A DNA stretch of 64,000 bases from Blautia sp. MSJ-9 (GTDB lineage Bacteria > Bacillota > Clostridia > Lachnospirales > Lachnospiraceae): positions 1-64,000 of the forward strand of contig NZ_JAHLQG010000034.1 of the NCBI RefSeq assembly GCF_018919065.1. The letters run 5' to 3'. A model generated the notes under the pieces. That model was not told the DNA's origin and ran no database searches. It saw only the letters and a program-made list of their open reading frames with translations. Position numbers and translations under genes: made by a program. Shown here piece after piece: positions 1-64,000 of this stretch (its first letter is position 1; the number at the start of each line of letters is the position of its first letter).

Positions 1-26
1 TTCAGTATAGCAGGTATATTTGATTT

Positions 27-101
27 AAAAGTTATGAGAAGTAAAATACGAAGAAATAGATTGAAAATCGTGAATTAGCGCCATCTCTTCTCATAACTTT
101 T
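27..101. repeat. 15-bp perfect inverted repeat ahead of truncated IS21 gene
   Basis: AAAAGTTATGAGAAG (27-41) and its exact reverse complement (87-101) enclose 45 bases. Part of the right arm (CTTCTCATAA) recurs at 104-113, right where the istA reading frame begins abruptly. This could be a hairpin or the end of a small mobile element that interrupted istA. No coding sequence is evident in 1-110. Confidence 0.5.
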
Positions 102-113
102 CTCTTCTCATAA

Positions 114-1244
114 GACTGGGTAGGCGATACGCTTAAAGTTTATGATGCTGCCAGTAGCAGCGACATATCTGCATATATATTTGTTGCTGTTCTTCCATGC
201 AGTTTGTATGGATATGCGGAAGCATTCCCCGATATGAAATCCAACCACTGGATAGAAGCTCATATCCATGCCTATTCATTCTTTGGCGGTGTAACACGTA
301 TTCTTGTACCAGATAATCTTAAAACAGGTGTGATCAAAAACACACGGACAGAGCTTATACTTAACCGATCCTACCACGAAATGGCAGAGCACTATGGAAC
401 TGCAATTATTCCTGCCCGTCCGGTAAAACCGAAGGATAAACCAAATGCGGAAGGTACTGTAAAAGTTCTTGAAACATGGATCCTTGCAGCCTTAAGAAAC
501 CGGAAGTTCTTCACTTTTGATGAGCTTAATAAAGCCATCCATGAAAAACTTGAAGAATTCAATGCGAAACCTTTCCAGAAAAAGAAAGGAAGCAGGTTAT
601 CTGCATTTATTGAAGAAGAAAAGGACTTCCTCATGCCATTACCTGCTTCCCCGTATGAAACGGCTGTCTGGTCAACTGCCACCATACAACCCGATTATCT
701 CATAAAAATCGGAGATTGCAAGTATTCTGTCCCGTATGAATTTATCGGTAAGAAAGTCGATATCCGTGTCACTGAAAACAGTATTGAAGTTTTTTACCAC
801 AACAACCGTATAGCATCGCATGTGCGTAGGCTGTACTCTCCGGAACCGATTTATGTACCAGAACATATGCCTGAAAATCACAGAAAGTTTCTGGAATACA
901 ACACCGACAGTTTTCTGGCCTGGGGAAATAATGTTGGCTGTTCCACCCTTATTGTAGTAAAACATTTTTTATATATGCATAAGGTAGAACAACAGGGTTA
1001 CAAATCCTGTGCATCGTTGATGAAACTTGCGGACCGCTATGGTACGGAACGTTTGGGAAACGCCTGTGTCAAGGCACTTAGTTACACGCCAAGCCCAAGT
1101 TTGAAAAATATCAGCACCATTTTGAAAAATGGTCAGGACAAAGTGGCAGTAGAGAAAGCTGCTTCCAGCGCTTTTAATAAAGAAAGTTCCAAGTATGGCA
1201 TTACCAGAGGTGCCTCCTATTACGAAGGAGGTGACCGTTCATGA
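114..1244 (+). pseudogene. istA: IS21-family transposase IstA, 5'-truncated
   Basis: DDE-type transposase of the IS21 family. The frame is open from base 114 directly after an in-frame TAA, and it begins in the catalytic core at a DWVGDTLK motif, the usual surroundings of the first catalytic Asp. The recognisable core continues through AVLPCSLYGYAEAF and FGGVTRILVPDNLKTGV, followed by the C-terminal Mu-like region. The helix-turn-helix DNA-binding N-terminus (normally over 100 residues) is missing, so the protein is probably inactive. An internal TTG at 204 could start translation but would not restore the first Asp. The stop overlaps the istB start (ATGA), as in intact IS21 operons. Confidence 0.85.
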
Positions 1245-2020
1245 TCCGTCAGTCAACCATAGATAAGCTGCATGATCTGCGATTATCTGCAATGTCAGAT
1301 GCTTTTGAATGCCAGTGCAGGGATTCTGAGACCTATCAGGGATTATCCTTTGAAGACCGCTTCGGTATGCTGGTTGATAAAGAATGGGATAAGCGAAAAA
1401 GCACAAAACTGCAAAAGCTTATCCGCAGTGCTGAATTCCGTTATCCCAATGCGTGCATGGAAGATATCGAGTATCATCCTGACCGAAATCTGGATAAAGG
1501 ACAGATGCTGGAATTCTCCACCTGCCGGTATATATCCGATGACCACCATATCATTTTAAAAGGAGCCTCCGGGAATGGCAAAACATACATCGCCTGTGCA
1601 CTCGGGATCGCAGCCTGCAGGAACTTTATCAAAGTACGTTATGTACGTCTGCCGGATCTATTGAATGAGCTGGCTGTTGCACATGGGGACGGCACGCTGA
1701 AAAAGGTAATTAAAGCATATCAAAAGATTGATCTTTTGATTCTGGATGAATTCCTGTTAAGTCCAGTATCTACAGAACAGACACGGGAGCTTCTCGAGAT
1801 CATTGAAGCCCGTAGTGTAAAAGGCTCTGTGATTTTCTGTACACAGTTTGAACCAAAAGGCTGGTACAACCGCATTGGAAATGAATGTGATGCCACTATT
1901 TGCGAAGCAATCATCGACCGAATCATTCATAATTCCTACGAGGTGATGATTGATGGCCGTGTATCCATGAGGGAACGCCATGGCATTAACGCTTCCCGGA
2001 AAGGAGCTGTCCATGACTGA
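1241..2020 (+). CDS. istB: IS21-family helper ATPase IstB
   Basis: AAA+ ATPase that assembles on target DNA and activates the IstA transposase. The 259-residue length is normal for the family. A Walker A motif GASGNGKT lies at about residues 108-115 and a Walker B-like LLILDEF at about 165-171, followed by the conserved region ending in ICEAIIDRIIHNSYEV and RVSMRERHG. A strong site (GAAGGAGGTGA) precedes the ATG, which overlaps the istA stop. The gene looks intact even though its partner istA is truncated here, so it could act only with an IstA encoded elsewhere. Confidence 0.93.
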   Translation: MIRQSTIDKLHDLRLSAMSDAFECQCRDSETYQGLSFEDRFGMLVDKEWDKRKSTKLQKLIRSAEFRYPNACMEDIEYHPDRNLDKGQMLEFSTCRYISDDHHIILKGASGNGKTYIACALGIAACRNFIKVRYVRLPDLLNELAVAHGDGTLKKVIKAYQKIDLLILDEFLLSPVSTEQTRELLEIIEARSVKGSVIFCTQFEPKGWYNRIGNECDATICEAIIDRIIHNSYEVMIDGRVSMRERHGINASRKGAVHD

Positions 2021-2210
2021 CTATCGCGCCTTCAGCAAAGACCATAAATGCATCAAGTTTACGGATTATGAAATAACCCGCCACGAATTAGAGGAAGCCG
2101 ATGAACTGTGTCATGATAATTGGAGAGAAATCCAGCACTTAAGAGAATATATTGACCATTTACAAGTACTTCTTACAGAACACGGAATAGCTATTCCTGA
2201 TGAATACTAA
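2013..2210 (+). CDS. Small accessory protein at the end of the IS21 element
   Basis: A 65-residue charged protein with no membrane segment. The ATG at 2013 is preceded by AAAGGAG and overlaps the end of istB, so it is probably translated from the istAB transcript. Its predicted helical run (ELEEADELCHDN through LREYIDHLQVLL) may form a short coiled coil. I do not recognise the family; similar short third genes occur in some IS21 elements. Its function is unknown. Confidence 0.55.
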   Translation: MTDYRAFSKDHKCIKFTDYEITRHELEEADELCHDNWREIQHLREYIDHLQVLLTEHGIAIPDEY

Positions 2211-2231
2211 TTAAATGCTGCACTCTGCTCC

Positions 2232-2294
2232 GGAAAGATATGCACTATTTTTCCGGAAAAGGGTGCTCTGAATCTTTGGAAAGCATGCACTATT
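2232..2294. repeat. Direct repeats near right end of the IS21 element
   Basis: GGAAAGATATGCACTATT (2232-2249) and GGAAAGCATGCACTATT (2278-2294) are near-identical direct repeats between the last IS gene and the capsule locus. IS21-family ends carry several internal copies of a transposase-binding repeat, so these probably mark the right end. The exact boundary with host DNA was not located; the rest of 2211-2436 holds no gene. Confidence 0.55.
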
Positions 2295-2441
2295 GCATTG
2301 GAATACTCAAACTGGAAAAGTTATAGAGATACCACTCCTTAGAGGGATTATCTCATAAATTTTGGATACTGAAAAACCGGTGGATTATTCATCGCTTACC
2401 ATCCGCCTTCATCAACCGCGCCATCGATGAACAAATAAAAA

Positions 2442-2466
2442 GGGACAGCCAGTAATCGGCTGTCCC
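2442..2466 (-). terminator. Intrinsic terminator of the capsule operon
   Basis: The perfect stem GGGACAGCC / GGCTGTCCC is followed on the minus strand by a T-run. It sits six bases beyond the vanZ-like stop codon, so it closes the long minus-strand polysaccharide operon. Confidence 0.85.
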
Positions 2467-2471
2467 CCATC

Positions 2472-3008
2472 TCATTTACGATTTTTCAATTTTACAAAAA
2501 TCCAGTTTATAACCCAACACCCGAGCATACAGCCCAGCGCATTGTGAATTATATCATCCCACTCAAACAACCCTCTTTTGAAGATAAGCTGTGACAGTTC
2601 AATGACTACTGATACCAGAAAACCTGCAAGTAATGCCCGGTTTAGTTTGACTTTGTGATTAAAGATTATTGGTAACAGGAGCCCCATAGGTACCAGCAGG
2701 AGACAATTTAACAGATTCTCCCTCAGCAGTTCCCGATCATGATAGCGTATAATCGCACACCATGACCAGAATGGCTTTAATTCATATTGCCGGATTGCAG
2801 TGATTCTTGTAAAAACAGTAGAACCAAATACAATTCCAAGAAACAGTACCAACACTACAATAGCAACTCCCTGTATCGGATTCCATTTCTTCTTCTGAAT
2901 GCCATGAATTACCATCACCATTACCAATATCATAAGTACTGAAAAGCAGATGATTTCACGTTCAGACCACATTGGATTATATGTTGTCCAGATTTGATAA
3001 ATGTCCAT
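2472..3008 (-). CDS. VanZ-family membrane protein
   Basis: A 178-residue integral membrane protein of the VanZ-like family. It has about five hydrophobic segments (for example VLMILVMVMVIHGI, VVLVLFLGIVFGSTVF and LLAGFLVSVVIELSQL). The family signature is visible: a charged region ending in ENLLNCLLLVPMGLLLP, then a VIELSQ helix and a DDIIHNALGCMLG segment near the C-terminus. VanZ proteins are linked to teicoplanin resistance in enterococci but are common last genes of Gram-positive capsule clusters, where their role is unclear. It follows the UDP-glucose dehydrogenase gene in the same direction and precedes the terminator. Confidence 0.82.
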   Translation of the reverse strand: MDIYQIWTTYNPMWSEREIICFSVLMILVMVMVIHGIQKKKWNPIQGVAIVVLVLFLGIVFGSTVFTRITAIRQYELKPFWSWCAIIRYHDRELLRENLLNCLLLVPMGLLLPIIFNHKVKLNRALLAGFLVSVVIELSQLIFKRGLFEWDDIIHNALGCMLGCWVINWIFVKLKNRK

Positions 3009-3058
3009 TCCTTACACCTTTCATTACAGTTTCCTCTGTTTTCAGGTGTCTGCCAGAT

Positions 3059-4297
3059 TTAATCCCGTCCGTACAAGTCCCTTGTATAAACTTTATTCTT
3101 CACATCATCCAGAGAGCTATCATACCTGTTGGCGATAATTGCCTGACTCTGCTCTTTAAACTTGGCAAGATCATTTACAACCTTACTTCCAAAAAAGGTT
3201 GTTCCATCTTCCAGCGTTGGTTCATAGATAATAACGGTTGCACCTTTCGCTTTGATACGCTTCATAACTCCCTGAATAGATGACTGACGGAAGTTATCGG
3301 AATTAGATTTCATAGTCAGACGGTATACGCCAATTACAACCTCTTTTTCCATTGAAGCATCATAAGTATTTTCATCACCATAAGCATAGTATTCTGCCTT
3401 CTGTAAAACTCTGTCGGCAATAAAGTCTTTCCTCGTTCTGTTGGATTCTACAATGGCAGACATCATATTCTGTGGAACATCTTCATAATTGGCCAGAAGC
3501 TGCTTGGTATCCTTCGGCAGACAATATCCACCATATCCAAAGGATGGATTATTATAATGAGAACCAATACGCGGATCCAGACAAACACCGTTGATAATTT
3601 GCTGAGTATTCAGTCCCTTCATTTCAGCATAAGTATCAAGCTCATTGAAATAGGATACCCTCAATGCCAGATATGTATTCGCAAAAAGCTTAACTGCCTC
3701 AGCTTCTGTAAATCCCATAATCAGGGTATCAATATTTTCCTTAATTGCCCCTTCCTGTAAAAGTCCGGCAAAAGTATTGGCTGCTTTTACCAATCTTGCA
3801 TTTTGTACGTCAGTTCCAACAATAATTCTAGATGGGTACAGATTATCATATAATGCTTTTGACTCTCGTAAAAATTCCGGACTGAAGATAATATTATCGC
3901 AATGAAACTTCGCCCTCACACTGGCTGTATAGCCTACCGGAATGGTAGACTTGATAACCATTACCGCATCCGGATTATACTGAATCACCAGCTTGATCAC
4001 TGCCTCCACTGCAGAAGTATCAAAAAAGTTTTTCTTGCTGTCATAATTGGTAGGTGCTGCAATCACCACAAAATCTGCATCCTTATAAGCAGCCTCTGCA
4101 TCCAAAGTAGCTGTAAGATTCAGATCCTTCTCAGCCAGATATTTCTCAATATACTCGTCCTGAATAGGAGATTTCCTCTGATTGATCAGTTCCACCTTCT
4201 CTGGGATGATATCCACAGCCATCACCTCATGATGCTGTGATAAAAGTGTCGCGATTGATAAACCTACATATCCTGTACCTGCTACTGATATCTTCAT
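3059..4297 (-). CDS. ugd: UDP-glucose 6-dehydrogenase
   Basis: Oxidises UDP-glucose to UDP-glucuronic acid with two NAD+, supplying uronic acid for the polysaccharide. The N-terminal Rossmann motif GTGYVGL lies at residues 7-13, the FSPEFLRE segment at about 138-145 and the catalytic cysteine in [14 protein letters not shown] (C259). The 412-residue length is typical of the shorter family branch seen in Gram-positive capsule loci. It starts three bases after the stop of the epimerase gene, whose likely substrate is its product, so the pair forms a UDP-GlcA to UDP-GalA module. Confidence 0.95.
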
Positions 4298-4299
4298 CT

Positions 4300-5400
4300 T
4301 TAAAATTCCTCCTGCATATAAAATTCTTTATACCATTCTGCAAATTTCCTTAATCCATCTCTAAGACTTGTTTTAGGTTTAAAACCAAAATCCCGCTCCA
4401 ATGCAGTTGTATCTGCATAAGTAATAGGAACATCTCCTGGTTGCATTGGTACCAATTTTTTGTGTGATTCAAAGTCATAATCTTCCGGAAGGACTCCTGC
4501 ACGAATCAGTTCCTGCTGCAAAATATCCACAAACTCCAACAAATTCTCAGGATTGCTATTGCCAATATTATAAACAGTATACGGAGGAACCGGAAGCCCG
4601 TCCTCTCCTGTCTTCTTCTCAGGAGCAACCTGTATTACACGTTTCACCCCTTCTACAATATCATCCACGTAGGTAAAATCACGTTTACAATTACCATAGT
4701 TAAAAATCTGAATAATATCTCCTGCACGAAGTTTATTTGTAAATCCAAAATATGCCATATCTGGACGTCCTGCCGGTCCATATACAGTAAAGAAACGAAG
4801 ACCTGTCGACGGTATGTTATACAATTTGCTGTAAGCATGTGCCATCAATTCATTTGATTTCTTCGTTGCAGCATACAAGGATACTGGATTATCTACCTTG
4901 TCATCTGTGGAATATGGAATCTTTTTATTTGTCCCGTAAACTGAGGAACTAGATGCATATACTAGATGTTCTACTCCTTCTTGACCATTATCATAAGAAT
5001 GACGGCAAGCTTCCAGAATATTATAAAATCCAATCAGATTACTCTCTATGTACACGTTAGGGTTTGTAATGGAGTAACGAACTCCTGCCTGCGCAGCCAG
5101 ATTTACAACAACTGATGGTTTATATTCATTAAAAATCTGATCAATAATTTCCCTATCTGCTATATTTCCTTTTACAAATTTCCATGAAGATTCTGGATAC
5201 TCATTGGCTATATTCTCAATTTTTTTTAATCGCCACTCTTTTATTGAAACATCATAGTAATCGTTCATATTATCAATGCCAATAATATGCACTGGATGCA
5301 CCGTTTTCAAAAGTTTCATTATAAGATTTGAACCAATAAAGCCCGCAACTCCAGTTACAAAAATCATCTTGTTTCTTAATGCAATGTTTTTCTCTCTCAT
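4300..5400 (-). CDS. NAD-dependent epimerase, probable UDP-glucuronate 4-epimerase
   Basis: Extended short-chain dehydrogenase of 366 residues. The NAD-binding motif [10 protein letters not shown] lies near residues 16-25, SSSVYG carries the catalytic Ser, and YAATKKSNE is the YxxxK motif. The sequence [20 protein letters not shown] is typical of CapI/LpsL-type UDP-glucuronate 4-epimerases. Its position directly upstream of ugd supports UDP-GlcA to UDP-GalA conversion. A UDP-glucose 4-epimerase is the main alternative but fits the motif and the neighbour less well. Confidence 0.85.
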
Positions 5401-5457
5401 TAATCTTACCTCAATTATATATTAAGCTATACTTAGTTAAAGCCTTTTAACAAAATT

Positions 5458-6882
5458 TTATTTAGTCCAACAAAATAATTTATTCTTAATATCTTTGTAA
5501 TAAAGCAAAATCGTTATACACAAAAATATACCTGCATATGTAATTAATGCATATATTTGGTTTGAAATAGCTGTGATTATATAAAACATAACCATCATTA
5601 TTAGAAAATATACAAAATTCTTAATCCATTTTATTCTATAATGCTTCACAAAATAATATTCAACAAGCAGATACCAAAATATCATCGTAATAATTGAAGC
5701 TATTGAAATAGATTCTGTTGTTCCAAATAATTTATATGCCAAAAAATTTGCGCTAGCAGATATCACTAACACAACCACACTTTTTACAAAAAATATAACA
5801 TTAATGCCTAATGTTTTATAATAATTATGCATAACTATTGTAATGGCGGAGCTTATTGCAAGACCAGGGAAAATAATCCTAAATATAGTTAATGCTTTAA
5901 TATATTTAGTTAGAAACCAGGATACAAACATATTTAACGGAAAATAAATTGAAAGGCACCCAAACATCAAACACAAAATTGCTCCAATCAAACTACTATA
6001 ATTGTTCTTAAGAGTTCTTTCATCAGTTTTTTTAAGATTTGGATATAATACCATTGATATGGCAGATGTAGCTGTTGTTACCAAAGCCAACATATTATAT
6101 GCAAAAGCATAAATTGCATACGTTTCTGTATCAAATAATATATTTACAAATTGTCTATCCAATGTCAAAATTAATGAAGAGCACAAATTAGCTAACATTA
6201 AAGGAAAACCCAATATAATAAGAGAAAAAATTTCCCTTATATTTTCTCTCTTCATATGAGTTTGCCCAAAAGAAATTTCTCTATATGTAATAACATACCA
6301 TATAGCCAAAATTATTATTATTATTGAATATAATATTATATAGGCTTTATAGGTTATATCTAAATAAAATACTAATTTTCCCCACCATAATCCTATAATT
6401 ATGCATGACACAAGAACTGATTGTATTATATTTCTTTGAGATAATTCATTAAATCTACTTGTTGCTTGAGATATTGCTTGATAATAACTAGTTATATTAT
6501 GAAATACTAAATAAATTGCAAGACAAATAAATATGAATTGTATATCATCATTTAAAATAAATATTGAAATTACCATTATCAAGACAGCAATTATACTTTC
6601 TACAAACGAAAACATTTTGGTATAATACCGAAATTTATAACGATCTAACTGACTATAATCTTTTCCACCATATTTTAAATATATACCATCAGAAATACCA
6701 AAATGAAACATTCCCACATATGTAGCGTATAACGTGTATGTTTTATAATAGCCATAATCAGTAATACCTATTATTTTAGGTAACAAAAAACCAACTAATA
6801 CACCTGAAAATAATACAATAATATTACTGGCAGCTACTTTCAATATATCATTTAATACTTTATTTTTTGAGTTGAATGTCAT
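5458..6882 (-). CDS. Polysaccharide repeat-unit flippase (Wzx-like)
   Basis: A 474-residue membrane protein of the MATE/MVF polysaccharide exporter superfamily, with about 12-14 hydrophobic segments. Early motifs IIGITDYGYYKTYTLY and a positively charged loop fit Wzx flippases. It would move undecaprenyl-linked repeat units to the outer face of the membrane for polymerisation by the neighbouring Wzy. The ATG has GGAG nine bases upstream and lies two bases after the wzy stop. The DNA is markedly AT-rich compared with flanking genes, suggesting recent acquisition. Confidence 0.85.
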   Translation of the reverse strand: MTFNSKNKVLNDILKVAASNIIVLFSGVLVGFLLPKIIGITDYGYYKTYTLYATYVGMFHFGISDGIYLKYGGKDYSQLDRYKFRYYTKMFSFVESIIAVLIMVISIFILNDDIQFIFICLAIYLVFHNITSYYQAISQATSRFNELSQRNIIQSVLVSCIIIGLWWGKLVFYLDITYKAYIILYSIIIIILAIWYVITYREISFGQTHMKRENIREIFSLIILGFPLMLANLCSSLILTLDRQFVNILFDTETYAIYAFAYNMLALVTTATSAISMVLYPNLKKTDERTLKNNYSSLIGAILCLMFGCLSIYFPLNMFVSWFLTKYIKALTIFRIIFPGLAISSAITIVMHNYYKTLGINVIFFVKSVVVLVISASANFLAYKLFGTTESISIASIITMIFWYLLVEYYFVKHYRIKWIKNFVYFLIMMVMFYIITAISNQIYALITYAGIFLCITILLYYKDIKNKLFCWTK

Positions 6883-6884
6883 AA

Positions 6885-8183
6885 TTATTTCTCCAATCTA
6901 TGTTTATATCTATAGAATCTATTCCATACTAATGACACAAAAACACTGTATAATATAAAAAGCCATATCGTAGTACTTCTTATATGCCACATAAAAAATG
7001 ATAGTATAAGCGCAATATAAAAAATTGTCATTAACAAGGCAGCCAAAATATCAGTATTATCAACTCGAAATCTTCTATATGAAATGCCTAAAATCAGACC
7101 AAAGGAAAAAGCAATAAATAAACCAAACCAACTAAAATCTATAAGCAATTCCGTTATATATGTACCAACATTACATTGCATTGGAACATTATAAAAAGGT
7201 AAAGTTGTTAAAATAGGAAGATTAAATCCTAATTTATTCATCTGTTTATACCAAAAATAAAAAGTATTCACTCCAAACTTAAAATAAGAATTATCTAAAT
7301 AAACATCTAAATACGAAATTGGTTCTGATATGTACTGTACTGTTTTATAAATACTATAATTCTTTGTAACAAGACTTTTCATCAACGGAGAAATATTATT
7401 AGGAATAACTGTGGCCAATGCTCTTTGCATATTAATTTTATATAAAATTACAACACATAAAATAATAACTACTCCAACAATTCTTTTTCTTTTTTTATTA
7501 AACTTATTTGTTTTAACAGCTTTCATATTTTCATTTCTATTATCATTATTCACTAAAAATGGAAGAAGTATCGTTAAAACAGTATACATAACATTATTTC
7601 GTCCACCAAAACTCAATGCATTTAATATTGCCAGAACAATCACCAATATAAAGCAGAATTTCATTCCCTCTTTCTTTATTCGTATGCTCATGAGAACAAG
7701 AGACACATAAATCATTGGAGCAAAATAGTTAACATAATCCATTTCTCCTGATTCTCTAGCTGCATATATGTCTGCCATATTACTAATTATTCCGGAAAAT
7801 CCGTATTTCACCAAAATCATCATTATGTTTGGAATTATTGCACAGGCCGCAAAAATAGCAGTTGCATAAATTAGTTTATCTAATTTAGTATAATCAAAAT
7901 CATTTTCGCTCGAAACTTGAGAATATATATTCTTTTTTCCAAATACAAATTTATATTTACTCCCAAACATAATGCCAAAACAAACAAAACATTCATAAGC
8001 AATAATATATAAATAAGTAACTTTTTTCATATCATTATAATAAATAAGATTTAAATCATGAATTGACAAAGCTATCCACCAAATAACAATATACACAGCA
8101 CATGGATTTATCCATTTACCTATGGTGTTTTTAGCAAGCATTAGCAAAAAAACTGATACTATAACAAATAATAGATACATCAC
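6885..8183 (-). CDS. Polysaccharide polymerase (Wzy-like membrane protein)
   Basis: A 432-residue protein with ten or more transmembrane segments and a large extracytoplasmic loop around residues 255-340, the architecture of O-antigen/capsule polymerases. A conserved-looking GGRNNVMYTVLTILLPF segment lies mid-protein, similar in style to oligosaccharide repeat-unit polymerases. The start is a GTG at 8183 spaced seven bases from AAGGAG; the ATG one codon later is also possible. It is called mainly from topology and its place between wzx and a glycosyltransferase, since Wzy sequences are very variable. The region is strongly AT-rich. Confidence 0.75.
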   Translation of the reverse strand: MMYLLFVIVSVFLLMLAKNTIGKWINPCAVYIVIWWIALSIHDLNLIYYNDMKKVTYLYIIAYECFVCFGIMFGSKYKFVFGKKNIYSQVSSENDFDYTKLDKLIYATAIFAACAIIPNIMMILVKYGFSGIISNMADIYAARESGEMDYVNYFAPMIYVSLVLMSIRIKKEGMKFCFILVIVLAILNALSFGGRNNVMYTVLTILLPFLVNNDNRNENMKAVKTNKFNKKRKRIVGVVIILCVVILYKINMQRALATVIPNNISPLMKSLVTKNYSIYKTVQYISEPISYLDVYLDNSYFKFGVNTFYFWYKQMNKLGFNLPILTTLPFYNVPMQCNVGTYITELLIDFSWFGLFIAFSFGLILGISYRRFRVDNTDILAALLMTIFYIALILSFFMWHIRSTTIWLFILYSVFVSLVWNRFYRYKHRLEK

Positions 8184-8210
8184 CTAATTACTCCTTGTTC
8201 ATATTAAATC

Positions 8211-9086
8211 TCAAATTTTTTGTTTGGCATCAAATTTAAGATAGGAAATAATTGATTTTGTTTGGCATTTTAATCTGAAAATTAATTTTTCTTTACCATT
8301 TTTATAGGCATAATTTATAGAAGCATCTTCCAAATGTTCAATACATAAGTCTGGATGAAACATCATTGAATACTTATTCTTTTTTATATAAGAATACAAA
8401 ATTTCCTCTTCGCAATATAAGAAAGTGATAGGAACAAATGCAAAGTATTCTTTATCAATCCATTTTTTATTAAATATGATACAAGATCCATGTGGAACAA
8501 AATCTTTCCAGTTAAATGCAAAATCTTTTTTTATCAGTCTGGTTTCTCTATTATTTATTCTTTTCTGATACCAAGAATAAATATATTTACCAGCAACTGG
8601 TATTTGCACACCCAGAATAATCACAATATTTTTTATCATAGAAGTTATATACTCTTTTCTACATGGAATATTTTTCCTTAATGGATTCTGATGATTTCCT
8701 ATTTTATTTATAATATCTGGGATTATAATATCTGTGCCTCCATTGCAAATTTCACAAATCTTTTTCGCACTAAATGTATTACTTATCATAATATCGCTAT
8801 TCATCATTACAATGATATCTGCCTTAAGTATACATTTTGCATAATCATAAGAAATATTATTTCCCCTTGCAAATCCTAAATTACTTTCATTAATTATTAT
8901 GTGAACTTTTTTATTTCTTTCGTATATAGCTTTTAATCTCTCTCCAGTATTATTGTTTGAACCATTATCTACAACAACAATATGGAAATTCTCTGTATCA
9001 TTATTTTTTAATATATTATCAACACACTCCATTGTAACTTCAAAATTTTTATAATGAAGAATACAATAACATACTAATGCATTCAT
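8211..9086 (-). CDS. Glycosyltransferase family 2
   Basis: A 291-residue GT-A fold enzyme. The nucleotide-binding start reads VCYCILHYKNFEVTMECVDNIL, followed by VVVDNGSNNNTGERL, then NLGFARGNNI and the metal-binding region IVMMNSDIMI. These are hallmarks of rhamnosyl/galactosyl-type GT2 enzymes (WcaA/WbbL-like). It probably adds one sugar to the lipid-linked repeat unit at the cytoplasmic face. The acceptor and donor cannot be predicted from sequence alone. It belongs to the AT-rich block with wzy and wzx. Confidence 0.85.
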   Translation of the reverse strand: MNALVCYCILHYKNFEVTMECVDNILKNNDTENFHIVVVDNGSNNNTGERLKAIYERNKKVHIIINESNLGFARGNNISYDYAKCILKADIIVMMNSDIMISNTFSAKKICEICNGGTDIIIPDIINKIGNHQNPLRKNIPCRKEYITSMIKNIVIILGVQIPVAGKYIYSWYQKRINNRETRLIKKDFAFNWKDFVPHGSCIIFNKKWIDKEYFAFVPITFLYCEEEILYSYIKKNKYSMMFHPDLCIEHLEDASINYAYKNGKEKLIFRLKCQTKSIISYLKFDAKQKI

Positions 9087-9344
9087 TTTTTATCTAATAT
9101 AATTGTTTAAAAAATAACAACTATACATTTCCTTCCTATAATCTTGTTTTATATTTCTCAAAACGCAGAATAAATTTAAAAATAATACAAGCAAAACATT
9201 TCAAGCAAATAGTTGCAATAAAAAGTCCCTGTATTAGTGAACATATTAAATAACATCAAAAGTTATATTTTTTACATAACATTCTCTTTGATGAACCACA
9301 TATAATATTATATAGAATTCTCATAATTTCCAATAATTTTTTGC
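9087..9344. other. AT-rich gap inside the capsule operon
   Basis: These 258 bases lie between two glycosyltransferase genes and have no open frame of useful length. The minus strand reads as short broken frames, so this may be the eroded remains of a gene lost during locus exchange. No promoter or terminator was convincing. Confidence 0.35.
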
Positions 9345-10250
9345 TTACCGGGATTTCCATCTTCTAAAAACATTTTTATAAGCCTTAGGATTAATACCTA
9401 TTTTTAAAATGTATTTAAATGCTATAAACATATTTTTATTTCGTATTGCTGCAACTACAATTTCAAAGTAATGTGCTGCCAGAATTTGTTTTTGTTCTGA
9501 TATACTATACTTTTGCATATGTTTGCGGCATTTATCAAAAAAAGTCCCCTTTACTTCAATCATTTTTTTTACATCCGGATGATTAATTTCTGAATCCGAA
9601 TGCAAAATGGCTAAGTAATCCTGAATTACTTCCATATTATGATAATATAAAAAATCCAGTAATAATTGAAGATCTTGATGTCTTAACAAATCCTCGTCAA
9701 AATATCCCGCTTCGTCCAGCGCTTTCCGTCTCACTAATATTGTTGTTGTAAATACTGAAACTGATCTGTCTAACACTTTTTTGTGCAATTGTTCCCCCGT
9801 ATATGGTTTACATACGCGAACAATCTCACCTCTATTTTTTATACTGTACAGACAAGACACTCCATCAATTTGCAAATTTTTGTTTAAAAACTCTACTTGT
9901 TCTTCAATTTTATTCGGAAGCCACTCATCATCATCATCCAAAAATGCAATAAACTCTCCCTTCGCTTTTTTTATTCCCTCATTTCGTGCAACAGCCCCAT
10001 TAACATGCTTCTTTTGTAAGATGTACCGTATGCGTGAATCAGAAACTGTTTTTATTTTCTCCTGAGTTGCTAAACTATATTCATCATTTGGATTATTGTC
10101 GTCCACCACAAGTACTTCAATATTATGGTATGTTTGAGCAAGTACACTATTAACCGCTCTTAATAACGTATCACTTCTTTTATATGTAGGAATTATACAT
10201 GATACTAAACCTTTAACCTTAACATTTCTATCCTCTTCTTTATTCTGCAT
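9345..10250 (-). CDS. Glycosyltransferase family 2
   Basis: A 301-residue GT2 enzyme. SCIIPTYKRSDTLLRAVNSVL opens the domain (about residues 16-36), VLVVDDNNPND carries the first acidic pair, GAVARNEGIKKAKGEFIAF precedes LDDDDEWLP, the metal-binding DXD region, and RHQDLQLLLDFLYY is the catalytic-base region near the C-terminus. It is expected to act in the cytoplasm on undecaprenyl-linked intermediates. It lies 15 bases from the propeller gene stop-start junction, so it is in the same transcript. Confidence 0.9.
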   Translation of the reverse strand: MQNKEEDRNVKVKGLVSCIIPTYKRSDTLLRAVNSVLAQTYHNIEVLVVDDNNPNDEYSLATQEKIKTVSDSRIRYILQKKHVNGAVARNEGIKKAKGEFIAFLDDDDEWLPNKIEEQVEFLNKNLQIDGVSCLYSIKNRGEIVRVCKPYTGEQLHKKVLDRSVSVFTTTILVRRKALDEAGYFDEDLLRHQDLQLLLDFLYYHNMEVIQDYLAILHSDSEINHPDVKKMIEVKGTFFDKCRKHMQKYSISEQKQILAAHYFEIVVAAIRNKNMFIAFKYILKIGINPKAYKNVFRRWKSR

Positions 10251-10265
10251 TATCTAAAATACTCC

Positions 10266-11534
10266 TTATAACTCAACTATATAAATACCTCTATGCCCTT
10301 CAAAGACAGAATCAAAACAAATTTTATTTCCTGCATGATTCCATCTTGGATGTAAATCACATCTTGTATCATTGTCATACTTAAAAGGCGCAAATACTTT
10401 TGCAACTATATTTATTCCGTTTTTTCTTACATCTCCATCCATAACTCTAATGTACTGAATACGTGCTCGATCTGGATAAGAATCAGTAACTACCAAATTT
10501 CTATTAGGAGAAAAACTTGGATGCCCATCTCCTGTTAACTCTTTCCAACAATGATAATATCTTTCTGTTTTATCCCGCATAAGATAATACCCTGTACCAC
10601 CATGCTTTTTATTTTCAAAAGCAATAATTTCATTATCATTTTTCCAAAAACAATGACTAACCATGTCATCATCAGATAAAACATACATATCTGTTCCATC
10701 AACATTACAAGTAATCAATCTCGTATATTTTCTCTCACCATTAAACCAACGGTACAATACCATAAATCTCTCATTATTCGGGCTTAACATAAGATGATTC
10801 ACCTTATGAACAGATCCTTTTTCCTGCATTTCGTGTCTTGGTTGAAATATAGCAAAATCAGTATATTTTAAAAGTTCTGTTATCTCACCTGTTTCAAGTG
10901 AAACCTTCCATATAGCAGTAGTATCTGGAAGTGAAACATCCTTCGTTTTTTCTGGAACATTATAGTAGCCATATCCAGGTCTTAAATTGTATAGCCTACT
11001 GAAATCTAATGTTAATGCAAACTTACCATCAGATGATACTGTGTAAACCGGTGCTGGAATCACTTTCTCTGTCATTGTTTTCAAACTCAAAATAACAGAT
11101 ACATATTTTCCATTCCGACAGTCATTGAAAAGTATTCTATCTTTAAAATCTGGACCTAGCCATTGAAGCATACAGGCCTGTTGTACATTCCATGCACTTG
11201 TTTCTGCAATTTTTTTTACTCTTTCTGGATCGGATTCACTTTTCTCTGTATCAATCAATAAAATATCTGCTTTTTCTTTTGGACTTACATCTGACCATGT
11301 ATCATTAGCTTTAAGACAAAGCATATATCTGTCCGTAATATCCCATGGTGATTTATCATAATATCCAAAAAAATATTCGTGTTCGGAATCATTAGGAGAT
11401 ATTCTGGTAATATTTCCCTCTGATTTAATTTTCTTTGAAACGGCATACATTCCTGTCTGATATGCTCTCTTTACTACCCTTTTCACAGCCGGGTATTTAT
11501 TTAGCTGGTAATTTATTTTCTGTTCTAAACTCAT
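10266..11534 (-). CDS. TolB/PL22-like beta-propeller protein of the capsule locus
   Basis: A 422-residue protein without signal peptide or membrane segment. Several blades are visible as repeats of the form SPNNERFMVLYRW, SPNRNLVVTDSYPD and HPRWNHAGNKICFDSV, resembling TolB-like propellers and the oligogalacturonate lyase (PL22) fold. Conserved His-rich spots include FQPRHEMQ, VNHLMLSPN, GDGHPSFSP and CDLHPRWNH. PL22 enzymes bind a metal through His residues and cleave uronic acid oligomers, while this operon makes a uronic acid donor. Whether this protein is a lyase, a binder or a scaffold is unknown. It is cotranscribed with glycosyltransferases on both sides. Confidence 0.6.
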   Translation of the reverse strand: MSLEQKINYQLNKYPAVKRVVKRAYQTGMYAVSKKIKSEGNITRISPNDSEHEYFFGYYDKSPWDITDRYMLCLKANDTWSDVSPKEKADILLIDTEKSESDPERVKKIAETSAWNVQQACMLQWLGPDFKDRILFNDCRNGKYVSVILSLKTMTEKVIPAPVYTVSSDGKFALTLDFSRLYNLRPGYGYYNVPEKTKDVSLPDTTAIWKVSLETGEITELLKYTDFAIFQPRHEMQEKGSVHKVNHLMLSPNNERFMVLYRWFNGERKYTRLITCNVDGTDMYVLSDDDMVSHCFWKNDNEIIAFENKKHGGTGYYLMRDKTERYYHCWKELTGDGHPSFSPNRNLVVTDSYPDRARIQYIRVMDGDVRKNGINIVAKVFAPFKYDNDTRCDLHPRWNHAGNKICFDSVFEGHRGIYIVEL

Positions 11535-11568
11535 TATAAATCCTCATTTTCTATTCAAAATACGAGTT

Positions 11569-12384
11569 TTATCTTCTTAATACTTTTTTATAAACAAATT
11601 CCTGAAAACGTATTGGTAATAGATAAATAGCCATTTGTGCCCCTGCTACTTCAGCAAAATCAATAAAAGAACAAAATCCTGTTCTAAAGGCTTTCCATCT
11701 AATTTCTATTAATAATTTAGTATTTAACCAATTTTTTCTTTTTTTATAAGTACCCTCATCAAAACGAAATCTCAGCAAATATTCTGGCAAATTCTTGCAG
11801 ACAGCACCATTTGCTAACATTTTAATCCATAAATCTGTATCTTGATTTTTTCTAAGATCTCCATAACAGCCGACAGCTTCAACTTTGCTTTTTCGATACA
11901 TAACAGTCGGATGATTGAATGGATCTCTCTTTTTACAATATTTATGTATTGATTCATTGTCTAACGGTACATCACGTTTACCAACCTTATTATTTGGTTC
12001 ACCAACAAATTCAATTACAGGACAACCAATAATATCCAATCGGGAGTCTTTTTCAAACTCAGCTACCTGTTTTTCACATCTTGTCGGTAGTGAAATGTCA
12101 TCTGAATCCATACGTGCCAAAAGTTCATTTTTACAAACTTTAATTCCCTCATTCAAAGCAAGACCTAGCCCTTTATTTTTAGGAAGCATCACCTGGATAA
12201 TTAAATTTGGATATTTTTCATCAATCTTATCTATTACAGATTGTAGTTCTTCGGTAACAGGACCATCTTTAACCAATACAATTTCATCTGGCTTTTTTGT
12301 TTGCTTAACCATGCTCATTAAAGCTTTTCTAAAATATTCTGGATTGTCTTTTCCATAAACTGTCATCAAAACACTATATTCCAT
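11569..12384 (-). CDS. Glycosyltransferase family 2 (EpsE-like)
   Basis: A 271-residue GT2 enzyme starting MEYSVLMTVYGKDNPEYFRKAL. VLVKDGPVTEELQ forms the nucleotide site, KNKGLGLALNEGIKVCKNEL and ARMDSDDISLPTRCEKQ are the classical donor and metal-binding motifs, and KNQDTDLWIKML holds the predicted base. It is close to amylovoran/EpsE-type transferases, often the second enzyme acting after the priming sugar transferase. It starts five bases downstream of the priming transferase stop, which supports that role. Confidence 0.9.
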   Translation of the reverse strand: MEYSVLMTVYGKDNPEYFRKALMSMVKQTKKPDEIVLVKDGPVTEELQSVIDKIDEKYPNLIIQVMLPKNKGLGLALNEGIKVCKNELLARMDSDDISLPTRCEKQVAEFEKDSRLDIIGCPVIEFVGEPNNKVGKRDVPLDNESIHKYCKKRDPFNHPTVMYRKSKVEAVGCYGDLRKNQDTDLWIKMLANGAVCKNLPEYLLRFRFDEGTYKKRKNWLNTKLLIEIRWKAFRTGFCSFIDFAEVAGAQMAIYLLPIRFQEFVYKKVLRR

Positions 12385-12389
12385 CTCTA

Positions 12390-13073
12390 TTACCTCACAA
12401 CCGCTACAACAGTTCTTACCATTATTCCTATTTCCCGGATAAAGCTAAATTTCTTAATACTTTCCAGATTATATTTCATCTTTTCTGGAAGAATTTTTTC
12501 TATGTAAACTTTATCTACATCATCTGCCTGATTCAACAGTTCTGCCTCATCTTTATAAAGTATGCTCGCCTCTGATGTCACACCTGCTGGCAGAAGCAAT
12601 GTTGCCATCATTTCCGGAGTATAATGTTTTACATAATGCACACTTTCCGGACGGGTACCTACCAGAGACATATCACCGGCCAGAATATTAAGCAGCTGTG
12701 GTATCTCATCAATACGATATTTTCGGATCACAGCACCAATTTTTGTGATTCTATTATCATTTGATACCGTTACTTGCGTTCCGATTTTATCCGCATTTGC
12801 TACCATTGTCCGGAATTTAAATATCTTGAATTTCTTCCCATACTGGGTAACTCTCTCCTGACGGTAAAATACTCCACCTTTTGAATCTGTCACAATCAAA
12901 ATTGAAATGATGAGCAACAAGGGAGAAAGTATTACAAGCATGATAGAGGATGCAATCACATCAAAAATTCTCTTTAATGCCAGGCTTACTTTTTTCTTTT
13001 TCAGTCTTTCATAATATGGACGAACAGCTTCTGTTCGCATACTCTTTGGCAGTTTATCCCATTCTCGTAACAT
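12390..13073 (-). CDS. Priming sugar-1-phosphate transferase (PglC/EpsL type)
   Basis: Monotopic bacterial sugar transferase that links a sugar phosphate to undecaprenyl phosphate and so starts repeat-unit assembly. The re-entrant hydrophobic helix is IFDVIASSIMLVILSPLLLI, followed by GGVFYRQERVTQYGKKFKIFKFRTM and the catalytic-domain motifs RKYRIDEIPQLLNILAGDMS and LVGTRPE. The ATG at 13073 (227 residues) has GGGAG seven bases upstream and is preferred over the upstream ATG at 13091, which lacks a site. With the neighbouring dehydratase and aminotransferase it suggests a diamino-trideoxy sugar at the reducing end. Confidence 0.9.
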   Translation of the reverse strand: MLREWDKLPKSMRTEAVRPYYERLKKKKVSLALKRIFDVIASSIMLVILSPLLLIISILIVTDSKGGVFYRQERVTQYGKKFKIFKFRTMVANADKIGTQVTVSNDNRITKIGAVIRKYRIDEIPQLLNILAGDMSLVGTRPESVHYVKHYTPEMMATLLLPAGVTSEASILYKDEAELLNQADDVDKVYIEKILPEKMKYNLESIKKFSFIREIGIMVRTVVAVVR

Positions 13074-13098
13074 AACAATCTCCCATCTCAATCTATTT

Positions 13099-14301
13099 TT
13101 ATAAATACTCCCTTACAATTTTACAGTACTGTTCAATCACATATTCCACTTCCTCATCTTTCAGTCTGGTATGAAGCGGCAGTGTAATTTCATTTTCAAA
13201 TCTCTTGTATGCATTTGGATAATTTTTAATATCAAATCCAAGTTTTTTGTATGCAGTCATCATTGGCAATGGCTTGTAATGTACGTTGCAGGCAATACCT
13301 GCTTCTGCCATTTTTACAATGATTTCATGTCTCTGTTCCATAGTGATTCCTGGCACTCTTGTTATGTACAGATGACCAGATGACTGGTGCTTATCAGTAT
13401 AGTGATCCAGCACTTCAATACCACGTGGCTTAAATGCAGCGTCATATTTACCGATAATTTCTTTTCTTCTGGCAAGTAATCCTTGATAACGTTTCATCTG
13501 CGCCAAACCAATTCCTGCAACCACATCTGTCATATTGCATTTGTACCATGGTCCGATAATGTCGTATTCCCATGCACCAAGCTGTGTTTTTGCCAAAGCA
13601 TCCTTAGACTGCCCATGAAGAGAAAGAAGCTGATACTGATGATACAGCGTCTCATTATCAATACCTTCAATGTCTCTCCATGTAGCAGCACCACCCTCAG
13701 CAGTAGTAAAATTCTTTACTGCATGGAAACTGAAATTTGAGAAATCAGCAACACTTCCAATCGGCTTGCCTTTCCATGTTGCTCCAAAAGCATGAGCAGC
13801 ATCTGCCATAACAATGACTCTGCCTATTGCCTTCTGGATTTTATTTTCCGGATGGAACAGGTGTTTTTTACTCTCTACAATAGAAAAAATTCTGTCATAA
13901 TCGCATGGTACACCGCCAAGGTCAACTGGAATAATTACTTTTGTTTTCTCAGTAATAGCATCAGCTAGTTTGTCATAATCCATTTCCAGTGAATTTTCCT
14001 GTGTATCAATCAGAACCAGTTTAGCTCCTACATGGCATACAATTGATGCACTGGCTGTATAGGTATAAGCACTGGTGATAACTTCATCATCTTTTCCAAT
14101 ACCAAGTAATCTTAATGTCATTTCACCACAGGCAGTCTGAGAGTTCAGACATACAGCACGATTTACACCACATAAACCCGCAACTTCTCTTTCCAATTCT
14201 TTTGTTTTCGGACCTGTTGTGATCCATCCGGATCTCAATGCCTCTGCAACCTGTTCTACTTCTGTTTCTGTAATATCTGGCGGTGAAAATGGTATTTTCA
14301 T
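13099..14301 (-). CDS. DegT/DnrJ/EryC1/StrS sugar aminotransferase
   Basis: PLP-dependent aminotransferase for nucleotide sugars, about 400 residues. It begins KIPFSPPDITETEVEQVAEAL, a typical WecE/PglE-like start. VIPVDLGGVPCDYD and VMADAAHAFGATWKGKPIG surround the cofactor, and FSFHAVKNFTTAEGGA contains the PLP-binding lysine. The ATG at 14301 is chosen over upstream TTG codons. Next to a UDP-GlcNAc 4,6-dehydratase it probably makes UDP-2-acetamido-4-amino-2,4,6-trideoxyhexose. No matching PglD-type acetyltransferase is present in the cluster, so the 4-amino group may stay free. Confidence 0.92.
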   Translation of the reverse strand: MKIPFSPPDITETEVEQVAEALRSGWITTGPKTKELEREVAGLCGVNRAVCLNSQTACGEMTLRLLGIGKDDEVITSAYTYTASASIVCHVGAKLVLIDTQENSLEMDYDKLADAITEKTKVIIPVDLGGVPCDYDRIFSIVESKKHLFHPENKIQKAIGRVIVMADAAHAFGATWKGKPIGSVADFSNFSFHAVKNFTTAEGGAATWRDIEGIDNETLYHQYQLLSLHGQSKDALAKTQLGAWEYDIIGPWYKCNMTDVVAGIGLAQMKRYQGLLARRKEIIGKYDAAFKPRGIEVLDHYTDKHQSSGHLYITRVPGITMEQRHEIIVKMAEAGIACNVHYKPLPMMTAYKKLGFDIKNYPNAYKRFENEITLPLHTRLKDEEVEYVIEQYCKIVREYL

Positions 14302-14344
14302 AATCAACAATTTCCTTTCTTTAATGTTTATTCAATCAGGTCTT

Positions 14345-14607
14345 TTAAAAGAATCCTGGTTCCACGCCTGTTGCCTTAATATGCTCTTTTACCCAGTCTG
14401 CATTCAGATCATTTTTGATCACTGGATTTTTTCAAAATACAGCACGATTTTATTATCTTTCGTGAAAATAGACGTAATAATCATCTGCTCCCCACTGATA
14501 TCCTCTGGGATCATGGAAGTGGATGCATATTCCACTTCACCATCATCTGTTTTACAGATAACTGAACCCTTTATTTTTTCTAAAATTCCTTTTGTTTCGT
14601 AATGCAT
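14345..14607 (-). pseudogene. Small unknown protein, apparent frameshift in an A-run
   Basis: The frame from the ATG at 14607 reads 62 residues and stops at 14419. One extra A in the A6 run (14427-14432) would join it to a second frame (NPVIKNDLNADWVKEHIKAT) ending at 14345, giving about 87 residues. Both parts look coding. It lies between the dehydratase and aminotransferase genes. I do not recognise the family. It may be a real frameshift, a phase-variable run or a sequencing error. Confidence 0.45.
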
Positions 14608-14628
14608 ACGGCTTTTCCTTTCCAGCTT

Positions 14629-16602
14629 TTAAATCGCTATCTTCTGCTCTAAATTAACCTGATATGCCTTGTCCTGAATATGTTTTCCATCCAGAACAGC
14701 TTCTTTATTAACTTCTTCCGGTTTCCTGAACGTAGGCACAGCCTTTCTCAATGCTTCACGTGCCATGTCATCATCGCCGATATCACAGGCATCCTGCAAC
14801 AGGGCAAGACGTCTGCTGATTTCTTCTTCACTCAATGCAGTATCTCTTTCAATGAAAATCATGCTGTTTTCAGTCTTATCCAGTTCTTCTGTTTTAACCA
14901 GCAGTTCCTCATAAAGTTTTTCTCCTGGTCTTAATCCTGTTTCAATAATCTGCACTCCATGTACGCCAGACAGACGGATCATATTCTCAGCCAGGTCATA
15001 AATCTTCACAGGTTTTCCCATATCAAGTACAAACAGCTCACCGTTCTTTGCCATTGCTCCACTCTGCAGTACCAGCTGGGATGCCTCCGGAATTGTCATG
15101 AAATAACGGATGATTCTCTTATCAGTAACAGTGACCGGTCCGCCGTTTGCAATCTGTCTTCGGAACAGCGGAATAACAGAACCTGCACTTCCCAGTACGT
15201 TTCCAAATCTGGTTGCACTGTACTTCACTTTTCCATGGGTACTTGCACTCTGCACGATCATCTCACACATACGCTTAGTTGCACCCATTACGTTTGTAGG
15301 ATTTACCGCCTTATCAGTGGAAACCATCATGAAACGTTCTGCCTCATATTTTTCGCACAGTTCCACCAGATTTCTCGTTCCAAATACATTGTTATAGATT
15401 GCTTCCACACAGTTATTCTCCATCAGCGGCACATGCTTATGAGCAGCCGCATTGATGATGATCTGCGGATGATGTTTCTCAAACACTTTTTCCAGTGCTT
15501 TCTTGTGAGTGATAGAGCAGATCTCAATCTGCAGATTCAAAGCACTGCCATAAGCAATCTTTAATTCCTGCTGGACATCATAAGCACCGTTTTCATAGAT
15601 ATCCAGAATAACTATCTTCTTCGGTGACATCTTTGCCAACTGTCTGCACAGTTCAGAGCCAATAGAACCGCCGCCACCGGTTATCAGAATCACCTTGCCT
15701 TTGTAATAGTCGTTGGTACGCTCATCAGTCACAGCCAGAGGCTTCCTGAACAGCAGATCCTCCGCATCAAACTCTCTTAAATGTCTCTTTCCGCCTGCTG
15801 CATAAACAGTCGGATAATCATAAACCTTTAACTTATACCCTGCTTTTTTGTAATAATCGTACAGAGCTTTTTTCTTATCTACATCCATGGACGGTATGGC
15901 AAAGACAATCTCCTGTACCTCATACTCGCCTAACTTTCTAAATGTTGCTTCATCCTCAGACCATACAGGGATTCCCTGGATCTCACGTCCTACTTTATCC
16001 TGGTTCGTATCAATAAAACATCTCGGTATGTAAGCAGCTTCTTCATTATTAAGCAGTTCTTCTGCAAAGCTGACTCCAACACGTCCAGCTCCGATGATTG
16101 CAATTTTAATCTTCTGGACTTCCTTATCACTGGCTGCATTCACACCGGAAACAGTGTATAAAACCCATGACAGAAATCGTCCAAATGCTGTTTCCTGATT
16201 CCCGCATTTATATGCATAGCGATATGCCATACGAAGTGTCAGTGCACCAAGCAGGTTCAGGCATGCCAGACACAGCATCCTCGCAAAAGTAATCTTTTCT
16301 ATCGGCAGCAACATTTCTAAACACATATAAACCAGAAAAGCTACCGCATCTGTACACAGTAATCTGATGTAACACTGAATGCCGCCATATCTCCAAATCT
16401 GACCATATACATTTCCAATCAGTCTGCTGACAAAAATACATACCAGTGCTAATGCTGCCTGCTGCACCATTCCGTTATATGTGAGCTTGTCATTACCTCC
16501 ATAGAGCCCCAGAAGCAACACTGCCGCCAGAGCAAAAACAAGCAGATCATATAAAACCAATGTCCAGCGAATATTTCTTTTTTTACGTTTCTTATCCTTC
16601 AT
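14629..16602 (-). CDS. Membrane nucleotide-sugar 4,6-dehydratase (CapD/WbpM/PglF family)
   Basis: A roughly 657-residue long-type SDR. The N-terminus has four hydrophobic segments (LVLYDLLVFALAAVLLLGLYG onward), then a CoA-binding-like Rossmann region with IGAGRVGVSFAEELL, and the catalytic dehydratase with ITGGGGSIGSELCRQL. The active site reads MMVSTDKAVNPTNVMGATKR, with Met in place of the usual Tyr of the YxxxK motif, a hallmark of WbpM/PglF enzymes acting on UDP-GlcNAc. The ATG at 16602 has GAGGT five bases upstream; the GTG at 16620 is an alternative. It supplies the 4-keto-6-deoxy intermediate to the aminotransferase. Confidence 0.93.
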   Translation of the reverse strand: MKDKKRKKRNIRWTLVLYDLLVFALAAVLLLGLYGGNDKLTYNGMVQQAALALVCIFVSRLIGNVYGQIWRYGGIQCYIRLLCTDAVAFLVYMCLEMLLPIEKITFARMLCLACLNLLGALTLRMAYRYAYKCGNQETAFGRFLSWVLYTVSGVNAASDKEVQKIKIAIIGAGRVGVSFAEELLNNEEAAYIPRCFIDTNQDKVGREIQGIPVWSEDEATFRKLGEYEVQEIVFAIPSMDVDKKKALYDYYKKAGYKLKVYDYPTVYAAGGKRHLREFDAEDLLFRKPLAVTDERTNDYYKGKVILITGGGGSIGSELCRQLAKMSPKKIVILDIYENGAYDVQQELKIAYGSALNLQIEICSITHKKALEKVFEKHHPQIIINAAAHKHVPLMENNCVEAIYNNVFGTRNLVELCEKYEAERFMMVSTDKAVNPTNVMGATKRMCEMIVQSASTHGKVKYSATRFGNVLGSAGSVIPLFRRQIANGGPVTVTDKRIIRYFMTIPEASQLVLQSGAMAKNGELFVLDMGKPVKIYDLAENMIRLSGVHGVQIIETGLRPGEKLYEELLVKTEELDKTENSMIFIERDTALSEEEISRRLALLQDACDIGDDDMAREALRKAVPTFRKPEEVNKEAVLDGKHIQDKAYQVNLEQKIAI

Positions 16603-17036
16603 CTGTACCTCTTTTCTCACCAGATTTCCTTCCTGTTATCCGGCACTTTTAATAAATATTTTTCTTTTCTTCTGTGAACATGTTTTACTGGGTGAAGGAC
16701 ACAGCCAGACGCACCCCGGACCTCCGAAGTACCCTCTTATAACCGTCAGTTTTTATTTTTCCTGTCATATCTTGCACTCCCTCCCCCCCCAACAAATTGG
16801 AGCGTCTAATACGGCAGACAGTCTTTCTAAATCACCGCACAAACCAGTGCTAAAAGACTCTTATTCAAACCTCCTTATCATGATTTCTCCAAACTGAAAG
16901 AACCATCATAACGAACCTTGAACCTGCCATAACACATTTGACCATCTATTTTTTGGTCATTACACAACAAACAGGATTCCTACAGCCTAAACCACCTCAA
17001 ATCCTTTGCATCTACAAGTATTCTGAGCTGTTTGTT
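16603..17036. other. Junction region between old and current capsule modules
   Basis: About 430 bases lie between the truncated priming transferase and the dehydratase. There is no full gene. A possible 27-codon minus-strand frame (16768 to 16685) encodes a basic peptide and follows a G8 run with GGGAGGGAG upstream; it could be a leader peptide or chance. A short dyad TGACCA / TGGTCA lies near 16950. The region probably formed when a new sugar cassette replaced older genes. Confidence 0.35.
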
Positions 17037-17696
17037 CTAAACTGTCGCAATCCTCATCTCACCGGAATACCACCCGAAACAGGTATGATTATCAAGAAAA
17101 TTCATTGGACTAACCTCGCGAAACCCTATGTTTTCAAGGCCTTTACGGGTTTGTCCTATTATATCGTACCCATCAAGACTATGTGCTCTGATAAATTTTC
17201 CAACCTTTGTGATATACTGCTCTGGATTCTCCAACATATGGGTAGGCTTATCATGAGGAGTACTCATCTTCATGGAACGGAACTTGTGGAGCTTGAAATA
17301 TTTCTTATTCTCACCCACACGCTTCTGTGTAAACAAAACAGGACCTGGATCATCAATCTTAATAGCCACAGCGATACCTAATAATACCGGGCTTAATACT
17401 ACAAGTCCGCCAAAACTCAGGACGATATCAATTCCTCTTTTTACATACTTCTCATAAAAACCGGCTTTGTGATTGCATTCACCTATAGATTCAAGATGAC
17501 CTTTCATGCCATCAGCGTTTTCTTTATCATTTTCGTCTTGAACGAAGATTACCTTCTTACCCTCCATTGGGTTCTTCTGCTCTGGCTCATTCTCGTACTG
17601 GCTATTACCTTTTTTTACCTTAGCCACAATAGCTGTGGTCACAAAAGCAGTACCAACTGTCGCTGTAATAATTCCAACAACTTTTCTCCAACTCAT
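17037..17696 (-). pseudogene. Truncated priming sugar transferase (remnant of an older module)
   Basis: The N-terminal part is recognisable. A membrane segment (VVGIITATVGTAFVTTAIVA) is followed by a linker, then the re-entrant helix GIDIVLSFGGLVVLSPVLLG and the FTQKRVGENKKYFKLHKFRSM motif. The match ends at IRAHSLDG, where related enzymes continue with DELPQ and the NGRD region. The remaining 40 or so residues are unrelated, so most of the catalytic domain is lost. It starts 57 bases after another truncated capsule gene. The pair looks like the head of a former synthesis operon left behind when the present cassette was inserted. Confidence 0.8.
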
Positions 17697-17753
17697 AATT
17701 CTTAAACTCCCCCTAAAAGAAATTCTTCTTAACTATTTCTTTTTCATCTAAAT

Positions 17754-18092
17754 CTATTTAAATGCCGTAACAGTGATCAGATAAAGAACGCCAGTGATCA
17801 CGGTTCCCATGATTACGCGCATCAGTTCCGCATAGCTTGCAAATCTCCAGATGCTTTTGTACAGGCGCAGGAACCAGAATATAACTACACAGAAAACTGC
17901 ATATACCCATATTGTGTGAAAGTATGTCTGCAGATAATCTTTCTGGATATTTTCATATTTACAGTCAAACCGTATCCATAAAGCTGCAAAATAAGATACC
18001 AGAATCGCCGTAAAATCATATACCATCAAGATCAGAGAGATCACTTCCCAATGTTCAAGTCTTTTTTTGTTGTTTGTAACTTTTTCACTCAT
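17754..18092 (-). pseudogene. N-terminal fragment of a membrane sugar dehydratase
   Basis: A 112-residue protein with four hydrophobic segments (VISLILMVYDFTAILVSYFA, WVYAVFCVVIFWFL and VIMGTVITGVLYLITV, plus one weak). It matches the N-terminal membrane part of CapD/WbpM-type dehydratases, including the RLYKSIWRFAS region. The Rossmann and dehydratase domains are absent because the frame stops right after the fourth segment. It is the first gene after the loaP leader, so it would be transcribed. It is a paralogue of the intact dehydratase at 14629-16602, and residual function is unlikely. Confidence 0.75.
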
Positions 18093-18421
18093 TCTTCTTT
18101 CGCCGCATTCCTTCGTTTTTTTATTTTGTCTTATCTGATAATGTGTGTATTAAGCATGTGTGATGTATGTTTCTTATATTTGTATGTACAGTTTTAGTGT
18201 ATGACAAATAAGCCACAACTTTTTTCACATGTCCCAGCTCTTGGTTCCCTTATGAACTTCATCATATTTTTCTCCTTCATTTTTCTCTTCCTTTTGTTTT
18301 TAGTATTTATATAAAAATAATCCCCTCAGTTGACCTTATTAGGTCTTTATCTCTTTTTAGTACATTTCTGAAATTATGTAATTCATTTATGTTATTCAAA
18401 AATGTTTTTAAGAAGTTATTT

Positions 18422-18461
18422 TGTGTATCAGTCAAATTATCGAATGCCTGACTGATACACA
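18422..18461 (-). promoter_or_regulatory. Hairpin in capsule leader, candidate LoaP recognition or attenuator element
   Basis: Perfect 13-bp inverted repeat TGTGTATCAGTCA / TGACTGATACACA with a 14-base loop, four bases after the loaP stop codon and within the 370-base untranslated leader before the next capsule gene. LoaP proteins are known to need an RNA hairpin in the leader of the operon they antiterminate, so this is a natural candidate. The T-rich side lies on the plus strand, so a simple terminator reading is possible only for plus-strand transcripts. No gene is seen in 18093-18464. Confidence 0.55.
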
Positions 18462-18464
18462 TTT

Positions 18465-18976
18465 TTAATTTTTAGAAATAATCTCCAAACCTGCTGATAT
18501 TTCTTGTCTGCTCTCTCCCAGTGAGATTTCAAGTTTCGCCAGACGTTTGTGTCTGTCTATTTTGCAGATCAGCTTTTCTTTTCCCTGTAAAGGTCCCTGA
18601 GTCACATGGGTTACACCGTCTTTGATATAGCCTGTTGACATGGAGATTCTTTTGATATCAGGCTGCATCAAATTTTTTAAAAATAGTTCCTGTTCTGGTA
18701 GTAATAATGTTATGCCGGATATAATGTCCCGCTTCATAGGGGATGACCATTTTTGTCTATCCAGTGTTCCTTGTAGATCTGTTTCATCCTTACATTCAAT
18801 AAAGAAACTGTCTGGGAACACAGGCCGCTGTTCTATATGCCAGGAACCCTGATATTTTTTCATGTAGTCATATGTAGGTATGAAAATTTTTTTTGTTCTT
18901 CTTTTGATAATTTGGTATCGTAAAATTCTTTAAATTCTGCGATTATATTCTTTGTAGGCTCATACATAAACCACAT
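18465..18976 (-). pseudogene. loaP: LoaP/NusG-type antiterminator with frameshift
   Basis: NusG-family antiterminators of the LoaP branch promote read-through of long polysaccharide and antibiotic operons. An ATG at 18976, preceded by GAGGTGG, opens a frame MWFMYEPTKNII. It runs out of frame at an A8 run (minus strand; T8 at 18887-18894). One extra A would join it to FIPTYDYMKKYQGSWHIEQ and the rest, including a KOW-like GPLQGKEKLICKIDRHKRL near the C-terminus. As written only 132 residues from an internal ATG at 18863 remain, lacking the first strand of the NGN domain. Transcriptional slippage at A8 could still yield some protein. It is the first gene downstream of the invertible promoter. 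Confidence 0.75.
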
Positions 18977-19067
18977 GGCGGAATCCACCTCATTTCGGCA
19001 TTTTTCGTAGAGTATCCTACTCCACGAATTACATTTCTATCTAATTCTATAAATTCAACTATGAGTA

Positions 19068-19096
19068 ATTTTACATACTGCGGCATATTTTGTCAA
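19068..19096 (-). promoter_or_regulatory. Sigma-A promoter of loaP/capsule operon inside the invertible segment
   Basis: On the minus strand the -35 is TTGACA (19091-19096), then a 17-base spacer and -10 TAAAAT (19068-19073). Transcription would start near 19060, cross the left recombination site and reach the loaP ATG at 18976. A mirrored TTGACAAAATAT at 19131-19142 on the plus strand, with only a weak -10, may drive the recombinase. Confidence 0.8.
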
Positions 19097-19275
19097 TATT
19101 TCTGAGCAAATCGGGGCAATTCTATCTTTTTTGACAAAATATTTGTATAGCATCAATATTTTTTATGAATTATTTAGAGGAATGATATTGGAAAATTCGC
19201 CATTCTGGGCTACACACTAATCAATACACCGTAATAATTATAGTCGTACATATTACTGAAAGGAGAACTTTTATT

Positions 19276-19853
19276 ATGTCAAAAAAAGGAGAGAATATTT
19301 ACAAAAGAAAAGACGGGCGTTGGGAAGGAAGATACATTAAAGCACGATCAGAAAGTGGCAAAGCAGTTTATGGCTCTGTTTACGCTTCTTCCTATCAAGA
19401 GGCAAAAAAGAAACGTAATCAGGCTATTGCGAGTATAGAATTCATAATGGTGGAACACAGAAAACCATGATACTTGTTACTTCTCCTAAAAGCAAATGTT
19501 CTATCCGCACTATTCCTATCACAGACAGTTTACTACAGCTGATTCAAAAGGAATTTCCTGATCGTCAGGGATATGTTCTGGCAGCTATGGATGAGGAATA
19601 TGTAGAGCCACGAACAATGCAAAATTATTTCCGTTATGTACAGAACCAATGCGGATTGACTCCAGTGAATTTTCATGCACTCCGCCATACCTTTGCTACT
19701 AGATGTATAGAGTTGGGATTCGATGTCAAAAGTCTCAGTGAAATTCTTGGTCATGCCAGTGTAAATATTACAATGAACCGATATGTCCACCCTTCTATGG
19801 AATTAAAGCAACAGAATATGCAAAAACTTTCCGGCTTATTAGCCGTCATGTAA
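19276..19853 (+). pseudogene. Tyrosine recombinase/integrase, internally deleted and out of frame
   Basis: The first 64 residues (KGENIYKRKDGRWEGRYIKA) are the arm-binding N-terminal domain of Tn916-like integrases. A second frame (about 19449-19853) gives the C-terminal catalytic part, TSPKSKCSIRTIPI, FHALRHTFATRCIELG with the HxxR pair, and LGHASVNITMNRYVHP with the nucleophilic Tyr. The core-binding domain and the region with the first catalytic Arg are missing, and the two parts join out of frame near 19445. The enzyme should be dead. Its location inside the inverted sites suggests it once operated this switch. AAAGGAG precedes the start. Confidence 0.85.
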
Positions 19854-19863
19854 AAGCCGTCAA

Positions 19864-19907
19864 AAGCCTCGAAACTCCCATAAACAAAGGATTTCCGGGG
19901 CTTTTTT
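19864..19907 (+). terminator. Probable terminator after the recombinase remnant
   Basis: The imperfect stem AAGCCTCGAAA / TTTCCGGGGCTT is followed by a T-run just before the right recombination site. If the segment inverted, this terminator would point at loaP and help keep the operon OFF. The rest of 19931-20104 shows no gene. Confidence 0.55.
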
Positions 19908-20104
19908 CTTAGAATAGGATACTCTACGAATTTAAAGAACGTATTGGTCTTATCTTCAGTAAAAAAGAGAGGGAATCTATTACTACTGTTCCCTGTTTAA
20001 GTTTTTTTATTCTTATTTGTACAAATATATAAGAACTAATTGTTCTTATATATTATAGCATATCCCTTTTCAGAACTCAAGGTTCTCATTGCAAGCAAAA
20101 AAAA

Positions 20105-20126
20105 CAGCCGCCATTTCTGGCGGCTG
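20105..20126. terminator. Bidirectional intrinsic terminator
   Basis: Perfect stem CAGCCGCC / GGCGGCTG with A/T runs on both sides. It ends the minus-strand regulatory module (cpsB to the secreted protein) and separates it from the invertible segment and synthesis genes. Confidence 0.9.
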
Positions 20127-20150
20127 CATTTTTTTGAGTTATTGAATTAA

Positions 20151-20753
20151 TTATTCAGCGTCTGCGATTACTGTGAAGAAAGCGCCGTCATCTAATGCAA
20201 CGTCAAGAGTTTTGTTCTCTTTGTCAACGCTGATCGGATCTACGATCTGCCATTTCTTTGCATCTTCTTTGCTGTAGGTAAGAAGCTGAATGTTTTCCAT
20301 AGCGTCTGTGATGCTTGGAACAGCGATTTCTACTTCATATTTGCCATCAGCATTTTTCTCTGCTTTGTCAGCGTCAAGTACTTTGAATTCATCGAATCCT
20401 GTAACGAATTCTTTTCCTTCAAGTTTCTCAACAACTTCTTCAAGAGCAGCTTTCACTTCTTCGTCTGTTGTTTCGTCAGCAAGAGTTTTCAGAACATCTT
20501 TGAATTCTGCTACTTCCATCTTACCTTCGTTAACTTCTTTGAAAGCGTCAGCTACTACAGGCAGTTCAGCCTTCAGATCAGCAAAGCCTTCTGTGTCTTC
20601 GATCTTCTGAACAACTTCATAGATTGCAGACTGTTCAGCGGATACTGTAATTGCGCTTGTGCGGCTTCCTGCTGCACTGACACCTACAGTAGCACATCCT
20701 ACTCCAAGGGCAGTTGCTAAAGCAAGTGTCATGAATTTCTTTGCAATTTTCAT
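20151..20753 (-). CDS. Small secreted protein of unknown function
   Basis: A 200-residue protein with a clear signal peptide (MKIAKKFMTLALATALGVG, cleavage near VSAAG) and AAAGGAGAGG before the ATG. The mature part is acidic, rich in Glu, Asp, Lys and Ala, and looks helical around EVNEGKMEVAEFKDVLKTL; a beta-rich C-terminus follows (KYEVEIAVPSITDAM). I do not recognise the family. It is the last gene of the capsule regulatory module and may be a cell-wall or polysaccharide-associated protein. Confidence 0.75.
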   Translation of the reverse strand: MKIAKKFMTLALATALGVGCATVGVSAAGSRTSAITVSAEQSAIYEVVQKIEDTEGFADLKAELPVVADAFKEVNEGKMEVAEFKDVLKTLADETTDEEVKAALEEVVEKLEGKEFVTGFDEFKVLDADKAEKNADGKYEVEIAVPSITDAMENIQLLTYSKEDAKKWQIVDPISVDKENKTLDVALDDGAFFTVIADAE

Positions 20754-20791
20754 AATGCACCTCTCCTTTTGGATTATTTTTATATAGATAA

Positions 20792-20812
20792 CCGTACAGA
20801 ATGTCTGTACGG
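20792..20812. promoter_or_regulatory. Short perfect hairpin between LCP gene and secreted-protein gene
   Basis: CCGTACAGA and TCTGTACGG are separated by three bases, 39 bases upstream of the small secreted protein's ATG. There is no strong T-run, so it may be a weak attenuator, an operator or an mRNA-stabilising hairpin. Confidence 0.4.
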
Positions 20813-20844
20813 ACTATCTCTGAGTGATATAACAGTACTATCAG

Positions 20845-21876
20845 TTAGATTTTCTCATAAAACATGGAAATTATCAAGTCTGACAATGCATCTTCATCTA
20901 CATGATACTCGTCAAAGTTCTCACCCTGTGTTCCCTCACCCGGTACTGTCTCTGTATCAGTGATTCCGTTTCTGGATGCTGCCAGCAGTTTGGCAAATAC
21001 ATCATTTCCCATGTTTGTAACTGTGTAACTCTTAATACTGTCGTAGAGGTCTGCCACAAAACCGGCATCCTCACTTGCCTTCTCCTGGGCTTTCTGAACC
21101 AGTGCCTGGAGATAGGTTTTCTGTCTCTCCTGACGAACCAGAGCACTCTGGGTCTTGTCAGTGTCTCGATATCGTACAAACTCTTCTGCGTTCTCGCCTG
21201 TAATGTTTACAACAGCGCCTTCTTTAAATTCTGGATCTGTTTCCTCAAGGCTGCTATCAGGCACTGTGATCTGTACTCCTCCTACGAAGTCCGTGATCAC
21301 TGAAATACCGTCCATGTTCATGGAACAGTACCCTTGAATCGGAAGTCCCTCCAGCAGATTGGATACTGCTGTTTTCATCAGTTCACAACTCTTCTGTTGT
21401 CCATCGCCAAATGCATACTGGATATTAAGATGATCTGTTGTCTCTCCCAGACTCTTGCCTGATGGATTGAACACCTCTATCCTCGCCATAGTGTCTCGTG
21501 GAATGAACAGAACTTTTAACTGTTCTGTTGCTCTGTCCATAGACACCAGAAATATTGCATCTGCCTGGCCAGCATCCTGCTGTGTCTGGTAGGTATCTAC
21601 CGAATCTCTTGTATCAATTCCTAGAAATAAGTAGTTGCTGAGATGGTCGTTGTATTTATATGACTCACCATTGTATTCTACAGTACCGCTGTCCTGCTGA
21701 CTTGTCTGTGCTGTCTGTATCTGACTGCTGCTCTTCTGGCTCTTTGCGGCATTCTCTTTTGTCTGCATCAGCAGATAATACCCACCGCCCAGAACTGTAA
21801 GAGCTATGATCAGTACAATGATCAGGATCATAGTTATCTTCCGTTGTCTCGCAGCTTCTCTTGCTGTTTTTTTCAT
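20845..21876 (-). CDS. LytR-CpsA-Psr (LCP) family glycopolymer transferase
   Basis: LCP enzymes attach capsule or teichoic acid from undecaprenyl phosphate to peptidoglycan. An N-terminal membrane anchor (ITMILIIVLIIALTVLGGGYYLL) is followed by the extracellular domain with YLFLGIDTRDS, DAIFLVSMDRATEQLKVLFIPRDTM, HLNIQYAFGDGQQKSCELM, MDGISVITDFVGGVQI and VRYRDTDKTQSALVRQERQ. The conserved Arg and Asp residues that bind the polyprenyl phosphate are present. The ATG at 21876 fits the GAAGGA site better than the one at 21882. In this locus it should anchor the finished capsule to the wall. Confidence 0.92.
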   Translation of the reverse strand: MKKTAREAARQRKITMILIIVLIIALTVLGGGYYLLMQTKENAAKSQKSSSQIQTAQTSQQDSGTVEYNGESYKYNDHLSNYLFLGIDTRDSVDTYQTQQDAGQADAIFLVSMDRATEQLKVLFIPRDTMARIEVFNPSGKSLGETTDHLNIQYAFGDGQQKSCELMKTAVSNLLEGLPIQGYCSMNMDGISVITDFVGGVQITVPDSSLEETDPEFKEGAVVNITGENAEEFVRYRDTDKTQSALVRQERQKTYLQALVQKAQEKASEDAGFVADLYDSIKSYTVTNMGNDVFAKLLAASRNGITDTETVPGEGTQGENFDEYHVDEDALSDLIISMFYEKI

Positions 21877-21911
21877 TTTCATTCCTTCAATCGTTGCAAT
21901 TGTATGCCTTA

Positions 21912-22877
21912 TCAGTCTTTTGTGATATAGCCAAGCTCCTGTAGTTTATTAAATACTGCCTCTCCCATCGCCTGCTGTGCTTCATAAGTCGCAGATGGCT
22001 GAGCTGTTACACTTGCAAGACTGATGTAATGTTCACCCCACTTCTGGCTGAGCACCTGATCCAGTGCATCAGCAGTTACGCTTCCATCCAGCGGGATGGT
22101 TCCTACTACGATAAAATCATCTTTATACTGGAAAGTATTTAAGATCTGTTCCTGCTGCTCTGCAAGTTCTGCAGGATCATGGTTCCATCCACCGTAGTAT
22201 CCCATAAAGATAACCGGAATGCAGTCCATGTCATTTCTGGTTGTCTCTTCTTCTGTAAGGTCACGGATTCCTGTTTCTGTTACATTCATCTGTGCACCGT
22301 TTGCCGCCTGCTGATGTTTCGTGATATAACCCTGAAGAGTTTCATCGCTTACTCCTGCCATCTTCATCATGGAAAGAGTTCCACCTGCCTGAAGTGTCTT
22401 ATTCACAACTGTCAGGTTGTATCCGTTATCTGTCAGAAGTTTCTGAAGTACTGCCATATAAGAATAGGTATTGGATGCATCTCCATTAATCAGATCATCT
22501 CCCCAGCATACAACGCCTGAGATTGTTCTTGCAGTTTCTTCATCAGCATTCTCTTCTGCATTCTCTGTATCATCAGCCTCTGCTGCGTCTTCTTTCTGAT
22601 TGTTCTTCTTGCTTTTCTTGTCTGTATTATCTGTTTCTGAAGATTCTTCCTCATCTTTTGATGCTTTCTCAAGTTCTGCAGCATGTTCTTTCACTGCATC
22701 ATAATCTTCGATTCCTATGTGCTGATCACCGGCAAGCTCGGTCAGTCTCTGTGATTCTTCCTGTTCGGTTTTATAATTCATTGCAAGGAGAAATCCAAGC
22801 AGTCCCACCAGCAGAATACAGATAAATCCCAATAAGATATTTGTCTTTTTTCCTTTTTTCTTTCTATTTCTGCTCAC
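21912..22877 (-). CDS. Membrane-anchored SGNH/GDSL-hydrolase-like protein
   Basis: A 321-residue protein with one N-terminal membrane segment (NILLGFICILLVGLLGFLLA), then an acidic linker rich in Glu, Asp and Lys (about residues 60-115), then an extracytoplasmic domain starting SGVVCWGDDLINGDASNTY. That start resembles block I of SGNH hydrolases (GDS replaced by GDD), and MGYYGGWNHDP and VVGTIPLDGS fit later blocks. Such proteins can remove or transfer acyl groups on polysaccharide. The nucleophile position is uncertain, so activity is unproven. GTG is the likely start. Confidence 0.6.
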   Translation of the reverse strand: MSRNRKKKGKKTNILLGFICILLVGLLGFLLAMNYKTEQEESQRLTELAGDQHIGIEDYDAVKEHAAELEKASKDEEESSETDNTDKKSKKNNQKEDAAEADDTENAEENADEETARTISGVVCWGDDLINGDASNTYSYMAVLQKLLTDNGYNLTVVNKTLQAGGTLSMMKMAGVSDETLQGYITKHQQAANGAQMNVTETGIRDLTEEETTRNDMDCIPVIFMGYYGGWNHDPAELAEQQEQILNTFQYKDDFIVVGTIPLDGSVTADALDQVLSQKWGEHYISLASVTAQPSATYEAQQAMGEAVFNKLQELGYITKD

Positions 22878-22939
22878 TTTTCCCGATCTTCCTTTACTAT
22901 TTGATTATGGTTTGCATCACCTTTGGCGATAGATTCTCA

Positions 22940-23644
22940 TTATTTCTGGGACTCATCGCTTCTGCGATAGTATTCACCATAATGCTTGTAGTAAGAAGAA
23001 TAATATTTGTCGTCTGTGGTGTCTATCTTGTTCATAACAGCGCCCAGAACACGGCATCCGCTTCTCTCCAGCTGTGCAAAAGCTTTCTGTGCATCTCTGT
23101 ATCTTACGTTTCCAGGCTGGATAAGGAAAATCGCTCCATCACAGCAGCCACCGATTACGGCAGCGTCAATTACAGTTCCGATAGGCGGAGTGTCAATCAG
23201 TATGTAGTTATAATATTCTCTGACCTCTTTCAGGAAAACCTTGAAAATGTTCTCACTGAGAAGTCCGGACGGGTTTGGTGCTGCAGGTCCGCCGAAAATG
23301 ATATCCATATTCGGGAAGTTTGTTTCGTAGATAATCTCCTGCAGTCCTACCTGACCACTAAGAAGCTGGGAGAGTCCTTTGACTTCCTCTTCTACTCCCA
23401 GACGGCCTGCATAGGCTGTTTTTCTGATATCAGCATCCAGAAGAAGGACTTTCTTACCGATGCTTCCAAGCTCCTGTGCCAGGCTGAGAACAACATCACT
23501 CTTACCTTCATTTGGATAACAGCTTGTAACCAGAATTGTCTTAATACTCTGACCGGACAACTGGATATTTGTACGAAGAGTCTTGATCGCCTCGCCGTAG
23601 AAATAGTCCGGTTTTCTTTTATCTGTTAAATTGAGTTTCTTCAT
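22940..23644 (-). CDS. cpsD: Bacterial tyrosine kinase CpsD/CapB
   Basis: Cytoplasmic BY-kinase of 234 residues that, with the CpsC membrane partner, controls chain length and export of capsule. It shows a Walker A motif (SCYPNEGKSDVVLSLA), Walker A' (KVLLLDADIRK) and Walker B (YILIDTPP). The C-terminus carries the autophosphorylated tyrosine cluster, KYYSSYYKHYGEYYRR. The first Gly of the P-loop is Asn here (PNEGKS), which still retains GKS. GGAGGA precedes the ATG, and the cpsC stop lies 21 bases upstream. Confidence 0.95.
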   Translation of the reverse strand: MKKLNLTDKRKPDYFYGEAIKTLRTNIQLSGQSIKTILVTSCYPNEGKSDVVLSLAQELGSIGKKVLLLDADIRKTAYAGRLGVEEEVKGLSQLLSGQVGLQEIIYETNFPNMDIIFGGPAAPNPSGLLSENIFKVFLKEVREYYNYILIDTPPIGTVIDAAVIGGCCDGAIFLIQPGNVRYRDAQKAFAQLERSGCRVLGAVMNKIDTTDDKYYSSYYKHYGEYYRRSDESQK

Positions 23645-23665
23645 TGATCAGATTCCTCCATTAAT

Positions 23666-24451
23666 TTAGCGGTGTTTCTTGCTCTTCTTATTGCTCTTCG
23701 GTTTCTTGTTCTTCATATTTACATAGTCTTTTCTGTCAGGAACCTTGGCAAGAACAGTAACTCCCAGATATTTCTCAATATCCTCTTCTGTCTTAATGGT
23801 ATCATCCATTACTGCATATACAACTACGATAGCTGCGCATGCAAGGAATCCAAGTAAGAATCCGATTGCTGTATTCTTCGGTACACTTGGTGATGTTCTC
23901 TCTGTAGCAACCTTACCAACTTCGATGATCTTAGGCGGGATAACTTCCATCTTATCCCCAATATAAGAAGAAGAAACAGTTGCAATCTCATCAACAATCT
24001 TCTTCGCCATTGTAGAATCTGCATTATCGACTGTGATTTCAAGAATACGGGTATCTGTAGGATTATTGATCGTTACATCCTTCTTCAGATCCTCTGCTGT
24101 CATATCCAGATTCAGATTTGTGATGACCTGTTCCAGTACCGGAGTACTTGTGATCAGTACTGTGTAGTCACTGGTCAGACTTGCACCTAACTGCAGGTCT
24201 GCCAGAGACGTAAGTGTTGTCTCTTTTGAGAGCACCAGCATACTGGATGTGGAACTGTAAATCGGCGTCATCAGAAACTGTGTAGTTGTAGCTCCGATAC
24301 ATCCTCCTATAAGGGCAACCATCAATACCAGCAGAATTCTCTTCTTAAGTGCACGGAATATCTCCAGTAAATCAATTTCGACTTCATCATCGTTGACATC
24401 AAGTGTCTGCACTCTGCTACTCTCAACCTTGCTGTTCAAATTGTCTAACAT
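23666..24451 (-). CDS. cpsC: Capsule chain-length determinant CpsC (Wzz family)
   Basis: Polysaccharide co-polymerase of 261 residues that activates CpsD. The first membrane segment (ILLVLMVALIGGCIGATTTQF) and second (AIGFLLGFLACAAIVVVYAV) bracket an extracellular region, and the Pro-rich TERTSPSVPKN motif precedes the second segment as in the Wzz family. The C-terminal tail is basic (KNKKPKSNKKSKKHR), suited to contact the kinase or membrane. It sits in the classic cpsB-C-D order. Confidence 0.93.
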   Translation of the reverse strand: MLDNLNSKVESSRVQTLDVNDDEVEIDLLEIFRALKKRILLVLMVALIGGCIGATTTQFLMTPIYSSTSSMLVLSKETTLTSLADLQLGASLTSDYTVLITSTPVLEQVITNLNLDMTAEDLKKDVTINNPTDTRILEITVDNADSTMAKKIVDEIATVSSSYIGDKMEVIPPKIIEVGKVATERTSPSVPKNTAIGFLLGFLACAAIVVVYAVMDDTIKTEEDIEKYLGVTVLAKVPDRKDYVNMKNKKPKSNKKSKKHR

Positions 24452-24530
24452 TTGATATTTTCCTTTTCCCTTTTCTCATTGTATATTTTGACATAAACCG
24501 ACTTTATTGTATCTTAGTAGAACGCAAAAG

Positions 24531-25268
24531 TCAATCCACATGGGGTTTATTCTTTAAAATTTCCTCTGGATTATGGATAAAAAGTTCATCTGCATAGTCC
24601 TGGCCCAGCTTTTTGGCGGTCATTTTGTATGCTTCGCCGATTCTGGTGATGCGTTGTGTGCTGTTGTGGCAGTCCGATCCTACGAAATGGATCAGACCGT
24701 ATTTCATTGCCTTGTTGCAATAGCGGCGTGTGAAAAAGCCGTCTTTTCCAATAATGCTGTCTGCATTGATCTGCATATATGCCCCCATATTGACCAGGTC
24801 TTCTACGAAATCCAGATTTATCCGTGTTGCTTCGTATCGTTCGATATGTGCAACAATTGGTTTATAGCCTCCGGATAGTAAAGCGCTGATTCGTTCATGT
24901 ATGTAATTTTCTTCAGAATTATGGGAAAACTCTGTCAGTACGTAACGAGAATCTGCCATTGTCATTACTTTCTTCTCTCTGAGCATTGGCAGCATTTCCA
25001 TAGTAGAATGGAATTCACATCCAAGGTATACATGGAGATCCGGGCTGATCTCTGCTGCTGCTTTCTCTACCAGTTTGAACTGCTCTTTTACTTTTTCCAC
25101 AGGTGTCTCAAACATGCGGAAACGAAAATGTGGGGTTGCTATAATGTTTCTTACTCCCTGCTTATACTCCATCCGGAGCAGTTTTCTGGTTTCTTCTATG
25201 TCTGTTGCTCCGTCGTCCACTCCGGGTACTATGTGACAATGTATGTCGAAAATTCCCTTTTCGGACAT
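24531..25268 (-). CDS. cpsB: PHP-type tyrosine phosphatase CpsB
   Basis: Mn-dependent protein-tyrosine phosphatase (YwqE/CpsB) that dephosphorylates CpsD. It opens with DIHCHIVPGVDDGATD, the first metal-binding motif of the PHP fold. IATPHFR, YLGCEFH, PIVAHIERYE and HFVGSDCHN supply the other metal ligands. Its 245 residues match the family length. It is the first gene of the capsule regulatory module, with AAGGA nine bases before the ATG; no clear promoter was identified upstream. Confidence 0.95.
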   Translation of the reverse strand: MSEKGIFDIHCHIVPGVDDGATDIEETRKLLRMEYKQGVRNIIATPHFRFRMFETPVEKVKEQFKLVEKAAAEISPDLHVYLGCEFHSTMEMLPMLREKKVMTMADSRYVLTEFSHNSEENYIHERISALLSGGYKPIVAHIERYEATRINLDFVEDLVNMGAYMQINADSIIGKDGFFTRRYCNKAMKYGLIHFVGSDCHNSTQRITRIGEAYKMTAKKLGQDYADELFIHNPEEILKNKPHVD

Positions 25269-25297
25269 TTATACATTCCTTCTTTCTTAGTTTTTTA

Positions 25298-25489
25298 CTA
25301 TCTATTTCTGATGGTGCCATATTCCCCCCACTTAAATCTTACAGATTTTGAAGTGGGGGTTCCTGCTCGATTGCCCTTCAGGGCAACGCTAAAACAGGCA
25401 TCCGTTTGCGGATTTTTTTTGCGGTTACGCACATTTTTTATATATTCTTTTTCTTTCAGGATAGCTTCTCTACGCTTCATATTAAACAT
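25298..25489 (-). mobile_element. Probable IS200/IS605-type end remnant
   Basis: A hairpin with arms CCCCACTTAAATCT and AGATTTTGAAGTGGGG (25326-25358) is followed by a second, TTGCCC TTCA GGGCAA (25371-25386). This pair, including AAGTGGGGGTTCCTGCTC, resembles the structured right ends of IS200/IS605 elements next to tnpB. A 63-codon frame running through it (ending RFKWGEYGTIRNR) is the read-through peptide often annotated there and is probably not a real gene. No transposase or TnpB body remains. Confidence 0.45.
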
Positions 25490-25599
25490 AGGTTACTGAC
25501 GTGTAATACTCTCAGATATAAAAGCTTTTCTTAAGCGTATGGTATTATACAGGATTTCATGCAAAAGAGCAATGAAAACTCTGCACAAAATGCAAAAAA

Positions 25600-25635
25600 G
25601 CAGAGAATCCGACTGTATCCGGGCAAATTCTCTGC
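25600..25635 (-). terminator. Terminator of the rsmJ operon
   Basis: The stem GCAGAGAAT / ATTCTCTGC is followed on the minus strand by six T residues, 57 bases past the rsmJ stop codon. Confidence 0.85.
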
Positions 25636-25692
25636 TCTGTGACTTCTTATTCTGATTATTATTTCATATAGTTTAAAGCTTAGATACTCCTT

Positions 25693-26424
25693 CTACATTA
25701 CATAGCAGTCATAACGGATTGCTTTTCCCTTTAAAATATAAGAAGGTTCTCTGTCTGCCAGATGTACGCTCTTCAATGGGCGTTTTACAATAATCTTAGA
25801 AGGATTTGCTTTAATTGCCGCATCAAAAAGATCTTTTTCTTCGGAGCATGGTGGTTCCAGTTTCTGGATCAGCTGCAGTTTCTTGTTGATCAGACCGGAT
25901 TTCTGTCTTTCCGGGAACATGGGGTCCAGATAGATGACATCTACCGGATCCATGAGTTTCGCCAGACATTCTACGCTGTCACCTTCTACCAGTTTCATTC
26001 TGGCAGCAATGTCTTTTAATATCGGATGTTTCTTTGCACGGCGGAGAGCATCTTTGAGAAGAGCCGCGATCACAGGGTTCTGTTCGTACAGGGTAACTTC
26101 GTAGCCGTATGCTGCAAGGAGGAAACCGTCCTCTCCCATGCCTGCAGTGGCATCGATGGCTTTCAGGTTCTCTCCTTCTGCTTTGGCGGCGCGGGCCAGC
26201 ATCTCATGGGAAAGTCTTCCGTTGGTGACTCTGTGAAGCATGTTTTCGAAATCTCCCTGGTACGTCAGCCCATAGCCGGTAAGGGAAACGCCTTTGGAAT
26301 CAAACATTACCGTCAGATGATCTCCGGGGTTGTCTGTGATTGGTACGTTATTTTTTCTGGCAAAAGATTCTGCCATTTCTCTTTGTCCGCCTTTGCCAAG
26401 GCAGACGACTACTTTATCATTCAT
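25693..26424 (-). CDS. rsmJ: 16S rRNA (guanine1516-N2) methyltransferase RsmJ-like
   Basis: SAM-dependent methyltransferase of 243 residues. LKAIDATAGMGEDGFLLAAYG is the SAM-binding loop (motif I), with VTLYEQNPVIAALLKDAL as the acidic strand after it. VDVIYLDPMFPERQKSGLINKK is the catalytic DPMFP motif characteristic of RsmJ/YhiQ. The start overlaps the end of the polyphosphate kinase gene, so the two are translationally coupled. The family link is clear, while the exact target base is inferred from homologues. Confidence 0.88.
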   Translation of the reverse strand: MNDKVVVCLGKGGQREMAESFARKNNVPITDNPGDHLTVMFDSKGVSLTGYGLTYQGDFENMLHRVTNGRLSHEMLARAAKAEGENLKAIDATAGMGEDGFLLAAYGYEVTLYEQNPVIAALLKDALRRAKKHPILKDIAARMKLVEGDSVECLAKLMDPVDVIYLDPMFPERQKSGLINKKLQLIQKLEPPCSEEKDLFDAAIKANPSKIIVKRPLKSVHLADREPSYILKGKAIRYDCYVM

Positions 26425-27898
26425 TGTCTTTCAGCGCTTTCTCAATTTCGTCAATTACGATCTTTAATGCTTTAATTCGGGCATATTTCTTATCAACAGA
26501 TTCCAGTACATGCCATGGAGCAAAAGATGTATTGGTTTTTTGAAGCATCTCATCTACTGCAACTTCGTAAGCATCCCATTTCTCACGGTTTCGCCAATCT
26601 TCATCCGTGATCTTCCACTGTTTTTCAGGATTGTTCTGACGCTCCTGGAAGCGTTCCAGCTGAGTGTCTTTGTCGATCTGTACCCAGAATTTAATGATAA
26701 CTGCGCCCCAGTCCTTGAGTTCTTTTTCAAACTCGTTCATCTCGTTGTAGGCACGTTTCCAGTCGTTCTCGCTGCAGAAGCCTTCCAGACGCTCTACCAT
26801 AACTCTGCCGTACCAGGTTCTGTCAAAAATAGCGATGTGACCATCTTTTGGAAGTCTTGTCCAGAAACGCCATAAATAGTGTCTGGCTTTCTCGTGTGGT
26901 TCTGGGCTTGCGATTGGATTTACTTCATAGCCACGCGGGTCAAGGGCTTCTGTGATTCTCTTGATGTTGCCGCCTTTTCCGGCTGCGTCCCATCCTTCAT
27001 AGGTAATGATAACAGGGATACGTTTTCTGTATAATTTGTTGTGGAGCTCTCCCAGTTTGCTCTGGAGATGTTTCAGCTCTGCTTTGTATTCTTCGTCATC
27101 CAGTGTCTTGTCCTTGAGATCTATATCAGCAAGACGTGGAATCTGCTCCAGTGGGAATACATTCTGAAGAATCGGGACTGAATGTGCCTGATTCTGCATG
27201 GCTACTTCGATGTTGCTTACCATAGTTTCAAGTATTTGAAGTTCTGCCCATTTTCGGTCGGATGCATCTATGATGTACCATGGCGCTGTGGATGCGTTGG
27301 TGTCGGACATATACTGCGAGAAAATCTTTGCACATTTTTTGTAATGGTCATTCTGCCATTTATCAAAGTTTGATACTCGCCATTTTGTATCCTTATGAGA
27401 CAGAAGTGCTTTCTGACGCTCTTTCTGGTCTTCTTTGTCAATCTGCATGAAGAATTTCAGAACCAGATAGCCGTTGTCTGTGAGCTGACGCTCGAAGCGG
27501 CGGATACTGTCGATTCTCTGTGTGTATGTTTCTCCCTCAATTTTGCCTTCCAGACATTCTCTGCATGTCTGCTCCATCCAGCCGGAATCCAGAAATGTGA
27601 ATTTTCCTGCTTCCGGGATCTGTTTGAAATAGCGGTATAGGAATGGATATCTCAGGTCTTCTGCTGTTGGTGTGGACATTGTGGCTACTTTGAAGAAACG
27701 TGGGTCTATGTTCTTGATTACTTTTCCAATAGTACTTCCCTTGCCAGAAGCGCCCCAGCCCTCGAAAAGTACAATGACTGGTATCTTGTGTTCTTTGATC
27801 TTCATCTGGAAATCATAGAGCTGATTTCTGGCAGTCTGCAGGCGTTCTTTGATTTCCTCCTTTTCCGGCATATGCGCCGGGGTCCAGTTTTTGAGCAT
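26417..27898 (-). CDS. Two-domain polyphosphate kinase 2 family protein (polyP:AMP phosphotransferase type)
   Basis: About 493 residues holding two PPK2 domains in tandem, the arrangement of polyphosphate:AMP phosphotransferase. Each has a P-loop, FEGWGASGKGSTIGK in the N-terminal domain and YEGWDAAGKGGNIKR in the C-terminal one. Both also show lid-type sequences (FLDSGWMEQ and FDRTWYGRVMVERLEGF). It would use polyphosphate to phosphorylate nucleotides. The ATG at 27898 has AAGGGGGAC upstream and is preferred over one at 27949. In two-domain enzymes usually only the C-terminal domain is active; the first has lost the DRTWY form. Confidence 0.92.
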   Translation of the reverse strand: MLKNWTPAHMPEKEEIKERLQTARNQLYDFQMKIKEHKIPVIVLFEGWGASGKGSTIGKVIKNIDPRFFKVATMSTPTAEDLRYPFLYRYFKQIPEAGKFTFLDSGWMEQTCRECLEGKIEGETYTQRIDSIRRFERQLTDNGYLVLKFFMQIDKEDQKERQKALLSHKDTKWRVSNFDKWQNDHYKKCAKIFSQYMSDTNASTAPWYIIDASDRKWAELQILETMVSNIEVAMQNQAHSVPILQNVFPLEQIPRLADIDLKDKTLDDEEYKAELKHLQSKLGELHNKLYRKRIPVIITYEGWDAAGKGGNIKRITEALDPRGYEVNPIASPEPHEKARHYLWRFWTRLPKDGHIAIFDRTWYGRVMVERLEGFCSENDWKRAYNEMNEFEKELKDWGAVIIKFWVQIDKDTQLERFQERQNNPEKQWKITDEDWRNREKWDAYEVAVDEMLQKTNTSFAPWHVLESVDKKYARIKALKIVIDEIEKALKDNE

Positions 27899-27987
27899 GG
27901 TAGTGTCCCCCTTATTTTGGCTTCTGGATAAATGTTGGTTATTTTGCAAAATGGGTGTTAGTTTTTGTTACGGGCTGCATAAAAATA

Positions 27988-28033
27988 GTTCCATGTTACC
28001 ATTTGTCTTTCTGAGTTAATGATAACATGGAAC
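27988..28033. repeat. Intergenic hairpin repeat, copy A
   Basis: GTTCCATGTTA pairs with TAACATGGAAC around a central TTAATGA-containing loop. The right part GTTAATGATAACATG recurs exactly in the hairpin at 37855-37899. It lies just downstream of a small secreted-protein gene, where a terminator would be expected, but without a T-run. Confidence 0.55.
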
Positions 28034-28058
28034 CGAAATAGAGTAAAGGCAAAAGCAG

Positions 28059-28520
28059 CTACATATATCGTTTTATAGCTTTCACTTTTCCATTCTCGAC
28101 TTCAATATGTAAATTTCCCCCACCCTTTAAAAGTTTCTCTTTCTTCATTGGGAAACATCCTACATCATCATATTGTAAATACTTTGTTTTCGAAGTTATT
28201 GCAAATGTCTTTTTCCCATATTTTACATAATGATATTTATCACGTACTATTTTCTCTTTTTTGCTCTTTAAAAATGAGCCATAAAAAGTGATGCTCTTCG
28301 AATTAATTATTATCTTTGTTGTTCTGGGAAAATAACCTTTTTGGGATCCCTTGGTCTTATTATAATTAGTCTCATAATAAATAATACCTTGATTCTTTTT
28401 CTGTGCTGCATTTACTGGTATTACGCTCTCACACAGAATTACACATAAAAGCACGATAACTGCAATTAATGTCTTATTGAAAATATTGTTTCTTTTTATT
28501 ATTGTTCCTTCTCTCTGCAT
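28059..28520 (-). CDS. Small secreted basic protein of unknown function
   Basis: A 153-residue protein started from the ATG at 28520, which has CGGAGGAAG upstream; earlier ATGs lack a site. The signal segment LIAVIVLLCVILCESVIPV leads to a cleavage near VNAAQ. The mature part is rich in Lys and Tyr (KKKEKIVRDKYHYVKYGKK) and ends in a short beta-like repeat IEVENGKVKAIKRYM. I do not recognise a family. It stands alone, facing away from the symporter gene. Confidence 0.65.
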   Translation of the reverse strand: MQREGTIIKRNNIFNKTLIAVIVLLCVILCESVIPVNAAQKKNQGIIYYETNYNKTKGSQKGYFPRTTKIIINSKSITFYGSFLKSKKEKIVRDKYHYVKYGKKTFAITSKTKYLQYDDVGCFPMKKEKLLKGGGNLHIEVENGKVKAIKRYM

Positions 28521-28877
28521 TTGTCTTCCTCCGTTTCGTAGTGTGTTGTGTTTCTTGTTGGTATTATCATAACATACTTCCAATGCTCGGAACCCTTTCT
28601 TGATGAAATGCATTACTTTCCTGATAGATAACCTATTTATTTTTCTGTTCTCTACAAACTTTACATTTTGCCATATGTCTCTCCTTTCTATTGGCAGCTC
28701 TTTTTAATTTAAAAAGTTTTTATGCTTCTCTGCCTGACCGCTTATTGCTTTTTACAAATAAAGTAGTAGACTTCCTTAATTTCATTGAAATAATGATAGC
28801 ATGAAAACATGTCAGCGTAAAGCTGATTTCGTCCATATAGGACTACATTTAGACTACATTTAAGTATGATTTTTTCG
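28521..28877. other. Intergenic region upstream of the symporter
   Basis: No gene is seen. AGCATGAAAAC near 28800 and GTTTTTATGCT near 28717 may be a divergent third member of the hairpin repeat family, with a longer loop. The promoter of the secreted-protein gene should also lie here but was not clear. Confidence 0.3.
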
Positions 28878-28906
28878 TTGCAATCCTACACATTTTCCTG
28901 TATAAT
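28878..28906 (+). promoter_or_regulatory. Promoter of the AGCS symporter gene
   Basis: -35 TTGCAA (28878-28883), 17-base spacer, -10 TATAAT (28901-28906). It leaves an untranslated leader of about 150 bases before the ATG at 29062. Confidence 0.7.
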
Positions 28907-28942
28907 ATTAAGAAACAATTGTAACAGACAGAAGAAACGTAC

Positions 28943-28980
28943 AAGGGCGTACAACACACATCATCGTGGTTGTATGCCTT
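28943..28980 (+). promoter_or_regulatory. Terminator-like leader hairpin of the symporter gene
   Basis: GGGCGTACAAC pairs with GTTGTATGCC (one bulged base) and is followed by TTTATTTTAT. It sits about 30 bases after the predicted transcription start, which suggests attenuation control. I did not recognise a known riboswitch class in the 5' part. Confidence 0.45.
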
Positions 28981-29061
28981 TATTTTATATGCCAGAAGTT
29001 TGTGGACTCGGAAGCATCTGTTGCATTTTTATAAAATAAGGTATATCAAAGGAGGGCGTCT

Positions 29062-30444
29062 ATGATCAATACTATCGCAAATTTCATTAACAGGCTGGAT
29101 AGCCTGGTGTGGGGCTGGTGGATGATTCTTCTGCTGCTTGGGACACACATTTTCATGACAATCCGTACAGGTGTGATCCAGAGAAAAATCGGCACTGCTA
29201 TCCGTTTATCTGTTACCAAGGATACAGAAGCTGAAGGTGAAGTCAGTCAGTTCGGTGCACTTACCACTGCACTTGCTTCTACTATTGGAACCGGAAATAT
29301 CATTGGTGTGGGAACTGCTATTGCGCTTGGCGGCCCGGGGGCTGTTCTCTGGTGCTGGCTGACTGGTGTTTTTGGCATTGCAACCAAATATAGTGAGTCT
29401 CTGATCGCAGTTAAGTATCGTGTCAAAACAAAAGATGGCCGTATGCAGGGCGGCGCTATGTATGCGCTGGAACGTGGATTACATATGAAATGGCTGGCAC
29501 TGCTCTTCGCCTTCTTCGGTGGATTTGCCTCCTTTGGAATCGGATGTGCTACTCAGGTTAATGCGATCGCTACGGTATGTAACGAGAACCTGAATATTTC
29601 GCCTGCATTTATCGGAATTGCAGTTGCCGCTTTGACTGCACTTGTTATCTTTGGCGGTATCAAATCAATCGCTACTGTATGCGAAAAGCTGGTTCCTTTT
29701 ATGGCATTCTTTTATGTGCTTGGATGTCTGGTTATTCTGGGAATTAATTATGATTTTATTATTCCTGCTGTCAAAACGATCTGCAGTATGGCATTTACAC
29801 CTGGCGCTGCTGCCGGTGGTCTGGTAGGACGCGGTATTATGATGGCTATGCAGTATGGAATTGCCAGAGGACTTTTTTCCAATGAATCTGGTATGGGCTC
29901 TGCTCCAATTGCCGCAGCTGCTGCCCAGACAAGAAATCCAGTTCGCCAGGCTCTTGTTTCCAGTACCGGAACTTTCTGGGATACGGTTGTTGTATGTCTT
30001 ATGACAGGGCTTGTTCTGGTTACCAGTATTATGAAAAATCCTTCTATTGATATGGGAAATATCACTGATGGCGGTGTACTTACTACTCTGGCTTTTCAGC
30101 AGATCCCGATTCTTGGGCCTGTGATCCTGGTAGTCGGAATTATTTCTTTCGCATATTCTACAGTTCTTGGATGGGCATATTATGGTGAACGATGTGTAGA
30201 ATATTTCGCAGGTAAAAAAGGGTTAATTCCTTATCGTGTTCTTTACATTGCTGTTGCCGCTATCGCACCGATTATTTCACTGAATCTGGTATGGACTGTT
30301 GCAGATATCCTTAACGCTCTGATGGCAATCCCGAACCTTGTTGCGGTTCTTTTGCTTTCTAATGTGATCGTTAAGGAGACGCGGAAGTATATTGATCATC
30401 TGGATGCGAAGGATGAGACACCGATTGAAGTTATTGATAAATGA
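29062..30444 (+). CDS. Alanine/glycine:cation symporter (AGCS family)
   Basis: A 460-residue sodium- or proton-coupled amino acid importer with about 11 membrane segments. Family marks are FGALTTALASTIGTGNIIGV, the conserved substrate-site segment near residues 62-85, GPGAVLWCWLTGVFGIATKY and GLFSNESGMGSAPIAAA. The length and motifs match AgcS/DagA proteins. AAAGGAGGG lies upstream of the ATG. It has its own promoter and terminator, so it is a single-gene unit; alanine or glycine is the likely substrate. Confidence 0.95.
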   Translation: MINTIANFINRLDSLVWGWWMILLLLGTHIFMTIRTGVIQRKIGTAIRLSVTKDTEAEGEVSQFGALTTALASTIGTGNIIGVGTAIALGGPGAVLWCWLTGVFGIATKYSESLIAVKYRVKTKDGRMQGGAMYALERGLHMKWLALLFAFFGGFASFGIGCATQVNAIATVCNENLNISPAFIGIAVAALTALVIFGGIKSIATVCEKLVPFMAFFYVLGCLVILGINYDFIIPAVKTICSMAFTPGAAAGGLVGRGIMMAMQYGIARGLFSNESGMGSAPIAAAAAQTRNPVRQALVSSTGTFWDTVVVCLMTGLVLVTSIMKNPSIDMGNITDGGVLTTLAFQQIPILGPVILVVGIISFAYSTVLGWAYYGERCVEYFAGKKGLIPYRVLYIAVAAIAPIISLNLVWTVADILNALMAIPNLVAVLLLSNVIVKETRKYIDHLDAKDETPIEVIDK

Positions 30445-30453
30445 TGAGATTTT

Positions 30454-30497
30454 AGAAAGAGCCCGGAAACCAAACGTGAAGTTTCCGGGCTCTTTCT
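30454..30497. terminator. Strong intrinsic terminator after the symporter gene
   Basis: 17-bp perfect stem (30454-30470 with 30481-30497, core GAGCCCGGAAAC). There is only a short T-run, but the strength and position support termination for the plus-strand gene and probably the facing minus-strand gene. Confidence 0.8.
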
Positions 30498-30578
30498 AAA
30501 ACAATTGTTTTAAATAATCATAATCCTTTTCTGTACATTTCACTAATAATTACCTGTGCATGTTCTGATTCTTTATAA

Positions 30579-32378
30579 TTATCTGGACACTTTATTCTTC
30601 ACAGCAGACCATCCACTATACACTTTCTTTCCCAGCGTATTATAAGAATATGCCCGTATTCTGTAATAGTATTTCGTTCCTTTTCTTAATCCTGTGTTAG
30701 TGTATCTTACAGTATTTCCGGATTTGATGGTTGCTACTTTTCTATAAGAACCTGTAGTACCGACTCTACGGTAGATTTCATAGCCTTTTGCATTCTGGGA
30801 TTTCTTCCAGGAGATTGTCAACCTCTTTGCAACTTTATTGGATATTCCACTGATAACCGGTTTAGAAGGCTTCACGGTATTGTTGTCAACATCATAAGCT
30901 TTATCTGTCATCTGCAGAACAGAATTTGCACCGGTTCCGTAGGTGTCTCGGGTATCCTTATCATATTTGAAATATATATTGCCGCTTTCGGTTTCGTAAG
31001 TATAACCTTTTGAAACACTGCCATAAGATGGAGTATTAAGGAAAAGATCTCCGTCCTCTCCTACTGTACCTTTATCACTGTTTGTGATGTCTGCCATGTA
31101 GTATCTGCCATCCTGCTCTACAATATTCCACATATGAGGTCCGGCACCGGTTCCGCCGTCCATGTCTCCGGTTACTGTATAACAGGTAATATCACTGAGG
31201 TCACACAGATACTGGAATGCTTTTGAATAGCCCTCGCAGACTACCTGTGTGGAATCATCTCCGTCAAACACCCAGATCAACTGCCACGGATCACCATAGC
31301 CGTCTGCGTAAGAATCCGACATTGCTTCATCATTATAGTCTGTCAGATAGCAGATCATTTCCTTATAAGCAACCAGTTTTTCTGTCACAGACGAATTCTT
31401 GAATTCATTTACAATCTGTTTTGCATTTGCCGCCGATGCCTTTGCTATATTTACCATGCTGGCATCTACCCGATATTGATCGGACGCATAGCCATTGCAT
31501 ACCGGCATGGATACCTCCAGATCTGTAATCCTGACAATACGTTTACCGCCACTTACTGATACAGAATAATTGTAGCTCCACTCCGTGTTGGCCGTTTTCT
31601 CATACCAGTATAATTCATAAGGACAATCTGTCCGGAGACAGCTAAGAACTTTGTCTGTATCCAGATTGTCAAAAGTCTGTGATACTTCCTTTTCTAACCG
31701 TGCTCCCGAAGCAGAAGTCTGCCAGCGGAGCCCCAGATCTGAAGTGATCTTGAACTTTGTGCTTCCACCTTTTGCTGCTATATTGGTTACTTTTGTTTTC
31801 ATCTCTTCATAAAGAGCCTGCTGTGCACCGGAAAGAACACTCTCGCCAATAGAAGTGGCAGGGGCTGTAGCTGCATCTTTCTCGTAGAAGAACTGATTTG
31901 CATACTCCCCAAACAGTTCATCATTGTTTGATGAAGTATCAGTATTCAGACTGATTTTCTCTGTTACATGCACAGAACCATCCGGGAGTTCTTGTATTGT
32001 TCTTTCTGTAACTGTGAAATCATTTCCTGCTGCGGTATCATCAGTAATGCTGCTATCTGTAACATTGCTGTCCGTGATATCATCATCTGCACTATTGAAT
32101 TCAGCAATGTCACCACCTGAAATCGCTTTATTCTCTCCGCCATCTGTAAAAACTGTAGCGTTGAAATCTGCATCCACATTTGACTTTCCCTGATTTTTTG
32201 CTGAAGATGTTTCTTGTTCTGTGCCATTCTCAGCAGATGGAATCTGATCCGTGTTAGAAAATGTCTCTACTCCCATCCCATCTGTAAACTCGTCTGCTGC
32301 CAGTACCGGTGCTGTCAAAGTTCCTGCTGCCAGCACGAGACTTAAACTCAAACTGATAAAACTTTTTCTTCTGTACAT
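30579..32378 (-). CDS. Secreted transglutaminase-like protein with C-terminal Fn3 domain
   Basis: A 599-residue exported protein. The signal peptide is at residues 1-28 (VLAADE cleavage), then an acidic Ser/Thr/Asp linker to about 150. A transglutaminase-like core carries the Cys-His-Asp triad at C381 (VVCEGYSKAF), H415 (GAGPHMWNIV) and D430 (YYMADITNSD). A fibronectin type III domain fills about 505-599 (ISWKKSQNAKGYEIYRR). It may crosslink or cleave surface proteins or bind glycans. A close paralogue lies at 41609-43216 on the other side of the HXS operon and glmS. No sorting motif is visible. Confidence 0.85.
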   Translation of the reverse strand: MYRRKSFISLSLSLVLAAGTLTAPVLAADEFTDGMGVETFSNTDQIPSAENGTEQETSSAKNQGKSNVDADFNATVFTDGGENKAISGGDIAEFNSADDDITDSNVTDSSITDDTAAGNDFTVTERTIQELPDGSVHVTEKISLNTDTSSNNDELFGEYANQFFYEKDAATAPATSIGESVLSGAQQALYEEMKTKVTNIAAKGGSTKFKITSDLGLRWQTSASGARLEKEVSQTFDNLDTDKVLSCLRTDCPYELYWYEKTANTEWSYNYSVSVSGGKRIVRITDLEVSMPVCNGYASDQYRVDASMVNIAKASAANAKQIVNEFKNSSVTEKLVAYKEMICYLTDYNDEAMSDSYADGYGDPWQLIWVFDGDDSTQVVCEGYSKAFQYLCDLSDITCYTVTGDMDGGTGAGPHMWNIVEQDGRYYMADITNSDKGTVGEDGDLFLNTPSYGSVSKGYTYETESGNIYFKYDKDTRDTYGTGANSVLQMTDKAYDVDNNTVKPSKPVISGISNKVAKRLTISWKKSQNAKGYEIYRRVGTTGSYRKVATIKSGNTVRYTNTGLRKGTKYYYRIRAYSYNTLGKKVYSGWSAVKNKVSR

Positions 32379-32603
32379 ACTTCCTCGCTCCTTATCCTTT
32401 GTTTTTACTCAATATTTCGTTCACTTGATATCTACAAATTACCTCACCGCGAAGCAGCTCCCGCATTTTCGTTCCACTGCAATGGGTGCTAAACGTGTGA
32501 CGCTGCAAGCCCTGATATCTCTCTATTAATAAAATACAAGATTTCAGGAAATGCTGCAAGTGATATGGGACAAAACGACATATTTCGGGATAGTTGGCCA
32601 GGA

Positions 32604-33020
32604 TTACTGCATACTTGGCGTGGACTGTGGTGTCTGCATCTTCGGAAGTTTTACCGTAGCTGTCGTATTGCTGCCTGAGGAATGGCTGGATCCGCCTGAG
32701 GAATGACTTCCGGAGGAATGCGAATTATGATTGCTGTGAGAGCCATGACTGCTGTGGCTGCTTGAGGAATGAGATGCATGGCTTCCGTGAGTGCTTGATC
32801 TATGGGAACTATGGCTGCTATGAGAGCTGTGCGATCTGTGAGAACTATGAGATCTGTGTGCAGCATAGACATCACTATCTGCAAGCATAACTCCGAGGAT
32901 CACCATCATAGAACCAATCATGGCAACTTTAGATCTGGAAATGTTTCCCTCTTCCTCCTGCATAAAATCCTCGATTCCTTTTTTTATCTGCGGAAAAATA
33001 TCTTTCTTATCCATTCTCAT
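32604..33020 (-). CDS. hxsA: His-Xaa-Ser repeat protein, probable HxsA substrate
   Basis: A 138-residue precursor. Residues 1-31 are a charged leader (IEDFMQEEEGNISRSK), 32-46 a hydrophobic helix (VAMIGSMMVILGVML), then DVYAA and, from residue 55, some 14 His-Xaa-Ser units (HRS, HSS, HGS, HAS, HNS), ending in a Pro/Thr/Gln tail. HXS proteins are substrates of the paired radical SAM enzymes HxsB and HxsC, both encoded just upstream. The leader resembles a Flp prepilin (acidic patch, Gly25, then a helix) and the operon encodes an A24-type peptidase. A Sec signal cleaved after VYA is the alternative. The start overlaps the MORN stop (ATGA). Confidence 0.85.
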   Translation of the reverse strand: MRMDKKDIFPQIKKGIEDFMQEEEGNISRSKVAMIGSMMVILGVMLADSDVYAAHRSHSSHRSHSSHSSHSSHRSSTHGSHASHSSSSHSSHGSHSNHNSHSSGSHSSGGSSHSSGSNTTATVKLPKMQTPQSTPSMQ

Positions 33021-33583
33021 ACCTTCTTTCTGCTATACACCTTTGTGAGCCTTCCATTAGTGACCTGAATTGAATATACATTATTTTTAATTTTCAACGT
33101 TGCCTTACTGTTGAGTTTCCCGTTTTTCCATGTACCTTTTATATAATTTTTACTTTTCCAGGTATACGTACCGGTGCCGTTCATTTTGTCATTTTTCCAA
33201 TGACCCGTGAATTTGTCCCCGTTTTTAAACCAATAAGTGCCGCTTCCGTTTCTTTTATCTTTTGAAAAATATCCTGTGAATTTGTCTTTATTTTTATATT
33301 TAACAGTTGCTTTTCCTTTCAGATAATTATTATCCCACGTTCCTGTGATAACAGTTCCATCTGCACAATAATAGGTTCCTTTTCCCTGCTTGGAAAGGAA
33401 TATATCTGGCTCCTCTTCATCCGGATCACTTGATTCGCTATCATCTACATTTCCAATATAGCTATCTCCCGTATCATATGTAATGGTTTTGACAGACGCC
33501 ATTACTTCACATGGCTGTCTGATTCCTAAAGTAAGTATCAGACTGATCATCACAAAAATAAAAACTTTTTTCAAATTCTTCAT
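33017..33583 (-). CDS. Secreted MORN-repeat protein in the HXS operon
   Basis: A 188-residue protein with a signal peptide (KKVFIFVMISLILTLGI). Several MORN-like repeats of about 23 residues follow: GTYYCADGTVITGTWDNNYL, then repeats with KFTGYFSKDKRNGSGTYWF and KFTGHWKNDKMNGTGTYTW. MORN repeats form beta-hairpin stacks used for membrane or protein binding. The ATG at 33583 has AGGGAG upstream. It lies between hxsB and hxsA in the same transcript, with overlap to hxsA, suggesting it works with the exported HXS product; its role is unknown. Confidence 0.8.
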   Translation of the reverse strand: MKNLKKVFIFVMISLILTLGIRQPCEVMASVKTITYDTGDSYIGNVDDSESSDPDEEEPDIFLSKQGKGTYYCADGTVITGTWDNNYLKGKATVKYKNKDKFTGYFSKDKRNGSGTYWFKNGDKFTGHWKNDKMNGTGTYTWKSKNYIKGTWKNGKLNSKATLKIKNNVYSIQVTNGRLTKVYSRKKV

Positions 33584-33600
33584 TCTCTTTCTCCCTCTTC

Positions 33601-35001
33601 TTACTGACACCAGGACTTCAGAATTTCTATAGTCTGCTTATCATTTTCATACAGTTTCTCAAACAGTACTTCCTGGATTCCTTTGTAAATACTGCATCTG
33701 TACTCCTCTTCCATTCTCGGATATACTGTCTTATATCTGGCATAACTGATCACCGGACAAGTTCCGCAGTATGGATGATATACACAGTCACAGCAATCCG
33801 TCAGTCCTTCCAGACAGGATGCATTGACAAGCACTCTACACGCAGGTGCGCTCATCAGCTGATTATAGTCGTTATCATAGACATTTCCCAGACAAAAGCT
33901 GTCATCGCCCATTTCTGCAAGCATTCTCGCCTCATCACAGCTGTATACTTTTCCGTTATAATAATATGCCATCTGCCCGATCGCACCACCGCACGGAGAA
34001 CGCAGTTCCATGTAATTTCCAGCATCATGGTTAAAAAGCTTATCCAGAAAGATTCTGGCATGGCCTTCAATCATAAATATTCCTTGTCTGTTAAGTTCCA
34101 GAATATACTCAAATATCTTTCTGTAAAATTCCAGAAATTCTTCTACTGTATATCCTATGGTATCCCAGTTATCCTTTGCATATCCTAACGGTGTTAATGG
34201 ACGGACAATTATCTGCTCTAATCCAAAAGCATGATACTGATCTACCAACTCTTTGTACCTTGTAAGAGAATATCTGGTAGTTGTCTGAATTGCAGATACT
34301 GAAATCTCACTTTCTTTTAACTTGTGCAGGCGCTTTTCCAATATTTTAAAAGCATTCCTGTTCAAATACGGTCGGTTCCTGTTATGGAGAAGTTCATCCC
34401 CATCCAGAGATGTACAGATCGAAACCTGATTTTCTACAAGAAACTGTATTTTTTCTTCGTCCAACAACATAAGATTAGAAACCAGTGAAAACTCAATTTC
34501 CTTATCTGTCTGTTGTGCTTTGGTATACTCTACAATATGCCGGAGTGTCTCGAAGTTCATCAGTGGTTCCCCACCCTGAAACTCAAAAGTCAGGAAATGT
34601 GACGGTGCCTGCAACGCTATGTCAACAGCCCTTTCTGCCGTCTCCAAAGTCATCTTTGTATGTCTGTCAAGGTCTGTAGATGCCTGACAGTACACGCATT
34701 GCTGATTACATTGTTTCGTCAGTACAAAGATGTGCAACGATGCTCCCTGAAAAAGATTTCTTCTGTACTCCCGGAATTCTGCGCCTGCTTTCTCCACAAA
34801 ATCATAAGTGCTGCCTTCATAAAGAAAATATTCATCCTTAAGCCGGCCTGCAAGTCCCTCCTGTGGATCAAGTTTATTAGTGACAAACCGCAAAAATTCA
34901 TCTTTAGTCAGAAAAATATATCTTCCTAAATCGTTCGTCAAAAGATATTTATCTCTTATCTTCTTATAATTAAAATAATTTCTTTTCATCGCATTCATCA
35001 T
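33601..35001 (-). CDS. hxsB: Radical SAM/SPASM maturase HxsB
   Basis: A 466-residue radical SAM enzyme. The 4Fe-4S CxxxCxxC motif is KQCNQQCVYC (C98, C102, C105), and TFEFQGGEPLMNFETLRHIV is the SAM-binding GGEP region. The C-terminus is a Cys-rich SPASM/twitch domain (RSPCGGAIGQMAYY, KVYSCDEAR, CCDCVYHPYCGTCPVISYA) for auxiliary clusters. This matches HxsB, the SPASM member of the HXS pair that modifies HxsA. Its start overlaps the hxsC stop. The modification is not known to me. Confidence 0.85.
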   Translation of the reverse strand: MMNAMKRNYFNYKKIRDKYLLTNDLGRYIFLTKDEFLRFVTNKLDPQEGLAGRLKDEYFLYEGSTYDFVEKAGAEFREYRRNLFQGASLHIFVLTKQCNQQCVYCQASTDLDRHTKMTLETAERAVDIALQAPSHFLTFEFQGGEPLMNFETLRHIVEYTKAQQTDKEIEFSLVSNLMLLDEEKIQFLVENQVSICTSLDGDELLHNRNRPYLNRNAFKILEKRLHKLKESEISVSAIQTTTRYSLTRYKELVDQYHAFGLEQIIVRPLTPLGYAKDNWDTIGYTVEEFLEFYRKIFEYILELNRQGIFMIEGHARIFLDKLFNHDAGNYMELRSPCGGAIGQMAYYYNGKVYSCDEARMLAEMGDDSFCLGNVYDNDYNQLMSAPACRVLVNASCLEGLTDCCDCVYHPYCGTCPVISYARYKTVYPRMEEEYRCSIYKGIQEVLFEKLYENDKQTIEILKSWCQ

Positions 35002-36047
35002 CCTAAAACTCTGACTTTATATTTTGTATAATGATAGGTGGAGAAGAAAAATCCTCCGCATTTCAATTTTTCTCCGCACTTTTCACACTGATCGAAGTAT
35101 CGGATTTTATAATCGCTGATACTGTTCTTATAGCAGTACCAGTATTTCCTGTCAAAAAGACATAATGGAAAGTTATAAAGTCCCGGTTCTATCCCGCACC
35201 TGAAGCTCTCCTCCAGTGCACTTTGCAGGTAAAACTTAAGCTCATCCATTTCTATCCAAACCAATTCTCTGTTCTTCCAGGCATTTCCCAGAACTTCCAT
35301 TCCCATAATATTTATGTATCTCACAGCCGGAAATTCCTGATGAATAAACTGAATGATAGAATTTAATTCCTGATAATTCAATCTGGAAACAACAATACGT
35401 ATTCCAACTTCTGCACCAGTTTCCAGCAAATGGTGAATCCCAGCCATTGTCTGGGCAAAACTTCCCGGGCATCCGGCTATCAGGTCATGTTTTCCGGGCT
35501 CTGCACTATGTACCGGAATCTCAATTTTAAATTTTTTATTGGAAAAAGCTGAAAATTTCTCCGCATATTTACGATCAGCAAAACTTCTTCCATTCGAAAG
35601 CATCAAAACTTCTGCTTCCTCTGCCTGTTCCGTCATACGCTGGATCAATGGAAGTAACTGATATTTCAACAATGTCGGCTCTCCTCCGGTGATATCTACA
35701 TGACTCAGATCCGAAGGCAGTAAGGAAATGTACTCCATCAGATATTCACTTGTGATATGATTCGGTCTTGTACGGGCTTTTACCGAATCCGGACACATAA
35801 TACAATTGGAATTACATTGATTTGTCACATAAACCAGCGCACTGGATGAACTTCCATCGTGAAGTCTGATTACTTTTCCCTTTTGCGTAAGTTCTATTAC
35901 ATCTCCATGGCAAAGGTCCTCTGTTTCGTCATTTATTATGGCAGTTTTTTCTCCATTCCTGTCAACCGCATACCAGATGTCCTCACTTTTCTCAATTCTC
36001 CAGAGACAATCATTTCTCAGATCCGTCAACTTCGTCAAATCATTCAT
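34998..36047 (-). CDS. hxsC: Radical SAM maturase HxsC
   Basis: A roughly 349-residue radical SAM protein, the partner of HxsB. The cluster motif is VTNQCNSNCIMCPDS and the SAM-binding region is HVDITGGEPTLLKYQLLPLI. The C-terminus has the HxsC-like SISDYKIRYFDQCEKCGEKL followed by KCGGFFFS, a small Cys cluster. The ATG at 36047 overlaps the stop of the peptidase gene (ATGA); an ATG at 36059 is the alternative. Translational coupling with hxsB suggests a complex. Confidence 0.85.
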   Translation of the reverse strand: MNDLTKLTDLRNDCLWRIEKSEDIWYAVDRNGEKTAIINDETEDLCHGDVIELTQKGKVIRLHDGSSSSALVYVTNQCNSNCIMCPDSVKARTRPNHITSEYLMEYISLLPSDLSHVDITGGEPTLLKYQLLPLIQRMTEQAEEAEVLMLSNGRSFADRKYAEKFSAFSNKKFKIEIPVHSAEPGKHDLIAGCPGSFAQTMAGIHHLLETGAEVGIRIVVSRLNYQELNSIIQFIHQEFPAVRYINIMGMEVLGNAWKNRELVWIEMDELKFYLQSALEESFRCGIEPGLYNFPLCLFDRKYWYCYKNSISDYKIRYFDQCEKCGEKLKCGGFFFSTYHYTKYKVRVLG

Positions 36048-37087
36048 TTTAAGCGCCATACTCCAATCAAATATGTAATCATTCCTATTAAAATAAATAC
36101 CGCAAAGGGAATATATCTGACAACCATAATCTGTTCCTTACCATACTTGGACTTCTCCCATCTCTTAATGGAATCCGCTTCCTCCTGTGTAATTCTTGAC
36201 TTCGTAGTCTCATCTGTAGTAGTTGGCAGCCCTTTTACTCTGGATCCATAAAACTGCTGAACCGCGAAATAAGATAAAATCATACCAGCTTTCACATCGC
36301 ATGTCCGGATCCATTCATAATTAAATCTATCCGTAAATTTCAGACTAAAATGCGTTACTACAACAAGAATCACCGTCATTCCCAACGTTCTGAAATCATA
36401 TCCGCCCCAAAAAGTAAAACTGAGAAGTGAATATACCGTCAGCATACAGATGGTCCATATCTTCTTATGCGGAATCCTGGCTGATACCAGCTTATTTGTC
36501 ATCAAAATTCCTATCAGAGAGAAAAAAATCCTGTTACTTTCAAAATAATCTCCGAGTACATAACTGCAGGCAGTATAGACCAGAGATAGAAATAATATGG
36601 AAAACCCTATATCCCACAACTGCTCCAGCTGAATTTTTCCCTGATGAAAGGTAACTGCCCTCTCTTTGTGAAAAACTGTAAGCCACAGGGATTCTCCAAT
36701 CAGATAAATATATGCCTCAATAAAAATCAGCATAAACATGATCATGGACGGAAACAACATCTTATCCGAAACTGCATACCATCCGGCAGGATAAATAAAA
36801 TTTACAAACAGCCATAATTTCGAATCTCCTGCCCCCCATAACTTCCACGCAAAAAACAGAATTGCGATCACAAGTGCTGATAACAGATTCGTCAGGAACA
36901 GAGAAATAAGCTCTCTGTGCCAGAAATAATATAAAAATGCCAGCACAATTCCCGGACACATTCCTGCCTTCAGCCATTTGTTGTAAATTTTTCCCCGCTT
37001 CCAGTCTGTTACTGCTGCAACTGCACAAATAAAAACAAGATATAAAAGCATAAGGTATTCAACATGGCTTGCAAAATAATCAGTCAT
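36044..37087 (-). CDS. A24-type prepilin-peptidase-like membrane protein in the HXS operon
   Basis: A roughly 347-residue membrane protein. It carries the two catalytic aspartates of the type IV prepilin peptidase/CpaA family: the first in AAVTDWKRGKIYNKW (about D28-31) and the second in LWGAGDSKLWLF, the GxGD motif (about D88-91). About eight hydrophobic segments follow, plus a cytoplasmic loop near RVKGLPTTTDETTKSR. The A24 core is followed by about 150 extra residues with further membrane segments, unlike the compact TadV/CpaA form. No pilus genes are present, so the natural substrate is HxsA, whose leader resembles a Flp prepilin. The ATG at 37087 overlaps the upstream stop. Confidence 0.72.
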   Translation of the reverse strand: MTDYFASHVEYLMLLYLVFICAVAAVTDWKRGKIYNKWLKAGMCPGIVLAFLYYFWHRELISLFLTNLLSALVIAILFFAWKLWGAGDSKLWLFVNFIYPAGWYAVSDKMLFPSMIMFMLIFIEAYIYLIGESLWLTVFHKERAVTFHQGKIQLEQLWDIGFSILFLSLVYTACSYVLGDYFESNRIFFSLIGILMTNKLVSARIPHKKIWTICMLTVYSLLSFTFWGGYDFRTLGMTVILVVVTHFSLKFTDRFNYEWIRTCDVKAGMILSYFAVQQFYGSRVKGLPTTTDETTKSRITQEEADSIKRWEKSKYGKEQIMVVRYIPFAVFILIGMITYLIGVWRLK

Positions 37088-37304
37088 ACAAATCACCCAT
37101 ATTCTTAATCGTTGCTATCAGAACATAATTTCTGAATTCATTTAATATCATCAGCGGTTCTGTCCTGCATTTTTCAAAACGCAAATGGTAATAATTGTCT
37201 TCTTCTACAACTGAGATCTCCGCAAGACTACCAAAAGCCGATACTGACATTTGAATCGCATCACGACTGTAGATTCCTTTATTTAATAACAGACTATTCT
37301 TCAT
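37080..37304 (-). CDS. Small HxsD-like protein (second copy)
   Basis: 74 residues from the ATG at 37304, which overlaps the end of the first HxsD-like gene. YSRDAIQMSVSAFGSLAEIS and YHLRFEKC are followed by MILNEFRNYVLIATI, reminiscent of the LLNDYxLRE motif used to define HxsD. It is probably a small accessory or substrate-recognition protein for the radical SAM pair. Similarity to the adjacent gene suggests tandem duplication with divergence, though at this length the family call is tentative. Confidence 0.5.
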   Translation of the reverse strand: MKNSLLLNKGIYSRDAIQMSVSAFGSLAEISVVEEDNYYHLRFEKCRTEPLMILNEFRNYVLIATIKNMGDLYD

Positions 37305-37704
37305 CCTTCCACGCCTCTGCAATCTCTTCCAGATTATACTCTTCATCGCTGTCAGTCTCTTCTTCCGACTCTTCCTGCGGAATAAACGCACTATATAAAG
37401 CCCGTGTCACGATCAACTCACGAATCTGTCTGGTATCATTACCAATAGCCAGTTTCATACTCTGATCCAGCAATTCATTCTGAAAACGCCCTGCATCTTC
37501 AAAATCCACGGCCTTTATTCTTCCGTCAGCTGCCCGCTCCTTGCTGGAAAAAAAGATCAAATATTCGTCAGCGTTCTGATCAATTCCTATGTAGTATTCG
37601 TCCATTAACAGATATGCAGCTCGGTAAACAGCCTTCAATGGATAAATATCTTTCTTCACCTTAAAGCAGATTCTGCCATCTTCTATTCTTTCATAATCTA
37701 ACAT
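37294..37704 (-). CDS. hxsD: HxsD-like accessory protein
   Basis: A 136-residue soluble protein, first gene of the HXS operon. KDIYPLKAVYRAAYLLMDEY is followed by a strand pair (YIGIDQNADEYLIFFSSK) and RFQNELLDQSMKLAI, the equivalent of the HxsD C-terminal motif, then an acidic tail (EESEEETDSDEEYNLEEIAE). HxsD is the small conserved partner of HxsB and HxsC. AAAGGA lies eight bases before the ATG, and a TATAAT-like -10 lies at 37741-37746 without a good -35. Confidence 0.65.
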   Translation of the reverse strand: MLDYERIEDGRICFKVKKDIYPLKAVYRAAYLLMDEYYIGIDQNADEYLIFFSSKERAADGRIKAVDFEDAGRFQNELLDQSMKLAIGNDTRQIRELIVTRALYSAFIPQEESEEETDSDEEYNLEEIAEAWKDEE

Positions 37705-37854
37705 ATATCAGGTCCTTTATGATTTGTAGTATTTTTCTTTATTATATACCTGTTGGAAGGGGAAATCTATCATAATTGGAGAGAAAAATCTTTTTGGAGG
37801 GAAGTTTTATTCGACATTGTTCGAGATTGGAATGAGATATAAATAAAAAAATGA

Positions 37855-37899
37855 TTTCATGCTATCCACTTGTTTTTAAGTGTTAATGATAACATGAAA
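37855..37899. repeat. Intergenic hairpin repeat, copy B
   Basis: TTTCATGCTATC pairs with GATAACATGAAA (one mismatch). The right arm shares GTTAATGATAACATG exactly with copy A at 27988-28033. Both copies lie just downstream of small secreted-protein genes, and neither has a T-run. Confidence 0.55.
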
Positions 37900-37972
37900 C
37901 CATTTCTCTGTAAAATTACGTCAGCTTTTCTTTTTATGTAATATTGCTGACTATCATATTTGTATTAAGAAT

Positions 37973-38107
37973 TTAATATCTCTTCCATTTAAGCTTTGAA
38001 AAGGACTTACCACTCTCATTTTTGATGATCTTCTTAGTATATGCAGGTATATGCAGAATACTCTGCCTTTGTAACTTCCTGACCCTTTACGGATTTTTTC
38101 CACCTCA
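37973..38107 (-). pseudogene. C-terminal remnant of a secreted-protein gene
   Basis: The minus strand encodes WKKSVKGQEVTKAEYSAYT, then a 10-base tandem duplication (GCATATACCT region near 38040) shifts the frame, and AYTKKIIKNESGKSFSKLKW continues to a TAA at 37973. Removing one copy restores a single reading frame. The upstream part is lost at a stop near 38110. Such Lys/Tyr-rich tails occur in clostridial secreted proteins; the identity is unknown. It explains part of the 430-base gap before the HXS operon. Confidence 0.45.
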
Positions 38108-38134
38108 ATCAGGTAAAATCTTTGTCTCCTATTA

Positions 38135-38713
38135 TTAAACTCTCTTAAATTTTCCAGAAGAATATGTATATGTATAATTTTTTCTCCATGGACCATTAGT
38201 CAAAACTACATACGTCTTTAATACTATTTTGTTATCAGAAACACTTTTAACAGATGTATTAGAAATAGAACTATTCGTTATAAACAATTTGCTCTGAACA
38301 TTAAACACCGATACAAACTTTCCATTCTTATACTGATACAATTTATGCATCATCTGTTTGTCATTCATATTTGATTCAAATCTAATTGACAGAAATGTTC
38401 CACTATTCATTGTACATAAAACTGTTTCATAACGACCGCCCTGATCATCTCTTATATTACAGTTTAACGCCAACTTTTTATTGACATACACCTTTAAATG
38501 GTTATTTACATTAGAGGTCATGCTCTTTCGAGTATAAAATATATCTGCTTTTTTATCGCCAGTTACATCATACTGTTTATACGTTCTGTTCACTGCAAGA
38601 TTCACTTTTGCAGGCTGCGAAGTGCCACGTGCCATAACTCCTACAGGAGTTGCCATTACTAGAGCTGTCGCCAAAATTGTTACTAACATTTTCTTTAAAC
38701 TTATTTTCATCAT
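38135..38713 (-). CDS. Secreted protein of unknown function
   Basis: A 192-residue protein with a signal peptide (MLVTILATALVMATPVGVMA, cleavage near ARG). The mature part has VTGDKKADIFYTRK, a DxDGxxD-like calcium/FG-GAP type repeat, followed by alternating beta-strand sequence (LKVYVNKKLALNCNI, TFLSIRF) and KNYTYTYSSGKFKRV at the end. It is probably a small beta-propeller-like or FG-GAP surface protein. The ATG at 38713 is chosen for GGGAG about ten bases upstream. It lies upstream of the HXS operon but is separated by a gap with a repeat hairpin. Confidence 0.65.
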   Translation of the reverse strand: MMKISLKKMLVTILATALVMATPVGVMARGTSQPAKVNLAVNRTYKQYDVTGDKKADIFYTRKSMTSNVNNHLKVYVNKKLALNCNIRDDQGGRYETVLCTMNSGTFLSIRFESNMNDKQMMHKLYQYKNGKFVSVFNVQSKLFITNSSISNTSVKSVSDNKIVLKTYVVLTNGPWRKNYTYTYSSGKFKRV

Positions 38714-38894
38714 AGTCTTTTTTCTCCCATCTGTCTTTTCTTTGTACAAATCCATAATATATAATTTTCTTCCTCTTTTATTATAAATTTGTTAACAGTA
38801 TTATACTGTTTTTAACTATATATTGTTTTATTTCTGACAAAAAGCACATTTTTTATGATGAATAACATTTCAATATTCTATTTGAATGAAGTTT

Positions 38895-39080
38895 TTATTC
38901 GCAAAAGACATACCCAGGAAAGAGGATTCTTTCCTGGATATGCCATTCGCCTTGAAATCTTTTCTTCTGTTGATAATATGGGATAAAGCAGCGTTCTAAA
39001 GTGTCGCTGCTTATTAACCGCTGGCATTGGCAGCGGATGTTTTCTTCGGTGCCTGTGCGCACCTGCATCACATACCACAT
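38895..39080 (-). pseudogene. LoaP N-terminal fragment
   Basis: An ATG at 39080 after GGAGGT opens MWYVMQVRTGTEENIRCQCQ, then CFIPYYQQKKRFQGEWHIQE and ILFPGYVFCE, an ordinary NGN domain of a LoaP/NusG paralogue. The frame then ends, so the KOW domain is missing. No polysaccharide operon follows. It is a better NGN match than the loaP copy at 18465-18976 and may come from a lost operon. Confidence 0.75.
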
Positions 39081-39378
39081 TGGATCCGTTACCTCCGTAT
39101 TTTTGGTATGCTTCGCCATTCTGCCTGTGTTGCAAGACAGATTCTTACTTCAAGATATGTAAGATCCATATCTTCAAACGCGGCAAAGCGACGATTTAAA
39201 GACAAAAGACTTTTGTTTTCGGTATTTTTTGCCATGAAAATTCATCTATCACTAGAGATTTTGTAAAAATTTTTAATATCCGAATATGCCTGATTGAAAA
39301 TCCAACTTAATTATAATGACAGAAAAGGGAGCCTGACCGAAATGATCAAATCTCCCCTTCAACTATTCTTACATTATA

Positions 39379-41220
39379 TTATTCCACAGTTACACTTTTA
39401 GCCAGGTTTCTCGGCTTATCTACATCCAGACCTTTAGCTACGCTGACGTAGTATCCCAGTAACTGAAGTGGGATAACCGCCAGTGAAGTTGCAAAGTGCG
39501 GGTCTGTTTTTGGGATGTAGACGGTGAAGTCTGCGGTATCTTCTATATTATAGTGTCCGTATGTTGTAAGGCCCATAAGGTAGGCGCCACGGCTCTTGCA
39601 TTCTACCATATTGGAGACTGTTTTCTCATAAAGATGATCCTGAGTGAGGACGCCAATTACGAGGGTTCCGTCTTCGATGAGGGAGATGGTGCCGTGTTTG
39701 AGTTCGCCTGCTGCGTAGGCTTCTGTGTGTACGTAGCTGACTTCTTTCATTTTCAGGCTGCCTTCCATGCTGATGGCATAATCGATGCCACGACCGATAA
39801 AGAAGGCGTCTTTTGCATTTGCCTGTTTGGCTGCGAACCACTGGATACGTTCTTTGTCGTCTTCGATGATCTTGGTGATCTTATCCGGAAGGGCTTTCAG
39901 TTCTGTGATCAGCTGCTGGTATTTCTCTTCTGTAATCTGCTCTCTTACTCTGGCGAACTGTACTGCCAGGGTATAGGAAGCGATGAGCTGAGTGCTGTAT
40001 GCTTTTGTGGTTGCTACGGAGATTTCCGGACCTGCCAGGGTATAGAAAACGTTATCTGCTTCTCTGGCAATGGAAGAACCTACTACATTGACGATTCCCA
40101 GTGTACGGATACCGTTCTGCTTTGCTTCGCGGAGTGCTGCCAGACTGTCTGCTGTCTCACCGGACTGACTGACAATGATCACAAGTCCGTTTGGATCCAG
40201 GATCGGGTTTCTGTAACGGAATTCAGATGCAAGTTCTACACGTACCGGAATTCTGGCCAGGTCTTCAATTACATACTGAGCTGCCATTCCTACATGGTAC
40301 GCAGAGCCGCAGGCTACAATATAAATCTGGCTGATTTTGCGGATATCCTCTTCTGTAAGACCTACTTCTGTAAGATCAATGTGATCGTCTTTGAGTACAG
40401 AATACAGAGTATCATGGACTGCTTTCGGCTGTTCATGAATCTCTTTCATCATAAAGTGCTCAAATCCGGCTTTCTCTGCTGCTTCTGCATCCCATTCGAT
40501 AGTCTTTGGCTCTTTCTGGATCTCGTCACCGTCCAGATTGTAGAAAGTAATCTCACCTTTTCTGACACGGGCCATTTCCAGGTTTCCGATATAATATACG
40601 TTGCGGGTATATTTCAGGATTGCCGGGACATCAGAGGCAATATAGGATTCACCGTTCTCTACGCCAAGGATCATTGGACTGTCTTTTCTTGTCACATAAA
40701 TCTCTTCCGGATAATCTTTGAACATGATTGCCATCGCATAGGAGCCACGGATACGAACCATCGCATGATTGATAGCATCTACCGGTGTACCAAGATATTT
40801 CTTATAATAATAGTCTACCAGTTTAACTGCTACCTCTGTATCTGTAGATGAATAGAATTCATATCCGTTACGGATGAGTTTATCCTTTAACTCCTGATAA
40901 TTCTCAATGATTCCATTGTGGACTGCTACCACATTTCCATCATCGCTCATATGCGGATGTGCGTTTGTCTCAGATGGCTCGCCATGAGTTGCCCATCTGG
41001 TATGTCCGATTCCGCATGTACCTGGAACAGACTCTCCATCGCTGGTCTTGTCTGCAAGAACTTTCAGACGTCCTTTCGCTTTGATAATTGCTGTATCGCC
41101 TTCTCCGTCACGAACTGCCAGACCTGCTGAGTCATATCCTCTGTATTCCAGTCTGGACAAACCGTACAGCAGAATCGGTGCTGCCTGATGATTACCTGTA
41201 AATCCTACAATTCCACACAT
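39379..41220 (-). CDS. glmS: Glutamine-fructose-6-phosphate aminotransferase
   Basis: Makes glucosamine-6-phosphate from fructose-6-phosphate and glutamine, the entry to UDP-GlcNAc for wall and capsule. The N-terminal Cys2 nucleophile (MCGIVGF) begins the glutaminase domain with GHTRWATHGEPSETNAHPH. Two SIS domains follow (ACGSAYHVGMAAQY; SQSGETADSLAAL; GRGIDYAISMEGSLKMKE), and the chain ends PRNLAKSVTVE. The 613-residue length is normal. CAGGAGGA precedes the ATG. A 235-base leader with a terminator-like hairpin lies upstream, and the glmS ribozyme is not recognisable. Confidence 0.97.
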   Translation of the reverse strand: MCGIVGFTGNHQAAPILLYGLSRLEYRGYDSAGLAVRDGEGDTAIIKAKGRLKVLADKTSDGESVPGTCGIGHTRWATHGEPSETNAHPHMSDDGNVVAVHNGIIENYQELKDKLIRNGYEFYSSTDTEVAVKLVDYYYKKYLGTPVDAINHAMVRIRGSYAMAIMFKDYPEEIYVTRKDSPMILGVENGESYIASDVPAILKYTRNVYYIGNLEMARVRKGEITFYNLDGDEIQKEPKTIEWDAEAAEKAGFEHFMMKEIHEQPKAVHDTLYSVLKDDHIDLTEVGLTEEDIRKISQIYIVACGSAYHVGMAAQYVIEDLARIPVRVELASEFRYRNPILDPNGLVIIVSQSGETADSLAALREAKQNGIRTLGIVNVVGSSIAREADNVFYTLAGPEISVATTKAYSTQLIASYTLAVQFARVREQITEEKYQQLITELKALPDKITKIIEDDKERIQWFAAKQANAKDAFFIGRGIDYAISMEGSLKMKEVSYVHTEAYAAGELKHGTISLIEDGTLVIGVLTQDHLYEKTVSNMVECKSRGAYLMGLTTYGHYNIEDTADFTVYIPKTDPHFATSLAVIPLQLLGYYVSVAKGLDVDKPRNLAKSVTVE

Positions 41221-41384
41221 TTTCTATATTCCTCCTGAATAATTCTTCAAACCTTCAAAGTTCGCAGATTTGTTATATAAATCACTTCTTTTCTCATGTT
41301 TGTCGGTTCTGAGATTCAAATTTCCTATCATGCATACAGACATGAAAATGATTCTTCCATTTTTTGACCCTGATATCATAATGC

Positions 41385-41439
41385 AAAAAAACAGAGGCAA
41401 AATCTCTTCTGCCCCTGACTGAAACCTGTGATTTCGGGG
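41385..41439 (-). promoter_or_regulatory. Attenuator-like leader structure upstream of glmS
   Basis: On the minus strand CAGGGGCA pairs with TGCCTCTG, followed by a T7 run, forming an intrinsic terminator in the leader. Just before it, CCCCGAAA can pair with TTTC and the GGGG of the terminator arm, an exclusive alternative fold. This pattern fits transcription attenuation. The effector is unknown. It could instead just end the upstream transglutaminase transcript. Confidence 0.5.
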
Positions 41440-41462
41440 TGTTTCTTTCCATATCGTGTTTC

Positions 41463-41491
41463 ATTGTAGCATGATGTTTCACTTATGGCAA
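41463..41491 (-). promoter_or_regulatory. Promoter of glmS
   Basis: Minus strand: -35 TTGCCA (41486-41491), 17-base spacer ending in TGC (extended -10), -10 TACAAT (41463-41468). It lies upstream of the leader hairpin. Confidence 0.65.
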
Positions 41492-41608
41492 GAAAATCGC
41501 CCAAAACGATATACTCTGTTTTTATGAAAGTACTTTCGCAAACATTATTCTTTTATAATATCCTCAAGATTTTTTTATAAACAAAGGTCACCAAAACCCC
41601 GAGACACT

Positions 41609-43216
41609 TTATTTTACTTTCTGGCTTTTTACAGTGGACCATCCACTATATACTTTTTCGCCGTTTTTATCATATGTATAGGAACGGATTCTGTAATAAT
41701 ATGTGTGTCCTTTTTTCAGTTTCATATTTGTGTATCTTATGGTGGAACCAGATTGGATCACTGCTGCCTTTACATAGGAATTGGTAGTTCCTGCACGGCG
41801 GTAAATCTCATATCCTTTCGCTCCTTTTGATTTCTTCCAGCTGATCACAAGTTTGCCGGCTGTCTTGTTTGATATGCCTGTAATTGTTGTTTTTGCCGGT
41901 TTTGCGGTCAGGCCATCCGCCGAATAGGACTCCTGTGTCATCAGAAGGATAGAATTCTTTCCTGTTCCATATAATTTCTTCGTATCTGTATCGTATGCAT
42001 AATGCATGTTTATGCTGTCTGTGGCATATGTATAGCCTTTGGAAATACTTCCGGAGAGTGGGGTATCCAGAAACAGCCCGCCCCCGGCTCCTACTGTACC
42101 CTCATCGCTGTTGGTGATATCTGTCAGGTAGTATTTACCATTATTTGCAACAATATTCCACATGTGAGGTCCTGCTCCAGTTCCACCGCTCATGATACCG
42201 CTTACTGTATAACAAGTAATATCACTGAGATCGCATAAGTACTGGAATGCCTTGGAATAGCCCTCACAGACTACATTGGTGCTGTCATCTCCGTCAAAGA
42301 CATAAATCAGCTGCCAGGGATCTCCGTATTCATCCCAGTCCGTCACATCTTCATTATATGAAGTCAGATTGCAGATAATTTCTTTATATGCAAGAAGTTT
42401 CTCAGGTTCTGTGTAACTGCTGAATTCATTTACGATCATCTTCGCTTTGGCTGCTGCCTTCTTTGCAAGCTGTACGATTTTGGCGTTTACCTTATAGCTT
42501 CCAGATGCATAACTGTTGATCACTGGCATATATATGGAAATATTTGTAATCTTTACAGTTGTTTTGCCTCCTGTTGTAGATGTAGTATACCCATACTGCC
42601 ATATGGTTGATGCTGTTTTCTCATACCAGTAGAGTTCATAAGGACAGTCTACCAGCAGGCAGTTAATGATCCTGGAAGTATTCAGTGTACCGAAACGTGA
42701 GGATACTTCTTTCTCCAGCGCTGCTCCTTTTGCTGTAGTCTGCCAGGTGAGTCCAAGATTGGAACTGATACTGAATTTCGTTGAGCCTCCCTTGGATGCC
42801 ACTGTGGTGATCTTTCCTTTAAGTTCTTCATATAAGGTCTGCTGTACGCCGGTCAATACATCCTCTGCCACGGAAGTTCCAGGCAGTACGGAGATATCCT
42901 GCTCATATAGAATGCTGTTAAGGTATTCTTCCAAAAGTTGTTCATGATCCGGAATGTCTGCACTCGGAATCACGGTATCTGTCATAACTTCTGTATCATC
43001 GAAATTATCTTCCTTCGCATCTGAACTCTCTTCTCCGTTATCTGTATTCTCTTCGCCAGAGTCAAATTTCGGAATATCCTCTGTATCTGAACTGAAATCT
43101 GAAACAGTTGAAGCTGTACCATCTGTAAAATCAGACGCCGCTGCCGGTGCTGCCAGCATACCTGCTGCCAGCACCAGACTAAGTCCCAGGCTTATTATGT
43201 CTCTCTTCTTATGCAT
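41609..43216 (-). CDS. Secreted transglutaminase-like protein with Fn3 domain (paralogue)
   Basis: A 535-residue exported protein closely similar to the one at 30579-32378. The signal peptide is at residues 1-28 (LAAPAAASDF), then a shorter acidic linker, a transglutaminase-like core with C317 (VVCEGYSKAF), H351 (GAGPHMWNIV) and D366 (YYLTDITNSD), and a C-terminal Fn3 domain (LVISWKKSKGAKGYEIYRR onward). Core blocks around the Cys and His are almost identical between the paralogues while linkers differ. AAGGAGAG precedes the ATG. Targets are unknown. Confidence 0.85.
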   Translation of the reverse strand: MHKKRDIISLGLSLVLAAGMLAAPAAASDFTDGTASTVSDFSSDTEDIPKFDSGEENTDNGEESSDAKEDNFDDTEVMTDTVIPSADIPDHEQLLEEYLNSILYEQDISVLPGTSVAEDVLTGVQQTLYEELKGKITTVASKGGSTKFSISSNLGLTWQTTAKGAALEKEVSSRFGTLNTSRIINCLLVDCPYELYWYEKTASTIWQYGYTTSTTGGKTTVKITNISIYMPVINSYASGSYKVNAKIVQLAKKAAAKAKMIVNEFSSYTEPEKLLAYKEIICNLTSYNEDVTDWDEYGDPWQLIYVFDGDDSTNVVCEGYSKAFQYLCDLSDITCYTVSGIMSGGTGAGPHMWNIVANNGKYYLTDITNSDEGTVGAGGGLFLDTPLSGSISKGYTYATDSINMHYAYDTDTKKLYGTGKNSILLMTQESYSADGLTAKPAKTTITGISNKTAGKLVISWKKSKGAKGYEIYRRAGTTNSYVKAAVIQSGSTIRYTNMKLKKGHTYYYRIRSYTYDKNGEKVYSGWSTVKSQKVK

Positions 43217-43350
43217 ATTTAATCTCTCCTTATCTGCCGTAAAAAATAGAAAAATGGAAACATATCTGCCAATTTTTCTATATCATATCTACAATATCCT
43301 ATTTCGCCAAATAAAACAAGAGATTTAAAAAGTATGTACAGTAACACGCT

Positions 43351-43653
43351 CTAGCGTATTGCAGCTATTTTCTTATCCGCTCTGTATTCAGTACCTGCCA
43401 GAAGTCCTCGTTCTCCTGCCAGATAGCATAAATCTGCAAGACGTTCATATTTTGTCTGCATGCATGCAATGTAGTCATCCAGGAATCTCCTTACCGGATA
43501 TGGGATGTCTAGTCTCTCGTATCTGTTCTCCAGTTCAGTAAGGTCATTGTTATCCTGCTGGATGTATTTGTCTGTCATGCTCATTTCTGCCTTGAGAACA
43601 GCAAGTTTCTCCTCGTAGTTTGCTGTTAATTCCATTGCATTTATTGTATCCAT
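43351..43653 (-). CDS. Small unknown protein, coiled-coil-like
   Basis: A 100-residue soluble protein, charged and predicted mostly helical (ANYEEKLAVLKAEMSMTDKYI and DLTELENRYERLDI), with PYPVRRFLDDYIACMQTKYE in the C-terminal half. AGGAG precedes the ATG. No signal peptide and no family recognised. It is a single gene between the transglutaminase paralogue and a gene-free stretch. Confidence 0.6.
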   Translation of the reverse strand: MDTINAMELTANYEEKLAVLKAEMSMTDKYIQQDNNDLTELENRYERLDIPYPVRRFLDDYIACMQTKYERLADLCYLAGERGLLAGTEYRADKKIAAIR

Positions 43654-44133
43654 TATTCTCTTTTCTCCTATTATCCTGTGTCCGTGATCTGATGTTGTTA
43701 CTTCACTGCATTACTTTATATAATATATACTGTATTGAGTGTGTGTTATTTTAACCAAATCAGGTAATTCCCCTGCTTCAATTCTAAAAAGCAATAAGCA
43801 TTGAGTAGGGACTTGCTTGTATCAGGAGGAGTGCAAGTTCTTCCTGATAAACTGCGAAGCAATTATTTGGTTATGTGCAAGTAGCAAAGCGGAGGATTTT
43901 ATCCGCCTGACTGCTGCCGCAGCTGTGTTATGTAGAATAAAAAATCGTATATATTTTCTATATCTTGTGTTGTATTAGCAGTTATATTACATCTTTTCAC
44001 ATAATGTAGTGTGTTGGTTTCTGTCCTATTTCGAGTTTAATTTTAATTTTTATGCCTCTAAAAGTCAACGGAATTCGTCCGACGTTTTATGATATAATTC
44101 GACATTCATCTTGATAATACGTAGAAAAAAGCA
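43654..44133. other. Gene-free stretch with several hairpins, possible structured RNA
   Basis: No open frame is convincing. Between about 43770 and 43925 there are several nested dyads: AAGCAA / TTGCTT, TATCAGGA / TCCTGATA and GCGGA / TCCGC. The hairpin density is higher than in neighbouring gaps. It might be an uncharacterised RNA or a decayed element; I could not match it to a known class. Confidence 0.3.
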
Positions 44134-44164
44134 GCTGCCCGTCATGTAACTACATGCGGGCAGC
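44134..44164 (-). terminator. Terminator after glycosyltransferase gene
   Basis: Stem GCTGCCCG..ATGTA / TACAT..CGGGCAGC, near-perfect, followed on the minus strand by a T6 run. It lies 20 bases past the stop of the glycosyltransferase gene. Confidence 0.85.
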
Positions 44165-44184
44165 GATAAAAAAGTGGATTTTTT

Positions 44185-44904
44185 TCAGGTGTTGCGGATG
44201 ATCCGGTTTAATTTCATGAAGTCTATGACTGCCTGTTTTCCGATCTTGCAGATTTTCTTCATGTTAATGGAATTGACTCCTCCCTGGCGGGGACGGAAAG
44301 TGATAGGCAGATATTTGATGGTACATCCTTTTTTCTTGTAGATTACCGCCAGAAGAACGTTAGAAAGATTGAAGTTCTTCGGAATCAGGGCAATGTATCT
44401 GCGCATTGTTTGCGCTTTCATCAGACGATATGGAGTGTTTGCATCTGTTAGAGTTAGACCGAAACAGATACGAATAACTAATTTCAGTGTTTTGGTCACA
44501 AATACACGGGAAAATCCGTCTTGTCTGTCCTTTCTCCACCCGATAACCATGTCGTATTTCTGTCTGCGGTTCCAGAACGGTTCAAACTCTTCCGGAAGTG
44601 TCTGACCATCGGAATCTGTCTGGAATATGTAGTCTGCACCGTTCTTCAGAGCATATTTATACCCGTATAGCACGGTTGCTCCATGTCCACCGTTTGGCTT
44701 TGTCAGCGGAGTCAGAAGCGGTCGTGTTTCAGCGCATTGTTTTAATTTCTCATATGTGGAATCTTTGCTTCCGTCGTCAATGATCACCAAGCGGGACTGA
44801 CCATTCCCATTATGCTTCTCTATAATGGGATACCAATCGTTGACGACCTGCTCAATGTTATCCTGTTCGTTGTATGCAGGAATAACGATATATAGCTTAT
44901 CCAT
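44185..44904 (-). CDS. Glycosyltransferase family 2 (dolichol-phosphate-mannose synthase-like)
   Basis: A 239-residue cytoplasmic GT2 enzyme. LYIVIPAYNEQDNIEQVVND opens it, LVIIDDGSKDSTYEKL and YIFQTDSDGQTLPEEFEPFW provide the nucleotide and metal sites, and GWRKDRQDGFSRVFVTKTLK matches DPM1-like enzymes that transfer sugar to polyprenyl phosphate. The ATG at 44904 has AAAGGAG upstream; an earlier ATG at 44940 does not. There is no membrane anchor. It may be the last gene of the riboswitch operon or separate; a link to cobalamin is not obvious. Confidence 0.9.
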   Translation of the reverse strand: MDKLYIVIPAYNEQDNIEQVVNDWYPIIEKHNGNGQSRLVIIDDGSKDSTYEKLKQCAETRPLLTPLTKPNGGHGATVLYGYKYALKNGADYIFQTDSDGQTLPEEFEPFWNRRQKYDMVIGWRKDRQDGFSRVFVTKTLKLVIRICFGLTLTDANTPYRLMKAQTMRRYIALIPKNFNLSNVLLAVIYKKKGCTIKYLPITFRPRQGGVNSINMKKICKIGKQAVIDFMKLNRIIRNT

Positions 44905-45009
44905 AGTGCCTCTCCTTTGGATGTTTTCATTACTGTCCACTTTGTCTCAGTAACGATGTTTGATGAAATCCATTATAGCACATATACATAGGAAATGGTA
45001 TTGCAGAGT

Positions 45010-46146
45010 TTATATATCCTTTACAAGTATTCCTAGCTTCCGGGCTAGATTGAGAAGTTCTTTGTTTGCAGCGTTCATGGTGCCGAACTCTTTCAGCGGG
45101 CAGATAACTTTCTGACACTGCTTCATAAGTTCTGCTGCATTTTCATAGTTTTTCTGTGAAATGCATTCAAATGGTTTCTCTGCAACTACCTGTGCTGCAA
45201 GAGCACTGGCTACCTGATAATCAACATCATTTGTATGAAGCACACCTGCTGCGAAAGGAATGCCCTGGCGCTGGAGTTTCCGGTAGATTGGAATTCCGCT
45301 TCCGTTGCCTCCGATCACGAATATCTGCGATGTGCCTTTCGGTGGTTCCATTTCCACGCACCCGAAGGCTGCATTGTAGCTTCCCCGGGTAATGCCGTAC
45401 AGATTTCGAATGTAATCTGAGGTAAAAATTTCCTCCGGTGCACCGTATTTCTCTATGTATTCTCCATGAACACAAATAACTTTGTCAGAAACTTTCTGTG
45501 CAAGATCCAGCTCATGAAGAGACATTATGACTGTAAGCTGATTGTCCAGAACCATTTGTTTCAGAATTGTGAGCAGTTCCAGTTTATGACGGATATCCAG
45601 GAATGAAGTCGGCTCATCCAATACAATGATCTCCGGCTCCTGGCAAATGGCGCGGGCAAGGAGAATTCTCTGCCGCTGCCCATCACTGATGGCTGTAAAG
45701 TCTCTGTCTTTTAAGTCCCAGGCATGGACAGTTTCCATGGCTTCCTTTACTTTTACTTTGTCCTCTGCTGAAAGAATTCCCAGAGTACCTGTATAAGGGT
45801 AACGTCCGGTTGCTACGATATCTTCACAGGTCATTAATTCCGGACGCATTCTCTCTGTGAGAACAACTGCCAGTTTCTGCGATACTTCTTTGTTGGACAT
45901 CTGACTCATCAGCTGTTTATCCAGATAAACCGTACCACTGATTGTGGCAAGCTGTCTGGTAATACTCTTAAGAATTGTGGATTTCCCGGCTCCATTTGGG
46001 CCGATCAGAGTAAGGATCTCACCCTTTTTTAACTGAATATTGATTTCTCTGATCAGTGGTTTACCGTCATAACCGACCGTCAGCTGATCTGTATGAAAAA
46101 AATACGGCTCTTTCGCAGGCGCTTTTTTATTTGTATTGTTATCCAT
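45010..46146 (-). CDS. FecE/BtuD-type ABC transporter ATPase with C-terminal extension
   Basis: A 378-residue protein. ABC motifs are the Walker A GPNGAGKST, the Q-loop region LAVVLTERMRP, a signature-like ISDGQRQRILLARAI and the Walker B IIVLDEPTSFLD. This is the FecE/BtuD subgroup for siderophore, heme or cobalamin uptake. After about residue 255 an extra domain of roughly 110 residues follows (IFVIGGNGSGIPIYRKLQRQ, HTNDVDYQVASALAAQVVAE), Rossmann-like and of unknown role. It is downstream of a cobalamin riboswitch with its permease and binding protein, so a corrinoid or tetrapyrrole substrate is favoured. Confidence 0.9.
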   Translation of the reverse strand: MDNNTNKKAPAKEPYFFHTDQLTVGYDGKPLIREINIQLKKGEILTLIGPNGAGKSTILKSITRQLATISGTVYLDKQLMSQMSNKEVSQKLAVVLTERMRPELMTCEDIVATGRYPYTGTLGILSAEDKVKVKEAMETVHAWDLKDRDFTAISDGQRQRILLARAICQEPEIIVLDEPTSFLDIRHKLELLTILKQMVLDNQLTVIMSLHELDLAQKVSDKVICVHGEYIEKYGAPEEIFTSDYIRNLYGITRGSYNAAFGCVEMEPPKGTSQIFVIGGNGSGIPIYRKLQRQGIPFAAGVLHTNDVDYQVASALAAQVVAEKPFECISQKNYENAAELMKQCQKVICPLKEFGTMNAANKELLNLARKLGILVKDI

Positions 46147-46272
46147 TTTCTCTCTATATCTTTCCTTATATTTGTTTCTTTGCTCGTAACTATTCAGTAT
46201 CTTCGCTCACAGTTACGAGTCAAAATCCATTGAAAATTGCTTTTGGTGATGGAAGTACATTCTGCCAACAGG

Positions 46273-47292
46273 TTATATTCTCTGCTGTCTGCGGATCATA
46301 ATATAGATTACGACCGGTGCTCCGAACACTGCAGTTACGGAGCTGATACTGAGTTCTGTAGGCGCAAATACAGTTCTGGCTATCAGATCGCAGAAAAGGC
46401 AGAATACTGCTCCTCCAAGGAAACACGCAGGGATCACAAGGAGAGGTCTGGCTGTTTTGAGCAGGCTTTTAGCAATGTGTGGCACTGCGATTCCCACAAA
46501 GGATATCGGTCCTGCAAAAGCGGTCACACAGGCGGACAGAATGCTTGACAGCAGGATCAGTGCTACGCGAAACAGCTTGATATTCACGCCCATGTTCTGC
46601 GCATAGACTTCTCCTAACTGGTATGCACCGATAGGTTTTGACATGAAGAACACAATTACCATCGTGATCAGCACAACGACTGCCATTACCCGCACATTCG
46701 CCCATGACATTCCTGAGAAACTTCCCAGAGACCAGTTGTGGAGATTGACAATATTGGAATCATCTGCAAACGTAACCACAAAGTCTGTAACAGCGGAGCA
46801 GATATATCCGATCATAACACCACTGATGACCAGCATGGACATATTGTGGACCTTCTTTGCCACCAGCAGGACAAATCCCATGGAGATCATGGAACCAATA
46901 AAAGCTGCAATGATCATTGCCGCGGATCCCATAGAGATAGATCTGCTGAGGAAAAAGATCATCAGCAGGGCGACTACCAGCTTGGCTCCCGAGGAGATTC
47001 CAAGCACAAAAGGTCCTGCGATCGGGTTATTGAAAAATGTCTGCAGGAGAAATCCGGAAACGGAAAGTGCTCCTCCCAGGATGATAACTGCCAGGATTCT
47101 CGGAAGACGGATCTCCCATATGATATTATAGGCAGTGCTGTCCCCCTGATGTCTGAATATAATATTCAGGATTTCGCCTACGGAAAGGTGAATGCTTCCG
47201 GCATTTACGTTCCAGACAAATAAGATCACCAGCAGAACTGCCAGTATGATAAATGACAGCCAGTATCTGGCTGTACGTTTCTTGTCGTTCAT
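46273..47292 (-). CDS. FecCD/BtuC-family ABC permease
   Basis: A 339-residue membrane protein with about nine or ten helices. RLPRILAVIILGGALSVSGF and FFNNPIAGPFVLGISSGAKL are classical FecCD/BtuC signatures, and ISFVGIAVPHIAKSLLKTARP is the cytoplasmic loop that couples to the ATPase. It forms the channel of the importer between the binding protein and ATPase genes and lies in the cobalamin-riboswitch transcript. Confidence 0.95.
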   Translation of the reverse strand: MNDKKRTARYWLSFIILAVLLVILFVWNVNAGSIHLSVGEILNIIFRHQGDSTAYNIIWEIRLPRILAVIILGGALSVSGFLLQTFFNNPIAGPFVLGISSGAKLVVALLMIFFLSRSISMGSAAMIIAAFIGSMISMGFVLLVAKKVHNMSMLVISGVMIGYICSAVTDFVVTFADDSNIVNLHNWSLGSFSGMSWANVRVMAVVVLITMVIVFFMSKPIGAYQLGEVYAQNMGVNIKLFRVALILLSSILSACVTAFAGPISFVGIAVPHIAKSLLKTARPLLVIPACFLGGAVFCLFCDLIARTVFAPTELSISSVTAVFGAPVVIYIMIRRQQRI

Positions 47293-47520
47293 GTCCTTGT
47301 TCCTTCTATCTTTTATTTGTTTTCTATGCTCTTATCCCGAATTATATGGATAAGAGCAAATTTGCTTATTTACTCAGATATAATACAAGGGCAAACTACA
47401 AGTTTTGCCCCTGTACTAAAATCCTGTCTGCAGGATTCCTTCTTATTAAACGAATATTCACAATCCACCTTCAACACTTACTTATAACTGTCCCTCTGTC
47501 TGATCCTTTGAATTTTTCTT

Positions 47521-48705
47521 TTATTTAAGTTTATGTATATAGTTGAGTTCTTCCAATGAATCATCATCTGTTGTCAGGATAGTGTGGATGTCTTCGATCA
47601 TAGTTCCAAGTTCTGTTGTTTCCTGAAAAAGGTTCTTGCCTGTGCACCATACATTTCCATCTTTCACTGCCTTAAAATCTGCCAGAAGATTGCTCTTGGC
47701 AAGGAGTTCGTCAATGGTTGTAAGTTCTCCGTCAATGGTGCTGTTGTAAATAATGTAATCTGCATCTTTTGCTTTGGCATAGAACTCTTCCATCTGCATA
47801 TTCATAGTGGACAGGGCATTATCGCTCTCTCCGGTGTCTTCCGGGACGTATTTGCCGCCTGCAAGTTCGATCATGTTGGACACATAATCATTATTTTTGC
47901 GGACATTGACAGCGCCTACGGAATTAATGTAAAAGAACGCTACTGTCTTGCCAGTGTCTTTATCGTCAGATGCAAGGACTTTGTCAAGCTTGTCTGTCTG
48001 TTCTTTAAAAGCTTTCTCTGCCACATCTTCTTTTCCAAGGAGAACTGCATAGAGTTTCATCCATTCGGTTCTGCCAAGAGGATGACTCTCATAACTGGAA
48101 CGTTCTACCATGACCGGGATACCAAACTGCTCCAGTTTCTCCTGTACCTCAGGGTTATGATGGATCATGGTGGACTCAATGGCAAGACCACATCCCTCGT
48201 TCAGGATCAGTTCATAGTCCGGTGCATTGTATTTACCGGCATAGATCATCTTTCCGGCTTCCATGGCATCTTTGGCTTCCTGAATGTACCATCCGCTTTC
48301 CTTGGTTCCGGAGAGACGGATACTGTCAATGCCATCAATGGCACGAAAAAGATCCATGGCTGAAGTTGCTACCAGATAAATGTTATTCAGTGGCTGCTGG
48401 ATTACTGTGATATCTTTATCCAGACCTTCCGGTGCTTCTTTTCCTTCCGGGACTACCAGAAACTGACCTTCCTGATCAATAGTGATAAGGACGTAGCCAT
48501 CATTATAGTAGTCCACGCTGAATTCCTGCGCATAGGATAATTCCATACTGTGATCATAAGTCAGTCCCGGGATATCTGCCGGAGTACTGGTGCTGTCTTT
48601 GTCAGCTGCATTTACCGTGCAGGTACAGATCAGCATCATCGCCATCAGCAGAAAAGCATGAAATATTGTTTTCTGCAGTTTTGTAATTGAAATATTCTTT
48701 TTCAT
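47521..48705 (-). CDS. ABC transporter substrate-binding protein (FecB/BtuF-like)
   Basis: A 394-residue exported protein. The signal peptide ends near CTVNAAD, with a signal-peptidase-I-like site; no clean lipobox is seen. The two-lobed fold shows IDSIRLSGTKESGWYIQ, ILNEGCGLAIESTMIHHNPE in the middle and YIIYNSTIDGELTTIDELLA in the C-terminal lobe. It is the capture component for the importer encoded downstream, with tetrapyrrole, corrinoid or iron complex as ligand. Confidence 0.85.
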   Translation of the reverse strand: MKKNISITKLQKTIFHAFLLMAMMLICTCTVNAADKDSTSTPADIPGLTYDHSMELSYAQEFSVDYYNDGYVLITIDQEGQFLVVPEGKEAPEGLDKDITVIQQPLNNIYLVATSAMDLFRAIDGIDSIRLSGTKESGWYIQEAKDAMEAGKMIYAGKYNAPDYELILNEGCGLAIESTMIHHNPEVQEKLEQFGIPVMVERSSYESHPLGRTEWMKLYAVLLGKEDVAEKAFKEQTDKLDKVLASDDKDTGKTVAFFYINSVGAVNVRKNNDYVSNMIELAGGKYVPEDTGESDNALSTMNMQMEEFYAKAKDADYIIYNSTIDGELTTIDELLAKSNLLADFKAVKDGNVWCTGKNLFQETTELGTMIEDIHTILTTDDDSLEELNYIHKLK

Positions 48706-48756
48706 AACTGTATATTTCCGATTTATGTATTTTCTTTATTTAGTTTTTTGTATCTA

Positions 48757-49800
48757 TTATTCAGCGTCTTTTGCTTTCGCTTCTTTGACAGTTGAGGAAT
48801 CAAAGTTTAAGGTGTAGTCAATCTCATGAGGAGTACTCATTGCTACTGTATCAGCTGTTACTTCCATTTCTGCGTCAAATACACTGACCGGGATTTCGAA
48901 AGTGGAGTTTCCATCTTTATTGACTGGCTCATATTTTTCGCCATCTACGAGCATGTAATCGTAATTCGGGCTGCTCCATACGATAGTTGCTGTGGCTTTG
49001 TCGCCTTCTACTTTGATTGCAGCAGGAGAATCAACAGTTGCTCTGCCAGTTCCGCCTGTGAGGGTTACTTCCATTGTGTAGTCGCCATCCTCAAGGTTAA
49101 GATCTGCTAATGTTTTGCCTTTTTCGTCTTTGCTGTCTTTCTCTGTGTCTGCTGTTTCTGTGTCATCTTTCGCGTCTTCTTTTGTGTCTTCTGCATCTTT
49201 GGAAGCTGTGTCTTCGGTATCTGCTGCTTCTGCATCATCTGTTTTTACAGGATTGGTAACTCTTACTTTATGATCGTACCATTTGCCCTTGGTTCCGATA
49301 AGGGCTACGTCGAACTCTTCGTCAAGTGCAGGCACCGGGATATCGAAGCCGTATACTTCTTCGGTCATTCCATCGCTGTATGTAACAGTGTCTGTAGTTG
49401 GCTCAAGGAGTTCTGCGCCATCTTTTTTTGCATCTTCGGCTTTTCCGACGAACAGATTTACGATTTTCTTGGATGCAAGGCTTACATGAATAGTCATCTG
49501 ACCATCTTTTACTGTGAGGGTTCCTTTTCCGTCGTTTGCTTCGTTCACATGGAACATTCCATTGTCAGTATCGAATTCTGCTGTATAAGTGCCATCCTCT
49601 AAGGTATCTCCCTTGGATGTGTCTGCATCTTTGCTTTCTTCATCTTTCGCATCTGTTTCTTCTGTGTCAGCTACGTCCTTATCTGCTGTTTCTTCTGTTG
49701 CAGTATCATCTTTTGTTTCTGCCAGGATTGGGCTTGTGCCGAGTAATGTTGCTGAAACTGTAAGGGCTGTCATTAATAAGGTGAATGAACGTTTTTTCAT
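48757..49800 (-). CDS. Exported two-repeat surface protein, possible metal/tetrapyrrole binder
   Basis: A 347-residue protein with a signal peptide (residues 1-27) and Lys/Glu/Asp-rich linkers. Two beta-rich repeats (about 65-185 and 230-335) have matching features, DGTYTAEFDTDNGMFHV and DGDYTMEVTLTGGTGRATV, then strands ending SSPNYDYMLVDGEKYEPV and IPVSVFDAEMEV. They recall NEAT-like or iron-transport-associated beta-sandwich domains, but I cannot confirm the family. Its position between the exported chelatase and the ABC importer suggests it binds the ligand at the cell surface. Confidence 0.65.
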   Translation of the reverse strand: MKKRSFTLLMTALTVSATLLGTSPILAETKDDTATEETADKDVADTEETDAKDEESKDADTSKGDTLEDGTYTAEFDTDNGMFHVNEANDGKGTLTVKDGQMTIHVSLASKKIVNLFVGKAEDAKKDGAELLEPTTDTVTYSDGMTEEVYGFDIPVPALDEEFDVALIGTKGKWYDHKVRVTNPVKTDDAEAADTEDTASKDAEDTKEDAKDDTETADTEKDSKDEKGKTLADLNLEDGDYTMEVTLTGGTGRATVDSPAAIKVEGDKATATIVWSSPNYDYMLVDGEKYEPVNKDGNSTFEIPVSVFDAEMEVTADTVAMSTPHEIDYTLNFDSSTVKEAKAKDAE

Positions 49801-49933
49801 GATGTTACTCCTTTGTCTTATATATAAATTTTTGTTTTTCTTCTGTTAAATATTTTTCTTCTATAATAATAGATAAAATGAAATATTCTTCCTATAATAG
49901 TTGTTTTGTTTTTATTAAACTAAACCTGCCAGT

Positions 49934-50017
49934 GCAGATATACTATATGATAAAAAGTCTCATTCCTTTCTATCATATAGTATATCTGCCCGGGAACTTT
50001 TGCAAGTTCTCCGGGCA
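49934..50017. repeat. Two adjacent strong hairpins between cbiK and the surface-protein gene
   Basis: GCAGATATACTATATGATA (49934-49952) is the exact complement of 49971-49989, a 19-bp perfect stem with an 18-base loop. Next to it GCCCGG..ACTT pairs with AAGT..CCGGGC (49987-50017). On the plus strand T5 follows the second stem. They may tune relative expression of the two genes on the same minus-strand transcript, or terminate plus-strand transcripts. Confidence 0.6.
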
Positions 50018-50059
50018 GTTTTTCGTTTGGACAATATTTAAAATCTTTTAATCGATTGA

Positions 50060-51430
50060 TTATTCAGCGTCTGTTGTTTCCTCTGCTGCATCATCTGTTG
50101 CAGTATCATCAGCTGCTGCGTCATCTGTAGCTTCTGCATCGTCTGTTGCTTCTGCGTCATCAGATGTTCCAAGAGAGTCGATAGCTGCTTTTGTATGCTC
50201 TACATAGATATCTTCTACTGCTTCGATTCTTCCAAGACCTTCGATCTGGCAGTCAACGCTGTCAAATGCTCCGGATGTTTCAAACTGAGATTTCCAGGAA
50301 TCTTCATCATCGCCAGCCATATCGTTGTTAGCGTGGTCACCAGCAACAACCATCAGAGGACGAAGGACTACATTCTTGAATCCTGCATCTTTAACTTTTG
50401 CGATAACTTCTTCGCAAGCTGTATCTTCTGGTTTACCTTCTACAGTACCGATGAAAGCGTTTGTGAATCCAAGGTCTTCCATCTGTGTCTGCATCTGGTC
50501 ATATGTTACGTTAGCTGTATGGGATGTACCATGTCCCATGAATACGAATGCTGTACCAGCATCTGCTGCTGCCTGCATATCATCGAATCCTGCCTCCTGG
50601 CAAGCTGCATCTGTGATTGCCTGAGCAACTGCTTTCTTGTCATCGTTGATTACTGTAGCGTCCTCGCCTACTTCACCAAGCATTGGCTCTGCGATTGCAA
50701 TAGATTCGAATTTATCTTTGTATTCGTTAACAGCATCTACCATCTCATCATACTCTGCACCATGCATCAGATGTGTAGGCTGTACAACAAGGTTCTTAAC
50801 ACCGTTGTCTACTGCACGGTCAAGTGCCTGCTGCATGTTATCGATTGCTTCATCATCTCTTGCTTCTACATGGTTAATGATGATCTGTGCTGTGAATGCA
50901 CGTCTTACGGACCAGTCCGGATATGCTTCTGCAAGAGCATCTTCAATTCCTTTGATATCCTCTGCACGGCTATCGTTGAAGGATGTACCAAAGCTTACTA
51001 CCAGAAGTTCGTTCTCACCGATTTCGTCCTGGTTACGTGGATCATCTTTGGAAGCATCACCTGTATCACGTCCAAAATACTCTGGGCTTGCTTCTTCACC
51101 TTCAACCAGTTCTTTCTGAGCATCTGTCAGTTTGTCCCATGCTTCTTTTGCTGCTTTGCAGTCTTCATCAGTTGTGTCATTTCTTTCCTGAACATAGATC
51201 TTGTCGATCAGGGCTGCTACTTCGTCAGCTGCTTTCTGATCATCATCAGAAGCTTCTGCTGTATCATCGGAAGCGTCCTCTGCTTCTGCATCATCTGTTG
51301 CTTCTGCGTCATCAGCTGATTCTTCTGTTGCTGTGTCATCAGAAGCAAATGCTACTGCGCCTGTTGCTGCTGTCATGGAACAGGTCATAGATACTGCAAG
51401 TAATAAAGCTAACATGGATTTTCTTTTCAT
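50060..51430 (-). CDS. cbiK: Exported CbiK-type cobaltochelatase
   Basis: A 456-residue protein with a signal peptide (MLALLLAVSMTCSMTAATGA), an acidic Asp/Ala linker, then a CbiK domain from about residue 130. ENELLVVSFGTSFNDSR opens it, VVQPTHLMHGAEYDEM and VFMGHGTSHTANVTYDQMQ carry His ligands, and LRPLMVVAGDHANNDMAGDD is the conserved C-terminal motif. An acidic repeat tail (ATDDAEATDDA) follows. CbiK inserts cobalt into sirohydrochlorin in the cytoplasm, so export is unusual; periplasmic CbiK is known in Desulfovibrio. A cobalamin riboswitch controls it. It may load or scavenge metal-tetrapyrroles for the importer. Confidence 0.88.
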   Translation of the reverse strand: MKRKSMLALLLAVSMTCSMTAATGAVAFASDDTATEESADDAEATDDAEAEDASDDTAEASDDDQKAADEVAALIDKIYVQERNDTTDEDCKAAKEAWDKLTDAQKELVEGEEASPEYFGRDTGDASKDDPRNQDEIGENELLVVSFGTSFNDSRAEDIKGIEDALAEAYPDWSVRRAFTAQIIINHVEARDDEAIDNMQQALDRAVDNGVKNLVVQPTHLMHGAEYDEMVDAVNEYKDKFESIAIAEPMLGEVGEDATVINDDKKAVAQAITDAACQEAGFDDMQAAADAGTAFVFMGHGTSHTANVTYDQMQTQMEDLGFTNAFIGTVEGKPEDTACEEVIAKVKDAGFKNVVLRPLMVVAGDHANNDMAGDDEDSWKSQFETSGAFDSVDCQIEGLGRIEAVEDIYVEHTKAAIDSLGTSDDAEATDDAEATDDAAADDTATDDAAEETTDAE

Positions 51431-51474
51431 TTCGTTTTTCCTCTTTTATTTTTCGTATTTCCGGACAGACGTAT

Positions 51475-51750
51475 GCAAAGAAAAGCAGCTACATATACTG
51501 CAGCTGCCACTTTCCCATAAATACACGGTTGTTAATTATAAAAGAGCTATGTATAGTTATGAGAATACAGGTTCTGTAATACCGCAGACCTTAAATTCCA
51601 CGCCAAGGCAGTTCTCCTGACTTCGATCATCGCCGCTTTTCCCTTCCCGGTCGCCCAGTGGTTTCTGAAAAGCAGCTCCCATACACAGTGACGGTATCGC
51701 TCCGGATTCTCACCGGATTCTCTTTTGTGCATCAATATGATGCAACCTTC
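51475..51750 (-). promoter_or_regulatory. Cobalamin riboswitch with terminator
   Basis: Read on the minus strand, the core shows GAATCCGGTGAGAATCCGG, ACCGTCACTGTGT, a CCACTGGGCGACCGGGAAGG segment and the B12-box-like AGTCAGGAGAACTGCC (about 51605-51740). It is followed by an intrinsic terminator, stem GCAGCTGCA / TGTAGCTGC with TTTTCTTT (51475-51507), 45 bases before cbiK. Adenosylcobalamin or a related corrinoid would switch the operon off. Confidence 0.88.
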
Positions 51751-51788
51751 GCGTTATAACATTGCACATATTCAATTCGGATACTCTT

Positions 51789-51817
51789 TTTTTATCACAT
51801 CTGATAGAAAATGTCAA
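51789..51817 (-). promoter_or_regulatory. Promoter of the riboswitch operon
   Basis: Minus strand -35 TTGACA (51812-51817), 17-base spacer, -10 TAAAAA (51789-51794), just upstream of the aptamer. Confidence 0.65.
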
Positions 51818-51933
51818 TACAATTTGTTTATATTTTCTATTAATGTTTTTGCATTATATAAGAAATCATGCTGATTCTCTTACTTCATTCGTTACTGTTC
51901 GCTACACTCTCAGCAACATGTGAATAATAATCT

Positions 51934-52290
51934 TTATTCTGCTTCCGTTAGTGTTTTGAAGAAACAGGTTCTGCTGCCTGTATGGCAGGCTGCACCGATC
52001 TGTTCTACTTTCGCAAGGATGGTGTCGTTATCGCAGTCCAGAGTAAGAGACTTTACGAACTGGAGATGACCGGATGTAAGACCTTTGGTCCAGAGTTCGT
52101 TGCGGCTTCTGCTCCAGTAGGTCATCTTGCCGGTTTCGAGTGTGGCGTTAAAGGCTTCTTCGTTCATGTATGCGAGCATCAGAACTTCATTTGTCTGATA
52201 GTCCTGGGCAATGACAGGTACCATTCCGTCGCTGTTTAATTTGAAATCAGACCAGGCGATATTGCTTTTAAACTTTGGTGTGTTTTCCAT
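51934..52290 (-). CDS. hisI: Phosphoribosyl-AMP cyclohydrolase
   Basis: Opens the adenine ring of phosphoribosyl-AMP in histidine synthesis. The 118-residue chain contains [24 protein letters not shown], the signature [20 protein letters not shown], and zinc ligands in [26 protein letters not shown]. HisE is not fused to it. The start overlaps the hisB stop (TAATG), so both are coupled. Confidence 0.96.
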
Positions 52291-52877
52291 TATAAGCTTC
52301 CTTTCGTGGATAATACATCTGTGATCCTTGGATCATAAGATGTAGCTGCATCCAGTGCTTTGGCAAAACTCTTAAACATAGCTTCTGCTACGTGATGGTT
52401 GTTCCCACCGGTTAAGACTTTAATATGAAGGTTCATGCCGCAGGAATAGGAAATGGCGTAGAAGAATTCTTTTACCATTTCTGTGGACATGTCACCGATC
52501 TTGTCTGTGGTAAATTCTGCATCCCATGCGAAATATGGTCTTCCGGACAGGTCGATTGCGCAGAGTACCAGGCATTCATCCATTGGAAGGATACAACTGC
52601 CATAGCGTTTGATTCCTTTTTTATCACCGATGGCTTCTTTTAATGCAGTTCCGAGAACGATTCCGGTGTCTTCGATGGTGTGGTGATCATCTACCTGAAG
52701 ATCGCCGTGGACTCTGACACTGAGGTCAAAGAGTCCGTGACGGGTAAAGCCGTCCAGCATATGGTCGAAGAACCCTACACCTGTCTCGATGTCAGAATAT
52801 CCGGTTCCGTCCAGATTTATTTTTAATTTAATTTCGGTTTCTTTTGTATTTCTTTCTACTGAGGCTTCTCTTGCCAT
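52290..52877 (-). CDS. hisB: Imidazoleglycerol-phosphate dehydratase
   Basis: Monofunctional HisB of 195 residues with no phosphatase domain. The two metal-binding motifs are [18 protein letters not shown] and [17 protein letters not shown], with [16 protein letters not shown] near residue 35. Dehydrates imidazole glycerol phosphate. AGAGGAC precedes the ATG. A hairpin-rich 170-base gap separates it from hisD. Confidence 0.97.
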
Positions 52878-52934
52878 GATTAAGTCCTCTCTGTTTTACA
52901 TTTTATAATATTTTCACTTTATAATATCCAGGAT

Positions 52935-52978
52935 AAAAAAGTCAGAAAACTATTCGTGCTTACACGATAAAGTTTTCA
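52935..52978 (-). terminator. Hairpin with T-run between hisD and hisB
   Basis: On the minus strand GAAAACTTTATCGTG pairs with CACGAATAGTTTTC (two mismatches) and is followed by TGACTTTTTT. It may be a partial terminator or a processing site that lowers hisB/hisI expression relative to hisD. Confidence 0.5.
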
Positions 52979-53047
52979 ACTCAAACATCAATTTATGATG
53001 TTCAGGAAATAGAACCTTTAACAAATTTGAAAATCTCAGGTATTATA

Positions 53048-54352
53048 TTATTCCTTATCTTCATCCTCGAAACGCACCGCAATGGAATTGGCATGTGCAG
53101 TGAGCTGTTCGGAGGTTGCAAACTGGATGATATCTTTATGGATGTCACGCAGTGCAGCTTTTGAATAGTATACGATACTGGATTTCTTAATAAAGTCGTC
53201 TACGGAAAGTGCGGAGAAGAACTTGGCTGTTCCGTTTGTCGGGAGAACATGGTTCGGGCCTGCGAAATAATCTCCCAGAGGCTCGGAGCTGTATTCACCG
53301 ATAAAGATAGCGCCTGCATTCTTTACTTTCATCATATCTTCGAACGGGTTAGCTGTTACGATTTCCATATGTTCCGGCGCAATCTCGTTGGCTGCTTCGA
53401 TTGCTTCATCCATGTCTTCTGCGATCAGGATATAGCCAAAGTTGTCCAGAGATTTCTGGATAATTTCTTTTCTGGAAAGGACTTCTACAAAACCTTTTAC
53501 TTCTTCGTCTACTTTGGCAGCAAATTCTTCGCTTGTTGTGATCAGGATTGCGCAGGCAAGTTCATCGTGTTCTGCCTGAGAAAGAAGGTCTGCTGCCACG
53601 AAGTGCGGATTTGCTGTCTCATCTGCAAGAACAAGAATCTCGCTTGGACCTGCGATGGAGTCAATGCTTACGTATCCGTAAACTGCTTTCTTTGCAAGAG
53701 CTACGAAAATGTTTCCAGGACCTACGATCTTGTCTACTTTTGGGATGCTCTCTGTTCCAAAAGCAAGTGCTCCGATTGCCTGAGCGCCACCTACTTTATA
53801 GATTTCATCTGCTCCTGCTTCTTTGGCAGCTACCAGTGTGGAGGCACATACTTTGCCGTCTTTTCCAGGAGGTGTTGTCATAACGATGTGCGGTACACCG
53901 GCTACTTTTGCAGGTACGATATTCATCAGTACAGATGATGGGTAAACCGCTTTTCCGCCAGGTACATAAACACCGACACGGTTTAATGGAGTAACTTTCT
54001 GACCAAGCATAGTTCCATTTGTCTCGCTTGTGAACCAGCTGTTCTGGATCTGTTTTTCATGATATTTGCGGATGTTGACCAGAGCTTTGCGGATGACTCC
54101 AAGGAGCGCCGGATCGATCTGTGCATAGGCTTCTTCAATCTCTGCTTCTGTGACACGGATGGTCTCTTTTGTCACTTCTGCTTTGTCAAATTCTTTTGTA
54201 TAGGCAAAGAGAGCTTCGTCTCCTTCATTTTTTACTTTGTCAAGAATCTGAGCAACTGTTGATTCGAATTTTCCGTAATTGTTCGGGCTTCTTTTCAGCA
54301 GATTCTCAAGAATATCTTTTGTGGATTCTTTTGTTAATTTTACTGTACGCAT
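53048..54352 (-). CDS. hisD: Histidinol dehydrogenase
   Basis: Oxidises histidinol to histidine with NAD+. It is a 434-residue zinc enzyme. Core motifs are RVGVYVPGGKAVYPSSVLM, VGGAQAIGALAFGTESIPKV, IDSIAGPSEILVLADETANP and LLSQAEHDELACAI, with conserved His in the EHD motif and GPNHVLPTNGTAKF near the end. It starts two bases after hisG in the hisZGDBI operon. Confidence 0.97.
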   Translation of the reverse strand: MRTVKLTKESTKDILENLLKRSPNNYGKFESTVAQILDKVKNEGDEALFAYTKEFDKAEVTKETIRVTEAEIEEAYAQIDPALLGVIRKALVNIRKYHEKQIQNSWFTSETNGTMLGQKVTPLNRVGVYVPGGKAVYPSSVLMNIVPAKVAGVPHIVMTTPPGKDGKVCASTLVAAKEAGADEIYKVGGAQAIGALAFGTESIPKVDKIVGPGNIFVALAKKAVYGYVSIDSIAGPSEILVLADETANPHFVAADLLSQAEHDELACAILITTSEEFAAKVDEEVKGFVEVLSRKEIIQKSLDNFGYILIAEDMDEAIEAANEIAPEHMEIVTANPFEDMMKVKNAGAIFIGEYSSEPLGDYFAGPNHVLPTNGTAKFFSALSVDDFIKKSSIVYYSKAALRDIHKDIIQFATSEQLTAHANSIAVRFEDEDKE

Positions 54353-54354
54353 CT

Positions 54355-55002
54355 TTACATTTCCTCCTGCAGAACTCTTCTTAATTCATCAATCAGTTTG
54401 CGAATTCTCTCGTTCTCCATCTTCATGCTTACCTGGTTGACTACCATTCTGGCAGACAGTGGGCAAACTTCTTCTAATACTTTCAAGCCGTTTTCTTTCA
54501 GTGTGCTTCCGGTCTCTACGATATCCACGATCACTTCGGAAAGTCCGACGATCGGTGCAAGCTCGATAGAACCGTTTAATTTGATCAAGTCTACGGTCTG
54601 GTGTTTTCTGTTAAAGAAATAATCTTTTGCAATATTTGGATATTTGGTTGCCACACGGATCAGCTGATTGTTTTCCAGAACCTCTCTGGCGCTCTCCGGT
54701 CCGCAGACACACATTTTACATTTTCCAAATCCGAGGTCCATAACTTCATAAAGTTTACGGCCTTCTTCAAGGATGGTATCTTTTCCTACGATTCCGATGT
54801 CTGCTGCGCCGTATTCTACATAGGTAGGAACATCCGGTCCTTTGGCAAGGAAGAATTTCATCTTTAATTCTTCGTTGACGAAGATCAGTTTACGGGAATC
54901 TTTATCTTTCATTTCTTCGCAGGTAATCCCTGCTTTCTCAAACATTTCCATTGTCTTTTTGGCAAGTCTGCCTTTTGTCAGGGCAACTGTCAGGTATCTC
55001 AT
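54355..55002 (-). CDS. hisG: ATP phosphoribosyltransferase, short form
   Basis: First enzyme of histidine synthesis. The 215-residue length marks the short form that lacks its own regulatory domain and needs His[20 protein letters not shown] opens it, [16 protein letters not shown] lies mid-chain and [19 protein letters not shown] is the PRPP-binding loop. It overlaps in spacing with hisZ just upstream, as expected for a complex. Confidence 0.97.
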
Positions 55003-55005
55003 GGC

Positions 55006-56124
55006 TTATCTGACCTCCTTTTTCAAACGTAATGCTACACTTCTGCCTTCTGCACGAAGCTTCTGGGCTTCTTTGATGGCTTCTGCACGGTTCTGTGGCT
55101 CGTACTCGATCACTTCCGGCTTGTCTTCTTTCTCGGAGATCAGTTTCTGACTGGAAAGTGCGAGAAGGAGGTTGTCTACCTCAAGCGCAAAACCGATGGA
55201 TGCGGCTGGTTTTCCGAAGTGTTTCATCAGACCGTTGTAGCGGCCGCCTTTGATCATTGGCTCGCCGGTTCCATAGGTGTATGCCTGGAAAATGATTCCT
55301 GTATAGTACTGGTATTTACTGAGCATGCCGAAATCAAAGGAGATGTATTTCTCATATCCGTAGTTCTTCATGATCTCGTAGATCTCTTCCAGTCTGGAAA
55401 CGGCCTCTAATGCGCAGGCGTTGTTTGTGAGGCTTCTGGCTTTCTTTAAAACGTCTTCTGATCCGAACATCTGTGGGATTTCAACGAAAGATTTTACCAG
55501 GCTGTCTTTGATCTTCTGTTCTGCTACAAATTCTTCTACGCCGAAGGAGTTTTTCTGGGAGATCAGAGTGCGGAGACGTTCTTCTGCTTCCTGGTCGAGT
55601 TCTGCTTCTTTTAACAATGATTTGAAGTAGTCTACCTGTCCGACGCTGACCTGGAATTCGGTGAGGCCTGCTGCGAGGAGGCATTCTACTGTCATGGCAA
55701 GGAGTTCTGCATCTGCATCTGCAGATTCATCGCCAATTCGTTCTACGCCCATCTGGGTGGTTTCTTTGAGATGGCCTCTGTAGCTGGAGTTGTTGATGAA
55801 GGTATTGCCTGTGTAGCAGAGGCTTACTGGTTCTTTGTCCGGTGAAAAGTAGGTGGCGCAGGCTCTGGATACAGACGGGGTGAAGTCTGGTCTGAGTACG
55901 AGAGTGTTGCCTTCTCGGTCGAAGAATTTGTAGAGTTCTTTGGACGGGATAGTTCCTACTTCGCGGCTGAATACTTCGAAGTATTCGAAGGTTGGGGTTT
56001 CTATGTCTTCATATCCATAACGGTGGAAGACGCGATGGATTTTCTCCTGTACTTTCCTTTTCTGGCTACATTCGCCATTGTAAATGTCTCTTACACCTTC
56101 TGGGGTGTGAAAAATACGCTGCAT
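55006..56124 (-). CDS. hisZ: ATP phosphoribosyltransferase regulatory subunit
   Basis: HisZ is a class II aminoacyl-tRNA-synthetase paralogue that gives the short HisG histidine feedback control. The 372-residue chain starts with TPEGVRDIYNGECSQKRKVQ, shows TLVLRPDFTPSVSRACATYF (motif 2 region) and GRYNGLMKHFGKPAASIGFAL (motif 3 region), and lacks the tRNA anticodon-binding domain of HisRS. It is the first gene of the operon with a consensus promoter 121 bases upstream. No T-box-like leader was seen. Confidence 0.93.
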   Translation of the reverse strand: MQRIFHTPEGVRDIYNGECSQKRKVQEKIHRVFHRYGYEDIETPTFEYFEVFSREVGTIPSKELYKFFDREGNTLVLRPDFTPSVSRACATYFSPDKEPVSLCYTGNTFINNSSYRGHLKETTQMGVERIGDESADADAELLAMTVECLLAAGLTEFQVSVGQVDYFKSLLKEAELDQEAEERLRTLISQKNSFGVEEFVAEQKIKDSLVKSFVEIPQMFGSEDVLKKARSLTNNACALEAVSRLEEIYEIMKNYGYEKYISFDFGMLSKYQYYTGIIFQAYTYGTGEPMIKGGRYNGLMKHFGKPAASIGFALEVDNLLLALSSQKLISEKEDKPEVIEYEPQNRAEAIKEAQKLRAEGRSVALRLKKEVR

Positions 56125-56244
56125 GGTTTTGGTCCTCCTGTGGTTATGTATTGTGGTTTCTTAAACTTCTTAAATTAATGTTGTTTTCTTTGTTTCGCTT
56201 TAGTTTAGTAACGCGATACCAAGCTAATACGAAAACTAGGTAAA

Positions 56245-56273
56245 ATTATAATGGGTTTTGGTGGAATTGTCAA
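56245..56273 (-). promoter_or_regulatory. Consensus promoter of the his operon
   Basis: Minus strand: -35 TTGACA (56268-56273), 17-base spacer, -10 TATAAT (56245-56250), both exact consensus. The leader to hisZ is about 115 bases and AT-rich without an obvious T-box or attenuator. Confidence 0.9.
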
Positions 56274-56430
56274 TCCCTTCTATATTATTTACATTATTAT
56301 TTAATAAGAGACGCTCAGAAAGATATTTCCCCTCCAATGCGGTTTCGGTGTCTAAGAGCTTCTAAGTTCTCCGAAAATCTGCGTTATGAGCTGGGTTGTT
56401 CAATGTGGAAGTTTGTGATGAAATCTTCTT

Positions 56431-56964
56431 CTACTCTCTTTCATTTAGATCCATCTGAATCCCATCAAGATAAGGAACAAGAAATCCATTCTTCTTATTT
56501 AAATAATATTGATTATCCAATTCTTCCCGGCGGAAGCTTTTGCGGCCACCTTGCTGCATTCTATTCCAAAATGTGAGAAGGTGGCGCAGGGGGAGATAAT
56601 AGAATTGATTTTCGTGGCTGTAGAATATGAGGAAGAATGCTACGCCTCCCTGTTTTTCGAATGCCTGCATGAATTCTACCTGATGGGGATGAATGTTTGC
56701 GAGGGGGAAGGTGTCTGTGGCGCATTCTTTGGCATCGAAGCAGACGGGGATTCCCTGGACTGCTCCGATGTAGTCTACGGTGCTTCGCTGTTCGAAGTAG
56801 GCCAGTGTGATATGGCGGTTTTCTTTGTCCATGCGGACGGGGGTGATCGGAGTTGGGATTTTCTGGATGAGTGCCAGTCCTTTTTCTCTGTATTGTTCGT
56901 TGGTGCGGTTTACGAGGTCTTCCAGGGTGGAGCCTCGCAATCCTCTGCTGTTCCAGGTTGCCAC
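56431..56964 (-). CDS. recU: Holliday junction resolvase RecU
   Basis: A 177-residue nuclease of the RecU family that resolves recombination intermediates in Firmicutes. It starts at GTG with GGAGGA upstream. NSRGLRGSTLEDLVNRTNEQY is the conserved N-terminal substrate region, VDYIGAVQGIPVCFDAKECA carries the D-x(n)-E-x-K catalytic site and HPHQVEFMQAFEKQGGVAFF follows. In many Firmicutes recU pairs with a penicillin-binding protein gene; here it stands next to lepB. Confidence 0.9.
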   Translation of the reverse strand: MATWNSRGLRGSTLEDLVNRTNEQYREKGLALIQKIPTPITPVRMDKENRHITLAYFEQRSTVDYIGAVQGIPVCFDAKECATDTFPLANIHPHQVEFMQAFEKQGGVAFFLIFYSHENQFYYLPLRHLLTFWNRMQQGGRKSFRREELDNQYYLNKKNGFLVPYLDGIQMDLNERE

Positions 56965-57125
56965 GGTGTTCCTCCATTATGTTTCTTATACTATATTGTC
57001 ATAATATTTATGGATAACTTTAAAGCTCATCCTATGTCTATCCATAAATTGCAATAATCATTTAACATGATCAAGTTAATTTCTCGTTTATGTCAGCAAA
57101 AAGCGCCAATCAATAGAGTGGGAAT

Positions 57126-57686
57126 TTATTTAAGCATCTTCACTGACGGATAATATCTGACAATCGCTTTGCCTACAAGTTCATCGAAAGTTACGAAACT
57201 GGTGGTTTTCCAGTAACGGGAGTCTTTGGAGTGGTTGCGGTTGTCTCCGAGTACGAAGTAACTATTCTCGGGGACTTCATATGAGCCGAAGGTTCCTCTT
57301 GGTGTTTCCGGGAGGAAGCTGTCATCCAGTGGGATTTCGGAGTCGTTGATGTAGACTTTGCCGTCTGTGATCTGGACTTTTTCTCCGGGGAGGCCGATGA
57401 CTCGTTTGATGAAGAGCTGGCTTTCGTCGTCGGGATATTTGAAGATGACGATGTCGAAGCGTTCAGGGTCTTTTGTTTTCTTTGATATTTTGTGTCCGAA
57501 GAAGTTTATGTTGATGCCATATGCCAGTCGGAATCCGAAGATCCGGTCGCCAGTCATGATGGTTTTCTCCATTGATTCGGATGGAATTTTGGCATTGATG
57601 AGTACAACGTTATTTACGAGAGTCACGATCAGCACCACTGCTATGATCATTTTTGCGTAATCCCATACTTCTTTCCAGATTCTCAT
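57126..57686 (-). CDS. lepB: Signal peptidase I
   Basis: Membrane-bound Ser/Lys peptidase of 186 residues that cleaves Sec signal peptides. One N-terminal membrane segment (AKMIIAVVLIVTLVNNVVLI), the catalytic Ser in IPSESMEKTI, the Lys in FIKRVIGLPGEKVQI and the conserved YFVLGDNRNHSKDSRYW box are present. Start: AGGAGGTATATC then ATG. It overlaps by 77 bases with the pseudouridine synthase gene upstream, which suggests coupled translation. Confidence 0.96.
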   Translation of the reverse strand: MRIWKEVWDYAKMIIAVVLIVTLVNNVVLINAKIPSESMEKTIMTGDRIFGFRLAYGININFFGHKISKKTKDPERFDIVIFKYPDDESQLFIKRVIGLPGEKVQITDGKVYINDSEIPLDDSFLPETPRGTFGSYEVPENSYFVLGDNRNHSKDSRYWKTTSFVTFDELVGKAIVRYYPSVKMLK

Positions 57687-58635
57687 GATATACCTCCTCC
57701 AGGTGTTCTTCCTTGATGATTTTGAAAAAAAGCTCCGGTACCGGCGCCGTGAAGGTCTGGTCTGTTTCCGGAATTACTAATCTGTACGCATGGAGAAGCT
57801 GGTGTTTTACTCCATGACGGATGTATTGTCTGTTGAATTCGCTGTTACCGTATTTGGTGTCTCCCAACAGGGGATGTCCTGTACCTGCAAGGTGGGCACG
57901 GATCTGGTGGGTGCGGCCTGTGATGAGTTCGACTTCCAGAAGTGTCATTGTTCCGTTGCTGCCTAATGGTCGGTAGCCGGTTTCGATTGGAAGGGAATCT
58001 GGAAATTCCTGTCTGCTTACGGTTACTTTGTTTGTTTTTTTGTCTTTGTGCAGATAGCCTTTGATGTGGGCCGGTTTGTCCAGGTTTCCTTTTACCAAAC
58101 AGAGATAGTATTTGTGAAGGGTTCTGTCGTGGAAGATTCTGGAGAGGAACTGGAGCCCTGAAAGGCTTTTGCCTGCGCAGACTATTCCGCTGGTGTTGCG
58201 GTCAAGGCGATTGCATACGGATGGTTTGAATGTTTTGAGCTGGTCTTCGGTGAGTTCGCCTTTTTTCAGAAGATATCCGATCAGGTATTCTACCAGGGAT
58301 GGTTCGCCGTCATCTGCTGGCTGGGAAAGCATTCCAGCGGGTTTGTTAATGATGATGATATCGGAATCTTCATATATAATGTCCAGGTCGCAATACGCAC
58401 GGGCTACCTGAGTGGTTCCGGCAAATTTGTCAAAGGTTTCGTCACTCAGGAACAGTTTGATTGTATCTCCTTTGAGGAGTTTCTCGTTTCCTGTAGCTTT
58501 TTTGCCGTTTAAGGTAATGTTCTTTTTGCGGAGCATTTTATAGAAGAAGCTTTTAGGAGCTTCTTTGAGAAGCTTGGCCAGATATTTGTCAAAGCGCTGG
58601 CCGGCTTCATTTTCTTCTATGATAAATTCTTTCAT
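57610..58635 (-). CDS. RluA-family pseudouridine synthase
   Basis: Converts uridine to pseudouridine in rRNA or tRNA. The 341-residue chain has an S4-like N-terminal domain (RFDKYLAKLLKEAPKSFFYKM) and a catalytic domain with VCNRLDRNTSGIVCAGKS, where the Asp in RLDRNTSG is the nucleophile, and TGRTHQIRAHLAGTGHPLLGD. A C-terminal extension of about 30 residues overlaps lepB, so the true stop could be worth checking. RluC/RluD-type specificity cannot be told from sequence. Confidence 0.94.
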   Translation of the reverse strand: MKEFIIEENEAGQRFDKYLAKLLKEAPKSFFYKMLRKKNITLNGKKATGNEKLLKGDTIKLFLSDETFDKFAGTTQVARAYCDLDIIYEDSDIIIINKPAGMLSQPADDGEPSLVEYLIGYLLKKGELTEDQLKTFKPSVCNRLDRNTSGIVCAGKSLSGLQFLSRIFHDRTLHKYYLCLVKGNLDKPAHIKGYLHKDKKTNKVTVSRQEFPDSLPIETGYRPLGSNGTMTLLEVELITGRTHQIRAHLAGTGHPLLGDTKYGNSEFNRQYIRHGVKHQLLHAYRLVIPETDQTFTAPVPELFFKIIKEEHLEEVYHENLERSMGLRKNDHSSGADRDSRK

Positions 58636-58792
58636 TATTAAAATATCTTTCTTAACTAATGTTCAATAAGTAACTATCTTCTTACTGTTATGAGCCCAAA
58701 ATCTATTATCACAGACAATCTGGGATGAATTTGAGCCTCGTTACTGAAAATAAAATGAACAATGTGATAAATAAACCGTTGCTTCTGTATCT

Positions 58793-59425
58793 CTATAAAC
58801 AAATGGCCAAAATCGTCTGGCGAATAAGTTCGTTTCTGGTGAGATCCGGGTATTTCTCGTCCGGAGTGAATTTGATTCCTTCTTCCAGGCTTTCTTTGTG
58901 GTCGTTCATGGAATCAAGACGTTCCAGGAAAGGACGGATATCTGTGAAGATTTTTACTGTGGCTTTGTAGCCGTTCTTACGGATAATCTTCTGGGCGTTG
59001 GTTTCCATGAAAGCGGCGTCGATCTTCGGATCGCTGCTGTAAGCTGCTACTGTGTTTCCGCAGATTGCTACTGCATCGATATAAGCGCTCTTTTCATAGA
59101 AAGTCATATAGAGTTCGTATGCCATGTCCAGTTTCCCCTGATGGGCGCGGATTTTCTGATAGAGTGCGCTGTCCATTGGTCTGCATTTGAAGATCATGAT
59201 CAGGCCGACCATGGATTTGCAGGCCGGAAGGCACCCGACTACTGCTACAACTGTCCAGACGGTCATTCTGGTCTTGAAGTAGATCCAGGATGTGAAGAAG
59301 ATAAATAATGGTACTGCAAAAAGAATCGCCGTGATGATCAGGCGGCGTTTCTTTTCGCTTTTGAAATATCCAAAATCACCTTTCGGAATTTTTTTTGATG
59401 TTTTCTGGTTTTTCTTTGCTGTCAC
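58793..59425 (-). CDS. Membrane protein of unknown function
   Basis: A 210-residue protein with a basic N-terminus and two hydrophobic segments (LIITAILFAVPLFIFFTSWI and VWTVVAVVGCLPACKSMVGL), then a soluble domain including MDSALYQKIRAHQGKLDMAY and KIIRKNGYKATVKIFTDI. It begins with GTG overlapping the YgiQ stop, so the two are cotranscribed. Similar unnamed proteins are common in clostridia; no function is known to me. Confidence 0.7.
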   Translation of the reverse strand: MTAKKNQKTSKKIPKGDFGYFKSEKKRRLIITAILFAVPLFIFFTSWIYFKTRMTVWTVVAVVGCLPACKSMVGLIMIFKCRPMDSALYQKIRAHQGKLDMAYELYMTFYEKSAYIDAVAICGNTVAAYSSDPKIDAAFMETNAQKIIRKNGYKATVKIFTDIRPFLERLDSMNDHKESLEEGIKFTPDEKYPDLTRNELIRQTILAICL

Positions 59426-61467
59426 TTGCGTCCTCCTCTGGAGTTTTTCTTGTGTGTATTTCGTATTGTATTTTTCTTAGATACAGATTTATCTCTACTG
59501 TTCTCCCGAAAATTTTCCTGACTTTTTCCTGTCGTTCTCGTCGTCCGGCTGTTTCCATAAGCTTCACTGCGGTTATTATTTCTGTTCTTAATGTTTCTGT
59601 TTCCACCGCGGGAATTGTTTCTATTGCCATTTCTGCTTCCATTTTCACTGCCCGGATGTTCCCCGTGTCCTTCACGGACTGGGCGGATCAGGCATTTCGG
59701 GCCATAGCCGACCAGATCCATTCTGCCGGTCATCTTCAAACCTTCCAGTACCAGTTCTCTGTTTGCAGGGTTCTTGTACTGCATCAGAGCTCGCTGGATG
59801 GCTTTCTCATGTGGATTTTTCGGCACATAAACTTTCTCTCCTGTAAGAGGATGGATTCCCGTGTAATACATACAGGTAGAGAGCGTGGACGGTGTCGGGT
59901 AAAAGTCCTGCACCTGTTCCGGTGTAAAGCCAAGGTCACGGACGTATTCCGCAAGCTTTACTGCTTCTTTCATGGTACATCCCGGATGGGAGGACATGAA
60001 ATATGGTACTGCATACTGCTGCTTGCCAGTTTTCCTGTTTGCATCATCGTATTCCTTAAGGAACTGCTGATAAACACTGTGACTTGGTTTTCCCATGTAT
60101 TTCAGCACCTGATCAGATACATGTTCAGGCGCTACACGAAGCTGTCCGCTTACATGATGTTCTACCAGTTCCCGCAGGAACGTCTTGTCCCTGTCTGCCA
60201 CTACGTAATCAAAGCGTACACCGGAACGGATAAATACTTTCTTAACTCCCGGAATCTTACGCAGCTTCCGAAGTAAAGAAACATAGTCAGAATGGTCTAC
60301 TGTCAGATTCTTACATGGTGTCGGGAAAAGACATTGCTTATTCTTACATACACCTTTCGTAAGCTGTTTCTGACAGGAGGTCTGTCTGAAATCTGCCGTC
60401 GGACCGCCTACATCATGAATATAGCCTTTGAAATCCGGGTCTTTCGTCATTCTGGTGGCTTCTTCGATCAGAGACTCATGGCTTCTGGTCTGGAGGATTC
60501 TTCCCTGATGGAATGTCAGAGCGCAAAAATTACAGCCTCCGAAGCATCCTCTGTTGCTTGTCAGGCTGAATTTAATCTCCTCCAGTGCCGGGATTCCTCC
60601 CATTTTCTCATACATCGGGTGAACTTTCTCTGTGTATGGAAGTGCATATACATCGTCCATCTCCTCCTGTGACAAAGGCATTGCCGGAGGGTTCTGAACA
60701 ATATATCCTTTCGTCCCATAGGACTCTGCCATTGGTTTCGCAGTAAACGGGTCTGTATTCTGATACTGAACTGCAAAACTGTCTGCGTAGGCTTTCTTGT
60801 CCTCTTTTATCTCCTCATAAGATGGAAGAATGATCGGCTCATAAACTCTTGACAGATCTTTACATTTAAATACAGTTCCTGCAATAAATGTGATCTCCTC
60901 TACAGGAAGCCCACTGTCCAGTGCCTCTGCAATCTCGATAATGGAATGTTCACCCATTCCATAAGAGATCAGATCTGCGCCGGAGTCCAGAAGTACACTG
61001 TGTTTTACTTTATTATCCCAATAATCATAATGTGCCAGTCGTCTCAGGCTGGCTTCAATACCGCCCAGGATAATGGGCGTCTTTTTATAAGTCTGACGGA
61101 TCAGATTGCTGTATACGATCACCGCGCGGTCAGGACGAAGTCCCATCTGGCCGCCTGGGGAATAGGAATCCTTCTGCCTGTGCTTCTTGGATACAGTATA
61201 GTGGTTTACCATGGAGTCCATGTTGCCCGCTGATACCAGAAATCCAAGACGCGGCTCGCCAAATACCTGGATGCTCTCTTTCTTCTTCCAGTCTGGCTGA
61301 CTGATGATGCCTACTTTATATCCGCGGCTCTCCAGCAGTCTGCTGATGATCGCCGTGCCAAAGGACGGATGGTCCACGTAGGCATCGCCTGAAATATAGA
61401 CAAAGTCCACCTGGTTCCATCCTCTCTCCTTCATTTCTTTCTTTGTTACCGGTAAAAAATCCTGCAT
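59422..61467 (-). CDS. ygiQ: YgiQ-family radical SAM protein
   Basis: A 681-residue UPF0313-type radical SAM enzyme of unknown reaction. The N-terminal B12-binding-like region is marked by YISGDAYVDHPSFGTAIISR and QMGLRPDRAVIVYSNLIRQ. The cluster motif is SNRGCFGGCNFCALTFHQG. The C-terminus has the conserved SHPGCTMKEAVKLAEYVRDL and VQDFYPTPSTLSTCMYYTG, ending in an Asn/Arg-rich low-complexity tail (HPGSENGSRNGNRNNSRGG onward). It overlaps the next gene by four bases. Confidence 0.93.
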   Translation of the reverse strand: MQDFLPVTKKEMKERGWNQVDFVYISGDAYVDHPSFGTAIISRLLESRGYKVGIISQPDWKKKESIQVFGEPRLGFLVSAGNMDSMVNHYTVSKKHRQKDSYSPGGQMGLRPDRAVIVYSNLIRQTYKKTPIILGGIEASLRRLAHYDYWDNKVKHSVLLDSGADLISYGMGEHSIIEIAEALDSGLPVEEITFIAGTVFKCKDLSRVYEPIILPSYEEIKEDKKAYADSFAVQYQNTDPFTAKPMAESYGTKGYIVQNPPAMPLSQEEMDDVYALPYTEKVHPMYEKMGGIPALEEIKFSLTSNRGCFGGCNFCALTFHQGRILQTRSHESLIEEATRMTKDPDFKGYIHDVGGPTADFRQTSCQKQLTKGVCKNKQCLFPTPCKNLTVDHSDYVSLLRKLRKIPGVKKVFIRSGVRFDYVVADRDKTFLRELVEHHVSGQLRVAPEHVSDQVLKYMGKPSHSVYQQFLKEYDDANRKTGKQQYAVPYFMSSHPGCTMKEAVKLAEYVRDLGFTPEQVQDFYPTPSTLSTCMYYTGIHPLTGEKVYVPKNPHEKAIQRALMQYKNPANRELVLEGLKMTGRMDLVGYGPKCLIRPVREGHGEHPGSENGSRNGNRNNSRGGNRNIKNRNNNRSEAYGNSRTTRTTGKSQENFRENSRDKSVSKKNTIRNTHKKNSRGGRK

Positions 61468-61488
61468 TTAAATTTCCTCGTATGTATT

Positions 61489-62301
61489 TTAGACATGGTG
61501 ATATACCGCCTGTGCACGGTATCCTTCCGAAATAATATCAAGCTGTCTGTGGAATCGCTTGAGCTGCTGGAGATCCTTTGTACGGAATACTCTCAGGAAT
61601 TCATCCTGGATCTTCATGATCTCGCGTTTGTTTGCGATTTTGTACAGATTCTCGATATTGATCAGAATATCCTTCACCAGATTCGACTGCATCTGGGAGG
61701 AATTCTGTGCATCCATGATCTCATTTCGTACAGAAGACATCTCATGGTCAAGGGCATTGATGGCATCTGCCGCATTGCTCAGGCGCTCTGCCACATGCTC
61801 AGGCATATCGCCCTTATATTTATACTGCAAAGAATGCTCAATGGTAGCCCAGAAGTTCATGGCCATTGTCCGGATCTGGATCTCAGCCTGAAGTTTCTTA
61901 GGTCCATTGATCGTGTCTACAGTATAATAAATGATCAGATGATAACTTCTGTATCCACTCTGTTTAATATGTTTCAGATAATTCTTCTCACTCTTTATGG
62001 TCATATCGCTTCTCTTCTGAATCATGGAAGCGACAGTCTCTATATCCTCTTCAAACTGGCAGATAATACGGATACCTGCGATATCCTCCAGTTCTTCCTC
62101 CATCTTCTCCATCGGAATATGCTTGCGCTGCATTTTCTCAAGGATACTGCTCACGCTCTTGACTCTGCCCTCAACCTGTTCGATCGGACAGTAAATGTCG
62201 TTCTCTTTGCATTCCTCGATAATGTGGGTGAATTTAACTTCCAGCTCTTTTACAGCCAGTTCATACGGGCACAAAATGCTTCTCCATAACTGTATTTCCA
62301 T
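61489..62301 (-). CDS. Small alarmone synthetase (RelQ/YjbM-like GTP pyrophosphokinase)
   Basis: Makes (p)ppGpp from GTP/GDP and ATP. It is a single-domain 270-residue protein without hydrolase or regulatory domains. VEGRVKSVSSILEKMQRKHI and DIAGIRIICQFEEDIETVAS mark the synthetase fold, and KQSGYRSYHLIIYY and LQAEIQIRTMAMNFWATIEH are conserved active-site motifs of RelP/RelQ. The ATG at 62301 has AAGGAG upstream, unlike the earlier ATG at 62325. Confidence 0.93.
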   Translation of the reverse strand: MEIQLWRSILCPYELAVKELEVKFTHIIEECKENDIYCPIEQVEGRVKSVSSILEKMQRKHIPMEKMEEELEDIAGIRIICQFEEDIETVASMIQKRSDMTIKSEKNYLKHIKQSGYRSYHLIIYYTVDTINGPKKLQAEIQIRTMAMNFWATIEHSLQYKYKGDMPEHVAERLSNAADAINALDHEMSSVRNEIMDAQNSSQMQSNLVKDILINIENLYKIANKREIMKIQDEFLRVFRTKDLQQLKRFHRQLDIISEGYRAQAVYHHV

Positions 62302-62365
62302 TTTCACTCGCTCCTTGCATTTCATACATTTTGTTATTATAGCATAGATTAAAAAAAATATCTCG

Positions 62366-63208
62366 CTAATATGAATAGTTTCTGATTTTTTTAGAAATGG
62401 CTTTCAGTACCCAGTAAGGGTTGACGCTCAGTTCTTCATAATGCGGTGTCCTGATGTAGATCCCCAGATGAAGATGGACCGGAAACATGCCCTGCGTGCC
62501 TTCGCCGCCATAGCCTGTATTTCCCATATATCCCAGGATATCTCCTGCAGATATTTCCTCACCTGTCCGGAATTCTTTCTCATATGCATCTAAATGGGCA
62601 TAATAAAAATACCCGCCTTTCGGGGCACGTATTCCGATCCTGTAGCCGCCCAAGGGAAGCCAGCCTATATTCTCCACCACACCGTCTGTAATACTTAAAA
62701 CCGGATAATACCCCGGTTCTTTTTCTGTGCCGAACAGATCACAGCCTTCGTGTGTGCGCGGACCTCCATAGTCTCTGGGTGCACCGTAAGAATTCTCGAA
62801 ATAGATTTCTGTAGATGGAATGGGAAAATATTTCAGATCCGACCAGACGGACTGGTAAGCACCTTTGAGCTGTTCATATTCTGCCGGTTTGTATTTCTGA
62901 TAGGGTGTTGCATCAGGCAGCACCTGTTCTGGATAAAAATCGGAGTTCAGCATAGTTGCTGTCAGAATATCTATAAAGCTATCTGTGCCTGTTTCTTTAT
63001 CTGCTGCCATTTTCCATATCCTGCGATATAATCCCGACGTTATGTGCTGCTGTCTGAAATCAGTCCGCTCACAGGAATCTGCCTTTAAAACAGATGCCCG
63101 GCTGCGCAGTTTCAGTGTTGTCTCCAGCATACCGGTTATAAGCAAAAGTGCCAGTAATGACAAAATACAGCGAAACAGGGGAGTCCGTGTATCGTACGGA
63201 TCAAACAT
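62366..63208 (-). CDS. M23-family peptidase, membrane-anchored
   Basis: Peptidoglycan endopeptidase of the LytM type, 280 residues. A single N-terminal membrane segment (CILSLLALLLITGMLE) is followed by a linker, then the catalytic domain with GPRTHEGCDLFG (zinc HxxxD) and HLHLGIYI (HxH). GYYPVLSITDGVVENIGWLP and GDILGYMGNTGYGG are typical of the fold. AGGAGGT precedes the ATG. It probably trims the cell wall; control is unknown. Confidence 0.9.
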   Translation of the reverse strand: MFDPYDTRTPLFRCILSLLALLLITGMLETTLKLRSRASVLKADSCERTDFRQQHITSGLYRRIWKMAADKETGTDSFIDILTATMLNSDFYPEQVLPDATPYQKYKPAEYEQLKGAYQSVWSDLKYFPIPSTEIYFENSYGAPRDYGGPRTHEGCDLFGTEKEPGYYPVLSITDGVVENIGWLPLGGYRIGIRAPKGGYFYYAHLDAYEKEFRTGEEISAGDILGYMGNTGYGGEGTQGMFPVHLHLGIYIRTPHYEELSVNPYWVLKAISKKIRNYSY

Positions 63209-63367
63209 TTAAGATACCTCCGCATTCTGATACAATATATGCAGAAAGTTAACAGCATAGAACAAAAAAATTCTATGCATTGCAAAGCATGTGACTGACC
63301 ATGAATTGAATCGTAACGTTTTTTCTGTCGCAGAAACATCACAGAGTAATTTCGCAGGACAGAAAAA

Positions 63368-63397
63368 CACCCCGCCATTATATGCAATGACAGGGTG
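63368..63397 (-). terminator. Terminator after the pepD gene
   Basis: The minus-strand stem CACCCTGTCATT / AATGGCGGGGTG is followed by TTTTT, 14 bases past the pepD stop. The rest of 63209-63410 shows no gene. Confidence 0.8.
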
Positions 63398-63410
63398 CAG
63401 ATATTATTTA

Positions 63411-64000
63411 TCAGTCTTTCAGATTTTCCAGAACTTTTACAAGATATTTCCATACTCTCTCTGTAGAAGAAATGCTGAGGACTTCCTCAGATGTGTGGAT
63501 ATCCTTCATATCCGGTCCGAGAGATACGCAGTCGAGGCCTTCCATCTTCTTATAGAAAAGTCCGCACTCAAGTCCTGCGTGGATGGCTACTACATTTGGT
63601 TTCTGGCCGTACATCTCTTCGTATACTTCCACCATCTTGTCACGAAGCGGTGAATCCTTGCGGTATTCCCATGCAGGGTATACGCCCTGTCTCTCATATT
63701 CTCCTCCAAGGAACTCTGTCAGATACTGGATCTTATCAGAAAGTGCATCGCGTGCTGTTTCCACAGAACTTCTGATGCTGGAGCTTCCCAGCACTTCATC
63801 CTCAGATGTTTTCAGGATACCGATGTTTGTGGATGTTTCTACCAGACCTGCGATCGTTCCGCTCATTTTCTGAACACCGTATGGTACGTTTACAAGGAAG
63901 AATACTACTTTCTCCTTGCTTGTCGGATGAAGAACTTTCACTTCTTTCTCGCCGTCATCTGTAACAGTTACTGTGATTCCCTCATCAGTTCCTGCATACT
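63411..64000 (-). CDS. pepD: Aminoacyl-histidine dipeptidase PepD, C-terminal part
   Basis: M20-family dipeptidase, cut by the window edge so that only about 196 C-terminal residues are visible and the frame stays open to base 64000. TDEGITVTVTDDGEKEVKVL begins the visible part, then VVFFLVNVPYGVQKMSGTIAG, and VVAIHAGLECGLFYKKMEGLDCVS with CVSLGPDMKDIHTSEEVLS, the conserved metal-ligand and C-terminal region of PepD. It cleaves Xaa-His dipeptides in the cytoplasm. Confidence 0.93.
   Translation of the reverse strand, partial: YAGTDEGITVTVTDDGEKEVKVLHPTSKEKVVFFLVNVPYGVQKMSGTIAGLVETSTNIGILKTSEDEVLGSSSIRSSVETARDALSDKIQYLTEFLGGEYERQGVYPAWEYRKDSPLRDKMVEVYEEMYGQKPNVVAIHAGLECGLFYKKMEGLDCVSLGPDMKDIHTSEEVLSISSTERVWKYLVKVLENLKD

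Follow-up and report, generated by a model that had tools for sequence, protein, structure and literature searches.

Organization of the operon

The window, which is the whole stretch of 64,000 nucleotides of Blautia sp. MSJ-9 DNA that was analysed (contig NZ_JAHLQG010000034.1), carries seven genes on the minus strand, from position 37704 to 32604, that encode, in order, HxsD, an HxsD-like protein, an A24-type peptidase, HxsC, HxsB, a MORN-repeat protein and HxsA3. A preliminary description had placed seven overlapping genes at 32604-37704, and all of them were found there on that strand, each overlapping the next when taken as its longest frame. The features are as follows.

37294..37704, minus strand: HxsD, 136 aa, first gene of the operon; NCBIfam TIGR03976, 65 bits (cut-off 50)
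37080..37391, minus strand: HxsD-like protein, longest frame 103 aa; NCBIfam NF038315, 66.6 bits (cut-off 41)
36044..37096, minus strand: A24-type (GxGD) membrane peptidase, 350 aa, with D31 and D91 and a C-terminal domain at about residues 258-342
34998..36059, minus strand: HxsC radical SAM enzyme, 353 aa; TIGR03977, 294.7 bits (cut-off 267.9), with CxxxCxxC in the translation
33601..35001, minus strand: HxsB radical SAM maturase, 466 aa; TIGR03978, 518 bits (cut-off 370)
33017..33610, minus strand: MORN-repeat protein; PF02493, 57.5 bits (above the Pfam cut-off), hydrophobic near the N-terminus (longest-frame residues 12-30)
32604..33020, minus strand: HxsA3 precursor, 138 aa; NF038309, 114 bits (cut-off 65)
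32946..33020, minus strand: HxsA3 leader, residues 1-25, ending in EEEG, with the proposed A24 cut after G25
32862..32945, minus strand: Sec-signal-like stretch of HxsA3, residues 26-53, with NISRSK, then a hydrophobic part, and a VYA end that is the proposed signal peptidase I site
32607..32861, minus strand: His-Xaa-Ser repeats and C-terminal tail of HxsA3, residues 54-138, with 16 His-Xaa-Ser triplets counted in the translation

Judging by the sequence and by the lengths of homologues, two of these genes probably start inside their longest frames, the HxsD-like gene at the ATG at 37304 (74 aa, homologues being mostly about 65-90 aa) and the MORN gene at the ATG at 33583. Five proteins of the operon (HxsA3, HxsB, HxsC, HxsD and the HxsD-like protein) exceed their NCBIfam cut-offs, in agreement with the preliminary description for HxsB, HxsC and both HxsD-type proteins, and the MORN assignment held as well. 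The substrate had been called HxsA; it does belong to an HXS substrate family, but the family is HxsA3 and not classical HxsA. No pilus gene, including an assembly ATPase or platform protein, was recognized among the seven with NCBIfam and Pfam, as had been claimed. Outside the operon, the window was read from the opening residues of each long frame. Elsewhere in the same genome, on another contig, two further A24 genes lie about 7 kb apart in a cluster that, by eye and without a family search, looks Tad-like. A scan gave 24 promoter-like sites (18.4 expected) and one terminator (3.1 expected), which is uninformative.

The HxsA3 precursor and its two predicted sites

A typical HxsA3 precursor begins with the leader FPKIKKSIEDFLYEEEG, followed by NITRNK-like residues, a hydrophobic stretch, an A-x-A end and the His-Xaa-Ser repeats. 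Over 74 HxsA rows, which leave out L017, L018 and L020 as duplicates of L084, L031 and L034, the last leader residue is Gly in 72 and Ala in two, both from the Synergistales locus. The residue at -2 is acidic in 73/74, that at -3 is Glu in 72/74, +2 is Ile, Val or Met in all 74, and Arg or Lys stands at +4 in 64 and at +6 in 66; these site counts are biased, as an acidic-x-[GA] pattern, which is present in 77/77 HxsA matches, was the starting point for both the HxsA profile and the site finder. Conservation extends beyond the glycine along much of the leader in an alignment of 34 rows.

Downstream of the leader, the 68 Gram-positive-type rows have a net positive charge from +1 to +6 without exception, and 66 of them have a hydrophobic segment, L042 and L080 falling under the hydropathy cut; by the same cut, no membrane segment was called in the six other HxsA rows (Elusimicrobiota and L093). 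The A-x-A end has Ala or Gly at -1 in 66/68 and Ala or Val at -3 in 60/68, a pattern from which cleavage of HxsA3 by signal peptidase I is predicted. The two sites are 27 residues apart in 57 of the 68 rows and 28 apart in nine.

HxsA leaders share with class III (pilin-type) leaders a hydrophilic sequence that ends in Gly or Ala ahead of a membrane segment. The other class III hallmark, a hydrophobic start with Glu at +5, is lacking: among the 68 Gram-positive-type rows +5 is Glu in none and Asp in two. Pilins usually carry Glu or Asp at this position, according to PMC3244431. A set of 15 distinct Flp prepilin sites from the class shows EY at +5/+6 throughout; six have two acidic residues before the glycine, for example RDEEG before and QGMAEY after the cut, and the other nine are mostly basic there, so the HxsA3 site agrees with one variety of pilin site.

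The A24-type peptidase

Against Peptidase_A24 (PF01478) the window protein scored 24.9 bits, just under the cut-off of 26.5, and 28.7 bits, above it, in a six-frame search; 62 of 65 A24 relatives matched the same model at E 0.01. The catalytic residues D31 and D91, the latter together with G90, are invariant in all 65 aligned proteins. The description of this gene as a GxGD aspartyl peptidase thus stands as far as both aspartates are concerned, and for the window protein, which reads GAGD, but across the family only GD is conserved, with AAGD and AGGD in relatives and PAGD in Elusimicrobiota. The only PDB sequence match was FlaK (3s0x, E 0.0037). FlaK was missing among the 50 entries listed of 399 chains for the better-scored second model of the protein (pLDDT 92.4), so that support for a FlaK-like fold is mixed. 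None of the NCBIfam models matched the peptidase in the five proteins tested (window, L151, L021, L033 and L092).

In a sample of the class, an A24 alignment matched 39 of 391 genomes. The match was full-length in three, all of which have HxsB, and in the other 36 it ended at or before position 197 of 342, without the C-terminal domain. The identification of the window protein as a general prepilin peptidase was rejected on this ground.

Gene content of HxsB loci

HxsB of the window's family is patchily distributed, occurring in 4/391 genomes of the class, 2/64 of the genus and 6/397 of the family, counts that include the genome studied here and, among the six of the family, G688, whose HxsB has an internal stop and lies below the cut-off. 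Genome contigs were scanned with an HxsB alignment and the best 80 of 566 relatives were kept, so the sample leans towards window-like HxsB. Locus genes were sought with profiles from seven or fewer loci, extended by iteration, and the 80 loci were divided, on the basis of their record titles and the genes present, into 67 of Gram-positive type (Firmicutes, Eggerthellaceae, one Synergistales, one MAG labelled Chloroflexi and further MAGs) and 13 others.

The A24 gene was present in 65 of the 67 Gram-positive-type loci, a count that takes in copies cut by contig ends (L055, L057 and L106) and one running into N (L063). The distance test omitted L024, L025, L055, L057, L063, L074 and L106. HxsA3 was found in 63, every one of which also has A24. 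Both genes were missing from L072 and L088, and the loci of L074 and L075 include A24 but no HxsA3; the contig of L074 ends in HxsB, and in the genome of L075 an HxsA leader was found on another contig. A24 is therefore a fixed part of the HXS branch that uses HxsA3. An HxsA-type match was found in six of the 13 other loci, with A24 in the same locus in two of those six. MORN genes proved usual in the survey and not universal: of the 65 Gram-positive-type loci with A24, 54 have one, and among the 11 MORN-less loci are two that are also without a found HxsA3. The part of HxsA3 after the predicted cut is longer in the MORN-less loci (median 204, n=9) than in the others (median 141, n=55), and some of these precursors have a C-terminal hydrophobic part and a basic tail.

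Eight plasmid loci have HxsB and HxsC, with HxsD annotated in four, and served as controls. Within 6-7 kb of their HxsB regions no A24 gene was annotated, and the A24 profile gave no match in these regions at E 10 (plasmid sequence only). Five of their eight His-Xaa-Ser precursors carry an hxsA or hxsA2 annotation and the other three were picked from the frames; all have a signal-peptide-like start and, by eye, no EEG leader.

Linkage of peptidase and leader across phyla

Most genomes of Elusimicrobiota, Deltaproteobacteria and Myxococcota found with a HxsA3/HxsA4-type leader have the same peptidase, as does one of Synergistales. In a set of 20 HxsB-bearing genomes, whose loci are mostly without a complete HxsA3-type operon, leader and peptidase occurred together in nine, leader only in one, peptidase only in one and neither in nine (Fisher one-sided 5.5e-4). 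Peptidase data came from genome searches for 18 and from loci L074 and L075 for two, and the table left out a 15.4-bit leader match in G688, as well as A24 matches in G773 and G025 that covered only the catalytic half. The query alignment for the leader included L092, L093, L096 and L097 and did not include G838, G848 and G850, in which the leader and peptidase genes sit on different contigs. The genome with a leader and no peptidase is G842, a 0.9 Mb assembly; the converse case is G855, on a contig ending in HxsB. HxsA2 gave one weak match and none above the cut-off in ten HxsB genomes (the nine without a leader and G842).

HxsB was found in 75 of 294 Elusimicrobiota genomes at E 1e-70, with up to four matches each. 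The first 55 positives in table order and 25 of the 219 others were tested further; 20 of these 25 had been listed without a match, and G877-G881 count as negative through their absence from the 75. The A24 C-terminal domain was present in 50/55 HxsB-positive and 0/25 HxsB-negative genomes, and the leader in 54/55 and 0/25. Jointly, 50 of the 80 genomes have both, four the leader only (G936, G976, G980 and G998), none the peptidase only and 26, including HxsB-positive G926, neither. The resulting P of 3.6e-17 is not to be taken literally, since three of the genomes (G841, G843 and G845) supplied query rows and the genomes are related, and relatedness makes the Fisher values given here overstate independence. 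In ten fetched loci with the C-terminal domain, the GD motif was in the same frame in nine and the first-aspartate motif was recognized in seven, and all seven fetched leader loci have the EEG end. In L151-L155, which come from Deltaproteobacteria, Myxococcota and Elusimicrobiota, the peptidase gene adjoins HxsC-like radical SAM genes or sits among them.

Peptidase and leader type are thus linked across phyla. A chance neighbourhood of the A24 gene was rejected, given its recurrence in the Gram-positive-type loci and its tracking of the leader type. The preliminary description had proposed a distinct Gram-positive HXS type with its own A24 peptidase, and had named absence of the gene from most related HXS loci, or loss of the aspartates in homologues, as findings that would speak against it. 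The gene is in fact present in nearly all of the related loci and the aspartates are invariant, indicating that these loci form an HXS type of their own with a dedicated A24 gene; restriction to Gram-positives was rejected, because peptidase and leader also occur in Elusimicrobiota, Deltaproteobacteria, Myxococcota and one of Synergistales.

Proposed pathway and alternatives

We consider it likely that the operon is a HxsA3-type HXS modification system in which the A24 protein is a dedicated leader peptidase, cutting HxsA3 after EEEG before signal peptidase I acts. From their families, HxsB and HxsC together with the HxsD proteins would act in the cytoplasm on the His-Xaa-Ser repeats of HxsA3 and modify them. 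The A24 protein would then cut between EEEG and NI on the cytoplasmic side of the membrane, in the manner known for pilin peptidases (PMC3244431, PMC4471445). This cut is proposed on the strength of the site, the catalytic residues, the linkage and the known cutting by pilin peptidases, and the occurrence of the peptidase with one distinctive leader across distant phyla likewise suggests that it removes that leader. The cut would leave an ordinary-looking Sec signal, with basic residues, a hydrophobic stretch and a site of A-x-A type 27-28 residues on, and after Sec export signal peptidase I would free the modified repeat part outside the cell. The MORN protein may keep that part at the surface, a role that the extra C-terminal part of HxsA3 may fill in MORN-less loci; the longer HxsA3 of these loci fits such a role. 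Steps besides the first cut rest on weaker ground than the first cut. As a tentative extension, which we would not favour at present, the leader may hold the radical SAM enzymes and its removal by A24 may act as an export gate: the finished precursor would thereby become an ordinary Sec substrate, and export would be confined to modified peptide.

Leader and peptidase could also travel together for a reason other than cleavage. RiPP leaders commonly bind their enzymes, and the leader with its EEEG could be a docking site only for HxsB, HxsC and HxsD, with A24 cutting another target such as the MORN protein or acting as a scaffold. Such a role would accord with conservation over much of the leader, and not at the glycine alone, and with the five genomes that have a leader without A24. 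We nevertheless regard it as unlikely, because the plasmid loci have HxsB and HxsC, and in four cases an annotated HxsD, with precursors that lack the leader, because MORN is absent from 11 of the 65 A24-bearing loci of Gram-positive type, and because the catalytic aspartates are invariant. Signal peptide peptidases are also GxGD enzymes, and conservation of both sites in HxsA3 would suit an A24 protein that acts after signal peptidase I and clears the leftover leader and signal stub from the membrane. It is not obvious why an enzyme of this kind should require an acidic-Gly motif directly ahead of the membrane segment, or why it should track the leader type so closely, and we consider this order of events highly improbable.

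The pilin-type character of the leader, together with the further A24 pair in the Tad-like cluster of the same genome, raises the question of whether HxsA3 is a true pilin-like subunit, cut by A24 and assembled by a pilus machine such as that one. We give this scarcely any credence: pilins usually have Glu or Asp at +5 (PMC3244431), and in the 68 Gram-positive-type rows Glu occurs there in none and Asp in two. The uniformly positive charge from +1 to +6, the signal-peptidase-like site at the end of the post-leader stretch and the lack of a recognized assembly ATPase or platform gene in the operon all point the same way.

Relation to known systems and significance

HXS systems were reportedly founded as a class in a paper by Haft and Basu. 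Those with classical HxsA or HxsA2 (TIGR03979, NF038296) share with the window system the HxsB and HxsC families and an exported His-Xaa-Ser substrate, but in the eight plasmid loci they differ in having a plain signal-like start, no leader and no A24 gene, whether annotated or found by profile. The NCBIfam set of HxsA3, HxsA4 and HxsC4 (NF038309, NF038313, NF038332) includes the window precursor as HxsA3; the HxsA4 model scored the precursors of L092 (Elusimicrobiota) and L165 (Deltaproteobacteria), and the radical SAM protein of L151 resembles HxsC4 below the cut-off. The linked A24 peptidase matched no NCBIfam model in the same five proteins. Prepilin and prearchaellin peptidases (A24; PilD, TadV and FlaK) share with the window protein two conserved aspartates and membrane helices, and the substrate site resembles that of some Flp pilins. 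In contrast to these enzymes, the window protein has an extra conserved C-terminal domain, is linked to radical SAM genes and not to pilus genes, and has a substrate without the +5 glutamate of prepilins.

HXS, HxsA3, HxsA4 and A24 are already known families, and what appears to be new is their link. A connection between HXS and a prepilin peptidase was not found in the mostly open literature searched, including PMC9062424, PMC3244431 and PMC4471445, and the literature searched likewise yielded no account of what HXS systems make or do. An HXS branch linked to a pilin-type peptidase predicts the exact cut, after EEEG, and the residues of the mature peptide, making purification of the product and its mass spectrometry practical. 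Carriers of the A24-linked HXS include gut Firmicutes, Elusimicrobiota and others, with Blautia luti MSK.16.34 and Clostridium ljungdahlii as cultured examples, and the link would add radical-SAM-modified peptides to the pilins and archaellins on which A24 peptidases act.

HxsC-like radical SAM genes adjoin or surround an A24 peptidase gene in five loci of Delta, Myxo and Elusimicrobiota genomes (L151, 4084-9834, together with L152, L153, L154 and L155). One of these radical SAM proteins is HxsC4-like, with a score of 350 bits that lies below the cut-off of 500.

The region of the Blautia operon is flanked in the window by a pair of large, secreted-looking proteins with similar N termini (30579-32378 and 41609-43216), the former of which gave Pfam matches to fibronectin III and transglutaminase-like domains, both below cut-off. 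Two further A24 genes of the same genome are found on contig C9, in a cluster (L179, 4942-12246) that, judged by eye, looks like a Tad-type pilus cluster.

In both HxsA-type precursors of a Synergistales locus (L105, 6865-7642), Ala replaces Gly at the proposed A24 cleavage site. Four loci lacking the MORN gene (L062, L064, L067 and L082) encode a longer HxsA3 ending in a common tyrosine-rich stretch, DLKxYY[IL]HYKDxGK[AS]EGR, and the HxsA3 C termini of loci L023, L045, L046 and L066 consist of a hydrophobic part and a basic tail.

HxsB-like genes in two loci (L072, 8143-11880; L088, 9700-13938) neighbor two other genes, one for a protein resembling a zinc ribbon and one for a protein that looks secreted; no HxsA, HxsC or A24 gene was found within either locus, which possibly represents another system. 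Close to HXS genes of Elusimicrobiota, a protein was observed in L155 (7571-8365) and L157 (9528-10334), the L155 copy of which contains the stretch ENVTLTTYYPAPSGVYTQM and had no match in NCBIfam. HxsB is very common among Elusimicrobiota, as the HxsB search (E 1e-70) detected it in 75 of 294 genomes, with at most four matches per genome.
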